Below, piece after piece: positions 1 through 46,003 of a DNA stretch of 46,003 nucleotides; position 1 is the stretch's first letter, and the number at the start of each line of letters is the position of its first letter. The notes under the pieces are model-generated. The model saw only the letters and a program-made list of their open reading frames with translations. It did no database searches and was not told the origin of the DNA. Both the position numbers and the translations under genes were made by a program. This DNA is from a virus. Location of the stretch: positions 1 through 46,003 of IMG/VR virus record IMGVR_UViG_3300027976_000065, one strand, 5' to 3'.

Positions 1-2
1 CA

Positions 3-974
3 AAAAAAGAAAAAGAAATTGCAGAAATAGCAAATTTAATTGTACGTATTACAAAAGATGTGCAAAGAGAAGACAGTAATCTGCAAAAACTACAAAAAGA
101 AATAGATCAGCTTAAAGAACATAAGTGCTATGTATGTGGGCAAGAACTACATGACGAAAAACACGAAGAAGTTTTACAAGGCAAAGAAGACAGCATAGTT
201 GAGGCACAAACATTACATGCTAAACACCAAAGTGAACTCAACGAATTAGAAACTGCATTGTCTGAGCTAGGCACGTTAGGAGATAAGTCCAAAACATTCT
301 ATTCTAATCACGAAGATGCTATCCATCATCGAAGTTCGGTAGCCAATTTAGAAACACAATTAGTCAGCAAGGGCAAAGAAGAAGATCCTTATGTTGACCA
401 AATAGCAGAGATGGAAGCCACAACTGCCGAAGAGATCAGTTATGATGCTATCAATGGGTATCAGCGTATGCAAGAACACCAAGACTTCTTGTATAAACTG
501 TTAACCAACAAAGACAGTTTTGTGCGTAAACGAATTATTGATCAAAATTTAAGTTATCTAAATGCTCGCCTAGGACAGTATCTTGATAGGATAGGATTAC
601 CACACACGGTAACTTTCCTCAATGACCTAACTGTTGAGATCACCGAACTAGGTAGAGATTTAGACTTTGATAACTTGTCAAGAGGTGAGCGTAACAGATT
701 GATACTGTCATTGAGCTGGGCATTCCGTGATGTATGGGAAAGTCTGTATCAACCAATTAACTTGTTGTTCATTGATGAATTAGTAGATTCGGGCATGGAT
801 GCGTCGGGTGTTGAGAACGCTATGAGTATCCTTAAAAAAATGGCACGCGAACATAACAAGTCAATTTGGTTAGTATCACACAGGGACGAGCTAGCAGGAC
901 GAGTAAATAACATTATGACTGTAATCAAAGAAAACGGATTCACTATGTATGACACTGATGTTGAGATGTCATGA
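3..974 (+). CDS. 46: Recombination endonuclease subunit gp46 (SbcC/Rad50-like), 3' part
   Basis: The frame is open to the left edge, so the gene starts before the window; the GTG at 60 is internal. The visible 323 residues are the C-terminal half of an SMC/Rad50-type ATPase. They contain a zinc hook CxxC (CYVC) flanked by charged coiled coil, then the ABC signature LSRGERNR, a Walker B strand LLFIDE, and the H-loop SHRDEL near the end. In T4, gp46 works with the gp47 nuclease in DNA end resection during recombination-dependent replication. The last four bases overlap the start of the next gene (ATGA), so translation is probably coupled. The family assignment is firm; the missing N-terminus should hold Walker A. 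Confidence 0.93.
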   Translation, partial: KKEKEIAEIANLIVRITKDVQREDSNLQKLQKEIDQLKEHKCYVCGQELHDEKHEEVLQGKEDSIVEAQTLHAKHQSELNELETALSELGTLGDKSKTFYSNHEDAIHHRSSVANLETQLVSKGKEEDPYVDQIAEMEATTAEEISYDAINGYQRMQEHQDFLYKLLTNKDSFVRKRIIDQNLSYLNARLGQYLDRIGLPHTVTFLNDLTVEITELGRDLDFDNLSRGERNRLILSLSWAFRDVWESLYQPINLLFIDELVDSGMDASGVENAMSILKKMAREHNKSIWLVSHRDELAGRVNNIMTVIKENGFTMYDTDVEMS

Positions 975-1840
975 TAGTAAAGGTTTTACATCTAGAACCC
1001 ACAGATGCCTGTCAGGCGGCTTGTCCACAATGTGCTAGAGAAACTGACCAAACGTTTGATAAAAACGATCAAAATCATCTCACTGTTGCTCAAATTAAAG
1101 AACTATTTACAGAACAACAGATTAAACAATTAGACAAGATGTATATGTGTGGTGTGTATGGAGATCCTGCGGCAGGTAAGCACACTTTAGAAATTTTTAA
1201 ATACTTTAGAAGCGTTAATCCAACTATTACACTAGGCATGAATACTAATGGCGGGTTAAGAAATAGTGAATGGTGGCGAGAACTAGCTGAAATACTGTCC
1301 GGTGAAAAAGATTATGTTATATTCAGTATCGACGGATTAGAGGATACCAATCACATCTACAGGGTAAATGTTAATTGGAGTAAGGTTATAGATAATGTTA
1401 ACACGTTTATAACTGCTGGTGGTTACGCTCATTGGGATATGCTGGTATTTGAACACAATCAACAGCAAGTAGATGAGTGTGAGCAACTAGCACGAGAATT
1501 AAAATTTTCTTGGTTTCGAGCTAAAGTAACCAGGAGGCATGACTTTATACCAATTGACTTTTTAAAAAGTCCTAAGGGATGGAACAATCCAACTGTTAGT
1601 GAAGGTACAATTACTTGCCAGGCGATAAAGGAACAAAGTATTTACATTTCAGCAAAAGGAGTACAGTATCCTTGTTGTTATCTAGGTACTACTAGTCATA
1701 CGTTAGATCAATTTGATAGCATTCAACAATCTTGGGTGTCAGATACTCCTAATTATGTTTGTAAGATAACTTGTACTAAATTAGACCATGGTACTAGTTA
1801 CACTAATCAATGGCAACGTGAGATAGAATTAATTGTTTAG
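971..1840 (+). CDS. Radical SAM protein with SPASM-like C-terminus (first of tandem pair)
   Basis: A 289-residue protein with the radical SAM cluster motif CxxxCxxC at C14, C18 and C21, on the strand-loop typical of the family. GDP and NTNGG stretches follow, as in SAM-binding barrels. The C-terminal third holds further cysteines (a lone Cys, a Cys pair after YP, then two more), as in SPASM/twitch domains that bind an auxiliary FeS cluster. The start overlaps the gp46 stop by four bases. SPASM proteins modify peptides, proteins or small substrates by radical chemistry; the substrate here is unknown. It is about 25-30 percent similar by eye to the next gene, suggesting duplication or a heterodimer. 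Confidence 0.88.
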   Translation: MIVKVLHLEPTDACQAACPQCARETDQTFDKNDQNHLTVAQIKELFTEQQIKQLDKMYMCGVYGDPAAGKHTLEIFKYFRSVNPTITLGMNTNGGLRNSEWWRELAEILSGEKDYVIFSIDGLEDTNHIYRVNVNWSKVIDNVNTFITAGGYAHWDMLVFEHNQQQVDECEQLARELKFSWFRAKVTRRHDFIPIDFLKSPKGWNNPTVSEGTITCQAIKEQSIYISAKGVQYPCCYLGTTSHTLDQFDSIQQSWVSDTPNYVCKITCTKLDHGTSYTNQWQREIELIV

Positions 1841-2939
1841 TTACCAAACCATAGACGAGTATCAATTAGAGATTACGACTAATTGTAATGCCAGTTGTCC
1901 ACAGTGTCCTCGTAACGAACTGGGTGGAAAATTAAATCCATACATGGACTTGGTCAACTTACCCAGAGATGTAATTGATCGTGCGTTTACTTCTGAGCTG
2001 TGTGGTAGACTGCGTCAGGTATTCTTCTGTGGTAGTTATGGTGACCCTATAGTACACCCAGAGTTTTTGGACATACTGAGAGACTTCCGTCGTAAGAGTC
2101 CAACCTTGTGGTTGTATGTACATACCAATGGAGGTGCTCATAACCCCGAATATTGGCGTGAAATGGCTGAGATAATGAATGGTTATGGGCAAGTAGACTT
2201 TGGTATTGACGGATTAGAAGACACCTTACACCTTTATCGTAAACACGTAGACTACAACAAAGTAATTGAAAACGCACAAGCATTTATAGATAGTGGTGGG
2301 CGTGCTATGTGGCAAATGATTGTGTTCAAACACAACGAACATCAAGTTGGGCAGGCAGAACAAATAGCAACTGACATGAACTTTTTTAAATTCCTTGCCC
2401 GTAAGACTGGACGTTTTTTCCATCACGGTGAAGAGCGTGAACTAGAATCGTGGCCTGTTAAGAACATGAAAGGCGAAACAGAATACTATTTAGAGCCACC
2501 AGTAAATGACGAATGGCGTAATCAAAGTGTTATTAAATTGCCTGAGCTCAAGAAGCAATACAAAGACCTACAGCAGTACTTTAAGACCACAGACATACAT
2601 TGTGATAGCCTACATGGTAAGAAAGTTGCTATGAACGCACAAGGGGTATTGTTACCCTGTAACTTCTTTAATCATAACTTATATGATGCTAGGTTTAGGA
2701 CAGGTGTACTTCCAGGCAGTAATCAAGGGCACACAGTTGATGGTAAAAATCAAGTAACTGAGTTTTTAAATCAATACGGGCTTGACAATCTTAGCATTCA
2801 CCACTATACTATAGAAGAAATATTTGAAAACACATTCTGGAGTGATCTTGTAGATAGCTGGACAGGTGAGAAAAGAATATTTGAATGTGCCATGACTTGT
2901 GGCAAACAATTTACAAAAGTATGGGATCAAACTAAATGA
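1833..2939 (+). CDS. Radical SAM protein with SPASM-like C-terminus (second of tandem pair)
   Basis: A 368-residue protein with CxxxCxxC at C18, C22 and C25, followed by FCGSYGDP and HTNGG blocks that match the upstream paralogue. The C-terminus again has a Cys, a PC pair and two late cysteines (ECAMTC), consistent with an auxiliary cluster. The start is a TTG at 1833: a stop codon lies immediately upstream in frame, and any later ATG would delete the cluster motif. It therefore overlaps the previous gene by eight bases, and the next gene overlaps its stop by four. This argues for one co-translated unit. The substrate is unknown; a role in modifying a small metabolite, nucleotide or protein is inference only. 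Confidence 0.88.
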   Translation: MFSYQTIDEYQLEITTNCNASCPQCPRNELGGKLNPYMDLVNLPRDVIDRAFTSELCGRLRQVFFCGSYGDPIVHPEFLDILRDFRRKSPTLWLYVHTNGGAHNPEYWREMAEIMNGYGQVDFGIDGLEDTLHLYRKHVDYNKVIENAQAFIDSGGRAMWQMIVFKHNEHQVGQAEQIATDMNFFKFLARKTGRFFHHGEERELESWPVKNMKGETEYYLEPPVNDEWRNQSVIKLPELKKQYKDLQQYFKTTDIHCDSLHGKKVAMNAQGVLLPCNFFNHNLYDARFRTGVLPGSNQGHTVDGKNQVTEFLNQYGLDNLSIHHYTIEEIFENTFWSDLVDSWTGEKRIFECAMTCGKQFTKVWDQTK

Positions 2940-3520
2940 AAATACTAGTAACAGGTGGCAACAGGGGGCTGGGATTAGACATAGTCAATGAATTATCAGC
3001 TGACGGCATAAGTAGACAGTCCGGCTTTGACATTGTCAAAGATATTAAAGCGATAGCAGAAAAAAGTTTAGACTATGATGTGTTTATCAATAACGCATTT
3101 GACGGTCCTCCACAAGAAGAATGGGCTAACTTTGCTCAAACAAACTTGTTACTAGAAGTATATAAGCAGTGGGCAGAGCAGGACAAACAAGGTTGGATAT
3201 TTAACATTGGCAGTGTTGGAGAACAAACGATAGTTGCTCCGGACCCAAGTTGGGAAACCTACAGAGTAAGTAAAGCCGCATTGCGACATGCTAGCCAACA
3301 ATGTACTCGTGCTTTTAAAGATAACAAAGTTAAATTTAAAACTACATTAATCTCACCTGATAGAATTGATACCGAATTAACTCGATCAAGAGCAACCTGG
3401 ACTGGTAATGGTGTTAATACTAACGATATTATCAAATTCATACAGTATGCTACAACCGTGGCTCCAAACACTGTGATTGAAGACGTTGTGGTGTGGTGCA
3501 ATTTAGAACACGGGAAATAA
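2936..3520 (+). CDS. Short-chain dehydrogenase/reductase (SDR)
   Basis: A 194-residue protein with the classical SDR pattern: nucleotide-binding TGGNRGLG at residues 7-14, NNAF in place of NNAG, a serine in the IGSVG strand and the catalytic YRVSK (YxxxK). These predict an NAD(P)-dependent oxidoreductase. It is shorter than the usual 240-260 residues, mainly because of short loops in the first half. The ATG overlaps the stop of the second radical SAM gene (ATGA), so all three are likely made together. The natural reading is that it oxidises or reduces an intermediate of the pathway that the radical SAM pair acts in; this is inference. Confidence 0.87.
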   Translation: MKILVTGGNRGLGLDIVNELSADGISRQSGFDIVKDIKAIAEKSLDYDVFINNAFDGPPQEEWANFAQTNLLLEVYKQWAEQDKQGWIFNIGSVGEQTIVAPDPSWETYRVSKAALRHASQQCTRAFKDNKVKFKTTLISPDRIDTELTRSRATWTGNGVNTNDIIKFIQYATTVAPNTVIEDVVVWCNLEHGK

Positions 3521-3579
3521 TTTCAATTTTAATATAACCACGGTTACAGGTACGCTAACTACTGTATAAGGAGAACAAT

Positions 3580-3771
3580 ATGGCAGGACCAACAGGAAGA
3601 ATACATCCAGGAAGACGTAAAGCAAATCCAGAAGCAACATGCAATGGTAAGCCACGAATCAAAGGATGGTCAAAAGCAAGACTAGAAGCCGCAATAGAAA
3701 AAAGTTCTCGCAACAAAGAGAAAGCAAGGTATAAAAAAGAAGTAGCAAGACGTTTCACAATAGCAGTATAA
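3580..3771 (+). CDS. Small basic protein, unknown function
   Basis: A 63-residue, strongly basic protein rich in Lys and Arg with little hydrophobic content. A good ribosome binding site (AAGGAG) lies about seven bases before the ATG. The middle is predicted helical and charged. The composition suggests nucleic-acid binding, but I recognise no family. It sits between the SDR and a Hc1-like gene, each with its own ribosome binding site, so the two may form a small operon of DNA-associated proteins. Confidence 0.65.
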   Translation: MAGPTGRIHPGRRKANPEATCNGKPRIKGWSKARLEAAIEKSSRNKEKARYKKEVARRFTIAV

Positions 3772-3793
3772 CATTCAATAAGGAACAAGAAAT

Positions 3794-3970
3794 ATGTCAA
3801 TTCATACAGATATTTTAGCCGCAGTAGAAACATACGTAGCGGAGTCATCAAAATTTGAAGATAAAGGCGTTAAAGCCGCGGCAACACGAGCTCGTGGTGC
3901 GTTAGGTGATTTACAAAAATTAGCCAAAGCTAGGCGTGCAGAAATACAAGAAAAAAAGAACGGAATGTAA
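3794..3970 (+). CDS. Histone Hc1-like small protein
   Basis: A 58-residue ORF with an AAGGAAC-type ribosome binding site 11 bases upstream. The helix-rich sequence with a KAAATRARGAL segment, followed by LQKLAKARRAEIQEKK, resembles the N-terminal core of the chlamydial histone H1-like Hc1 family (known there as a nucleoid-condensing protein; small Hc1-like proteins occur in bacteria and some large phages). The following GTG begins in the base directly after its stop, so translation of the nuclease is probably coupled. A role in coating phage or host DNA is inference from similarity by eye. Confidence 0.7.
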   Translation: MSIHTDILAAVETYVAESSKFEDKGVKAAATRARGALGDLQKLAKARRAEIQEKKNGM

Positions 3971-4438
3971 GTGACACAGTCATACGACAATCCTTGGACT
4001 TATAACGGTACTGCCTTTGAGTCTGAGGACATCGGTGACAACTACGGGTTTATATATAGAATCACAAACACAGAAAATGGACACGATTACGTAGGTCGTA
4101 AATTTTTCTGGACTATCAAAAAGAGACCACCTCTAAAAGGCAAGAAAAATAAACGTAGAAGTACAGTCGAAACAGACTGGAAAACATATTACGGATCATC
4201 CGAAAGGTTGGTTAGAGATATCGAAGAATTAGGAAAAGAAAAGTTCACTCGTGAAATACTATATTTGTGTAAAACACGTGGTGAGACCAACTATATGGAG
4301 GCGTATTTTCAGTTTAAAGAAGATGTCCTATTGAGAGATGATAACTACAATGGGATTATTAATATTAGACTTGGAATAGGTTCCGTAAAGAACATTCTCG
4401 TAGAAGATTTAAAAAAGTTAAAGGATTTAGTTAAATGA
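3971..4438 (+). CDS. SegE-like GIY-YIG endonuclease
   Basis: A 155-residue protein starting at GTG directly after the previous stop. It has the degenerate GIY-YIG core seen in T4 SegE-like proteins: GFIYRITN then YVGRKFF about a dozen residues later, WKTYYGSS, and a conserved Glu in the NYMEAYFQ helix that fits the metal-binding glutamate. Such free-standing nucleases in T4-like phages nick related genomes and spread by repair. No separate DNA-binding repeats are visible, so specificity probably lies in the core and the C-terminal tail. The stop overlaps the next start (ATGA). Confidence 0.82.
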   Translation: MTQSYDNPWTYNGTAFESEDIGDNYGFIYRITNTENGHDYVGRKFFWTIKKRPPLKGKKNKRRSTVETDWKTYYGSSERLVRDIEELGKEKFTREILYLCKTRGETNYMEAYFQFKEDVLLRDDNYNGIINIRLGIGSVKNILVEDLKKLKDLVK

Positions 4439-5244
4439 AGTCGCTGATAGTAGGAGGGTGTTCTTACTCTGCTGGCTACGGGTTAAATTACGATGATCCT
4501 GAATCGGACTGTAAAGAGTCACCAGATCTTTGGGTTAACTTGTGCCATAGAAATATTAAAAAATTAAACAGATTAAGTTTAGAAAATATCGGACAGTCTG
4601 GTGCTAGTAATTCGGAAATTTTTGAAAATTTAGTAGAAGCTATCAGTAAAAATAAAAATGAGCTAGAAATGGTAATTTGTGGGTGGACTAGTATGCCAAG
4701 ATACAACGTCAACGTGGGATTTGAGTTGTACGATACTACTGCATCGTTGTCTCTAAATAATAGAACACATAAAACAAACCAAATTAATATATCTAGAAAA
4801 TACATAAAAAACTTAGTAGATAGGTTAAAGGTATTGCATCATTGTCAATGGGAAATAGTTAAAGTTTTGAGATATATTAATATATTAGAAGCTATGGCTA
4901 AAAAATATAAGTTTCAAATTTTACATTTAAACTTACTATGCCCATGGGACGTCGGGTTTTTTGATGTTATGCAAGGCGATTTTTTACCAATGATGTTAAC
5001 AGAATTTACAAGAAAAGAAATATTACATATAGAGTCACGTGATGATGAGGAGATTTTTTCCTTATATAAAAAACAACATCAGATGTATTTGGAAGTTGGG
5101 GGAGTACAAAAAGAAAAATGGATAAACCTTTATAATTCTTTTAATTCCTTACAAGTAGATACAAGTTATGATGGTATCCATCCGGGCAAAGAATCTAATA
5201 AAATATTTTATAGCACGGTTAAAGATTTTATAGAAACACATTAA
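4435..5244 (+). CDS. SGNH-hydrolase-like protein
   Basis: A 269-residue protein opening with a GGCSYSAGYG segment that fits block I of SGNH/GDSL hydrolases (catalytic Ser in G-x-S). An IGQSGASNSE stretch follows, with Gly and Asn positions like blocks II and III, and near the C-terminus DGIHPG matches the block V Asp-x-x-His. These hydrolases deacylate or de-esterify lipids and polysaccharides; phage members are sometimes receptor- or envelope-modifying. No signal peptide or fibre domain is present, so it may act inside the cell. The local base composition is more AT-rich than that of the structural genes, which may mean recent gain. It is the last gene before the long RNA-like region. Confidence 0.72.
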   Translation: MKSLIVGGCSYSAGYGLNYDDPESDCKESPDLWVNLCHRNIKKLNRLSLENIGQSGASNSEIFENLVEAISKNKNELEMVICGWTSMPRYNVNVGFELYDTTASLSLNNRTHKTNQINISRKYIKNLVDRLKVLHHCQWEIVKVLRYINILEAMAKKYKFQILHLNLLCPWDVGFFDVMQGDFLPMMLTEFTRKEILHIESRDDEEIFSLYKKQHQMYLEVGGVQKEKWINLYNSFNSLQVDTSYDGIHPGKESNKIFYSTVKDFIETH

Positions 5245-5249
5245 TAGTC

Positions 5250-5790
5250 AATGATGCAGATGTATTCTGTGTCCTGAGGAGATGGTAGGTTATGCCTACT
5301 TGGAACGTGTAGAGAAGACTACACACAGGACGACGCAACAACAACTAGGTGTAAAAACCGAAAGATGTAGGCTCTGAGAAAAAGCAACCTACGTGCATTT
5401 GATAATTGGCTAACTACGGTTATCAAAGCATCCGCCAGATGAAGCTGAAGTAGGGGGTACAGGCTGACCGCCTCCGTGCTAGTGATAGCAATCTTTTTTA
5501 GTTAGTATGTGCGTAAGACTCAGATAAAGTGTCTTTCATACTTTGCCTTGCAGTAGGTGAAGTATGGCTGAAAGATCTAGATAAAGCAGTTAAGAACATA
5601 CAGTATATCAAAGTAATATAAGGTAATCAGATTAAAGGAAAAGAACTTCGAGTGTTAGCGAGAAGTTAGATGTCAAAGACATCTTTTAATAGTAAGCAAT
5701 ATCTTTATTATGCGATAATTATGACTTAACGTTCTGTTAGGTTTTCTCTGAAAAACAATTCAAAAAAAAGCACCCAATTAAGAGTGCTTT
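5250..5790 (+). ncRNA. Candidate large structured non-coding RNA
   Basis: No ORF with coding character fills this stretch, yet it is dense in complementary segments. A three-way junction is closed by GTCCTG 5271-5276 / CAGGAC 5326-5331, with hairpins 5285-5299 and 5307-5324 inside. Further stems are GTAGG 5367-5371 / CCTAC 5388-5392; an 8-bp stem 5398-5405 / 5420-5427; 5429-5441; 5453-5475; a 5-bp stem with a GTGA (GNRA) loop 5477-5490; a 12-pair hairpin 5537-5566; 5644-5667; and a 7-bp stem 5668-5684. The GNRA loop and G-U pairs favour the plus strand. Its size and phage setting recall the ornate phage RNA classes GOLLD and ROOL, but I cannot confirm membership. No clear promoter is seen just upstream. 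Confidence 0.6.
5762..5790 (-). terminator. Intrinsic terminator for the minus-strand operon
   Basis: Read on the minus strand, AAAGCAC, a 10-base loop and GTGCTTT are followed by an uninterrupted run of eight T. This is a canonical Rho-independent terminator 38 bases beyond the stop of the small membrane protein gene. On the plus strand the same hairpin is followed only by TTTCTTG, so it would end the RNA candidate less efficiently. Confidence 0.88.
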
Positions 5791-5827
5791 CTTGTTACTG
5801 TTCTGCGGAAATGGTGTAAGTCTATGC

Positions 5828-6061
5828 TTACTTCTTATTCCAGATTGAGTATAGTACCCATACTGCTACCAATCCTACTAAGCCTTCAGCTCCTAAGGTT
5901 TTGATAACGCCAGTAACTGAACCGATAACATCAGTAGCTGGTAAGAATGCAACTGCAGATCCTTTGAGTAGAATTTCTAATGCAATAAACATTGCCATTA
6001 GTGAAACTGCTACATCAGCGATACCTGCCGCCCATTTCTTAACGTGTGTTAATACTTCCAT
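5828..6061 (-). CDS. Small two-helix membrane protein (holin candidate)
   Basis: I choose the ATG at 6061 (77 residues) because a perfect AGGAGG lies eight bases upstream; a start at 6103 would put the ribosome binding site inside the gene. The protein has a short N-terminal amphipathic part with Lys, a first hydrophobic segment (about residues 16-34), a Gly/Val-rich linker, and a second (about 56-72) ending in a charged WNKK tail. Two-helix proteins of this size in phages are often holins, but similar small membrane proteins of unknown role also occur in marine T4-like phages. It has its own sigma70 promoter, a late-type motif and a terminator, separating it from the neighbouring tail gene. 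Confidence 0.7.
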   Translation of the reverse strand: MEVLTHVKKWAAGIADVAVSLMAMFIALEILLKGSAVAFLPATDVIGSVTGVIKTLGAEGLVGLVAVWVLYSIWNKK

Positions 6062-6068
6062 TTTACTT

Positions 6069-6087
6069 CCTCCTGGGGAATTGCCCC
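6069..6087 (-). promoter_or_regulatory. Strong ribosome binding site abutting a GC hairpin
   Basis: On the minus strand GGGG (6087-6084) and CCCC (6078-6075) can pair around a five-base loop and end directly before AGGAGG (6074-6069). The hairpin could present or partly limit access to the Shine-Dalgarno of the membrane protein gene. Confidence 0.5.
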
Positions 6088-6139
6088 GTTTTAAAAATAG
6101 CAAGACTATAAAATAAAGCGTAGAATTAATCTTGCTCTA

Positions 6140-6147
6140 CTATTTAG
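6140..6147 (-). promoter_or_regulatory. Late-promoter-like motif CTAAATAG
   Basis: On the minus strand this matches the late-type motif seen before the structural genes and lies downstream of the sigma70 promoter of the same gene. The membrane protein would then be made both early and late. This is a single motif with no second element, so confidence is moderate. Confidence 0.45.
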
Positions 6148-6163
6148 GTAGTCTTACTATAAT

Positions 6164-6192
6164 AATATAACACCTTTTTTGAGTTTTGTCAA
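6164..6192 (-). promoter_or_regulatory. Sigma70-type promoter for the membrane protein gene
   Basis: On the minus strand TTGACA (6192-6187) is separated by exactly 17 bases from TATATT (6169-6164). The predicted transcript start near 6157 gives a leader of roughly 95 bases before the ATG at 6061. This is a near-consensus host-type promoter, so the gene can be expressed by unmodified host polymerase. Confidence 0.8.
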
Positions 6193-6233
6193 GAGGATAA
6201 CTATGTTACATGTGGCAGAAAAGCCACACTATC

Positions 6234-7318
6234 TTAGAAGAATGGCATCTTGGTTTTTTCTGTTGTTTCGATATTGTCTTTGATAATCTTGTTGATTAGT
6301 TCTCTATCAGTTAGCCCAAGTTGCATAGCCTCGTCATAGCTCAGGGCACCGCGCATGTACCATGCCATCCTTAACGCATCATCTTTTAAGGCCCTTATCT
6401 CTTTGTCGTAGCTGTCAATCAGCTCTTCGACTGCCGCTTGTTCTAAAGTTAAGAGCCTTATACGAAAAAACTTGCGTAGTCGAATGTGATGTTTATGGGG
6501 AATTCTTTACCGCACTCGTCGTTTGGACAAACAGCATCCACCGGCTTCATGCTAGCAAGCTCGTTTAGTTCTGTTAAGTACTGCTGTAATTTTTTAATAA
6601 CCTTAGTGTCAGCATTGTTGTAAAAGTCTGCAATGTGTTCCGAATTGGTTACCACAGTGCCATCGCTGATTGTGATAGATTTGGTGCTGTTAGCTAATAG
6701 GTTAATGTTCATTTCAATAATTTTAGCAAGATGTTCGTCAAAACGTTTCTTGGCTTCAACAGGGTCGTCTTCTAGCGAACCTAAACTCCTGACTATCTGT
6801 TGTTCCTCAAATGCGATCATGTTAGTTTTGTTAAGGCTAAAATATGGTTGCGGATGTATGTGTATCTTCAGACCATCAACAGCTAAAGGAACATCATAAC
6901 TAGGAGCAGTAATCCTTGACATTGTTACTCCGAGGTCGATAGCATGACTGTCTTCAACTTTACAGTGAGGACATTGAGCAGTAAAATCCATTTGATTACC
7001 ATAGCTGGCTATCCGTATCGCAATTAACGTAGCGTCAACATCAATACTAGGCATCTGCCAAGCATCATGGACATCCGGACAACAACTCTGTATCACGTTG
7101 ACCACGCCCTGACCGTTTAATAATGCATCTGGCGTCTTTAATGTTATCTCATCTTTGGTAGTCATTGGCATGACACCAATCTCACCGGTAGCTGGCATGG
7201 TGATTGCATCTGCTGGCCAATACTTGCCACCACTGGGCAACTTGAAGTAGATTGCGGGCTGTCTAAAATGCTTGGACAGCGGATTAGCCGAAGCAACTTG
7301 TGGAGTGTTTTGATCCAT
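6234..7318 (-). CDS. gp26-gp51-type baseplate/tail assembly fusion made by -1 frameshift
   Basis: This entry spans the frameshifted product. Translation follows the gp26-like frame to residue 285, slips one base back on T TTT TTC (6470-6464), then reads 76 further codons to the TAA at 6234, giving 361 residues. The extension is charged and helical (EELIDSYDKEIRALKDD, then WYMRGALSYDEA) and ends in MPFF. It has no ATG, GTG or TTG until far inside, which argues against independent initiation. In T4, genes 26 and 51 are adjacent in this order and precede the tail hub and tape-measure genes. In many tailed phages the chaperone pair before the tape measure is joined by this kind of frameshift. The fusion itself is inferred from sequence. 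Confidence 0.75.
6422..6470 (-). promoter_or_regulatory. Programmed -1 ribosomal frameshift signal
   Basis: On the minus strand the heptamer T TTT TTC lies at 6470-6464 in the zero frame (AGT TTT TTC GTA TAA), fitting X XXY YYZ. A seven-base spacer follows, then GCTCTT (6456-6451), which pairs with AAGAGC (6427-6422) across a 23-base loop; one extra G-T pair can extend it. The zero-frame stop sits in the spacer. The downstream frame is open through the site and lacks a start codon. All the usual parts of a -1 frameshift site are therefore present. Confidence 0.8.
6458..7318 (-). CDS. 26: gp26-like baseplate hub / tail assembly protein (zero-frame product)
   Basis: A 286-residue protein of the T4 gp26 type (T4_baseplate family). 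It opens with a Gln/Pro-rich tail, then FRQPAIYFKLPSGGKYW, a typical family start. It has two Cys pairs (C116/C119 and C264/C269) that could form a zinc ribbon, and ends in FDYASFF followed by Val and stop. T4 gp26 belongs to the baseplate hub pathway. The gene is transcribed away from the tape measure gene, with a TATAAATA late motif 46 bases upstream. The last codons form a slippery site, so a fraction of ribosomes should make the longer fusion described separately. Confidence 0.85.
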   Translation of the reverse strand: MDQNTPQVASANPLSKHFRQPAIYFKLPSGGKYWPADAITMPATGEIGVMPMTTKDEITLKTPDALLNGQGVVNVIQSCCPDVHDAWQMPSIDVDATLIAIRIASYGNQMDFTAQCPHCKVEDSHAIDLGVTMSRITAPSYDVPLAVDGLKIHIHPQPYFSLNKTNMIAFEEQQIVRSLGSLEDDPVEAKKRFDEHLAKIIEMNINLLANSTKSITISDGTVVTNSEHIADFYNNADTKVIKKLQQYLTELNELASMKPVDAVCPNDECGKEFPINITFDYASFFV

Positions 7319-7330
7319 GGTCGAAAATCC

Positions 7331-7338
7331 TATAAATA
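7331..7338 (+). promoter_or_regulatory. Late promoter TATAAATA (tape measure gene)
   Basis: An exact match to the T4 late promoter consensus, 66 bases before the tape measure start. It lies to the left of the opposing minus-strand late promoter, so the two transcripts overlap at their 5' ends. Confidence 0.75.
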
Positions 7339-7363
7339 TATATAATTGATTAGTACTTTACAC

Positions 7364-7371
7364 TATTTATA
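7364..7371 (-). promoter_or_regulatory. Late promoter TATAAATA (gp26-like gene)
   Basis: The reverse complement of 7364-7371 reads TATAAATA, identical to the T4 late consensus, 46 bases before the gp26-like ATG. Confidence 0.75.
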
Positions 7372-7403
7372 GCACCAAATACACAAGGTAATAAAAACGA
7401 TCC

Positions 7404-9401
7404 ATGGATGATTTAGACGCAGAAAAGGCACGGGAGCTGATTGAGCAGTTAGTTGATAGATTTCCTGCCCTCTCCAACGAACTTAAAAATCTTGGCATAT
7501 CGGCCAAGAAAGGTTCTGTTGACTTCACAAAGACTCTAAAAGATCTCAATAGAGATGTTGAAAAAGGTCGTGCTAGCTTTAAACAAATTGTTAACTCGAT
7601 CGAATCGCTTGACGATGCCATTGATGATTTAGGCAGTACCACCGCAGACAACGCTAAAAAAAGTAAACTACTCCAACAAAGAGAAGAACTAGTTAAACTG
7701 GCAGCCAATGAACGGACTAAAGAAGCATCCATTGCATTTGGAAAAAGTCTTACCAATGGTGCGACAAAACTCACAGCCGATTTAACTAAATCATTGCAAA
7801 GTGGCGCTAGTGGCACTGAAGTATCAACAATCTTATTAAATTCTGCTATAGATGCTGTAACTGGAGCAGTTGGTGGCCTTGGTGGCTTCTTAACTAGTGT
7901 AGGTAAAGATCTAGCTGGCACAAAAGGTTGGGGTGCCGCAATAGGTAGTGTGATATATGTTGGTGGCAAGGCAATGCAACTTGGCGCCGAAGCCAGTGCA
8001 AAATTCCTAAAATTCTCAGTTGAAGTCCTTGCTAAGGAACTGGCCAAGACAGAAAAAGCCTTTAACACAGTCAATGCCAGTGGTGCGATATTTGCTGATG
8101 GTATGTCTGGTATGCGTGAAGCCAGTGTGGGCGCTGGACTGACCCTAGAACAATTCTCTAAAGTAATAAGCAAGCAGTCCGCCGATTTGGCCATGAGCGG
8201 AGTTGGTGTTGCTGAAGGTGCCCGCAAGGTCGGAGAGGTCGGCAAAATATTTGACCAGAACAACGGACGGATAAGAGAGCAACTACAGAATTTAGGTTAT
8301 GGCTTTGAAGAACAGGCAGAGATAACAGCCACGGTAATGGCTAATATCCGCAGGACAGCACAATCAGTTAATCCAGCCATGTTAGCGGTCGAAACACAGA
8401 AATATGCAGAAAATCTAAGATTAATATCGGCATTGACCGGTGAAGATGCTAAAGCCAAAACTAAACAGGTACAAGAACAGAATCAGATTGCGGCCTTCCA
8501 AAATGAGATAGCCAAAAAGGGTCCAGAAGTAGCGGCCCAGATAGATGCATCAATGGCATTGATGTCAGAAACTGAGAAGAAAGCATTTAGAGATCGAGTG
8601 ATATATAACGGGTCAGTGATAAATCAAGAAGCGGCAATATACGAAGCAACTAACAGGGCGGCCGCCGATAAAGGCCGATTGCTATACGACAAATTTATAA
8701 ACAACATGTTTGATCCTACGGCAGTAGCCCAAGCCAATGCCCAATATGCACAAGCTATGATTGGCTCATTTAGGGCAAATCAGGCGTTATTCGTTGGTGC
8801 ATACGCAACAGGCGATTCAAGTTTGCAAGCGGTATCACAAGCAGGTATTGACGTATATAACCAAGCCATCAAGATGAGTAAAGAAGGAGTTGCAGGAGTA
8901 TTAGCTAGCCTAACTGAACTTAAAGACACCCAAGATCCATTAACAACAGGAATGACCGGAGCAACTAGGGCCGCGCAAGAGATGGCAGTGTTGCTTGAAG
9001 ACAAACTTTTACCGTTGTTAGGCACTTATGCACAAACGACCGAAAAGATAAATGCTGGAATGGCACAATTCCTAAACTTTATAACAGGAAAAGGCCCAGA
9101 ACCAAGTCCAGTGCCACTTCCGCCTGGTTTTACACCACCAAAAACTATTGGTGAGGCTATTTCGTCCCCTGGCATGGCCATAGGCGGCATCAGTACAGGA
9201 CCTATAAGTGGGTACTCTGAAGTCCTACACGGCACAGAAGCAGTAGTACCATTGCCAGACAACAAATCAATCCCCGTAAGTTTAGACAGCAGTAGCATCA
9301 CTGCATCAATAAATCAACAGACAGGAGTGCTAGCCGAAATACTCCGTGCCATGCAATCAACCAACAGCCTAACATCACAAATAGCACAGAACAGTTACTA
9401 G
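7404..9401 (+). CDS. Tail tape measure protein (gp29-like hub protein)
   Basis: A 665-residue protein. The first 150 residues are charged coiled coil. The middle has Gly/Ala-rich hydrophobic segments (about residues 145-215) typical of tape measures, followed by more helix. The C-terminus carries the pattern GGISTGPISGY, LHGTEAVVPLP, a hallmark of tape measure C-termini. It sets tail length and occupies the tail lumen. It lies head-to-head with the gp26-like chaperone gene, which is the expected partner, although in T4 the two are co-directional. The ATG at 7404 has a weak AAGG 16 bases upstream. Assignment as the T4 gp29 counterpart is by role and position. Confidence 0.85.
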   Translation: MDDLDAEKARELIEQLVDRFPALSNELKNLGISAKKGSVDFTKTLKDLNRDVEKGRASFKQIVNSIESLDDAIDDLGSTTADNAKKSKLLQQREELVKLAANERTKEASIAFGKSLTNGATKLTADLTKSLQSGASGTEVSTILLNSAIDAVTGAVGGLGGFLTSVGKDLAGTKGWGAAIGSVIYVGGKAMQLGAEASAKFLKFSVEVLAKELAKTEKAFNTVNASGAIFADGMSGMREASVGAGLTLEQFSKVISKQSADLAMSGVGVAEGARKVGEVGKIFDQNNGRIREQLQNLGYGFEEQAEITATVMANIRRTAQSVNPAMLAVETQKYAENLRLISALTGEDAKAKTKQVQEQNQIAAFQNEIAKKGPEVAAQIDASMALMSETEKKAFRDRVIYNGSVINQEAAIYEATNRAAADKGRLLYDKFINNMFDPTAVAQANAQYAQAMIGSFRANQALFVGAYATGDSSLQAVSQAGIDVYNQAIKMSKEGVAGVLASLTELKDTQDPLTTGMTGATRAAQEMAVLLEDKLLPLLGTYAQTTEKINAGMAQFLNFITGKGPEPSPVPLPPGFTPPKTIGEAISSPGMAIGGISTGPISGYSEVLHGTEAVVPLPDNKSIPVSLDSSSITASINQQTGVLAEILRAMQSTNSLTSQIAQNSY

Positions 9402-9404
9402 GAC

Positions 9405-9413
9405 GATAAATAC
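9405..9413 (+). promoter_or_regulatory. Late-promoter-like motif GATAAATAC
   Basis: It ends four bases before the ATG of the GIY-YIG nuclease, so a T4-type start site would fall at or just inside the start codon. It could also serve the portal gene downstream. Confidence 0.65.
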
Positions 9414-9417
9414 TGTT

Positions 9418-9966
9418 ATGACAACAGAATTTTATGTTTACCAGTATGTTACTGAACAAGGAACCCCTTATTATATCGGTAAGGGATCAAAGTATCGTAT
9501 TAGACAAAAACATCTATATACGGTAGTGCCTCCCATTGAAAGACGCATAATTGTTAAATCGGCCTTAACCGAAGAACAGGCATTTAATTTAGAAAATAAA
9601 TTGATTAGAGAATATGGTAGAAAGATTGACGGTGGCGTATTAGATAATATAAAATTAAATCAATGGGCTTGTGCAACAGGATGGAAACATTCTGAAGAAA
9701 CTAAACACAAAATTAGTAAAGCCAATCGCGGCAAAGTAAGAACAGAAGAACATAAACAAAAATATAGACAACCTAAAACTAAAGAACATGCAGAAAATAT
9801 ACGTAAAGCTAATTTAGGAAAACATGTTGTTAACGAAGTAAGACAAAAGATATCTAATACTCTTAAAGGTAATATACCATGGAATAAAGGAATCAAAGGT
9901 ACACAATGGACTCAGGCAAGAAGAGATGCTTATTTAAAAAATAAAGAATTAATAGGAACGCTATAA
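9418..9966 (+). CDS. GIY-YIG homing endonuclease with NUMOD3 repeats
   Basis: A 182-residue protein. The N-terminus has the GIY-YIG pattern as VYQYV ... YYIGKG, with Arg in the following helix and a Glu in the AFNLENKLI helix. The second half holds repeated Ser/Lys/Arg-rich NUMOD3-type elements (HSEETKHKISKANRGK, REEHK-like, then VRQKISNTLKG), which bind DNA in bacteriophage homing endonucleases. It sits between the tape measure and portal genes, and a late-type motif touches its start codon. The gene is more AT-rich than its neighbours. It is probably a free-standing mobile gene that cuts the same site in phages lacking it. Confidence 0.88.
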   Translation: MTTEFYVYQYVTEQGTPYYIGKGSKYRIRQKHLYTVVPPIERRIIVKSALTEEQAFNLENKLIREYGRKIDGGVLDNIKLNQWACATGWKHSEETKHKISKANRGKVRTEEHKQKYRQPKTKEHAENIRKANLGKHVVNEVRQKISNTLKGNIPWNKGIKGTQWTQARRDAYLKNKELIGTL

Positions 9967-9967
9967 T

Positions 9968-11677
9968 ATGTCATGGAAAAAATATTTTAAACAAGCAAAT
10001 CCAGAATCTGGTGGACTAATGAGTCCGTTGGGCAATAGTAACAAAGGTAATAGTCCTCTTGATCCTGGATTTCGTAATTTTGCTAGTAAACTTCCGGAAG
10101 TTTACATTGGCCATCCAAACAGAACCGAACGATACAACCAATACGAACAGATGGATCAGGACTCAGAAATCAATGCGGCCCTAGACATACTAGCCGAGTT
10201 CATGACACAGTCCAATATCGAAAACGGTACTGGGTTTGATCTATACTTTAAAGAAAAACCAACAGACAACGAAATTAAAATTCTTAAAGATCAACTAAAC
10301 CAATGGTGCAGTATTAACCAAATGAATAAAAGATTATTCAAATTGGTGCGTAATGTTTTAAAATATGGTGACCAAGTATTCTTGCGTGATCCGGAAACAT
10401 TCGAACTTTACTGGACAGAGATGCACAAGGTAGTTAAAGTCATTGTTAACGAAAGTGAAGGCAAAGAACCAGAACAATATCTGATCAAAGATCTTAATGT
10501 TAACTTCATGAATTTAACAGCCACGTCAGTTGCATCCAGTGACACATACATCAACCACCCACAGGTAGGCGGCCCAAGTGGAGCCTATGTACAACCAAAT
10601 GTGCCTTATAGTGGCGGAAGTCGATTTAGTCATGCACAAAATGAAGCACCAATTAATGCAGAACACGTAGTACATATAAGCCTAACAGAAGGATTAGATC
10701 TTAATTGGCCGTTTGGTAACAGCGCATTAGAATCAGTGTTTAAGATATTCAAACAAAAACAACTGTTAGAAGACGCGATCCTTATCTATAGAATACAGCG
10801 TGCTCCGGAACGTAGAGTATTTAAAATTGATGTGGGTAATATGCCGAGTCATATGGCCATGGCATTTGTTGATCGTATTAAAAATGAAATTCACCAACGT
10901 CGCATTCCCACTCAGACTGGCGGAGGTGAAAACATGATGGATGCTACATACAATCCGTTGAGTACAAACGAAGACTACTTCTTCCCAGTAACAGCAGACG
11001 GCAGAGGAAGTGACGTTACCACACTACCAGGTGGACAAAATCTTGGTGAGATTGACGATCTAAGATATTTCAACAATAAATTGGCACGTGGGTTAAGAGT
11101 TCCTAGTTCATATCTACCAACAGGAGCTGAAGACAGCGAACGTGGGTACAGTGACGGTCGTGGTACTACAGCATTAATTCAGGAATGGAGATTTAATCAA
11201 TATTGCAAACGTTTACAAAGTTTGATAGTAGACAAGTTAGATCAAGAATTTAAAATGTTCATGCGATGGAGAGGAGTAAACATTGATGGATCAGTGTTTG
11301 AACTCCGTTTCAATGAGCCGCAGAACTTTGCCAAATATAGGCAAGCAGAAGTTGATGCAGTACGCATACAAGCATTTACACAACTGGAACAAACACCATA
11401 TCTTTCAAAACGTTTCTTGCTCAAACGATATCTAGATTTAAGTGAAGAAGAAATGCAAGAAAATGAAGAGTGGTGGAATGAAGAAAATGAATCTGGTGAA
11501 TCAACGACGGCACCAGAAGCAGGACTGCGATCAGTTGGAGTAACAACCGCTGGACTACAATCTGATCTAGACAACCTAACCCCAATTGAACCAATCGATG
11601 GGGAGCCTGGAGACTTGGGCGGAGTTGATACAGCAGGATCTGGACCAGAAGCACCGGGTGGTGAGTTAGGTTTATAG
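9968..11677 (+). CDS. 20: Portal vertex protein gp20
   Basis: A 569-residue protein of the T4 portal family. It has a YNQYEQMDQDSEINAALDI region, QVFLRDPE, the conserved SALESVFKIFKQ and YRIQRAPERRVFKIDVGN blocks, and GGQNLGEIDDLRYF with SSYLP further on. The last 80 residues are acidic, then Gly/Pro-rich. The dodecamer forms the DNA entry channel at one capsid vertex and docks the terminase and neck. Its ATG begins two bases after the stop of the homing endonuclease. It starts the canonical head cluster: portal, core, protease, scaffold, capsid. Confidence 0.96.
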   Translation: MSWKKYFKQANPESGGLMSPLGNSNKGNSPLDPGFRNFASKLPEVYIGHPNRTERYNQYEQMDQDSEINAALDILAEFMTQSNIENGTGFDLYFKEKPTDNEIKILKDQLNQWCSINQMNKRLFKLVRNVLKYGDQVFLRDPETFELYWTEMHKVVKVIVNESEGKEPEQYLIKDLNVNFMNLTATSVASSDTYINHPQVGGPSGAYVQPNVPYSGGSRFSHAQNEAPINAEHVVHISLTEGLDLNWPFGNSALESVFKIFKQKQLLEDAILIYRIQRAPERRVFKIDVGNMPSHMAMAFVDRIKNEIHQRRIPTQTGGGENMMDATYNPLSTNEDYFFPVTADGRGSDVTTLPGGQNLGEIDDLRYFNNKLARGLRVPSSYLPTGAEDSERGYSDGRGTTALIQEWRFNQYCKRLQSLIVDKLDQEFKMFMRWRGVNIDGSVFELRFNEPQNFAKYRQAEVDAVRIQAFTQLEQTPYLSKRFLLKRYLDLSEEEMQENEEWWNEENESGESTTAPEAGLRSVGVTTAGLQSDLDNLTPIEPIDGEPGDLGGVDTAGSGPEAPGGELGL

Positions 11678-11684
11678 GCATTTT

Positions 11685-11693
11685 GGTAAATAC
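11685..11693 (+). promoter_or_regulatory. Late-promoter-like motif GGTAAATAC
   Basis: It lies four bases before the ATG at 11698. It may start the head-core operon, but its closeness to the start codon leaves almost no leader for the first gene. Confidence 0.55.
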
Positions 11694-11697
11694 ACTT

Positions 11698-11922
11698 ATG
11701 AATATACTAGAAATTTTTGAACCTACACCACAAGGTTACAATACGGAAAAAGAAGATAATACCGTATCTAACCTCAGCGACTTACGCAAAACCAAATTAA
11801 CCTTAAAACAGTTAAATCGATTACGTATAATGAATGATGTACGTAAGTTAGAACATGAGCAGAAATTAGAAACCGTGCGTACCCAATACAAAGCACCAGT
11901 TGCTGACATGACATCTCTGTAA
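11698..11922 (+). CDS. Small prohead-region protein (gp67 position), unknown
   Basis: I take the ATG at 11698 (74 residues) rather than the TTG at 11683, because the TTG lies inside the late-promoter motif. The protein is hydrophilic, with a helical basic and acidic middle (KLTLKQLNRLRIMNDVRKLEHEQK). In T4 the space between gene 20 and gene 21 holds the small prohead core proteins gp67 and gp68, and this gene has the right size and place. There is no sequence evidence beyond position, so the name is left open. Confidence 0.7.
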   Translation: MNILEIFEPTPQGYNTEKEDNTVSNLSDLRKTKLTLKQLNRLRIMNDVRKLEHEQKLETVRTQYKAPVADMTSL

Positions 11923-11978
11923 TTATCCGCCAAAAACAATCAAAAACAACGCATTTAACCACAAAATCCAAACAATTC

Positions 11979-11987
11979 GTTAAATAC
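11979..11987 (+). promoter_or_regulatory. Late-promoter-like motif GTTAAATAC
   Basis: It lies 64 bases before the acidic prohead core gene, in an otherwise AT-rich intergenic stretch of about 130 bases. Confidence 0.5.
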
Positions 11988-12051
11988 ATAACATAACGAA
12001 TACACGAATCAATATTTGATCTATTTTTATTTTTAAAAGGAGTTCACCAGA

Positions 12052-12840
12052 ATGAACAAGTACGAACAACTAATTGAGCACATTATCAACGATCAGAATG
12101 ACGAAGCCCGTGAATTATTTCACACTATCGTTGTTGAAAAATCACGCGATATATACGAAAATTTAATCGACGACGCAGATTTATCTGAAGTTGCTACTGA
12201 TGAAGTTAGCGATCTAGTAGACGAAATCAACGTTGACGAACAAGGCATTTCAGAAGAAGAACACGAAGAAGAAGACGATGAAGTATCTATGGACATGGAT
12301 GTTGACGCTGAAGAAGCACCAGCAGAAGAAGAAATTGAAGACCGCGTTGTTGATCTTGAAGATGCACTTGACGAGCTTAAAGCAGAATTTGACGCATTAA
12401 TGGGCGGCGAGGCTGAAGAAGTACCAGGTGAAGAAGTACCGGGTGAAGAAATGGTAGGAATGGAAGTACCAAGTGAAGAAGAAATGCCAATGGCAGAAGC
12501 TACAGAGTCTGAAGAAGAAGCAGTTGAAGAAGGCGAAGAAATTGTACGTGAATACGTAGAAAAAGTTCCAGCTCCTCCAAAAACTGAACAAGGTGCACAA
12601 ACTAAATCACCAGTTGCTGGTAAAAACAATATGGGTGGTAAACCAGTTGATATGTCAGCAGGCGGAAATGTAGATCAAGATGGTGCTAAACCAGCTACTG
12701 CTCCAAAACCAAAAGGTCAGTTAGTTAATGATCCGTTAAACAAACCAGGTGCTAAAGCAGGTAAAGCATTTGATAAAAAAGAAACAGCAGTTAATACACA
12801 AGCTTCTGGCACTGATACAAAATCGCCAGTAGGAAAATAA
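12052..12840 (+). CDS. Acidic prohead core protein (gp67/gp68-type)
   Basis: A 262-residue protein preceded by AAGGAG. Residues 1-45 are a short helical domain. Residues 60-180 are extremely acidic with repeated EE and GEEVP units, then a predicted coiled coil (VVDLEDALDELKAEFDAL). The last 80 residues are Lys/Pro/Gly/Asn-rich and basic. Acidic, low-complexity core proteins in this position in T4-like phages fill the prohead with scaffold and are cleaved by the prohead protease. Its place between portal and protease supports this. The repeats at residues 122-145 look like slipped short DNA repeats (GAAGAAGTACC). Confidence 0.72.
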   Translation: MNKYEQLIEHIINDQNDEARELFHTIVVEKSRDIYENLIDDADLSEVATDEVSDLVDEINVDEQGISEEEHEEEDDEVSMDMDVDAEEAPAEEEIEDRVVDLEDALDELKAEFDALMGGEAEEVPGEEVPGEEMVGMEVPSEEEMPMAEATESEEEAVEEGEEIVREYVEKVPAPPKTEQGAQTKSPVAGKNNMGGKPVDMSAGGNVDQDGAKPATAPKPKGQLVNDPLNKPGAKAGKAFDKKETAVNTQASGTDTKSPVGK

Positions 12841-12853
12841 TTAGGAAACAATA

Positions 12854-13495
12854 ATGGCTTTATATCTTAAAGAGCACTTAACATTTGACGCGGCAAGGAT
12901 GGAAATTTTATCCGAAGCTCACGCTGACGGCAAAGGTAAGAGTCTTTACATGAAGGGAGTATTCATTCAAGGTGGCGTTAAAAATCACAACGAACGTGTA
13001 TATCCTGTGACTGAGATTGAAACGGCCGTTTCTACATTAAATGAACAAATCAAGAGTGGCTATAGCGTCTTAGGCGAAGTAGATCATCCAGATGATTTGA
13101 AAATTAATTTAGACCGTGTATCACATATGATCACTGATATGTGGATGGATGGGCCTAATGGCTTTGGTAAATTAAAGATTCTTCCTACTCCAATGGGTCA
13201 GTTAGTTGAAACCATGTTGGAATCAGGAGTAAAACTTGGTGTTTCATCTCGTGGTAGCGGAAACGTGAGCGAGGGAGACGGCAAAGTAAGTGACTTTGAA
13301 ATAGTCACTGTCGATGTAGTTGCACAACCTAGTGCCCCTAATGCATATCCAACAGCGATTTACGAAGGACTGATGAATATGAAAGGTGGGCAAAAGGTAT
13401 TCGAAATGGCACGTGAAGCCAGTGCAGATCAAAGGGTACAAAAATATTTGAAACAGGCTGTAACTAGTCTTATCAAAGATTTGAAAATTAAATAG
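12854..13495 (+). CDS. 21: Prohead core scaffold protease gp21
   Basis: A 213-residue protein matching the T4 gp21 serine protease family. A beta-rich start has KGVFIQGGVKNHNERVYP, then the catalytic His in GEVDHPD (H78), and the catalytic Ser in GVSSRGSG (S131 or S132), followed by a conserved DFEIVTVDVVAQPSAP segment. It digests scaffold and core proteins before DNA packaging. It is near the usual family length (T4 about 212). It has an AGGA ribosome binding site and sits 13 bases after the core gene and nine before the scaffold gene, so all are probably one transcript. Confidence 0.95.
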   Translation: MALYLKEHLTFDAARMEILSEAHADGKGKSLYMKGVFIQGGVKNHNERVYPVTEIETAVSTLNEQIKSGYSVLGEVDHPDDLKINLDRVSHMITDMWMDGPNGFGKLKILPTPMGQLVETMLESGVKLGVSSRGSGNVSEGDGKVSDFEIVTVDVVAQPSAPNAYPTAIYEGLMNMKGGQKVFEMAREASADQRVQKYLKQAVTSLIKDLKIK

Positions 13496-13504
13496 GAGAT
13501 CACA

Positions 13505-14599
13505 ATGTTAGACGCTATCAAACCATTGTTAGATAGTGGCATCATTAATGAAGAAACTCAAACTGCTTTAAATGAAGCTTGGGAATTACAAATTAATGAA
13601 GCCAGAGAAACTATTCGTGCTGAATTGCGTGAAGAGTTTGCTGGTCGCTACGATCATGACAAAAATGTAATGGTTGAAGCTCTAGACAAAATGGTTACTG
13701 AAAGTCTCACCGCTGAACTCAAAGAGTTTGCCGAAGAGAAACAGGCTCTTGCAGAAGATCGCGTGAAATTTAAAACTCACATGATTGAATCTGCAGGTAA
13801 GTTTAATAACTTCCTAGTTACTAAACTTGCAGAAGAAATCAACGAACTAAGATCAGATCGCAAAACTCAAAACGAAGCTATTGCTAAGTTAGAGAAATTT
13901 GTTATCCATGCCTTAGCCGAAGAGATCAAAGAGTTTGACCAAGACAAGAAAGCAGTCGTTGAAACTAAAGTAAAATTAGTAGCAGAAGCTAAATCAAAAC
14001 TAGCAGAACTACAGTCAGCTTTTGTTAAACGTTCGGCTAAACTTGTTAAAGAATCAGTAACAGACAATCTAGGCTCAGAATTAGCTCAACTAAAAGAAGA
14101 CATCCAAAATGCTCGTGAGAACATGTTTGGCCGTCGTATCTTTGAAGCGTTTGCAAACGAGTTTGCTGTCACTCATTTAAATGAGAACACTGAACTTGCT
14201 AAACTTCAAGCAATAATTGAAAAGAAAGAATCAATCATAGCTGAAAGTCAAAAAGCAATCGAAGAAAAAGAAGCTCTAGTTGAAAGTAAGAATCGTGAAG
14301 TTAAAATGATAACTGAAAGTGTAGCTCGCAAAGCAAAACTTGAAGAATTATTGAAACCTCTAAACAAAGAGAAAGCTGATGTAATGTCTAGCTTGCTCGA
14401 AGGTGTGCAAACTGAACGTCTTCAGAATGCATATGAAAAGTATCTGCCAGCAGTACTAAACAACTCTAGCAAACCAAAAGCTGAAAGGCCCGTGTTAGCT
14501 GAAGCTCGTGTAGAAATGTCTGGTGATAAATCTGCTAAAGCCAACGATGAATCGCACAACAATGTTGTAGAGATTCGACGTTTAGCAGGGCTAAAATAG
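13505..14599 (+). CDS. 22: Prohead scaffolding protein gp22
   Basis: A 364-residue, almost entirely helical, highly charged protein with long coiled-coil stretches (residues 20-320), typical of the T4 major scaffold. It has an AGGAG ribosome binding site and sits between protease and capsid genes, as in T4. It should polymerise inside the prohead and be degraded by gp21. The extreme C-terminus reads EIRRLAGLK. A closely related octapeptide recurs in two unrelated proteins near the terminase end of the window (see findings), so this tail may be a docking peptide. Confidence 0.93.
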   Translation: MLDAIKPLLDSGIINEETQTALNEAWELQINEARETIRAELREEFAGRYDHDKNVMVEALDKMVTESLTAELKEFAEEKQALAEDRVKFKTHMIESAGKFNNFLVTKLAEEINELRSDRKTQNEAIAKLEKFVIHALAEEIKEFDQDKKAVVETKVKLVAEAKSKLAELQSAFVKRSAKLVKESVTDNLGSELAQLKEDIQNARENMFGRRIFEAFANEFAVTHLNENTELAKLQAIIEKKESIIAESQKAIEEKEALVESKNREVKMITESVARKAKLEELLKPLNKEKADVMSSLLEGVQTERLQNAYEKYLPAVLNNSSKPKAERPVLAEARVEMSGDKSAKANDESHNNVVEIRRLAGLK

Positions 14600-14629
14600 T
14601 ATTAATTTTTTTTAAAGGAAAACAAAGAA

Positions 14630-15805
14630 ATGACAACCCAACTATTAGAAGGCCGTTGGAACGAAACCAAGGACGCCCTGTTAGAAGGCTTACAAGGTTC
14701 ACGTAGAACCACAATGGCAGTAATTTTAGAAAACACAAAGAAACACTTGCAAGAAAACGCTACAAGTGGCGCAACTAGTTCAAGTAACGTTGCTACATTA
14801 AATAGAGTTATTCTTCCTGTAATTCGTCGAGTAATGCCAACAGTTATCGCTAACGAAATTGTTGGTGTACAACCAATGACTGGCCCAGTTGCTCAGATCC
14901 ATACATTACGTGTACGATATGCTGATACAAACAATGCAACAGGTACAGCAAACGACGTAACAGCCGGTGATGAAGCTCTATCACCATTCAAAGTAGGCGT
15001 TGCTTACTCTGGAGATGGAACTGCTGGATTAGGTGCTACAACATCAGCACTTGAAGGCCAAGCAGGTCGTAGAATCAATGTTCAGATTCTTAAACAAACT
15101 GTTGAAGCTAAAACACGTAAGTTATCAGCACGTTGGACTTTTGAAGCGGCTCAAGACGCTCAAGCAATGCACGGTCTAGACGTAGAAGCTGAAATCATGG
15201 CGGCACTAGCTCAAGAAATTACAGTTGAAATTGATCAAGAAGTTCTTGCTTCATTAAGAAGTTTATCTGGTCAAACTTATACATACAACCAAGCAACAGT
15301 ATCTGGTACAGCTACATTCGTAGGTGACGAGCATGCGGCATTAGCGGTTACAATCAACCGTGCGGCAAACTTAATCGCTCAACGTACACGTAGAGGCGCT
15401 GGTAACTGGGCTGTTGTATCTCCTGCGGCTTTAACTGTACTACAATCTGCTACTACTTCAGCTTTTGCTCGTACTACAGAAGGTACATTTGAAGCACCTA
15501 CAAACACTAAATTCGTTGGTACATTAAACAGTGCTATGAGAATTTATGTTGATGGTTATGCGGCAGACGGTACACCAGTATTAGTTGGTTACAAAGGTTC
15601 ATCAGAAGCTGATGCAGCCGCGTTCTATTGCCCATACGTACCATTAATGAGCAGTGGCGTTGTGCTTGATCCGACTACTTTCGAACCAGTAGTTGGCTTT
15701 ATGACAAGATATGGCTATGTTGAATTATCAAACACAGCATCATCTCTTGGTAATGCGGCTGATTACTTAGAAGAAGTAGCTATCTCAAACTTAACATTCC
15801 AATAG
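14630..15805 (+). CDS. 23: Major capsid protein gp23
   Basis: A 391-residue HK97-fold capsid protein of the T4 gp23 type. The N-terminal 60 residues form a helical delta-like segment, cut by gp21 in relatives. LPVIRRVMPTVIANEIVGVQPMTGP follows and is characteristic of the family, as are the long E-loop region and the C-terminal LMSSGVVLDPTTFEPVVGFMTRYG. It is shorter than T4 gp23 (521) because it lacks the insertion domain, as in many marine T4-like phages. An AAAGGA ribosome binding site is present, and a strong terminator ends the operon directly after it. Confidence 0.97.
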   Translation: MTTQLLEGRWNETKDALLEGLQGSRRTTMAVILENTKKHLQENATSGATSSSNVATLNRVILPVIRRVMPTVIANEIVGVQPMTGPVAQIHTLRVRYADTNNATGTANDVTAGDEALSPFKVGVAYSGDGTAGLGATTSALEGQAGRRINVQILKQTVEAKTRKLSARWTFEAAQDAQAMHGLDVEAEIMAALAQEITVEIDQEVLASLRSLSGQTYTYNQATVSGTATFVGDEHAALAVTINRAANLIAQRTRRGAGNWAVVSPAALTVLQSATTSAFARTTEGTFEAPTNTKFVGTLNSAMRIYVDGYAADGTPVLVGYKGSSEADAAAFYCPYVPLMSSGVVLDPTTFEPVVGFMTRYGYVELSNTASSLGNAADYLEEVAISNLTFQ

Positions 15806-15835
15806 ATCGATTTATTGGTATAGTAAAGAAATTAA

Positions 15836-15862
15836 AAAGCACCTTTAGGGGTGCTTTTTTTT
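15836..15862 (+). terminator. Intrinsic terminator after the capsid gene
   Basis: AAAGCACC pairs with GGTGCTTT around a six-base loop and is followed by a run of eight T (15855-15862). It lies 30 bases beyond the gp23 stop. Confidence 0.92.
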
Positions 15863-15882
15863 GGACAAAATATCTTAAAGAC

Positions 15883-15891
15883 GATAAATAC
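15883..15891 (+). promoter_or_regulatory. Late-promoter-like motif GATAAATAC
   Basis: It lies 79 bases before the ATG at 15971 and directly after the capsid terminator, so it restarts transcription for the next gene. The leader contains a short GCGGT-ACCC-ACCGC hairpin. Confidence 0.75.
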
Positions 15892-15970
15892 TTTTAGTTC
15901 ACTCGCGAGAGAGTTTATGCGGTACCCACCGCGTAGGCCTAGAACGCCATTTAATAAGGAGATAAAACAA

Positions 15971-16609
15971 ATGGGACGTCCTATTAAAAAGTTATTCATT
16001 GGTAACCGTAACACACTAGGTATTGGTGGCGAAGGGTTAGTATCAGTGACGCTCGGTGGTACTAATAACTCAACAGGTTACACAAATGTAGATGCACTAA
16101 CAATTTCAGCACCAAACTTACCGGGTGGTGTACAAGCAGTTGCTACAATCACAGAAACAGCAGGTGTTATTGACGGTGTAATAGTTGTCGACGGAGGTAG
16201 TGGCTATACATCAGCACTAACAATTACAGCCGGCACTGGCACACAAGGTAACCTAACACTAACAGGTGTATTATCAACTACTACATCAAATGCAATTGCA
16301 ATTTTGGCATTTGTTACGGGTGGGTCATCGGCAGTTATTGGTGACATCAACTCACAAAAAGGTAGCAAAATCTATAATGTAACAACAGCACAAGGCACTA
16401 GTGAGTGCTTGTTAGTTACCAGTGAACCAGTTGAAGGCCAACTGCGTATTACTGCTACTGACTCAGCAGGCGGCACTTACTTTGTTAAAAAATTAACAAA
16501 TCGTACAGCAGTTGTTCTTCCTGGAACTGGGGTACAGTTTGCCGAAGACGCCAAGGTAGCATGGGCCGACACAGCAGTTGAAAATGTATCGGTTGCATTA
16601 ACTAACTAA
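15971..16609 (+). CDS. Virion structural protein, unknown role
   Basis: A 212-residue protein; I choose the ATG at 15971 because AAGGAG lies 11 bases upstream and the promoter and leader precede it. The start MGRPIKKLFIGNRN and the following GGEG stretch are of a type I associate with conserved marine T4-like virion proteins. The remainder is Gly/Thr/Ser-rich beta sequence with a VVDGGSGYTSALTI repeat-like unit. It is a single-gene transcription unit between a late promoter and a terminator, next to the capsid gene. This suggests an abundant capsid or head decoration component. That role is inference. Confidence 0.75.
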   Translation: MGRPIKKLFIGNRNTLGIGGEGLVSVTLGGTNNSTGYTNVDALTISAPNLPGGVQAVATITETAGVIDGVIVVDGGSGYTSALTITAGTGTQGNLTLTGVLSTTTSNAIAILAFVTGGSSAVIGDINSQKGSKIYNVTTAQGTSECLLVTSEPVEGQLRITATDSAGGTYFVKKLTNRTAVVLPGTGVQFAEDAKVAWADTAVENVSVALTN

Positions 16610-16630
16610 TTTAAAACTTAGTATTAAATT

Positions 16631-16654
16631 AGCACCTCCGGGTGCTATTTTTTT
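16631..16654 (+). terminator. Intrinsic terminator
   Basis: AGCACC and GGTGCT pair around a TCCG tetraloop and are followed by ATTTTTTT. It closes the single-gene unit at 15971-16609. Confidence 0.88.
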
Positions 16655-16670
16655 GAGTTCTTACTTAGAA

Positions 16671-16679
16671 GATAAATAA
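16671..16679 (+). promoter_or_regulatory. Late-promoter-like motif GATAAATAA
   Basis: It lies 21 bases before the ATG at 16701, immediately after a terminator. It probably drives the three small fibre-type genes. Confidence 0.72.
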
Positions 16680-16700
16680 TAGAAACTGGAATAAATTAAA

Positions 16701-17258
16701 ATGGCCGCAGTTAAAAAACTTAATACAGATTATACTATAGATACCGCAGATGTCTACGTAACCGGCAACCTACACGTTGCGGGGGTGTATGACACAACCA
16801 CAGTAACAAATACTGATGTCCAAGATAAAGACATCACATTAAATGTTGGTGAAGCTGGATGGGGTGTTGGTGGCAATGCGTCACCAGGTACATCAGGCCT
16901 GTCGGTTGACAGGGGATTGCAAGCCAACGTGGCGTTGCGATGGAACGAAACATCAGATTTGTGGGAACTTACTGTAGATGGCAGTAGCTATAGCACGATA
17001 CTAACATCGGCCGGTGGTGGATTAACAGCAGTTGTTGACGACACAACTCCACAATTAGGTGGCAACTTAGAAACTAATGGGTTCCATGTTCAATTTGATG
17101 AAACTACATATATACCAACAGCAACCTCTAACAAAACAAAAATTTACGCAGATGCAATAGGCAGTGCAGGTAGCGGATTGTTTGTAGTAAACTCCGACAC
17201 AGCCAGCGACGAATTAGTAACAAAATCGAAAGCCATAGTGTTTTCAATAATTTTATAG
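16701..17258 (+). CDS. Fibre-type virion protein with an N-terminal trimerisation-like module
   Basis: A 185-residue, beta-rich, low-charge protein. Residues 10-95 (YVTGNLHVAG, DKDITLNVGE, then SVDRG and LRWNETSDLWEL) correspond in order to residues 40-110 of the large fibre protein at 22602. The two therefore share a module. Such segments occur in phage tail and neck fibres that form shafts. The C-terminus is hydrophobic (KAIVFSIIL). It is the first gene after a late promoter, with two small beta proteins following at nine and zero bases spacing. Confidence 0.68.
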   Translation: MAAVKKLNTDYTIDTADVYVTGNLHVAGVYDTTTVTNTDVQDKDITLNVGEAGWGVGGNASPGTSGLSVDRGLQANVALRWNETSDLWELTVDGSSYSTILTSAGGGLTAVVDDTTPQLGGNLETNGFHVQFDETTYIPTATSNKTKIYADAIGSAGSGLFVVNSDTASDELVTKSKAIVFSIIL

Positions 17259-17267
17259 GATTAGAAA

Positions 17268-17582
17268 ATGGCAATAACAAATTCTTTAGTAACAAATGGC
17301 GATGCGGCTAATGTATATATTAGTGTTGGGGCTAGTGCTATCACAGCCATGTATCTTTGTAATACAGACAGTTCAGCAAGGACATTTGATATCTATGTAT
17401 GTCCAGCAGGTAACTCACTAACTACACTAAGCCATCGAGTATATTCAGGTATACAAGTACAAACAGGTGATACCTATGTTGTTGACAGTGAAAAGTTAAT
17501 TTTAAGTGCTGGAGATATGATAAAAGCCAATACTGACGCTACTAACGCTATTTCAATGACTGTAAGTTATATAGGAATCTAA
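17268..17582 (+). CDS. Small beta-rich virion protein
   Basis: A 104-residue protein of Ser/Thr/Ala-rich beta sequence (YISVGASAITAMYLCN, SSARTFDIYVCPAG) with no charged core. The pattern is that of small structural proteins in phage fibre clusters. AGGATT precedes the ATG. It is followed directly by the next gene, whose ATG begins at the base after its stop codon. No specific family is recognised. Confidence 0.65.
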   Translation: MAITNSLVTNGDAANVYISVGASAITAMYLCNTDSSARTFDIYVCPAGNSLTTLSHRVYSGIQVQTGDTYVVDSEKLILSAGDMIKANTDATNAISMTVSYIGI

Positions 17583-18050
17583 ATGGGACGCTTTGCAAAA
17601 AATACTGTATTTTCATCCGGCAACTATGCTTTAGGTCTCCCGGCAACATCCGCCAGCTTTAGATCTAATGTAAACGGAACTACAGATCAAACATCATTAC
17701 GTTACAGCACATCCTCAGATAAAATTGAGTATTATTCACATACGTCAAACACATGGCAGTCAGTATCAACAGTTGGCAGTGGAACATCACTTATTACCAA
17801 AGACAGCTTTTCCGGTGACAGTGCGGTTTCAGACTACGGCCCTCTAGCAGTTAACTATAACACAGCGGCTCCACAATTGTGGGCGGCTAATATCTTAGTG
17901 CATGTAGGTACAGTTTATCAAATTCCAGGAACCAACTACGAATTTGCCGCAAACGCCATATCAGGTACTGACATATCATTTACTTCCAATCCTAGCAATT
18001 CAGCTCAGATTACTGTTATCCACGGAATAAATTCTACAATCGCCTCATAA
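17583..18050 (+). CDS. Fibre-type virion protein, unknown
   Basis: A 155-residue protein with an N-terminal module (YSTSSDKIEYYSHTSNTWQSV) resembling the short residue-wise repeats that phage fibre proteins place before their tip. The rest is beta-rich and nearly uncharged. It ends the three-gene unit that starts at 16701. A late-type motif for the PKD-containing fibre follows immediately. The exact position in the virion cannot be read from sequence. Confidence 0.65.
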   Translation: MGRFAKNTVFSSGNYALGLPATSASFRSNVNGTTDQTSLRYSTSSDKIEYYSHTSNTWQSVSTVGSGTSLITKDSFSGDSAVSDYGPLAVNYNTAAPQLWAANILVHVGTVYQIPGTNYEFAANAISGTDISFTSNPSNSAQITVIHGINSTIAS

Positions 18051-18057
18051 CCTTTTT

Positions 18058-18066
18058 GATAAATAG
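18058..18066 (+). promoter_or_regulatory. Late-promoter-like motif GATAAATAG
   Basis: It lies 20 bases before the ATG at 18087, consistent with T4 late promoter spacing and a short leader. Confidence 0.72.
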
Positions 18067-18086
18067 TAGAAAGGTTGGAAAATTAA

Positions 18087-21005
18087 ATGGCAATTAGTCG
18101 AGTTCCCGGGTATTCTTTAGTAGCGAATTTAGATCGTCAAGGCACAGATCTATATATCAGCTCGAATGGCCAATCTTTAACATATTGGGACGTTAGTAAT
18201 TATAGATTTGGTATTGGGACGGACACCCCAGAACAAAAACTACATGTAGTTGGCCATACAATAATAGTTGGTGGTGATCTACGTACTGATAGCGCAGGAT
18301 TTTCTAATATTGGTAACGTATCTCACCCGTGGAATTATGTTAATGCAGAAAAACTTCTTGGCACTATTTCCACAGTTTCCCAACCAAACATAACATCATT
18401 AGGCACACTAACAGCATTAACAGTCAGTGGTGACAGTACCTTAGATAACACTATTATCGCTCCTAGCTCGTTTATAAGTTTTGGAAATAATATAGTTCAC
18501 CACGTTGCTAGCCCACAAACAGACCAAGACGCCGCATCGAAAGGGTACGTTGATAACGCCATAGTAGCAGGGTCAACACTAATTGCTAATGTAATAACAT
18601 TAGGAACATCGTCTGATGGCAATCTAATTAGTCCTGCGGCCTATACCGGATGGACAACAGCAACAAAAGTTACAGATGCCATCGACGATTTGAACGAAAT
18701 GATGGAGAATGTTCGTAACAACACCTTTGTTAAATCAATATCATTTACAGGAACACCAACAGCAGGTGGAGAAGGAACAACAGTAACATTAACATTAAGT
18801 ACCGATGGTAATCCTAATAGGTATGATATTGATTGGGGAGATGGTGAAACACCAACAACGGCAACCACAGACTCTACGCCAAGCCATACATACACTGACA
18901 ACACAAATAGTCCATTTACCGTAGCAGTAACGGCGTATAATAACGGTGGTTCGGGGACTGGTAGCACTGCAAGTGCAAGTAGAACAGATTATATAATAAT
19001 TTATACTGCCAATCCAGTTGCAGGATTAGAACTTTATAGAGCGGCATCCGGTGGGTCAGCGTTATCAGGATCAACCTTATATGTAACTGAAGGTGAAACG
19101 TTTTACGTAAAAAACACCACAACAAATACCTCAATGGCTGACGTTGAATATAACATTAACTTTGGTGATGGTACAGCGAATGCAAGTGTAGCAAGCGATT
19201 CTGCAACAGGCGGAGTATCGGGTGATAGATATGATTATTCATATGCATTTAATAAATCAACAGGAACTGGAACGTTACCTGTTCAATTGTATCTAACTAG
19301 CCACACCACAGCAAACCCAGCAGTAATCCCAACAAAGGCATCACTGAGTTTAAAAGTCTATGACGCTAATATTGCCGCTCCAAACGGATTAAGCACAAAA
19401 ACAATAACGTTCGACACATCAATTGGAACAAGCCCACTACTAGCGGCAGACGCTACAGATAACACAAGTGGAACAACATTAAGCCCAGGCGACTCGGTTA
19501 GCAGAACAACAACGTCAGCATCACAAATACGTACGGTTACAACAACATCGTATGCATACAACGCTGACAGTGGGTACTTGTCAGCACTAATTAACGGTAC
19601 AGATCAAGGTAACATAACATTAAGCTCTGGCAGTCAAGTTGGTACAACAGGAAATCTGCAGATAATAGCAGAAAGTGACTATAATTTATTAAATGCCGCT
19701 GGAAGTACCGTGTCATTTGCTAGTTCAATATACGCTCCTGGAACATTTACAGGATTTACAGCAAGAGCAACGTCAGCTACCAGCAAGATACCTACTGGTA
19801 TCAACAGCTTTAGATTGACGCACAATGAAACAGGGCAAACAAATCTAGTAGAGTTTGTTAAAGATGATTTAACAAGTGCACCAACGATGTCAGACACTGG
19901 ATTGTTGCTTGAAACTGCGGCTGGAACAAAACGGTATGTGTCTGGGATTCCTTATTATAATTTAGGATCACCAACATTAAGATTTTATGGGTTAGAAGTA
20001 ACTAATTTTATTGGGCAAACGTATAGAAACACAACAACTCCACTCGAAGTGGTATCTAGTACTAATGCAGAAAGCACAACAGGATCTGCAGTAGCAACAC
20101 AGTCATATACATACACTAATATTGATGGTACAACTACCATGCTTAGTGGAGGAATACCTAAAGCAGGAACCGGAGTAGGATCAGCATACTCTTTAGGCAA
20201 TATAACAGTAGCAATAACATCAAGTTCTGTTAGAACAGTTGAACAAATAGGTGTGCTTGCTTATAACACCAACGGAACTGGGTCAACAGCAACTCACGCA
20301 ACCAAAGTACAAGTACATACAGCCGCACAGAGCGGTATCAGTGAGATCGCTATCGCAGTAGCTGATGCATTAGGCGCTGGCTTTGATGATGATGGCGTAC
20401 GTATCTTTGACTTTAGTGCCGAGACAACAAACACACCAACATACAACGGAGCAACAAACTTTTATACTAACAGCCTATACGCTGAATCGGCTGATCCGGG
20501 CGTTGAAGGTACCAAAGAAGCAACTATTAGATTGGGGGTATTAGCACACAATGTTGTAGATTACTCAGCAGGATACTTGCCAGTAGGACCAGATAGAAGT
20601 GGCGACACAGGAACACAATACTTTACATTTGCTTTCCGTAGAACAACAATGGCAAACTTTGATTTAAACATTACAAGCTCTTCTGGTGTAACAGGCGTAT
20701 GGATAGCGGCTCCAGGAACAGGAATAGATGATGCCTCAACATTAAATGGTTGGTTAGACACAGCAACAACCTATGCTGGAGCAGGTGTTCCGGGTGCTAG
20801 CACAGGTGACGGTGGTAATGGGTCAAACGGTTGTGCATTTACATCGGGTGATAGGATAGCAACAAGTACATCACTTAGTGGCGGATACACAATGACACTA
20901 GGTTCTGAAAACGCAACAAACGCAACAGGCAATGTTGTACTAGTTCGTATTGCATTAGCAAGTGGTGAAAGCATCACTGCACTAAGCGTGGGGGTGGCTA
21001 GCTAA
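18087..21005 (+). CDS. Large tail-fibre/adhesin protein with PKD domains
   Basis: A 972-residue protein. Residues 1-190 are a fibre-type N-terminus (FGIGTDTPEQKLHV, TSLGTLTALTVSGDS, QDAASKGYVDNA) like the shafts of other phage fibres. Residues 210-300 form a PKD-type Ig fold with the DWGDGE motif and SHTYTDN. A second PKD-like repeat at about 315-430 has NFGDGTA. The C-terminal half is Ser/Thr/Gly beta sequence ending in a jelly-roll-like region. PKD domains in phages are surface adhesion modules, so this is a likely receptor-binding or capsid-surface fibre. Its stop overlaps the next ATG by one base (TAATG). Confidence 0.82.
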   Translation: MAISRVPGYSLVANLDRQGTDLYISSNGQSLTYWDVSNYRFGIGTDTPEQKLHVVGHTIIVGGDLRTDSAGFSNIGNVSHPWNYVNAEKLLGTISTVSQPNITSLGTLTALTVSGDSTLDNTIIAPSSFISFGNNIVHHVASPQTDQDAASKGYVDNAIVAGSTLIANVITLGTSSDGNLISPAAYTGWTTATKVTDAIDDLNEMMENVRNNTFVKSISFTGTPTAGGEGTTVTLTLSTDGNPNRYDIDWGDGETPTTATTDSTPSHTYTDNTNSPFTVAVTAYNNGGSGTGSTASASRTDYIIIYTANPVAGLELYRAASGGSALSGSTLYVTEGETFYVKNTTTNTSMADVEYNINFGDGTANASVASDSATGGVSGDRYDYSYAFNKSTGTGTLPVQLYLTSHTTANPAVIPTKASLSLKVYDANIAAPNGLSTKTITFDTSIGTSPLLAADATDNTSGTTLSPGDSVSRTTTSASQIRTVTTTSYAYNADSGYLSALINGTDQGNITLSSGSQVGTTGNLQIIAESDYNLLNAAGSTVSFASSIYAPGTFTGFTARATSATSKIPTGINSFRLTHNETGQTNLVEFVKDDLTSAPTMSDTGLLLETAAGTKRYVSGIPYYNLGSPTLRFYGLEVTNFIGQTYRNTTTPLEVVSSTNAESTTGSAVATQSYTYTNIDGTTTMLSGGIPKAGTGVGSAYSLGNITVAITSSSVRTVEQIGVLAYNTNGTGSTATHATKVQVHTAAQSGISEIAIAVADALGAGFDDDGVRIFDFSAETTNTPTYNGATNFYTNSLYAESADPGVEGTKEATIRLGVLAHNVVDYSAGYLPVGPDRSGDTGTQYFTFAFRRTTMANFDLNITSSSGVTGVWIAAPGTGIDDASTLNGWLDTATTYAGAGVPGASTGDGGNGSNGCAFTSGDRIATSTSLSGGYTMTLGSENATNATGNVVLVRIALASGESITALSVGVAS

Positions 21006-22408
21006 TGGCAATTTCAGATACCCAGAAAGTTGATTACCTTTGGAAGAAACTAGGTTACGGTGCTACTAAAACTGACACCAACGACAACAAGAAAGCACCT
21101 AACGAAGCTATACCAAGCCCGCTGTTATTGCGTGGTGACAAGGTGTGGCAACAAGCGTCAAGCATACCAGGAACGCTACCCGGGTCCAACGCGGCTCCAG
21201 TAACAGTTCACACAACATCATTACCATTTGAATGCTCAGCAGACTTAACATCAACAGCAAACAGAACTTGGAAGGCTAGCCTGACAGATTGGATACCACC
21301 TGAATTAGGGTCAACATATCAAGCAAAAGTCTACATACACTATTCAAGTTTTGCTGGTAATGCCGCGGCGAACGGAGTGCAAGTATTTGCTACTGGGTCA
21401 GGCAACAATGACGAATGGTTCTTTGACTATCAGTCAGGAGTCCTACATTTTATTGGAACTAATTTACCAAATGGAGTTAACTTTGCGGGTAAATCAGTTT
21501 ATATATCAGGCGGTAGATATACAGGAACATTTGGTGTAGGCAGTAGTTCCGGCTCAATTGCCAATATTGGTAACTTACAGGTCAATAATACCACAATATC
21601 GTCAGTAAACAGTGGCGCAAATATAATCATTGCATCAGATGGCGCGGGTGCAGTACAGTTTACAGGCAATGCCATTGGTCTGCCATTGGGTGGCACAGAT
21701 GATAGACCGTCAACACTTAATGCAGGATATATAAGATTTAATACTGATACCGGAGGCTTAGAAGTATATGATGGGTCAGCATGGGATAGTGGAACTGCAA
21801 CCATTACCTCACAGATACTCAACGGGAATGGTTCCGATACTGAATTTACGCTAAGTTCTGCGGCAGGGTCAGTAAATGATTTAATTATTAGTATTAACGG
21901 TACTATGCAACAACCAACTACAGCATATACTGTGTCCGGGACAACACTAACATTTGCAGAAGCACCTGCCGCCGGCGACGTTATTGAAGTCAGACATGTC
22001 TCTGGTGGTGTAGTTAGTATTGATAAATTACAGTTAGGAACAACTAGTATAGCAATACCAGTTGCCGACGGTTCGATAGAAGTTGCAGGTGCATTTGCAA
22101 CCACAAATGCAAATACAACTGTGTCATCGTCTGGTGTAGCAACAACCATAGACAGCTTTAGCAAGCTAGTGTACAGAACAGTAAAATATACAATCCAAGC
22201 CACAGATGATACTAGATTTGCCGCGTATGAAGTATTAGTAACACATAATGGCACCGCCGCAGTGTCAAATCAAATAACAAGTATCACAACAGCTGAACAG
22301 GTAGGGAACGTTACTGCTACAATCAGTGGAAATAATGTTTTAATCCAATTTACCGCAGACTACGCGAACACCAACGTTCGATTAAGTAAAAACTACATCA
22401 TAAAATAA
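21005..22408 (+). CDS. Tail-fibre protein sharing its C-terminal domain with the large fibre
   Basis: A 467-residue protein. The N-terminal 170 residues hold a beta domain with a WFFDYQSGVLHFIG strand. Residues 215-260 repeat the fibre module (DRPSTLNAGYIRFNTDTGGLEVYDG). A segment with INGTMQQP then FAEAPAAGDVIEVRH follows. The last 90 residues (DSFSKLVYRTVKYTIQ ... KNYII) form a domain that also ends the 1082-residue protein. Shared C-termini suggest a common trimerisation or tip domain. It follows the PKD fibre without a gap and probably forms one transcript with it. Confidence 0.78.
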   Translation: MAISDTQKVDYLWKKLGYGATKTDTNDNKKAPNEAIPSPLLLRGDKVWQQASSIPGTLPGSNAAPVTVHTTSLPFECSADLTSTANRTWKASLTDWIPPELGSTYQAKVYIHYSSFAGNAAANGVQVFATGSGNNDEWFFDYQSGVLHFIGTNLPNGVNFAGKSVYISGGRYTGTFGVGSSSGSIANIGNLQVNNTTISSVNSGANIIIASDGAGAVQFTGNAIGLPLGGTDDRPSTLNAGYIRFNTDTGGLEVYDGSAWDSGTATITSQILNGNGSDTEFTLSSAAGSVNDLIISINGTMQQPTTAYTVSGTTLTFAEAPAAGDVIEVRHVSGGVVSIDKLQLGTTSIAIPVADGSIEVAGAFATTNANTTVSSSGVATTIDSFSKLVYRTVKYTIQATDDTRFAAYEVLVTHNGTAAVSNQITSITTAEQVGNVTATISGNNVLIQFTADYANTNVRLSKNYIIK

Positions 22409-22462
22409 CATATAGTATCTTATAATACAGCCATCTTAGACGGACTATTTTACTCCATTCCG

Positions 22463-22471
22463 GCTAAATAT
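22463..22471 (+). promoter_or_regulatory. Late-promoter-like motif GCTAAATAT
   Basis: It lies about 130 bases before the large fibre start and is the only motif in this gap. It is of the CTAAATA type reported for marine T4-like phages. Confidence 0.45.
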
Positions 22472-22488
22472 TACTAATAATCAAATAC

Positions 22489-22559
22489 CAAACAGTGGGG
22501 GATATGGAACCTAATTTTACTGTTTGAGCAACTGCCCGGAACACGGAATCTGGCTGTTC
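22489..22559 (+). other. Structured leader: two hairpins before the large fibre gene
   Basis: CAAACAGT (22489-22496) pairs perfectly with ACTGTTTG (22519-22526). GAACA (22539-22543) pairs with TGTTC (22555-22559). Both lie between the late-type motif at 22463 and the ATG at 22602, so they would be in the leader RNA. No known riboswitch class is recognised. Confidence 0.45.
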
Positions 22560-22601
22560 GTACAAATACATTAACGTAACATCTAATTTAGGAATTTAAA
22601 A

Positions 22602-25600
22602 ATGGCAGTGACCAGAATTAAAAATAACCAGATACTGGATTCAGGTATCTGGGCAAACAGTAAAATTATACCAGGTTCCGTAACCGGTGCATTATTCAGT
22701 AGCAATATTGTAGTAACTAGTGATTTTGTTATCACTGGTAACTTATATGTTACTGGTGCAACCAGTTATGTAACACTAGCATCAACAAACACATACGTTA
22801 ACGATCCGTTGCTCGTGTTAAACAATGCGTTTTCGGGTACTAACGGATATGATCTAGGTTTTGTTTTTGAACGTGGTAGTTTAGTCAACCAAGCGTTTTA
22901 TTGGGACGAAAGCTCTGATGCATTCAAAATGATTGCAACAACAGAGACTGGTACTACATATGGTAGTATTGCTACAGAATCATCATACAGTGATTTATTA
23001 CTTGGTAACGTAACAGCACAATATGATGTTGATGCAAAAAATGCTACTCTTACCAATGATTTAACTGTAGCAGGGTATACTAACCTAGCTGGTAACATAA
23101 GTTCTCCAGTGGTTAACGCAGGTGCACTTAACTCAACTGGCTTTATTAATACAACTGGTAACATAAGTGCCACAATTATTAACGGCGGAGCAATTAACTC
23201 AACTGGATTAATTAACACAACAGGTAACGTATCAGCTAGCCAAGCAAGCGTAGCAACAGTAAAAGCAAGTGGATTAACAACAGGAAGAGTTGTAACTACT
23301 AGTGCAGACGGCTTAATGATTGATAACGATGGTTTAAGATTTGCATCTAATACATTAACAGTAGGCGCAAAAATTACAGCAAATGCCGCAGGTTGGATTG
23401 GAACTACTTCAGGTGATTTAGTTCTTGCGGCAACAGATGACGTTGACTTTAACGGCTCATCAGCTATTAACCTTGCAGATCCAACATCAGCACAAGATGC
23501 AGTAACACTAACATACTTAGAATCAGCATTGTCATCAGATGTTACTCAAATTATAGCAGATGATAGTTTTGTAGCTGTTAATGATAGTGGTGCAAGTGGT
23601 AACATTGTAATTAATGTAGATGCAGACAGAGTTGGATTGATAACACAAGATACAACTCAAGTTTTAAATAATTTAAACGTTGCTAATGCAACAGTTTCAA
23701 CAAGTGCGGCAACAGGTGCTATAGTTTCAGCGGGTGGTGTTGGTGTTACAGGTAATGTGGTTGCTAGTCTACAACTTAAATCGTTGGCTGACTGGCAAAG
23801 TCTTAACACAACAACAGGTGCTATAATTACAGCAGGTGGTGTTGGTATTGCTAAAAACTTGAACGTTGGTGGTGATGTAGTTGTTACTGGTGGATTAACA
23901 GTACAAGGTGACTATACAACACTTAACGTTGCTACATTAGACGTTGAAGATCTACAAATTACGGTAGCCAATGGTGCTGGCGATAGTGCTTCAGCAGATG
24001 GTGCTGGTATTAACGTTGCTTACGGAAACGTAGGTGCTAACATCACATACACACACGCAACAACAAGTTGGAATCTTAACCGTACTACGATAATTGAAGG
24101 GACTGACGCGGCAACAGCCGCTGACGAAGGTGCATTACAAGTACTTGGTGGTGCTGGTATCGGTGGTAGACTGTATGTAGGTAGTGGTATCCAAGGTACC
24201 GTGATTGGTAATGTAACGGCGGCCGCGGCATCATTTACTACTGTAAATGCAAGTGGCTTTGTGAACTTAGCAGGTAACCTTAGTGCCGCAGTATTAAATG
24301 GCGGAACAGTTAACGCAGATACATTAACTGCAACTGGTAATGTAATCGGCGGACTAGCATCGTTTGCGTCAATTAATGCAACTCCAATTGGTAATGCAAC
24401 AGCAAGTAGTGGTTCATTTACTACATTGGCTGCAAGTGGCTTTGTAAACTTAGCAGGCAATCTTAGTGCTTCAGTGGTTAATGGTGGTGCTATTAACTCA
24501 ACTGGTTTAATTAACACAACTGGTAATATCAGTGGTGCAGTAGTTAATGCAGGTGCATTAAATGCAACTGGTACTACAACACTGGCCGCAACTAACGTAA
24601 GTGGATTCCTTAACTCAAGTGCTAACATTAGTGCCGCAGTAATGAACACAGGTACATTTAATGCAAGTGGTGTTGCTACAGTTTCAAATGCAACAGAAGC
24701 AAGTGCTACTGACACTGGAGCAATTGTTACTCCGGGTGGTGTAGCAATGGCTAAATCAGTATTCATTGGTATTGGTGCAACTATTAACAGTACTAAAGTT
24801 GCAACATCAGTAACAGTTAAAGGTCAAGGTAATGATGCACTAATGGTAATAGACACTGCTAAGAATGCCGCAGTGTTTAGTTCAACCGGTAATACCTTAG
24901 TACAAGACGGCGCAGTAGTGAAATTTGACAGTACTGGTGCTATTGTTCTTCCAGTTGGATCAAACTCAAATCGTCCAGGTGCAACAGCAAACGTCGCTGT
25001 AGCTGGTATGTTACGGTACAGTACTACAGCATCTGGTATTGAATACTATAATGGCAGTGAATGGGTCCAACCAGGTACTGAATTTACTGTTGTAGCATCA
25101 GACCAGTTTAACGGTGACGGTACAACAGTAGCATTTACTTTAGACGTGGCATCAACAACAGCCGCAACTATAGTATCTATTAACGGTATCGTGCAAATAC
25201 CAATTACGGCTTACGCAGTATCAGGTACTACAATGACATTTACAGAAGCTCCGGCAGCTGGTGATGTGATTGATGCACGTAGATTTGTAACCACAGCAAC
25301 AGTTAATTCGCTAGCCAATGGTACTGGTACAGTACAGCTCAATGCAGGTGACAACAACTTTGCAAATATTGTAACTGGTAGTGCTGTAAGAATTTCAGTT
25401 AACGCCGCAGGTAGTGTTGTAATTGAGCAAGATCTTACTGTTAAAGGACAACTTACAGTATTAGGTGATTCAAGTGGTAACATTAACATTGGTAATGAAA
25501 GTGGCGACAAGGTACAGCTAACAGGTACTATTGTGTATGACGAAACACCAATTACTACACAAGCTGGTAACATGGTAATAATTGACAGTTTCCCTGACAC

Positions 25601-25850
25601 AGCATATCACTCAGCTAAGTACTTCATCCAAATGAGAGATGGCGCTACATCAAGTGTACATAGTCAAGAAACAATGTTAGCACAAGAAGATGCTGTAGTA
25701 ACACATAGTTCGTATGCTGTTATTGCTCCGGACGGTGAGATAGGTACATTTGTATCAAACATTGCAAGTAACGTTGTTAGATTGATTATGGTTCCAGTTG
25801 GTGCTGGCATAAACGCTAACATTAAAGTGCAAACAACTTATATTGTTTAA
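22602..25850 (+). CDS. Large repetitive tail-fibre protein
   Basis: A 1082-residue protein. The N-terminus has a fibre attachment-like module (residues 40-110) also found in the protein at 16701. Residues 160-800 are shaft: many copies of (F/L)(I/V)N(T/L)(T/A)GN(I/L/V)SA(xxxNGG), interrupted by TGAIVSAGGVGVTGN and similar GGVG units. Residues 840-930 repeat the INGIVQIP ... FTEAPAAGDVIDAR module. The last 90 residues (IDSF ... KYFIQ ... TYIV) match the end of the upstream fibre. It has its own leader, so it is probably a separate abundant fibre. Confidence 0.82.
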   Translation: MAVTRIKNNQILDSGIWANSKIIPGSVTGALFSSNIVVTSDFVITGNLYVTGATSYVTLASTNTYVNDPLLVLNNAFSGTNGYDLGFVFERGSLVNQAFYWDESSDAFKMIATTETGTTYGSIATESSYSDLLLGNVTAQYDVDAKNATLTNDLTVAGYTNLAGNISSPVVNAGALNSTGFINTTGNISATIINGGAINSTGLINTTGNVSASQASVATVKASGLTTGRVVTTSADGLMIDNDGLRFASNTLTVGAKITANAAGWIGTTSGDLVLAATDDVDFNGSSAINLADPTSAQDAVTLTYLESALSSDVTQIIADDSFVAVNDSGASGNIVINVDADRVGLITQDTTQVLNNLNVANATVSTSAATGAIVSAGGVGVTGNVVASLQLKSLADWQSLNTTTGAIITAGGVGIAKNLNVGGDVVVTGGLTVQGDYTTLNVATLDVEDLQITVANGAGDSASADGAGINVAYGNVGANITYTHATTSWNLNRTTIIEGTDAATAADEGALQVLGGAGIGGRLYVGSGIQGTVIGNVTAAAASFTTVNASGFVNLAGNLSAAVLNGGTVNADTLTATGNVIGGLASFASINATPIGNATASSGSFTTLAASGFVNLAGNLSASVVNGGAINSTGLINTTGNISGAVVNAGALNATGTTTLAATNVSGFLNSSANISAAVMNTGTFNASGVATVSNATEASATDTGAIVTPGGVAMAKSVFIGIGATINSTKVATSVTVKGQGNDALMVIDTAKNAAVFSSTGNTLVQDGAVVKFDSTGAIVLPVGSNSNRPGATANVAVAGMLRYSTTASGIEYYNGSEWVQPGTEFTVVASDQFNGDGTTVAFTLDVASTTAATIVSINGIVQIPITAYAVSGTTMTFTEAPAAGDVIDARRFVTTATVNSLANGTGTVQLNAGDNNFANIVTGSAVRISVNAAGSVVIEQDLTVKGQLTVLGDSSGNINIGNESGDKVQLTGTIVYDETPITTQAGNMVIIDSFPDTAYHSAKYFIQMRDGATSSVHSQETMLAQEDAVVTHSSYAVIAPDGEIGTFVSNIASNVVRLIMVPVGAGINANIKVQTTYIV
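23193..23227 (+). repeat. Fibre shaft DNA repeat, copy 1
   Basis: A 35-base segment encoding INSTGLINTTGN; it recurs at 24492-24526 with two differences. It is a likely site for unequal recombination that changes shaft length. Confidence 0.8.
24249..24286 (+). repeat. Fibre shaft DNA repeat, unit B copy 1
   Basis: A 38-base segment encoding ASGFVNLAGNLSA; it recurs at 24432-24469 with a few silent changes. The two copies lie 183 bases (61 codons) apart, so recombination between them would keep the frame. Confidence 0.8.
24432..24469 (+). repeat. Fibre shaft DNA repeat, unit B copy 2
   Basis: The second copy of the 38-base segment at 24249-24286, in the same reading frame of the fibre gene. 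Confidence 0.8.
24492..24526 (+). repeat. Fibre shaft DNA repeat, copy 2
   Basis: The second copy of the segment at 23193-23227, in frame and 1299 bases (433 codons) away. Confidence 0.8.
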
Positions 25851-25863
25851 TGTAAATTAGAAA

Positions 25864-25887
25864 CTGAGGCCTAGTAATAGGTCTCAG
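25864..25887 (+). other. Intergenic 10-bp hairpin with GUAA tetraloop
   Basis: CTGAGGCCTA and TAGGTCTCAG pair over ten positions (one G-T) around GTAA, a GNRA loop. No T run follows, so it is not an ordinary terminator. It lies 14 bases after the large fibre stop and may be an mRNA end or stability element. Confidence 0.6.
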
Positions 25888-25912
25888 TATTCGCTTAACA
25901 GAGAAAAAATAA

Positions 25913-26653
25913 ATGCTTAAATTATATACAAAACAATATAGATCCAACTATGAAGGTGAAGATATTATCCAAGAACGTAGATTAGAACATGGAGAATGGA
26001 CTTCAGTTGAAGAAACGGTTCCAAATAATGTTGTTAATAATCAAGTTTCAAATCGTGCTGTAGTATTTGGTAACGGTGAGAGTAGGAAGAAGTTTCCAGT
26101 TTCTCATACGCTTAACAAATTCAACGGATTGCTTGGAGCTGATACATTGCAAAGTTATGCGTGTAATGCTTTTTACAGAGATCATACTCCAGATTTCCTA
26201 GTAGTAACTACTATGGCAATGGCTCAAGAATGTGTTGACAGTGGATTTACTACTGCTAATATTGTGTACGCCCAGGCCCCACTTACCTTAGAATTTCCGG
26301 GAGCGTTTTACCTAACTCCGCATGATTTATATGCTGACGCTGGTGCAACAGCTACGTATCTTGCTTGTTTCGATGGACACAAGAAAATATACCTAGTAGG
26401 ATGTGAAGGACAATTTGACTCAGGATACAACAGTAACATATATGCTGGTACTAACGGATATGATGCGATTGGTGTTGATCAAACTGGAAATAATTGGGAA
26501 GAAAGCTATAGCCAACTATTCGCAGTATATGATGATGTAGATTTTGCACTAGTAACACCGAATGGTAGATATCCTACACATGCATCTTGGAAAGGCTACG
26601 CTAATTTTAGACAAATTTCTCATAGAGATATGGTGTTAGAAGCAGATCTATAA
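25913..26653 (+). CDS. DUF115/MptE-like protein next to the fibres
   Basis: A 246-residue protein. After a 45-residue variable start it has AVVFGNGESR, CNAFYRDHTPDFLVV and KKIYLVGCEGQF. This order resembles the DUF115 (MptE-like, motility accessory factor) fold, whose members handle activated sugars or pterins. A Tyr/Asn-rich acidic C-terminus follows. It stands at the end of the fibre cluster, where phages often keep fibre chaperones or enzymes that modify the fibre or host surface glycans. The function is not established; the similarity is by eye and weak. Confidence 0.6.
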   Translation: MLKLYTKQYRSNYEGEDIIQERRLEHGEWTSVEETVPNNVVNNQVSNRAVVFGNGESRKKFPVSHTLNKFNGLLGADTLQSYACNAFYRDHTPDFLVVTTMAMAQECVDSGFTTANIVYAQAPLTLEFPGAFYLTPHDLYADAGATATYLACFDGHKKIYLVGCEGQFDSGYNSNIYAGTNGYDAIGVDQTGNNWEESYSQLFAVYDDVDFALVTPNGRYPTHASWKGYANFRQISHRDMVLEADL

Positions 26654-26673
26654 TTGTTAGACTAATAAAAGAT

Positions 26674-26699
26674 AAAAGCCCTTAGTGGGCTTTTATTTT
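26674..26699. terminator. Bidirectional intrinsic terminator between convergent genes
   Basis: AAAAGCCC and GGGCTTTT pair around TTAGT. The plus side continues TTTTATTTT. The minus side continues TTTTATCTTTTATT. It sits between the plus-strand DUF115-like gene and the minus-strand NUDIX gene and should stop both. Confidence 0.9.
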
Positions 26700-26701
26700 G
26701 A

Positions 26702-27130
26702 CTAAAGTATCAACTCTAAGGTTTTAATCTTACTAACCACAGACTCAAAATTGATCGTGCGCCACACTCCAGGGTGTAACGGTTTGGGATGATCCTCTAA
26801 TGCCACCCAACAATACCCACGATGTTCTTCGTTCAATATGGGAGTAAATTCATCTTCTACGGGTGCTATAAATGTGTGGTATGTAAAATTACCATTGTCG
26901 CTGGTAAATTTTTCTATAGGAATAATTTTTGCGTCTTCGATGGTACCGCCCAATTCTTCTTGAATCTCTCTGAGTAGACTTCCTAAGATGTTCTCGTTGA
27001 TTTCAACCTTGCCACCAGGAACTCCCCAAGAGCCCGAATACTTGCTACTGTTGCGTAAGAGGAATAGATAACGTTTGGTAGATGTACAGTAGATGAAAGT
27101 TCCGACACCTTCTATAGTACGAGAGTCCAC
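26702..27130 (-). CDS. NUDIX hydrolase
   Basis: A 142-residue protein from the GTG at 27130. A longer start (ATG 27184) would only add residues read from the end of the upstream gene in another frame. The Nudix box G-x5-E-x7-RE-x-x-EE-x-G is complete (GKVEINE ... REIQEELG), with a G after the last Gly where a hydrophobic residue is usual. Nudix enzymes cleave nucleoside diphosphates linked to another moiety; T4 NudE acts on ADP-ribose and Ap3A-type substrates, and the substrate here is unknown. The gene overlaps the stop of the structural gene by 19 bases and is last in the minus-strand operon. Confidence 0.86.
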   Translation of the reverse strand: MDSRTIEGVGTFIYCTSTKRYLFLLRNSSKYSGSWGVPGGKVEINENILGSLLREIQEELGGTIEDAKIIPIEKFTSDNGNFTYHTFIAPVEDEFTPILNEEHRGYCWVALEDHPKPLHPGVWRTINFESVVSKIKTLELIL

Positions 27131-28545
27131 AGGCCGTTTTTGTACTCGCCTTCCCAGCTTTTTACCCACTGATCGAGATTCCATTTATATTGAGTTCCAG
27201 TATTTAGATTACTTACATATTGTACACTATCTGCCGCTGGGCTGTCAAATACTACTACCCAGTGTGTGCCATTGTACTGCACGATGTCGTTGGCATTGGC
27301 TACTAAATCCTGCCCGTCACTGCCGCGCCAAGCACTTGGCCCAGTTCCGGATGGATTGTCAAAACTACCAACACCATGCAATAATAGATATCTAGTGCCA
27401 GTGGCAGGGGCCGTAATGCTAGCATCTACTGTAACTTTGCGTGGGTCAATGATAGCGTCAATTGGGTCCAATGTGTTAGCCGGATATGTGTCAATGTCGG
27501 CATTAAATATTAGCAGGCTGTCATCAGTAGGATGAAAACTTACAGTACCAACTACTTCAGCAACACCATCTTGGGTTAATAATCGAACTTGGCTAATCCC
27601 ATTTTCAAGAACACCATAAACGTTAATAAGATCTCGCCATACGTCTCTAGTACCAACCTTAACCGGAGTTTCGGTAACAGGATATTTTGGAACTAATTCC
27701 GTCCGTGGATCACGCGGGTCTTCAAACTCGCTGTATTTTAATAAGGTAAGGGTATTACCAATCAATAACACACCGTAATCCAATGGAGTAAAGTATTGTC
27801 TCGCTCCCATTAAATTAGTGCTATTGTATACATCTTCGCTAAGATTGCCATCACTGTCGTGTATGCTAGCAATAATCTTTTGTATAACCCCTAATTTTTT
27901 AATTTTTGCAGGAGGGCTAATCCAAACTGGTAGTTTGAATGTTAATGTAGCAACATCAACGGGATTTTCAGTACCAATTGGCACAGTACGACTTGTCCAA
28001 TTTGGATTTTCAAGATAAACCACACTTAAACTAGTCCAATCAATGTAGTTGTCAGTTGATTGTATTTCTAATGCCGGATTAAACAACACTATCAATTGTT
28101 CTAACAGTTGTAGTTTTTGTTTAGTATTGCTGGTCCACACATCTAGTTTAAGTTCTAATGTGTATGGCACAGGCATCAATCTCTCAATTGAGAATGCATT
28201 GCCTTGCTTTGCCTCATATTCTTGTGTTTCTTCGTTGTAGTTTCTTTGCCGTATGTTCATCTTACCAACAAAGTTAGGTTCTTGCACCCGATCTCTGTCA
28301 TAGGTCACATTATTGATGTACACAGTCATCGCCGGAACCGCCATCATAGCATTTTCACTCATATTATTAAGTATTGATGCTACTTGTCGACTACCATCTC
28401 CGTAGTAAACAGGAACTCTTTGTAATGTCTTGTTGCCATCTCTGTCTTTGCCAAACTCCACTTGGAATCCTGAAGTCATCCTAATAAACTGTGCTAGGAA
28501 TCGCTCAATCTGAGCATCATAAAAAAACTGCTGAAGTGCCGCCAT
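27112..28545 (-). CDS. Conserved T4-like virion structural protein (477 aa)
   Basis: A 477-residue protein. The first 200 residues (FFYDAQIERFLAQFIRM, VPVYYGDGSRQ, MTVYINNVTYDRDR, PVPYTLELKLDVWTSNT, QLLEQLIVLFNP) match a pattern conserved in marine T4-like phages, where homologues are annotated only as virion structural proteins. The second half is beta-rich and ends with a Trp/Tyr-rich strand pair. The tandem gene at 28548 is its usual neighbour. Two genes reading against the fibre cluster under one late promoter suggest a baseplate or neck assembly, which is inference. Confidence 0.78.
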   Translation of the reverse strand: MAALQQFFYDAQIERFLAQFIRMTSGFQVEFGKDRDGNKTLQRVPVYYGDGSRQVASILNNMSENAMMAVPAMTVYINNVTYDRDRVQEPNFVGKMNIRQRNYNEETQEYEAKQGNAFSIERLMPVPYTLELKLDVWTSNTKQKLQLLEQLIVLFNPALEIQSTDNYIDWTSLSVVYLENPNWTSRTVPIGTENPVDVATLTFKLPVWISPPAKIKKLGVIQKIIASIHDSDGNLSEDVYNSTNLMGARQYFTPLDYGVLLIGNTLTLLKYSEFEDPRDPRTELVPKYPVTETPVKVGTRDVWRDLINVYGVLENGISQVRLLTQDGVAEVVGTVSFHPTDDSLLIFNADIDTYPANTLDPIDAIIDPRKVTVDASITAPATGTRYLLLHGVGSFDNPSGTGPSAWRGSDGQDLVANANDIVQYNGTHWVVVFDSPAADSVQYVSNLNTGTQYKWNLDQWVKSWEGEYKNGLWTLVL

Positions 28546-28547
28546 AA

Positions 28548-29948
28548 TTAATTGTCCGCTGTGGGGCTAAGAGCGTCACTGAGCCCTTGCCGCTGATATG
28601 TTACGTTAGCATAGATTGTGTATTCTAATACATCCTCGGTATTCAATGCAGTAGATACAGTAAATGATATGTTACCACTGGTATTGCTAATGGTATTAGT
28701 TATAATAGTGCTGTTAAGTTTTGTTTTAACACCGTATGTACTTACATACAGGGTCTTAGTAACTACTTGTTTAGAACTAAGAGTAAATGACAATGTCTGT
28801 GCATTTGCCGCAGGAGTATATGCTCCTGTTGGAATACGTATGGCATCCCAGGCTAATGCATTAGCATAGTTAGCATCGGTATTATTAACAAATCCACTAC
28901 GCTGTGTTTGGTTGCTAGCACCCGGAGTAAGATTTGTCCTAACGCCGTCTTCCATTTTAACCCAACGACGGCTATCATAGCGGAATAATCTATTTGGCAC
29001 ATAATCTAATCTAAGGAAGAACTCACCTATTACTGGACTTGTAGGGAATGATATGCCAGCTGACACACTAGCCCCATTTGGCGGTAATGCATCACTAGTC
29101 AGATATCCTTCTACTTTAGCACTTGGTGATAATGTGCTAGAACTTGAATAGGTATTGCTAGAAACATTGGCATTCGAGCTTGTAAGTACTCCGTCTGGGT
29201 CGCCTGGAAGTCCTGATGCTGTTACTGGCGCAGTGTATAGATTAGTAGTGTCATATCCACTCTTAGGAACATCAGCTTCTGCACGTTCAACAATAGCATC
29301 ATTGATGTCAAGATATTTGTCATATGTACTTAACACGTCAGATATGCTACTATCAGTCCCGTCACCAGCCGCAATATTGTCAATGATATCTTTGTATTCT
29401 TGGCTGTCTACCAATGGTTGTAGTTTAACGCGCCATAGGTGTGGATACCAACTTGGTGAAAACCCTTCTGCGGCACGTGTAGCGTCATTAACTACATAAT
29501 ATCTTTTAAGTGCAACAGGCAATGTATCGTCTAACGGATACAGATCCTTAAGGTTTGGAAGTTCTAAGACATCACCTACTATCAATTTTCTACCAATAGT
29601 CTGTACCATATCGCTTAAATGGAACACGGCAAACATAGTGTCACCTGTTAGGAAAAGGCCAAACTGTGTCAGATCAAAATCATTATCATTGATGCGGTAA
29701 ATGGTACGCATGGTATAGATACTGGTATCATACTTGCGATCGCGATTTTCTAGGAACAATAGATCTTGTATGCTAGTAAGGCTTGTTCCACCAGGCTCAG
29801 TATTACTAACAAATCCTTGATCAAGAGGCCCGAGATATTTGTGAACGTTGACATCAACGCCGCCCACAGTGAACATCTCTGAAATTCTCTTATCAAAAAA
29901 CTTGTAGTCGTTACCTTTAGTAGGCTTATATAAACTTAAACGCGGCAT
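28548..29948 (-). CDS. Conserved T4-like virion structural protein (466 aa)
   Basis: A 466-residue protein. The N-terminal third carries a strongly conserved pattern (MPRLSLYKPTKGNDYKFFDKR, then VGGVDVNVHKYLGP, IQDLLFLENRDRKY, LPNLKDLYPLDDTLP, PSWYPHLWRVK) that I associate with marine T4-like structural proteins of unknown position. The middle contains a low-complexity Ser/Ala stretch. The end is Asn/Thr-rich beta sequence. The start is 20 bases after the late motif GATAAATAC on the minus strand. The next gene begins two bases after its stop. Confidence 0.78.
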   Translation of the reverse strand: MPRLSLYKPTKGNDYKFFDKRISEMFTVGGVDVNVHKYLGPLDQGFVSNTEPGGTSLTSIQDLLFLENRDRKYDTSIYTMRTIYRINDNDFDLTQFGLFLTGDTMFAVFHLSDMVQTIGRKLIVGDVLELPNLKDLYPLDDTLPVALKRYYVVNDATRAAEGFSPSWYPHLWRVKLQPLVDSQEYKDIIDNIAAGDGTDSSISDVLSTYDKYLDINDAIVERAEADVPKSGYDTTNLYTAPVTASGLPGDPDGVLTSSNANVSSNTYSSSSTLSPSAKVEGYLTSDALPPNGASVSAGISFPTSPVIGEFFLRLDYVPNRLFRYDSRRWVKMEDGVRTNLTPGASNQTQRSGFVNNTDANYANALAWDAIRIPTGAYTPAANAQTLSFTLSSKQVVTKTLYVSTYGVKTKLNSTIITNTISNTSGNISFTVSTALNTEDVLEYTIYANVTYQRQGLSDALSPTADN

Positions 29949-29968
29949 TGTAAAATCCTAATTATCTA

Positions 29969-29977
29969 GTATTTATC
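29969..29977 (-). promoter_or_regulatory. Late-promoter-like motif GATAAATAC (minus strand)
   Basis: The reverse complement of 29969-29977 is GATAAATAC, 20 bases before the ATG at 29948. It drives the three-gene minus-strand operon and lies back-to-back with the plus-strand sigma70 promoter at 29982. Confidence 0.75.
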
Positions 29978-29981
29978 GTCA

Positions 29982-30010
29982 TTGACATTCTGCCCAAATG
30001 AATGTATAAT
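29982..30010 (+). promoter_or_regulatory. Perfect sigma70 promoter (TTGACA-17-TATAAT)
   Basis: TTGACA at 29982-29987 and TATAAT at 30005-30010 are separated by exactly 17 bases. The expected start near 30017 falls one base before the ATG at 30018, so the transcript would be leaderless. Confidence 0.9.
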
Positions 30011-30017
30011 TAGTATT

Positions 30018-30281
30018 ATGAAGATAGAATCAAGTGTTGATTGGCAAGAAGTCCGTACTAGTTTAATTAAGCTAGCAGAAGGTACTGGTATTCATCAGAA
30101 TCAAATGAAAAAGATTGTGGGAAATTTTGATTCAATGATTACTGAACTAAGTATTGAAGAAGTAGAATGCCGTAGAAAACAGAAACAAACAAAAAAACAT
30201 CTAGAGATGATAACTAAGATTAACGAAGAAATAACAAATTATGAACAAATGATTACATTTGGCACTTTATTAAATGGTTGA
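30018..30281 (+). CDS. Small helical protein from a sigma70 promoter, unknown
   Basis: An 87-residue, charged, helical protein (coiled-coil propensity over residues 40-75) of no recognised family. A TTG at 29982 is open in frame but lies in the -35 element of the promoter, so I start at ATG 30018. The start codon sits at the predicted transcript start, with no room for a ribosome binding site. This makes it a candidate leaderless message. Its stop codon lies within the -35 element of the next promoter. Expression by host polymerase points to an early role, unlike the late structural genes around it. Confidence 0.72.
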   Translation: MKIESSVDWQEVRTSLIKLAEGTGIHQNQMKKIVGNFDSMITELSIEEVECRRKQKQTKKHLEMITKINEEITNYEQMITFGTLLNG

Positions 30282-30306
30282 CAGACGGGAACTTTACTAA
30301 TATAAT
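30278..30306 (+). promoter_or_regulatory. Perfect sigma70 promoter (TTGACA-17-TATAAT)
   Basis: TTGACA at 30278-30283 and TATAAT at 30301-30306 with a 17-base spacer. The expected start near 30313 gives a 20-base leader containing AAGGAAT before the ATG at 30333. Confidence 0.9.
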
Positions 30307-30332
30307 AATTGAAACAACAAGGAATAATCTAA

Positions 30333-31538
30333 ATGGCGATACAGATCGACGGTGCAAAAAGAAAAGCGAAGGCAACCAAGGCAATGAGCATGGCCACTGC
30401 TAAAGAACCTAAATGGGACAATGCAACAGCAATGTTAGGTGCCGCATATTCTAAGCACTTACACGATGCTATGTATTACTACAGCATAGAGGCTAAAACG
30501 GCTCAATACAAAAAATGGGTAATTAATTGGGTAAATGCCAGCGAGCAATGGTCTAAACATAGCAAAAGCATAGCTAAAAATTCAGACAGTCAATTTGGTA
30601 GCACTCTAGGTGGGGTGTGTCGTATGCTAATGTTAGGTATGCCTGATGTTCACCAACAATACAATGACTATTGGGAAAGCCTTGGTGGTACTACAGGAAA
30701 AGTTAAACCAGTTACAAATTATATAAACAAAGAATTAGATAGACTGTTAACCCAGGCAACTGGTATTGTTGACACAGTTGTCAGTGATAGCAAGCCCAAA
30801 GTAAACGTTCCTACAATACAAAATCGTATGAACGAGATCGCTGACAAGCACATCTTGCATTTTGAACTGTTTGAAGATCAATTAATGAATGGTGAAACTG
30901 TGTCTGATCCTAAAGCATTTGAATATCTTAAAACAGAAAACTGTCCACAAGCCTTAATTAAAAAGATTAGTGCATTTTTTGAAGTACACAGGCAAGAACT
31001 AATAGAAGCTAAAGCAGGACAAAATGAGCAACTAAAAGAAGGTTATAGTCACTATAAAGCGGCAGATTACAAGCGGTTTGAGGCGTTTTATGCTAAATTG
31101 TTTGCTGATCTAGAAGCTTATGCACAAGTCAAGAAAGCAACAAAACAGGCAAGAGTACGCAAAGCACCAGCAAAAGAAAAAGTTGTTGCTAAACTAAAAT
31201 ATCTCAAAGAAGATAGCAAAAGTAAATTGGTATCAGTAAATCCTGTAGACATATTAACTGCAGAAACACTGTGGATTTATAATACTAAAACTCGTAAGCT
31301 AGGAAAATATGTAGCTGATGCACATGCTAGCACACTAGGTGTTAAAGGTACTAGTATTGTGGGATTTGATCAATCCCACAGTGTACAAAAAACTCTACGT
31401 AAGCCCGAACAACAGTTAAAAGACTTTAAAGGTGCAGGAAAAATACAATTACGTAAGTTTATAGAATCAATCAAGACAACCGATACTAAACTCAACGGAC
31501 GTATCAACGCAGATACTATACTCCTTAAAGTAATCTAA
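30333..31538 (+). CDS. Unknown 401-residue helical protein, early-type expression
   Basis: No family is recognised. The protein is mostly helical and Lys-rich. Residues 85-125 have a compact hydrophobic segment (GVCRMLMLGMPD). Residues 265-285 are a Lys/Arg/Ala linker. The C-terminal 120 residues (LWIYNTKTRKLGKYV, then IVGFDQSHSVQKTLRK) look like a separate beta-containing domain that could bind nucleic acid. The gene has its own perfect sigma70 promoter and a good ribosome binding site. Placed among late genes, it is likely expressed early, perhaps for DNA or host takeover functions; that is inference. Confidence 0.75.
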   Translation: MAIQIDGAKRKAKATKAMSMATAKEPKWDNATAMLGAAYSKHLHDAMYYYSIEAKTAQYKKWVINWVNASEQWSKHSKSIAKNSDSQFGSTLGGVCRMLMLGMPDVHQQYNDYWESLGGTTGKVKPVTNYINKELDRLLTQATGIVDTVVSDSKPKVNVPTIQNRMNEIADKHILHFELFEDQLMNGETVSDPKAFEYLKTENCPQALIKKISAFFEVHRQELIEAKAGQNEQLKEGYSHYKAADYKRFEAFYAKLFADLEAYAQVKKATKQARVRKAPAKEKVVAKLKYLKEDSKSKLVSVNPVDILTAETLWIYNTKTRKLGKYVADAHASTLGVKGTSIVGFDQSHSVQKTLRKPEQQLKDFKGAGKIQLRKFIESIKTTDTKLNGRINADTILLKVI

Positions 31539-31540
31539 AT

Positions 31541-31580
31541 TTATCCTGTTGTTCAGCATAAATACAGAATAACAGGATAA
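31541..31580 (+). repeat. Inverted repeat with a late promoter in its loop
   Basis: TTATCCTGTT (31541-31550) and AACAGGATAA (31571-31580) are perfect reverse complements. Pairing extends inward four more positions (one G-T), leaving a 12-base centre that contains ATAAATAC (31558-31565). It lies directly after the stop of the 401-residue gene and six bases before the gp13-like ATG. Confidence 0.75.
31557..31565 (+). promoter_or_regulatory. Late-promoter-like motif CATAAATAC
   Basis: It lies 20 bases before the ATG at 31586, in the centre of a 10-14-bp inverted repeat. Confidence 0.72.
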
Positions 31581-31585
31581 AACTA

Positions 31586-32509
31586 ATGCCCAACGAATTA
31601 CCAGAATTTATATCAAACACCTCAGGTAACCTGACTTCTACCCTGACAGTCGAACCAAAGAATCTGTATTCTAATGTTACAGGTAGTGGGGCCGGACACA
31701 TAGCGTTTGACGCTAATCTACAGGCACAGTTAGATTCTGTAGCATCCGTTAGAGCTGACATCATTGACTACATACGTTTAAGATTAGGCTATGGAATGAT
31801 TGATGTTGAAGCTGATCAAGAACATTTTGAGATGGGTATCAAACAGGCATTCAACAGATACAGGCAACGCAGTTCTAATGCCGTTGAAGAGAGCTACGTG
31901 TTCTTAGATGTTTACCCAGAGACACAAGAATACATACTACCTAACTACATTATTGATGTCAAACAGATATTCCGTCGTGGAATTGGATCAGTAACAGGAA
32001 CAACAGCTAGCCAATTTGAACCATTCGCATCAGGATACCTAAACACTTATATGTTGGTAGCTGGACGTATTGGCGGCCTAGCTCAATATGAACTATTCAC
32101 TGGATATCAAGAGTTAGCTATGAAGATGTTTGGCGGGTTTATGAATTTTACATGGAATAAGGTTACTAAAAAATTAACCATAGTGCGAAAAATTCCATGG
32201 GGTGGCATACAAGGTCCAGACATAGTAAAAGAAAGTGTATTGCTATGGACATACAACTACAAACCAGATCAAATATTACTAAATGATCCTCAAGCATTTC
32301 CGTGGATACAAGACTATGCCTATGCTCTTACATCAATCAGTATTGGACAGGCACGTGAGAAATTTGCTACAATTGCAGGCCCACAAGGCGGTACTACATT
32401 AAACGGTACAGCACTTAAACAAGAAGGCCTTGCACTACTAGATAAGCTCGACGAAGAGATCAAACTATACATAGACGGTGGGCAACCAATGTGGTGGATA
32501 CAAGGTTAA
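31586..32509 (+). CDS. 13: gp13-like neck protein
   Basis: A 307-residue protein, close to T4 gp13 (309). After a 45-residue leader it has IIDYIRLRLGYGMIDVEAD, a helix with FNRYRQRSS, YILPNYIIDVKQIFRRGIGS, a Leu/Gln/Tyr-rich middle, and the end IQDYAYALTSISIGQAREKF with GGTTLNGTALKQEG. The order and length fit the T4 gp13 neck protein, which with gp14 closes the head and joins it to the tail. It has a dedicated late promoter and is followed by the sigma70-controlled kinase. Assignment is by pattern; gp14 was not identified. Confidence 0.75.
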   Translation: MPNELPEFISNTSGNLTSTLTVEPKNLYSNVTGSGAGHIAFDANLQAQLDSVASVRADIIDYIRLRLGYGMIDVEADQEHFEMGIKQAFNRYRQRSSNAVEESYVFLDVYPETQEYILPNYIIDVKQIFRRGIGSVTGTTASQFEPFASGYLNTYMLVAGRIGGLAQYELFTGYQELAMKMFGGFMNFTWNKVTKKLTIVRKIPWGGIQGPDIVKESVLLWTYNYKPDQILLNDPQAFPWIQDYAYALTSISIGQAREKFATIAGPQGGTTLNGTALKQEGLALLDKLDEEIKLYIDGGQPMWWIQG

Positions 32510-32516
32510 AATTTAG

Positions 32517-32545
32517 TTGACCTTGTAGTCTATATTAGTTATAAT
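32517..32545 (+). promoter_or_regulatory. Sigma70 promoter (TTGACC-17-TATAAT)
   Basis: TTGACC at 32517-32522 and TATAAT at 32540-32545, with a 17-base spacer, start directly after the neck protein stop. AAGGAG (32558-32563) precedes the kinase ATG. Confidence 0.86.
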
Positions 32546-32568
32546 AGTAGTTCAATCAAGGAGTTTGT

Positions 32569-33255
32569 ATGGCATCAATAATTGGTATCTGCGGTTTTAT
32601 GGGTAGTGGTAAAGACACCATTGCTGATTATCTAGTTAATATACACGGTTACAAACGCGAATCATTTGCAAATTCACTTAAAGATTCAGTAGCAGTCACA
32701 TTCAATTGGGACAGAGAAATGCTGGAAGGAAGATCAAAGAAAAGCCGTGAATGGCGTGAAACTGTAGACCAATGGTGGGCGACACGACTTAATATGCCTG
32801 ACCTAACTCCAAGGTGGGTGCTACAGTACTGGGGCACTGAAGTAGTTAGAAATAGCTTTCATGATGATATGTGGATTGCCAGTTTAGAACACAAATTAGC
32901 AACTTCCAAAGACGATATAGTAATCACAGACTGTCGCTTTCCTAACGAACTTGAAGCAATAAGAGAACTAGGTGGCCAAGTAATCAGAGTTAAACGCGGC
33001 TCTGAGCCAGACTGGTATGATTCTGCAATACAATATAACAAAGGTCCTAAACAAAACTTCAGTTGGGCATTAAGTAGACAGAGATTAGAAGATCAAGAGG
33101 TGCATGCTAGTGAGTACAGTTGGGTAGGTAAAAAGTTTGGGGCAACCATGCTCAATGATCACACACTTGATGATCTATATGATCAAGTTGAGGAGTTTCT
33201 TTCTGTTAATAGTCCGGAGTTAGATCGCCTTGAGTCCAACCAAGTCCTTCTTTAG
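32569..33255 (+). CDS. 1: Deoxynucleoside monophosphate kinase (gp1-like)
   Basis: A 228-residue P-loop kinase: GFMGSGKDT at residues 9-17, then WVLQYWGTEVVR and the acidic strand VITDCRFPNELEA, all diagnostic of the T4 gp1 family. It phosphorylates dNMPs to supply phage DNA synthesis, including any modified nucleotide. Unlike its neighbours it has a consensus host-type promoter, which fits an enzyme needed early. Its last 50 bases overlap the 3' end of an HNH gene on the opposite strand, so antisense overlap occurs at the convergent ends. Confidence 0.93.
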   Translation: MASIIGICGFMGSGKDTIADYLVNIHGYKRESFANSLKDSVAVTFNWDREMLEGRSKKSREWRETVDQWWATRLNMPDLTPRWVLQYWGTEVVRNSFHDDMWIASLEHKLATSKDDIVITDCRFPNELEAIRELGGQVIRVKRGSEPDWYDSAIQYNKGPKQNFSWALSRQRLEDQEVHASEYSWVGKKFGATMLNDHTLDDLYDQVEEFLSVNSPELDRLESNQVLL

Positions 33256-33556
33256 CAATTTCATATTGGCAGTTAGCACAGATAGTTTTTAAATTTAGAT
33301 GATGATTGTTATTTAGATTACCGTCTATATAATAGACAAATAACTGTTCTTTGTACCTTGCCTTAAAGCCACACTTTTCACATACGGGTTTTTTCTTGTA
33401 CCCTGCTTTGATCCAACTGGGTTTAGGCATTGGCTTGTTAATTTTCTTCCTAATGCAACTGTCACAGCGAGACCTATAGTAGGTCTTCCCCCCACGTTTA
33501 TAGTTAATTGCGCTGGGTTTTTTCCCGCAGGCCACACATAAAGATCGCTGTTGCAT
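33206..33556 (-). CDS. HNH endonuclease, free-standing
   Basis: A 116-residue protein from the ATG at 33556. An in-frame ATG at 33601 exists, but a late-type motif sits between the two. It has two pairs of Cys (CVACGKK, CDSC) and then CEKCG and CANCQ around a core YIDGNLNNNHHLNLKTIC that fits an HNH nuclease of marine T4-like phages, with Tyr where the first His of many family members lies. It ends in GWTQGDLTPDY. Its end overlaps the dNMP kinase gene by 50 bases on the other strand, and its start is next to the tail sheath. This placement is typical of mobile phage nuclease genes. Confidence 0.82.
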   Translation of the reverse strand: MQQRSLCVACGKKPSAINYKRGGKTYYRSRCDSCIRKKINKPMPKPSWIKAGYKKKPVCEKCGFKARYKEQLFVYYIDGNLNNNHHLNLKTICANCQYEIAKEGLGWTQGDLTPDY

Positions 33557-33560
33557 ACAG

Positions 33561-33569
33561 TTATTTAGC
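33561..33569 (-). promoter_or_regulatory. Late-promoter-like motif GCTAAATAA (minus strand)
   Basis: It ends four bases before the HNH start codon, the same close arrangement as at the other homing endonuclease genes. Confidence 0.55.
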
Positions 33570-33615
33570 GAACCTTTAAAAGGGCAGACTAACACCACCA
33601 AAAAAACAAAATAAT

Positions 33616-33624
33616 CATAAATAG
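33616..33624 (+). promoter_or_regulatory. Late-promoter-like motif CATAAATAG
   Basis: It lies 31 bases before the tail sheath ATG; a GAGG ribosome binding site follows in the leader. Confidence 0.72.
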
Positions 33625-33655
33625 TTTAAAGTAACCTATATAGAGGAAAAATACC

Positions 33656-36600
33656 ATGGCACTTATTTCACCCGGAGTACAAGTAACCGTAACTGATGAA
33701 AGTCAGTATACTCCAACAGCGGCAGGTTCAATCGCTTACTTACTTGTTGCTACGAAACAAGATAAACTTACTCCAGCAGGAACAGTTGCACCTTACACAA
33801 CAGCGGCAAACGCTGGTAAAGTGTTTAATATTACTAGTCAAAGAGATCTAGTAACAAAATTTGGTTCAATTGCTTTTGAAGTGGATTCAGCTGATAATCC
33901 TCTACATGGTGATGAACGTAACGAATACGGTATGTTGGCAGCCTACAGCGCACTTGGTGTATCTAATCAAATGTACATACAACGTGCCAACGTTGACTTA
34001 GCACAATTAGAAGGCACAAGCATTCGTCCAACTGGTGAACCAGCTGATGCGACATATTGGTTAGATATAAGCACTAGTGGTACTGAATGGGGTATCTATA
34101 GATTTGGTTCAGACGGAAACGCTTTTGTTAAATCAACTCCAAGAATTATATCAAACACTGCACAAGTAATTGGTACAGTTCCAATTAGCTCAGTAGGGTC
34201 CATTGGTGAATATGCTGTAGTTACTACAAGTTCTTCAAATCCAGTATACTACAAAGGTTACGACAATACTTGGGCATTAGTTGGTAGTGATGATTGGAAA
34301 GACAGAGTTCCGACTATAACAGGTAGCATTGCTAACCCAGCTAACTTGGCCATTGGTCAAACAATGAGGATTAACGCTTCAAATATTACATTAACAGGTA
34401 GTACAGTCACAGTTGCAGCCAGTGATATTAATACAGCATCTATTACAGGTGTTAGTGCTAGAGCAAATGCGTCAGGACAACTTGAACTTTTTGCTGATAG
34501 CCTAGCTACAAGTGATGGAGCAACAGCAGACGGCCAATTAAGAATTGAAATTGGTGGAACAAACGGTATTCCTGGAACAGATTGTTCCATTAGATTAGGT
34601 CTATGGACAGCATATGATTCCGGTAATCTTAAAACAGTGCTTGGACCAACAGTAGCGTTTGATACATATCGAAATGTTCCGGCATGGAGAGTAACAGACA
34701 CAAACCCACGCCCAGCTGGATCAGTCTGGTTTAAAACATCAGCGACAGGTACTGGTGCTAATTGGGGTATTAAACAATACAGCACGACTACAGAAACTTG
34801 GAGCTTACTAACTGCTCCGTTATATGCAGACGACAATGCCGCCATATATGGACTAAGTCCAGTAGCAGGCGGTGGTGACTTAGTCGCAGGGTCTGTTTAT
34901 GTAAAATATGATACATTAGGCACAACAACCGGTACATTTAAACTATATCGCAAATTTGTAGCTGGCATATTAAAAATTACAGGTACAGCGGCTGGCGGAA
35001 GTGAGACATACACCATTGGTAATTCGTTTACTATGGAAGTATCAGTACCAGGATCAGCATCAACACAATCAGCAACAGTAACATTAACTGGAACCACAGC
35101 AACTTCAATGGTAGCAGACATACTTTCTGCAAACTTGCCAAATATTGTTGCCGCAATTGAAAGCAGTGGTGCTATTAGTATTAGTCATCTAGCTGGTGGT
35201 ACTATTAAACTTACGTATGTTACCGGTACTCCAATAACAACAGCAGGTCTACTTTCTGACAATAATATACAAATTATATCAGGAGGAAGTGTATACCTTG
35301 CTAGTCCGTTTAGAGCACTAACATATACATACTCTACAACTGCTCCTTACAGCAATCCGGGTGATGGAACATATTGGTATTACAATTCAGCATTAGCTGT
35401 TGACATCATGATCCAGAGTGGCTCAGGTTGGAAAGGCTATCAGAACATAACCAATGACTCACGTGGATATGACTTGACACTTACAGATCCAAACGGTCCT
35501 ATACTAAGTGCAACACAACCCACATACCAAGCAGACGGAACTAGTCCAGTGGTAGCGGGTGATTTATGGGTTTCTACAGGTGATTTAGAAAACTATCCTA
35601 AAATTTATAGATACAATGGATCAATATGGGAACTGATAGACAATACTGATCAAGTAACTACGGACGGTATCCTATTTGCGGATGCACGTTGGGACACAGA
35701 CGGAAATAAAAATCCAGTCACTGATGATCTAGTAGCTATCTCTACATTAGGAACTAGTGATTACATTGACGATGACTGTCCTGACTATAGATTATATGCT
35801 CGCGGAACACTACTATGGAACACACGTAGAAGTGGATACAATGTTAAACGATTTGAAAGCACATGGTTCTCTAATCCAGCTAGTTTCTCTGGTGCAGTAG
35901 TTCCAACAATCAAAGCATCTTGGGTAAGCTCAAGCGGCAATGATGCAGATGGCGTTCCGTATTTTGGACACAAAGCACAGCGTAATATTGTTGTTGAAGC
36001 TATGAAGTCAGCAATCGCATCAAGCACAGCGTTACGTGAAGAAAATACACAGTTTAATATCATTGCTTGCCCTGGATATCCAGAACTAATGCAAAACATG
36101 ATTACATTGAACAATGATCGTAAGCAGACAGCATTTATCATTGGTGATTCACCATTGACATTGAATGTAAGTAACATACAGGCATGGATACAGAATACTA
36201 ACCTAGCACAAGACAACGGTGAAGATGGCTTGGTAAGTTCGAGTGAATACCTAGGTGTTTACTATCCATCTGGTTTTGCAACAGACTTAGCAGGCGAAAG
36301 TGTTGTTGTTCCTCCAAGTCATATGATGTTGCGTACAATGATACGTTCAGACAATGTTAGCTATCCTTGGTTTGCACCAGCTGGTGTACGCCGTGGCTTA
36401 ATTGACAATGCTACAAGTATCGGTTATATTGATGTTGCAGATGCTAACACATTCAAGTCGATTGGTGTAACTGTTGGCGTTCGTGATGTGTTGTATGCTG
36501 ACAGAGTTAACCCATTAACAGTACTTCCAGGTGTCGGATTAGTGGCATATGGTCAGAAAACTAGAGCCGCTACAACATCAGCATTGGATAGGATTAATGT

Positions 36601-36907
36601 ATCAAGACTAACTGCTTATCTAAGATTGGTCTTAGACAAAGTTGCTCGTCCGTTCATATTTGAACCAAATGATACAATTACACGTAACCAAGTTAAATCA
36701 GCATTTGAAAGTGTATTAAACGATCTAGTTGCTAAACGTGGTTTATACGATTACCTAGTAGTATGTGATACTTCAAACAACACACCAGATCGTATTGATC
36801 GAAATGAATTGTATGTTGACATCGCTATTAAACCAGTTAAAGCAATTGAGTTTGTTTACATCCCAGTAAGGATTGTTAACACTGGTGCTAGCTTAACAAC
36901 AACTTAA
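33656..36907 (+). CDS. 18: Tail sheath protein gp18, enlarged
   Basis: A 1083-residue protein. The N-terminus (LISPGVQVTVTDESQYTPTAAGSIAYLLVAT) and the C-terminal 400 residues (NTRRSGYNVKRF, then LDRINVSRLTAYLRLVLDKVARPF and the LYDYLVVCD ... PVKAIEFVYIPV end) are diagnostic of contractile tail sheaths. T4 gp18 is 659 residues. The extra length lies at about residues 130-680, a Ser/Thr/Gly-rich beta region with repeated Trp-Tyr-Asn units (YYNSALAVDIMIQSG, IYRYNGSIWELID) that probably forms surface domains. It has its own late promoter and is followed by a GNRA hairpin. Confidence 0.93.
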   Translation: MALISPGVQVTVTDESQYTPTAAGSIAYLLVATKQDKLTPAGTVAPYTTAANAGKVFNITSQRDLVTKFGSIAFEVDSADNPLHGDERNEYGMLAAYSALGVSNQMYIQRANVDLAQLEGTSIRPTGEPADATYWLDISTSGTEWGIYRFGSDGNAFVKSTPRIISNTAQVIGTVPISSVGSIGEYAVVTTSSSNPVYYKGYDNTWALVGSDDWKDRVPTITGSIANPANLAIGQTMRINASNITLTGSTVTVAASDINTASITGVSARANASGQLELFADSLATSDGATADGQLRIEIGGTNGIPGTDCSIRLGLWTAYDSGNLKTVLGPTVAFDTYRNVPAWRVTDTNPRPAGSVWFKTSATGTGANWGIKQYSTTTETWSLLTAPLYADDNAAIYGLSPVAGGGDLVAGSVYVKYDTLGTTTGTFKLYRKFVAGILKITGTAAGGSETYTIGNSFTMEVSVPGSASTQSATVTLTGTTATSMVADILSANLPNIVAAIESSGAISISHLAGGTIKLTYVTGTPITTAGLLSDNNIQIISGGSVYLASPFRALTYTYSTTAPYSNPGDGTYWYYNSALAVDIMIQSGSGWKGYQNITNDSRGYDLTLTDPNGPILSATQPTYQADGTSPVVAGDLWVSTGDLENYPKIYRYNGSIWELIDNTDQVTTDGILFADARWDTDGNKNPVTDDLVAISTLGTSDYIDDDCPDYRLYARGTLLWNTRRSGYNVKRFESTWFSNPASFSGAVVPTIKASWVSSSGNDADGVPYFGHKAQRNIVVEAMKSAIASSTALREENTQFNIIACPGYPELMQNMITLNNDRKQTAFIIGDSPLTLNVSNIQAWIQNTNLAQDNGEDGLVSSSEYLGVYYPSGFATDLAGESVVVPPSHMMLRTMIRSDNVSYPWFAPAGVRRGLIDNATSIGYIDVADANTFKSIGVTVGVRDVLYADRVNPLTVLPGVGLVAYGQKTRAATTSALDRINVSRLTAYLRLVLDKVARPFIFEPNDTITRNQVKSAFESVLNDLVAKRGLYDYLVVCDTSNNTPDRIDRNELYVDIAIKPVKAIEFVYIPVRIVNTGASLTTT

Positions 36908-36920
36908 TATGCGTAGTTAA

Positions 36921-36940
36921 TAGGAGAGGAAACTCTCCTA
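36921..36940 (+). other. Intergenic 8-bp hairpin with GAAA tetraloop
   Basis: TAGGAGAG and CTCTCCTA pair perfectly around GAAA. It lies between the sheath and tube genes, before the tube's late promoter, without a T run. It is similar in form to the hairpin at 25864 and may protect or define the 3' end of sheath mRNA. Confidence 0.65.
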
Positions 36941-36958
36941 TTCCTCAACGCAAAAACA

Positions 36959-36967
36959 GGTAAATAC
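36959..36967 (+). promoter_or_regulatory. Late-promoter-like motif GGTAAATAC
   Basis: It lies 37 bases before the tail tube ATG. Confidence 0.68.
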
Positions 36968-37004
36968 TATAAAGCATTAAAAGAAGCATTAAAAGGACAA
37001 TAAA

Positions 37005-37622
37005 ATGGCAACAGCATCATTAAGTAAATTTACAGTACCGTTAAGTACTAACCAAAGTGCAACAAGTCAAGGCTTGTTGATGCCTAAACTAAAGTTCCGC
37101 TTTCGCGTAACTTTTGAGAATTTTGGGGTTAGTCAACCGTCAACTGAATTAACAAAACAAGTTATTGACTTTACTCGACCAAAACTAAGTTTTGAAGAAA
37201 TGATTATTCCAATTTACAACAGTAAAGTTTATCTAGCTGGTAAACCAACTTGGGAAACTGTGGTTTGTACCTTGCGTGATGACGCAGGTGGCGAAGTTAC
37301 TAAACGTGTTGGTGAACAACTACAGAAACAATTTGACTTTATGGAACAAGCATCAGCAAGTTCTGGAATTGATTACAAATTCCTTACACGATTTGAAGTG
37401 CTTGATGGTGGTAATGGCGTGCATGAAGCAACAGTTCTTGAAACTTGGGAACTATATGGTTGCTATCTATCAAATACTGATTACGCAGATGCTAACTATG
37501 CAACTAATGAACCAATGACAGTTGCAGTGACTATACGTTATGATAATGCTATCCAAACACCACTTGAAACAGGTATTGGTACATTAGTAGGTAGAACATT
37601 AGGTACTACAATTACTGGTTAA
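37005..37622 (+). CDS. 19: Tail tube protein gp19
   Basis: A 205-residue protein of the T4 gp19 family. KFRFRVTFENFG near the start, VIDFTRPKLSFEEM, a KPTWETV strand and the C-terminal VLETWELYGCYLSN followed by TVAVTIRYDNA are the usual tube signatures. T4 gp19 is 163 residues; the extra residues are in loops and in the TGIGTLVGRTLG tail. Subunits stack as hexameric rings inside the sheath and around the tape measure. It is a single-gene transcription unit between a late promoter and a strong terminator, suiting the high amount needed. Confidence 0.94.
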   Translation: MATASLSKFTVPLSTNQSATSQGLLMPKLKFRFRVTFENFGVSQPSTELTKQVIDFTRPKLSFEEMIIPIYNSKVYLAGKPTWETVVCTLRDDAGGEVTKRVGEQLQKQFDFMEQASASSGIDYKFLTRFEVLDGGNGVHEATVLETWELYGCYLSNTDYADANYATNEPMTVAVTIRYDNAIQTPLETGIGTLVGRTLGTTITG

Positions 37623-37646
37623 TACAGACGAAAAATAAAATAAACT

Positions 37647-37676
37647 AGCCCAGCTTAAAAACCTGGGCTTTTTTTT
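37647..37676 (+). terminator. Intrinsic terminator after the tail tube gene
   Basis: AGCCCAG and CTGGGCT pair around a nine-base loop and are followed by eight T (37669-37676). Confidence 0.93.
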
Positions 37677-37678
37677 CG

Positions 37679-37687
37679 GATAAATAC
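37679..37687 (+). promoter_or_regulatory. Late-promoter-like motif GATAAATAC
   Basis: It starts three bases after the terminator T run and 20 bases before the ATG at 37708. Confidence 0.76.
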
Positions 37688-37707
37688 TGTATAATTGGAG
37701 TACAACG

Positions 37708-38796
37708 ATGGCAGGGTTCTTTAATCAGTTCTTAAAACAAGTAGGCACAGGCGATGAAATACATGACTGGCAACATGCCTCACGTACTTTCATTGATAGC
37801 TTATATAGACTAAGTCCTAAGATTGGTACAGTATACCATGTCTTTATGGACCTAAATCCAATGGTAGCACAGATAGATCAAAACAGTCAAATTGAAATAG
37901 GTATGATGGCCAAGAGTGTAGCATTACCTAAATTTTCAATATCAACAAAAACTTATAATGCGTACAATCGTAAAAACATAGCACAAGAAAAGATTAACTA
38001 TGATCCGTTGAATATTACATTCCATGATGATTCAGCTGATGTGGTGCGTGACTTTTGGTATGGATATTATTCCTACTACTATAGAGACGCTGACCACCAA
38101 GAACCTATATATAATCAAGATCACAAATATAAGAAAAGACAAGAACAAGGGTGGGGTTTTACACCACTAGGTGGCCAAGGACAACAAAACTATATTAATG
38201 CTATACGTATCTATAGTTTACATCAAAAGAACTTTAGCTCATACACTTTAATTAGACCAACGATACAATCTTTCCAACACGGGCAACATACATCAGGTGA
38301 GTATGCTCCAATGGAACATAATATGACAGTGGCGTACGAAGCAGTACAGTATGCAACTGGCCCAGTAAGTGAAGGGACAGTATTAGGATTTAATACTATA
38401 CATTATGATCATAGTCCTAGCCCACTAACTTCGCTTGGTGGTGGAACAACTAGTATATTAGGCCCAGGCGGATTAGTTGAAGGTGCTGGAGACTTCATCA
38501 CTAATTTACAAGACGGCAACTTTGTCGGTGCCGCATTAGGTGGATTCCGCACAGCTCAAAATTTTAAAAATACCAATCTTAAAACAGTAGCTGGTGCTGA
38601 ATTAGCACAGTTAGGTAAAAATATATTGTCCGGCCAAAACCCATTGAGTTCGGTCTTTGTTCCAACTTCAGGATCAATTAATAGGGGAATTGCTACAGCA
38701 ATCGGTGCGCTACCCGGCGGTAATAATTCCGGAACAAACATAAATTCTCAGAACGCAAACATTCCGTCAAGCAACCAAGGAAGTATTTTTATCTAG
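37708..38796 (+). CDS. Baseplate/tail-tube-type structural protein (gp48/gp54-like)
   Basis: A 362-residue protein. The first 230 residues have SVALPKFSISTKTYNAYNRK, KINYDPLNITFHDD and a DFWYGYYSYYYRDA helix. This order recalls the tail-tube fold of proteins that cap or initiate the tube in T4 (gp54 and gp48, 320 and 364 residues). The C-terminal 130 residues are Gly/Asn-rich and probably flexible. It follows the tail tube gene with its own late promoter, which fits a tube initiator or cap. I cannot separate gp48 from gp54 by eye, so no symbol is given. Confidence 0.65.
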   Translation: MAGFFNQFLKQVGTGDEIHDWQHASRTFIDSLYRLSPKIGTVYHVFMDLNPMVAQIDQNSQIEIGMMAKSVALPKFSISTKTYNAYNRKNIAQEKINYDPLNITFHDDSADVVRDFWYGYYSYYYRDADHQEPIYNQDHKYKKRQEQGWGFTPLGGQGQQNYINAIRIYSLHQKNFSSYTLIRPTIQSFQHGQHTSGEYAPMEHNMTVAYEAVQYATGPVSEGTVLGFNTIHYDHSPSPLTSLGGGTTSILGPGGLVEGAGDFITNLQDGNFVGAALGGFRTAQNFKNTNLKTVAGAELAQLGKNILSGQNPLSSVFVPTSGSINRGIATAIGALPGGNNSGTNINSQNANIPSSNQGSIFI

Positions 38797-38804
38797 GATA
38801 ACTT

Positions 38805-39440
38805 ATGGCTAACACCGGAAATCTTCCACCAAAAACTAATATAAATTCTACTACGGAATTCTTTAACAATTATTTCAATGATAGGTTTACTACCAGCCCA
38901 AATATCAATGATGCTGTTGTTGGATATTTCCAATCGGTGACTGGTAATAAAGCGTCTGGAATAACATTAGCATCTACGGTAATATATACAGCATTAAGTC
39001 AAGGATTAGACCCAATGAGTCTAATAGACGAGTTTAAAAAGTTACCAGCGGGTCGACGAACAACAGTAAACACCCCAATTGATGCAAGCACAGTAAATAC
39101 TTTGTATACAACCTACGATGACATAGTAGCAAACATACAATTGTATTCATCAGGACAACTATTTTACATATTATCGTTGAACATATTTTATCAGGCATAT
39201 AGAGATCTTGATCAGGAGTTAGCAGTAAGAACTGCTTCAGGATATTCTGTGGAAAGAGTGGCGTTAGGACAGGGGCAGTATGCCTATAACTATTTCTACG
39301 TGTCTTACACTGAAGAATCAGATGAGCTCACACCGTATCTAACTATGTTACTGAATCAAAATAGGGTTAACACCAGCCTATTAGGTATTAGCAACACTCC
39401 ACCAGTGGACAAGTACGTCCAACGCAGTATTCTAGCATAG
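38805..39440 (+). CDS. Virion protein of unknown role (211 aa)
   Basis: A 211-residue protein with an uncharged N-terminus (FFNNYFNDRFTTSPN), helices in the middle (DPMSLIDEFKKL), and a C-terminal half rich in Tyr and Leu. No family is recognised. It starts eight bases after the preceding gene and ends six before gp4, so it belongs to the same late transcript. In T4-like marine phages such genes between tube and gp4 code for neck, baseplate or head-tail parts; no specific role is claimed. Confidence 0.7.
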   Translation: MANTGNLPPKTNINSTTEFFNNYFNDRFTTSPNINDAVVGYFQSVTGNKASGITLASTVIYTALSQGLDPMSLIDEFKKLPAGRRTTVNTPIDASTVNTLYTTYDDIVANIQLYSSGQLFYILSLNIFYQAYRDLDQELAVRTASGYSVERVALGQGQYAYNYFYVSYTEESDELTPYLTMLLNQNRVNTSLLGISNTPPVDKYVQRSILA

Positions 39441-39446
39441 TATATT

Positions 39447-39878
39447 ATGGCTAAGTATGCGTCAGGAAAATACACAATAAAGAATCCAGAGAAGTACATG
39501 GGGAAACGCACTCCTACTTATAGAAGTAGTTGGGAGTTTACTTTTATGAGCTTCTGTGATAACAATCCTGCTGTAATAAATTGGTCCAGCGAAGGTATAA
39601 GGATACCCTACTTCAATCCAGTCAGTGGAAAAAATACAGTATACGTGCCAGACTTTTTAGTGATTTATGTAGATGCAAATCAACGCAAGCATTCTGAATT
39701 AATAGAAATAAAACCAAGCACCGAAACAACCATGGAAGCCGCTAAGTCATATAGAGACAAATTAAGTGTTGCTATGAACATGGCCAAGTGGGCCGCGGCC
39801 GACAGTTGGGCTAAAGCCAACGGAATACGATTTAGAGTTGTTACCGAATACGACATATTCAAAAATCAGAAGCGGTAA
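39447..39878 (+). CDS. 4: Head completion protein gp4 (gp50), nuclease-like fold
   Basis: A 143-residue protein close in size to T4 gp4 (150). It has YRSSWEFTFMSFCDNNPAV, WSSEGIRIPYFNP and the PD-(D/E)xK-like sequence VPDFLVIYVD followed by ELIEIKP, where the Asp, Glu and Lys fit a TnsA-type endonuclease core. In T4, gp4 is required to finish heads before tail joining; the intact active-site-like residues suggest it trims DNA or heads. Its stop codon overlaps the late motif for the next gene. Confidence 0.9.
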   Translation: MAKYASGKYTIKNPEKYMGKRTPTYRSSWEFTFMSFCDNNPAVINWSSEGIRIPYFNPVSGKNTVYVPDFLVIYVDANQRKHSELIEIKPSTETTMEAAKSYRDKLSVAMNMAKWAAADSWAKANGIRFRVVTEYDIFKNQKR

Positions 39879-39882
39879 ATAC
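39874..39882 (+). promoter_or_regulatory. Late-promoter-like motif GGTAAATAC
   Basis: It overlaps the gp4 stop codon and lies seven bases before the small terminase ATG at 39890. Confidence 0.58.
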
Positions 39883-39889
39883 GTTTACT

Positions 39890-40402
39890 ATGACACAAAA
39901 ACTTGAAGAATTATTTAACATATCTCCAGCAGAGGAAAATACGGAAAACAATGACACCGATAGCACTGCTGAGACTCCCCCATCAATAGAATCTCAACGT
40001 GCTGTAATTAAAGACATGGACGATGCCATTGACAAGATTGATGCCGCCCTGCCATTTGTTAATGATTTAGACATCAGTGACAAAGAGTTAGATGATCTAA
40101 GCGATCTTGCTAAAGAAAAATTCCAAGACTTAATTGATCTAGGAATGAACGTTGAAGCACGCTTTTCAGGACACATATTAGCCACAGCAGGAACGTTGCT
40201 AGGGCATGCTATTACAGCTAAACAAGCCAAGTTAGATAAGAAGCTCCGTATGATAGATTTACAGCTTAAAAAGGCCCGTTTAGACCAACAAAACACCAAA
40301 AATGACGGCGAAAAGTTAATAGATGCCGCCGATGGTCATGCTATTATACTAGACCGCAACGAACTGTTAAAACAGATCTTAGGTGAAAAACCCAAAGATT
40401 AA
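39890..40402 (+). CDS. 16: Terminase small subunit gp16
   Basis: A 170-residue protein (T4 gp16 is 164). An acidic low-complexity N-terminus is followed by a helical core (residues 60-150) with FSGHILATAGTLLGHAITAKQAKL and a basic coiled coil, then ILDRNELLKQILGE, matching the layout of T4 gp16 with its central oligomerisation helices. It recognises concatemer DNA and stimulates the large terminase. In T4 gp16 and gp17 are adjacent; here about 5 kb of other genes separate them, including a homing endonuclease. Confidence 0.78.
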   Translation: MTQKLEELFNISPAEENTENNDTDSTAETPPSIESQRAVIKDMDDAIDKIDAALPFVNDLDISDKELDDLSDLAKEKFQDLIDLGMNVEARFSGHILATAGTLLGHAITAKQAKLDKKLRMIDLQLKKARLDQQNTKNDGEKLIDAADGHAIILDRNELLKQILGEKPKD

Positions 40403-40415
40403 TTTGTCCTAACAA

Positions 40416-40424
40416 GATAAATAA
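40416..40424 (+). promoter_or_regulatory. Late-promoter-like motif GATAAATAA
   Basis: It lies 20 bases before the ATG at 40445 and starts the five-gene block of unknowns up to the HNH gene. Confidence 0.7.
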
Positions 40425-40444
40425 CAAATATAGGAAACAAATTT

Positions 40445-41050
40445 ATGAAAACATTTTTAAAATATCTAGCTGAAAATCAACATACGTACGAGTTTCGTAT
40501 CAAGATAGCAAACGACGATCCGACAGATAAAATGGATAAGTTAGAGAACGCACTGAACACATACGGCTTAGAAAGCCTTAGCAAACCAAAACGTCTACCA
40601 TTAAAAGAGGGAGATATTGATTTTCCTAATCATGGTACTGTGGAACTATATCTAATGGATGCTGTTCTAACATATCCGTGTAATGACGAACAAGTTCGAT
40701 CAGTGGTAGCTGAACGTGCTAATATTGCCAAAGCAAACATTAAAGTTGTTCCAAAAAACCATCCAGAAGAGATTTGGCGCTGGAACGAAAGTGGTGAAAG
40801 TGAACTACACGAATATAAGAAAGGTGAATCAGTGCTAGACAAGCCTTATGCAGACAATCCAGATGCAACTAAAGCTGGAAAAGAGTACGCTAATGCAGAT
40901 AGCATCCTTAAAGAATTAAATCAACCAAAGATTGAGATAGCAGGTAGTGATGATATTCCAGAAGGCAACGACGGAAAAACAACTAACGAGTTACCACAAG
41001 GCAATGATAGCCCTGTAGGTAGCAAGCAAAATAAAATACCAAAAGCATAA
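40445..41050 (+). CDS. Unknown protein with ferredoxin-like N-terminus
   Basis: A 201-residue protein. The first 110 residues have YEFRIKIANDDP, a helix KMDKLENALNTYG, a strand VELYLMDAVLTYP and helix EQVRSVVAERANI followed by IKVVP. This beta-alpha-beta-beta-alpha-beta order suggests a ferredoxin-like fold. The last 60 residues are disordered, acidic and Asn/Gly-rich. It is eight bases from the 951-residue gene downstream, so the two are likely co-translated. No function known. Confidence 0.7.
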   Translation: MKTFLKYLAENQHTYEFRIKIANDDPTDKMDKLENALNTYGLESLSKPKRLPLKEGDIDFPNHGTVELYLMDAVLTYPCNDEQVRSVVAERANIAKANIKVVPKNHPEEIWRWNESGESELHEYKKGESVLDKPYADNPDATKAGKEYANADSILKELNQPKIEIAGSDDIPEGNDGKTTNELPQGNDSPVGSKQNKIPKA

Positions 41051-41059
41051 GGGCAAGTT

Positions 41060-43915
41060 ATGAGTAATAACATATATGACATATTAGGAAAACTTGACAG
41101 GGTAACACCTAGTCCAGAACCTGTGTCTGAAACAATATATGAAAGTGTAGACCCTCAAGGTGACATTGATGCATCAGTTACCGTCCTGACAGAAAAATAT
41201 CAATCTTTTAAAGAAGCAACAAGAAAAAAAGCTAAAAATCCAGTGAGAGACACACCCGATGATATAGATTTATCCAGAGGTGAGCCTGATGTTGTTAAGT
41301 TAGTAAATAAAGCAAGGCTTGAAAGACCTGCCGCACAGAGTGATGCAGAAGCATTAGCTTATCAGATGGTTAAAACAAATAAAGAGCTTGAAAAAACAAC
41401 AGCAGAGTTAGAAAAAACAACGGCCGTTAATGACAAGCAAGAAAAAGAAATAGATGCATTGTCTGCTAAAATCACAACCAAAGCGGCCAATGACGAGCCG
41501 GAACCTAAAACTCCAGCACCAGCGGCACAATCTCCAGAACCCAAAGCATCATCAATCAATGTAGTACAGATGCCTGGCACAGCACCAGCAGAAGTTCCTG
41601 CACAAGCACAAGCTCCAGCACAAGCTCCTGCACAAGCACAAGCTCCTGCACAAGCACAAGGAAGAACTAAGGCAAAGACATATAAAAAAGTTACTGGCAA
41701 GAAAGCAACCATTGGTACTCCTGTGGCTACTACAAACATTGATGGCACAGAACCAGTAGATCAAATGGCACAAGCAAGACAAGCAAGAGCTAAAAAACAA
41801 CAAGCCGCAAATGATGCCAATTACGATCCTACTACGCAGGCTCCAATAGATATAGCAGTTGGGCAAAATGAAAGTAAGAATTTATTTAACATGTTAAGAG
41901 AATATAAAGAGGGTGACCCTATGTTGGGCATCTATAATTATAATGATATGTTAGCAAAATTTAAGTCCGGACAAGCTCGACTCAATTTACAGTTTGCACA
42001 AAACAAAAATATTACTTTATATGACTATCAGATGTATGGGCTATTAGCGGAATTAGGTAGCGACCAAAATCAAGAACGTAAAGTGCAACGCATTGAAGAG
42101 GTAATGTCTAACCTAGATAATGTAATTGAACTATTAGGTTCCCCAAAAGTAAAAAAATATATTGCAATGTTTCCAAACTTTGTTAAGAAAAGCCCAATAT
42201 TTAAACAACGTACACGTGACATTGAAAAAAACAAGTTTCAACTAGAACCAACAACCAAAGCCGATCCGGGTGAAATGCCTCGACAATCAGAAGAACATTT
42301 AGGAAATGATATTATGCAAGAAAATACCAAAAGTAACAGCATCTTAGAAGGTGTCCGCCAAGTTGAAGAAGGTAAGGAACTTAAAAATAAGACTGAATTT
42401 GACGATGTTGCTAAAACCGGTGATTACTATATCACATCAAAAGGACATAAAGTCACAAAGACCAAACAAGGTATTAAGCATGATAGAAATTACCAAGACG
42501 ATAAAGAAAAAGATGAAGTTGACGAAAGTATTGAGTTTGGTGATACCATTGAAAATTCTAAAGCAGAATTAAATAATGCTGAAAAATTAGTAGTAAAAGA
42601 ATCCAATGAATTACGTAATCATCCTATCTACACCAACGAAGAAGCATGGGATCACTACCAAAAAGAATTATCAGAACAAGAAAATGAAGTAGTTGTTGAC
42701 ATCAATGATGAGTTAACTGAGATCGCCAAACTAGCGGGACTAGCAGAAAAAGTTACAGTTGGTGGCAATGAAGTTAAAGGACTTTGGAACGATTGGACAG
42801 GAAAAGATGAAACAGGAACATGTGAATCGTGTGGTTGCGAAACATGTGAGTGTGATGTAAACGAAGGATTTGACCCAGAATCACTTAGCGGTGAAATGGA
42901 TTGGGAATTTACAGGTGATGACGGTGAACCAGGCTATGGTAGTATTAGCTATCAAGCAAACGTAGTAGACGGTCAACCAGTCATTGATCCACTATCACTT
43001 CGAGCACACTGTAAGGGTGATGGCAACAACAAACTAACTGACGAATGGTGTGCTGAAATGGTTGCACCAGGCGGCAGTGAACATGATGCCGCAATGGAAG
43101 CCGCACACGAAGATGCCACTGAAGCTTGGCAAGAACGTGATGTTGATGTACCAATGGACGAAGAAACACATTTAGAAGAAGGCCCTACACGTAAAGATTT
43201 CCAAATGGTAGCTGACTTACTTAAAAACATCGAAGATGAAACTAAGAAAGTAGAACTTGCTAACCATCACGCAGACATGTTTGCTAAACAAAATCCACGC
43301 TTTGATAGAGCAAGATTTTTATCAGCAGTTGGACTAAATGAAGAACAAGTTGCAGAAGCTTGCGGCAAAGACCATAAAAAAATGGCTCAGGAAGATACTG
43401 TAGAAGAAGGCAACGAGTTTACTAAAGCAAGACTAGATGCTATTAAAGCAGGTAAAGATTCATTTACTGTTGATGGTAAAACATACTCAGTGTCTGGTGA
43501 CACAGCACAGGAGAAAAATATGAACGAAGATATCAATGTCAGCATTACTGCTAATGGAGAACAAGATGCACTTAATTTACTTCGTAAACTATCTGGCATG
43601 CCAGAAGTTACTGGTGTTGCTATACCAGTAGGTGAAGAGGACGATTTAAGCCCAGTAGGCAGTACAGAAACTTGTGACATTTGTGGGTGTGAACCATGCG
43701 GGTGTGAACAAGTAGAAGAAGAACGCGATATTGAATACACTAACACTCCACATGAAGAAACAGCGCCAGTAAGTGCTGTAACATCAGCCGCTGGCGGTGG
43801 ACTTGGTGGACCTAAAAAACAATATCCGTTAGCCGCTAATCGTGGTGCTAACCCTATAGAAGAAGATCTATGGTCAGCATACGAAAGCATGGTTGACGAA
43901 GTTAAAAAAGTCTAA
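41060..43915 (+). CDS. Very long acidic multi-domain protein, probably head-internal (unknown)
   Basis: A 951-residue, acidic, low-hydrophobicity protein. It has helical N-terminal parts with ELEKTTAELEKTTA repeats, a Pro/Ala/Gln linker (about residues 180-200), a folded middle (residues 270-390), and a long acidic C-terminal half. Two cysteine clusters of similar design (TCESCGCETCEC and TCDICGCEPCGC) look like metal-binding knots. It contains ELTEIAKLAGL, a motif shared with the gp22 scaffold end. No family is recognised. Size, composition and the shared peptide suggest packaging into the prohead or scaffold contact; this is inference. Confidence 0.68.
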   Translation: MSNNIYDILGKLDRVTPSPEPVSETIYESVDPQGDIDASVTVLTEKYQSFKEATRKKAKNPVRDTPDDIDLSRGEPDVVKLVNKARLERPAAQSDAEALAYQMVKTNKELEKTTAELEKTTAVNDKQEKEIDALSAKITTKAANDEPEPKTPAPAAQSPEPKASSINVVQMPGTAPAEVPAQAQAPAQAPAQAQAPAQAQGRTKAKTYKKVTGKKATIGTPVATTNIDGTEPVDQMAQARQARAKKQQAANDANYDPTTQAPIDIAVGQNESKNLFNMLREYKEGDPMLGIYNYNDMLAKFKSGQARLNLQFAQNKNITLYDYQMYGLLAELGSDQNQERKVQRIEEVMSNLDNVIELLGSPKVKKYIAMFPNFVKKSPIFKQRTRDIEKNKFQLEPTTKADPGEMPRQSEEHLGNDIMQENTKSNSILEGVRQVEEGKELKNKTEFDDVAKTGDYYITSKGHKVTKTKQGIKHDRNYQDDKEKDEVDESIEFGDTIENSKAELNNAEKLVVKESNELRNHPIYTNEEAWDHYQKELSEQENEVVVDINDELTEIAKLAGLAEKVTVGGNEVKGLWNDWTGKDETGTCESCGCETCECDVNEGFDPESLSGEMDWEFTGDDGEPGYGSISYQANVVDGQPVIDPLSLRAHCKGDGNNKLTDEWCAEMVAPGGSEHDAAMEAAHEDATEAWQERDVDVPMDEETHLEEGPTRKDFQMVADLLKNIEDETKKVELANHHADMFAKQNPRFDRARFLSAVGLNEEQVAEACGKDHKKMAQEDTVEEGNEFTKARLDAIKAGKDSFTVDGKTYSVSGDTAQEKNMNEDINVSITANGEQDALNLLRKLSGMPEVTGVAIPVGEEDDLSPVGSTETCDICGCEPCGCEQVEEERDIEYTNTPHEETAPVSAVTSAAGGGLGGPKKQYPLAANRGANPIEEDLWSAYESMVDEVKKV
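41597..41660 (+). repeat. Short tandem repeat coding for a Pro/Ala/Gln linker
   Basis: Repeated CCTGCACAAGCACAAGCT-type units (with the variant CCAGCACAAGCT) encode PAQAQA/PAQA. Slippage or recombination here would alter linker length in frame, because the units are multiples of three. Confidence 0.8.
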
Positions 43916-43916
43916 G

Positions 43917-44303
43917 ATGAAAATTAAGGAAGTTATTGTTGAAGACAATAAACGAGCCGATTTTTCAAATTTAGAAGCAGACCAACAAGCTAGTATCAGA
44001 AGTGCTATTAGCCTGCCTGGCATTAGTATAAATCATCCCAATGGCAGTCCATACACAGCTTACCGCTTTGGATTAGCTATGGCCGGAGCTCCAGACTTCC
44101 CTACAAAAGCCGCAGGCGCAATTGCAGGTGACCCTTTGTTATCATGTTACACTGATCAAGAATTAGAGATCATTAACAGTGCCGCCAAGATGGTAGGTGC
44201 TGGCAAGGTTAAAAGATTATCATCTAATCGCAGTGAAGAACTAAGTAATACTAACAAGCAGAGCCCAATGCCTGCTAAGAGGAAAAATAAATATGGCGTC
44301 TAA
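43917..44303 (+). CDS. Conserved phage protein of unknown function (128 aa)
   Basis: I start at ATG 43917, one base after the previous stop; a TTG at 43893 would overlap the long gene. The 128-residue protein has a conserved core (SIRSAISLPG, YRFGLAMAGAP, AAGAIAGDPLL, AAKMVGAGKVKRLSSNRSEE) and ends in KRKNKYGV. I associate this ending with unknown proteins near terminases in aquatic phages. It overlaps the next gene by 11 bases. The position just before the terminase suggests packaging or head completion, without further evidence. Confidence 0.75.
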   Translation: MKIKEVIVEDNKRADFSNLEADQQASIRSAISLPGISINHPNGSPYTAYRFGLAMAGAPDFPTKAAGAIAGDPLLSCYTDQELEIINSAAKMVGAGKVKRLSSNRSEELSNTNKQSPMPAKRKNKYGV

Positions 44304-44601
44304 ACAATATGTAGTTCGCACACAAGACTACACCAACGAAGGAATTGATGATGCAGTCCTAGACGACGCTGATCCGATACACGAGATCAAACGCCTTGCT
44401 GGGTTAGGCAATAACAATATAGGAACGTTACAGGAATACACAGGACCTGATAGTGTTAGCACAGAAGGTAGCAATCCTAGCATCACCGCCAACGAAAAAA
44501 TAAAATATCAACAAGAAAACGACATCAAACCTGGCACTCCTGAATGGTTTAGACTTTGGTTTTCCTTGCCAAAATTTATGGGCGGAGAGACTCCTTGGTA
44601 A
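44293..44601 (+). CDS. Small protein with a scaffold-like EIKRLAGL motif
   Basis: A 102-residue acidic protein. It contains HEIKRLAGLGNNN at residues 30-42, nearly the same as the extreme C-terminus of the gp22 scaffold and a segment of the 951-residue protein. The C-terminus is Trp/Pro-rich (TPEWFRLWFSLPKF). A GAGG ribosome binding site lies inside the preceding gene, whose end it overlaps by 11 bases. No known family; probably a small head or packaging accessory. Confidence 0.72.
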   Translation: MASKQYVVRTQDYTNEGIDDAVLDDADPIHEIKRLAGLGNNNIGTLQEYTGPDSVSTEGSNPSITANEKIKYQQENDIKPGTPEWFRLWFSLPKFMGGETPW

Positions 44602-44629
44602 GTTAAACTTATTAAAACCTTTGCTAACA

Positions 44630-44638
44630 GATAAATAA
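44630..44638 (+). promoter_or_regulatory. Late-promoter-like motif GATAAATAA
   Basis: It lies four bases before the GTG start of the HNH-NUMOD3 gene at 44643, and can also serve the large terminase gene. Confidence 0.6.
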
Positions 44639-44642
44639 CTAT

Positions 44643-45371
44643 GTGTTAGAAAACAAATATACTTCCTATTATAATAGTATCATCAACAAAGCTAAAAATC
44701 GTCTGACGGATGGGTATTATGAAACTCATCATATTGTTCCTAAATCATTAGGCGGTAGTAATCTTAAAGAAAATCTTGTCAATTTAACAGCCAGAGAGCA
44801 TTTTATTTGTCATCTTCTCCTTACAAAAATGTACGAAGGTAATGCTAAAAAGAAAATGGTATATGCCGCCTGGGCTATGGCAACTTTAGAAAACAATAAT
44901 CAACAAAGATATAAAATAACATCAAAAATATATGAATCTTTGCGTATCAAATATGCTACTTTAAGATCAAAATCACTCAAAGGTAAACCTGGCAGAAAGC
45001 ACTCAAAAGAAACTAAAATTAAATTATCTTTAGCTCATATGGGTAAGAAAAGAAAACCAATGAGTGAAGAATCTAAAAGAAAACTATCTGAATCTATGAA
45101 AGGTAAAAATATAGGAAAAAAACGCACAGAAGAACAACGTATAAAACAATCTTTAAGACAACTTGGAAGGAAAGGTAATCCTCATTCTAAAGAAACAAAA
45201 GAGAAATTAAGATTGGCTAATTTAGGAAAAAAGAAAGGGCCTGATAGTGTAGAAACGAAATTAAAAAAATCAACAGCATTAAAAGGTAGAATTAAATCAC
45301 CTGAACATATTGCAAAACAAAGACAATCACTACTCAGATACTACTCAAATAAGAAACAGATGGTTAAATAA
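44643..45371 (+). CDS. HNH homing endonuclease with NUMOD3 repeats
   Basis: A 242-residue protein from GTG 44643 (the ATG two bases earlier runs into a stop after two codons). The HNH core is YYETHHIVPKSLGGSNLKEN followed by a His-containing helix (REHFICHLLL). Residues 110-235 are at least five NUMOD3-type units (HSKETKIKLSLAHMGKK, MSEESKRKLSESMKGK, and similar), which bind DNA. The gene is more AT- and Lys-rich than its neighbours and sits four bases before the terminase gene, in front of an intein-containing gene. It is probably a mobile gene targeting the terminase region. Confidence 0.88.
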   Translation: MLENKYTSYYNSIINKAKNRLTDGYYETHHIVPKSLGGSNLKENLVNLTAREHFICHLLLTKMYEGNAKKKMVYAAWAMATLENNNQQRYKITSKIYESLRIKYATLRSKSLKGKPGRKHSKETKIKLSLAHMGKKRKPMSEESKRKLSESMKGKNIGKKRTEEQRIKQSLRQLGRKGNPHSKETKEKLRLANLGKKKGPDSVETKLKKSTALKGRIKSPEHIAKQRQSLLRYYSNKKQMVK

Positions 45372-45375
45372 TACT

Positions 45376-46003
45376 ATGGCTACAGCTAGAGGTACAGATT
45401 CCGTATTAGTAAAAAAACCTCATCAGAGGGAATCCTTTACGGAAAAACAATTACAAGAGTTTGCTAAATGTGCAAATCCTGTAACAGGTCCTGAATATTT
45501 CATGAGTAATTACTTTTATATACAGCACCCTACCAAAGGACGAATGTTGTATAAACCTTTTGAATACCAAAAGCGATTGATACACTCATACCACAATTAC
45601 AGATTCAGCATATCCTTAATGCCCAGACAAACAGGGAAGTCCACTTCAGCCGCGGGCTACTTGCTATGGTACGCTATGTTTGTCCCTGACTCAACTATCC
45701 TAATCGCCGCACACAAATATACAGGCTCGCAAGAGATCATGCAACGTATACGATACACATATGAGTCAGTTCCAGACTTCATACGTGCTGGAGCTGTTAG
45801 TTATAACAAAGGTAGTATAGATTTTGATAACGGAAGTCGCATAGTAAGTGCTACAACAACAGAAAACACCGGTCGAGGTATGAGTATATCAATGTTGTAT
45901 TGTTTAGACGGAGACACTACTATTCGTATTCGAAACAAACAAACGTCGGTCGAAGAAGATATTACATTAAAGGATTTATATATTAAACTTTATAGTCCTG
46001 ATA
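45376..46003 (+). CDS. 17: Terminase large subunit gp17, interrupted by an intein (5' part)
   Basis: The gene runs past the right edge; 209 residues are visible. Residues 1-175 are the start of the packaging ATPase: PFEYQKRLI (adenine motif), LMPRQTGKSTSAAGY (Walker A at about 82-90) and TGRGMSISMLY, which leads into the Walker B strand. At the point where Walker B should continue with acidic residues, the frame turns into CLDGDTTIRI at residue 176, the classic N-terminal splice block of an intein. gp17 cuts and pumps DNA into the prohead; function would need splicing. The start is four bases after the homing endonuclease stop. Confidence 0.93.
   Translation, partial: MATARGTDSVLVKKPHQRESFTEKQLQEFAKCANPVTGPEYFMSNYFYIQHPTKGRMLYKPFEYQKRLIHSYHNYRFSISLMPRQTGKSTSAAGYLLWYAMFVPDSTILIAAHKYTGSQEIMQRIRYTYESVPDFIRAGAVSYNKGSIDFDNGSRIVSATTTENTGRGMSISMLYCLDGDTTIRIRNKQTSVEEDITLKDLYIKLYSPD
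45901..46003 (+). mobile_element. Intein N-terminal segment inside gp17
   Basis: Cys176 (codon TGT 45901-45903) begins CLDGDT, followed by a hydrophobic strand and DLYIKL, matching intein block A. About 34 residues are visible before the window ends, so neither an internal endonuclease nor the C-terminal His-Asn plus nucleophile can be seen. The insertion point is the active-site Walker B, a favoured kind of intein site. Confidence 0.88.

Follow-up and report, generated by a model that had tools for sequence, protein, structure and literature searches.

A gap of 580 bases (positions 5245-5827) in the stretch of viral DNA analysed here (46,003 nucleotides, hereafter the window) almost certainly encodes a structured RNA of a class that is not modelled in Rfam. 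The RNA is conserved in sequence and structure across related viruses, is present in multiple copies in three cultured jumbo phages, and contains two heptamers that change together and to the same bases. It folds into a 5′ domain built on a three-way junction, a core held by a pseudoknot, and a 3′ domain with a hairpin placed between two identical heptamer loops. Taken as a whole, the evidence makes it probable that a lineage of large T4-like/jumbo phages carries this molecule as a free-standing structured RNA and that it acts as a binding platform. The source record is a 46-kb virus whose genes include a GIY-YIG gene of the SegE-like type, a baseplate hub resembling gp26, and a T4-like portal. 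The nearest relatives of the portal (∼50% identity) belong to jumbo phages, PA5oct and Atu_ph07 among them.

A conserved RNA in a gene-free gap

The longest open reading frames of the gap, both strands considered, encode 30 to 38 amino acids (aa), and none reaches 60 aa, which bears out the preliminary description of a gene-free stretch of more than 500 bases. No conserved reading frame persists through the insertions and deletions that are frequent among the homologues. Folding of the plus strand gave a z score of −3.68 against shuffled sequences (0 of 100 shuffles as stable), and that of the minus strand of the gap gave −2.51. The RNA had been placed at 5250-5790. The conserved RNA reaches to about 5684, and 5690-5790 is lineage specific; homology in blastn and nhmmer stops at query positions 441 to 448, corresponding to about position 5685 of the window. 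The latter stretch holds a terminator-like inverted repeat (Table 1) that a strict scan did not call. A search for a promoter 5′ of the window copy gave none, so that this copy may instead be processed from a message that begins further upstream. A tRNA/tmRNA search of the 46-kb window returned none.

Table 1. Features of the RNA and its surroundings (window coordinates)
Feature	Position	Strand	Basis or remark
Whole conserved RNA	5246..5684	+	∼440 nt; homologue ends and 46-sequence alignment A2
5′ domain, three-way junction (5247-49/5332-34, 5256-59/5267-70, 5271-76/5326-31, 5284-88/5296-300, 5307-12/5319-24)	5247..5334	+	Helices 1-5 of A2; 88-100% of cells paired
Small hairpin (5348-50/5357-59)	5348..5359	+	97.8% paired
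Stem (5366-71/5388-93, inner 5375-76/5385-86)	5366..5393	+	98.6% paired
Stem (5394-96/5428-30) and 9-bp stem (5400-08/5417-25), loop CUAACUA	5394..5430	+
7-bp pseudoknot, 5410-5416 (CUAACUA) with 5499-5505 (UAGUUAG)	5410..5505	+	A2
Central core, 5447-50/5493-96 enclosing 5453-58/5470-75 and 5477-80/5487-90	5447..5496	+
Twin heptamer copy 1, AGATAAA after ACTC	5522..5528	+	Covaries with copy 2 in the same sense
14-bp hairpin between the twin heptamers	5535..5568	+	97% paired
Twin heptamer copy 2, AGATAAA after ATCT	5579..5585	+	Identity with copy 1
3′ hairpins, 5644-48/5662-66 (with 5651-52/5657-58) and 5667-73/5677-83	5644..5683	+
Terminator-like inverted repeat AAAGCAC...GTGCTTT, between RNA and convergent gene	5767..5790		Read from the sequence
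GIY-YIG (SegE-like) gene	3971..4438	+	Context; PF19835, 1e-39
SGNH-hydrolase-like gene, between GIY-YIG gene and RNA	4435..5244	+
77-aa predicted membrane protein, convergent neighbour	5828..6061	−	Context

Homologous loci were collected first through two proteins encoded nearby, the hub protein and the 77-aa membrane protein, and then through a conserved 25-mer of the core. Loci from the neighbour-protein searches contain the RNA at 70 to 90% identity, and the 25-mer scan added at least 120 further stretches. Of the 227 viral loci collected, 204 match a profile derived from the close set, and these represent 68 clusters at 90% identity; in four loci (L007-L010) the neighbour gene is present and the RNA gave no significant match. 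A structured pattern searched across 84,980 bacterial and archaeal genomes hit a single contig of a metagenome-assembled genome (MAG), and the RNA, which thus appears to be phage-borne, was treated as such. Structural work was based on 46 non-redundant close homologues and on the 46-sequence alignment A2, covariation was also analysed on 66 diverse loci, and alignment A1 served to build R1, a covariance model restricted to the core. We found no paper describing this RNA in the open-access literature that was searched, although a description in a preprint or closed journal is possible, and the words "noncoding," "ncRNA," and "intergenic" are absent from the CBB genome paper.

The RNA lies between the recombination genes (gp46/47) and a baseplate hub gene, and this synteny is fixed. 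In marine and freshwater relatives it follows gp46/47-like genes, begins no more than a few bases from the stop codon of a GIY-YIG or other nuclease-like gene, and faces the hub genes. The GIY-YIG family is found in 46 of the 68 loci and in most close relatives is the immediate neighbour of the RNA. Relatives of the SGNH-hydrolase-like gene that has been inserted before the RNA in the window occur upstream of the RNA on the plus strand in three loci (L051, L057, and L167) and downstream on the other strand in a fourth (L192), so this gene seems to move around the RNA. The predicted 77-aa membrane protein has 309 relatives in viral contigs but belongs to no Pfam or PHROGs family, and a search of 50,697 named phage records gave no match to it. 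The 3′ flank of the RNA is an insertion hot spot (L012, L014, L124, L204, L224, and L227), where sulfotransferase-like, acetyltransferase-like, HNH, amidinotransferase-like, and unknown genes were seen by eye on the opposite strand.

Secondary structure and pseudoknot

RNAalifold analysis of the 46 close homologues yielded a well-supported consensus structure. Covariation was assessed with an R-scape-like procedure (not R-scape itself) that applies a G statistic with average product correction (APC) and shuffles the inferred substitutions along a FastTree tree; the null comprised 40 replicates, which limits the E values. Covariation among homologues had been named beforehand as the evidence to look for, and 19 of the 23 significantly covarying column pairs fall inside the consensus structure. 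In the A2 structure including the pseudoknot, 540 cells changed on both sides, compared with 156 ± 11 in the shuffles and at most 108 when the partner was shifted out of register, and the covariation score was 0.359 versus 0.142 in the shuffles. Shifting the 3′ partner by 1 to 3 columns reduced pairing from 89% to 33 to 46%. Helices 2 to 16 are 91 to 100% paired. Columns with U-G or G-U pairs are conserved in 41 to 46 of the 46 sequences, which fixes the plus strand and confirms the strand originally assigned from such pairs.

Changes on both sides were seen at 17 pairs of helices 1 to 5 in the 5′ domain, at five of the six outer pairs of the stem 5366-71/5388-93, and at seven of the nine pairs of the stem 5400-08/5417-25, which is 95.9% paired. 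The loop of the latter stem forms the pseudoknot, which is paired in 99.7% of cells with compensatory change at three pairs, and which by eye is kept with other bases in divergent loci (TCTATTC/GAATAGA in L154 and CCGTATT/AATACGG in L153). RNAalifold had also drawn a weak helix around the core (85% paired), which was dropped in favour of the pseudoknot. The core, with the conserved RGUACMGGNNRACCGCYU at 5453-58/5470-75, is the most conserved block and served for the search pattern and for R1, and a pair near 5447-5494 covaries in the 66 diverse loci (E < 0.03). In the RNAalifold structure of the 46 sequences, the two 3′ hairpins are 86% (5644-48/5662-66) and 100% (5667-73/5677-83) paired. The layout of the class is present, namely a core stem GUACMGG-loop-ACCGC, then the twin heptamers around a hairpin, then the 3′ hairpins. 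Same-base covariation (G/G or A/A) was also observed between positions ∼5441 and ∼5557, coupling UGAAG before the core with GUGAAG of the 14-bp hairpin, and perhaps reflects a tertiary contact.

All the elements listed in the preliminary description proved real; neither the pseudoknot nor the twin heptamers were on the list. The three-way junction at 5271-5331 is conserved in its three stems (5271-76/5326-31, 5284-88/5296-300, and 5307-12/5319-24), as is the 7-bp stem drawn at 5668-5684, which the comparison places at 5667-73/5677-83. The 12-pair hairpin at 5537-5566 extends to 14 bp, and the conserved 8-bp stem at 5398-5427 becomes one of 9 bp. The stem at 5477-5490 is conserved and has a GUGA loop in the window, but its GNRA cap is not kept in all relatives.

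Twin heptamers with same-sense covariation

Four significant covariations are not base pairs; they join columns 58 apart that carry equal bases. These columns belong to two motifs, ACTC-X7 and ATCT-X7, X7 being the heptamer, placed symmetrically about the 14-bp hairpin. Elsewhere X7 reads GGATGAT, GGATAAT, AGATGAA, ACGAAAT, and others, and the two copies are identical in 62 of 67 loci, compared with 7.8 under random pairing (maximum of 18 in 2,000 trials). In the remaining five loci, at least six bases are common to both copies after re-registering. On a tree built without the heptamer columns, 15 of 16, 20 of 20, and 13 of 14 changes in copy 1 (at positions 1, 5, and 7, respectively) share a branch with a change in copy 2. 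Same-base pairs again rank at or near the top in the diverse set of 66 loci. A helix drawn by RNAalifold between the two heptamers was rejected, given that the covariation is same-base and that many heptamers are not mutually complementary, and an alignment scan for an internal third strand able to pair with both heptamers found none. The two motifs also agree within each of 12 copies from named phages, with pairs such as CGTCAA/CGTCAA, CTTCAAG/CTTCAAG, and GTGTCA/GTGTCA. In one paralogue of Salmonella phage PHA46 (L276), both heptamers are changed relative to the sister copies, which fits poorly with one fixed partner per phage. The heptamers would best be read as two identical half-sites for one partner.

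Relatives in cultured jumbo phages

Searches of named phages by blastn with the window sequence or with three divergent members gave nothing useful, whereas R1 found two significant sites in PHA46. Used as a blastn query, a PHA46 copy matches 41 named phage records, among them Munch, 7t3, SE_PL, 121Q, PBECO4, GAP32, CBB, BF, RaK2, and K64-1, as well as Erwinia and Xanthomonas jumbo phages. R1 independently scores 121Q, GAP32, CBB, and RaK2 with E values of 1e-4 to 5e-3 for the best site of each. In the three genomes examined for copy number, five copies (PHA46), four (121Q), and three (RaK2) are dispersed over intergenic gaps on one strand; the 121Q regions concerned are 90332-90950, 192839-193332, 247750-247930, and 326683-327150. 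The RNA is longer in these cultured relatives (∼480 to 600 nt versus ∼440 nt in the window), and the named-phage copies keep the core stem, twin motif, hairpin, and 3′ hairpins; in RaK2-like phages the GUAC of the core is replaced and the layout is retained.

Eight of the 12 named-phage copies have a perfect TATAAT 5′ of the RNA with a TTGACA-like box 16 to 18 nt upstream of it, pointing to transcription by a host-type RNA polymerase. The 121Q copy at 326683-327150 has a recombination endonuclease subunit and endonuclease VII on one side and, on the other, a small gene and a baseplate hub subunit (opposite strand) followed by a structural protein, a gene order that equals that of the window. 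In the regions of 121Q 89267-90232 and RaK2 190368-191264, one RNA copy of each phage comes directly after a gene for a phage RNA polymerase sigma factor. PA5oct and Phosso have no match to R1; gene-poor gaps of 1.0 to 1.5 kb at the syntenic place by the hub gene (PA5oct 75666-77180 and Phosso 229758-230773) might contain the RNA in a more diverged form.

Comparison with known RNA families

No Rfam family reached its gathering score anywhere in the window, and a search of 5200-5860 at E values up to 10 gave chance matches only, without GOLLD or ROOL. Neither family was found in 18 homologue loci or in the named-phage copies, and the group I and II intron models had no match in the window or the 18 loci. 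Membership in GOLLD or ROOL, which the preliminary description had proposed, was therefore rejected, while its alternative of a possible new class missed by existing models is borne out by the covariation together with the lack of any Rfam match in the window. GOLLD resembles the RNA in being large, pseudoknotted, phage-borne, and without an established function; it exceeds 800 nt and is often located near tRNA islands (PMC12286853), whereas the 46-kb window contains no tRNA. ROOL is likewise a large phage RNA (659 nt in one example) with several pseudoknots but differs in genomic context, and its covariance model does not match. OLE RNA is large and ornate and binds proteins, an activity that is only proposed for the RNA of the window; it gave no match and is known from Gram-positive bacteria, not phages.

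One catalogued family does touch this class. RF01718 (Polynucleobacter-1) is a 141-nt RNA described with function unknown by Weinberg et al. (2010, PMC2864571), the only paper on it found in the open-access literature. Its model has no match in the window sequence at the gathering score or at E values up to 10. In three divergent loci (L080, L107, and L108), it scores 95 to 99 bits just 5′ of the profile-matching part, and it also lies near the core in L229-L231 and L236, giving 94 to 119 bits over all seven loci. The R1 core directly follows RF01718 in three large virus contigs, for example at 215613-215743 after RF01718 at 215454-215589 in one of them (G003; the others are G004 and G007). 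This adjacency on the 5′ side of the core suggests that RF01718 is one domain of a larger RNA; judged from sequence comparison, the most fitting view is that it constitutes the 5′ domain in one branch of the present class. The family covers only that domain of its branch, and the 5′ domain of the window differs from it, no more than a general resemblance by eye being seen between it and the three-way junction of the window; the Weinberg et al. text found does not describe a phage, a 3′ domain, or twin loops. A 302-kb virus contig (G002) has a second RF01718 match at 165500-166500 (L286; 35.5 bits, below the cut-off of 37) and a window-type core at 275805, suggesting two branches of the RNA in one genome.

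Discussion

To our knowledge, the large structured phage RNAs described so far are very few, with GOLLD and ROOL as the named examples (OLE is bacterial), and their functions are poorly understood. We propose that the present RNA would be a binding platform. The paired heptamers would act as two identical half-sites, occupied either by a protein dimer or by a single kind of nucleic-acid partner in two copies, and a second partner would bind at the conserved core; in this way the RNA would sequester or scaffold a factor during infection. Transcription in the window, the partner, and its sequestration we infer from the comparisons, and the twin-site mechanism is offered tentatively. Doubtful still is a fuller version in which the RNA, as a multi-copy class of jumbo phages, would be expressed early from host-type promoters, would use the heptamers as matched half-sites co-evolving with a symmetric partner, would act on a factor of the phage or its host as an RNA operator or sponge, and would be essential to the giant-phage life cycle.

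Among the alternatives, loops that contact other copies of the same RNA, forming a cage or dimer, would agree with the resemblance to GOLLD and ROOL in size, pseudoknot, phage origin, and state of functional knowledge (PMC12286853) and with the several copies per genome. Complementary kissing loops, however, would not be expected to covary in the same sense, most heptamers are not palindromic, and no Rfam match to GOLLD or ROOL was obtained, so we regard an RNA-only homo-oligomer as unlikely. Two identical short sequences that change together could also be two copies of one antisense seed pairing in trans with phage or host messages, and copy 1 can be drawn by eye as a hairpin loop in many members; yet the RNA contains no conserved complementary segment, the complement of the window heptamer is not in excess within the window, and a folded platform of 440 nt exceeds what antisense action needs, which leaves this reading quite unlikely. 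The co-varying repeats resemble iterons as well, and the three to five dispersed copies per genome on one strand and the adjoining recombination genes in the window and 121Q would suit a replication origin with a folded primer (like ColE1 RNA II) and heptamers as initiator sites, but compensatory changes and conserved G-U pairs reveal selection on the RNA, and we judge an origin improbable.

Other readings tie the RNA to its neighbours. That it is a structured 3′ end or leader controlling decay or expression of flanking genes is suggested by its start no more than a few bases from the upstream stop codon in many loci and by the terminator-like repeat that follows it. The flanking genes (GIY-YIG, PD-(D/E)XK-like, SGNH, and others) are nevertheless freely exchanged on both sides while the RNA stays, which speaks against a cis element bound to a single gene, and many cultured-phage copies have a promoter-like site of their own; we consider this distinctly unlikely. 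The same exchange of cargo counts against a remnant of a mobile intron or ribozyme linked to an adjacent homing endonuclease gene. GIY-YIG or other nuclease genes do abut the RNA, but the nuclease types change while the RNA persists, no gene is interrupted, and neither intron group is matched, so that such an origin is very improbable. Fold energy alone would be modest evidence for an RNA gene, but the covariation contradicts both a fold arisen by chance and an overlooked small protein, and no conserved frame runs through the indels; the probability of this reading is negligible.

A binding platform, our preferred reading, would thus concern a large phage RNA that is widespread in jumbo phages and of which RNA catalogues have at best one small fragment from a distant branch. 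Polynucleobacter-1 of Rfam would no longer be an orphan fragment but would belong to a phage RNA as its 5′ domain. Unlike RNAs observed only in metagenomes, this one occurs in cultured phages (of Escherichia, Salmonella, Klebsiella, Erwinia, and others) and is open to deletion, blotting, and probing. As an evolutionary signature, the same-sense covariation of its twin heptamers is unusual, and it offers a direct way to look for the partner.
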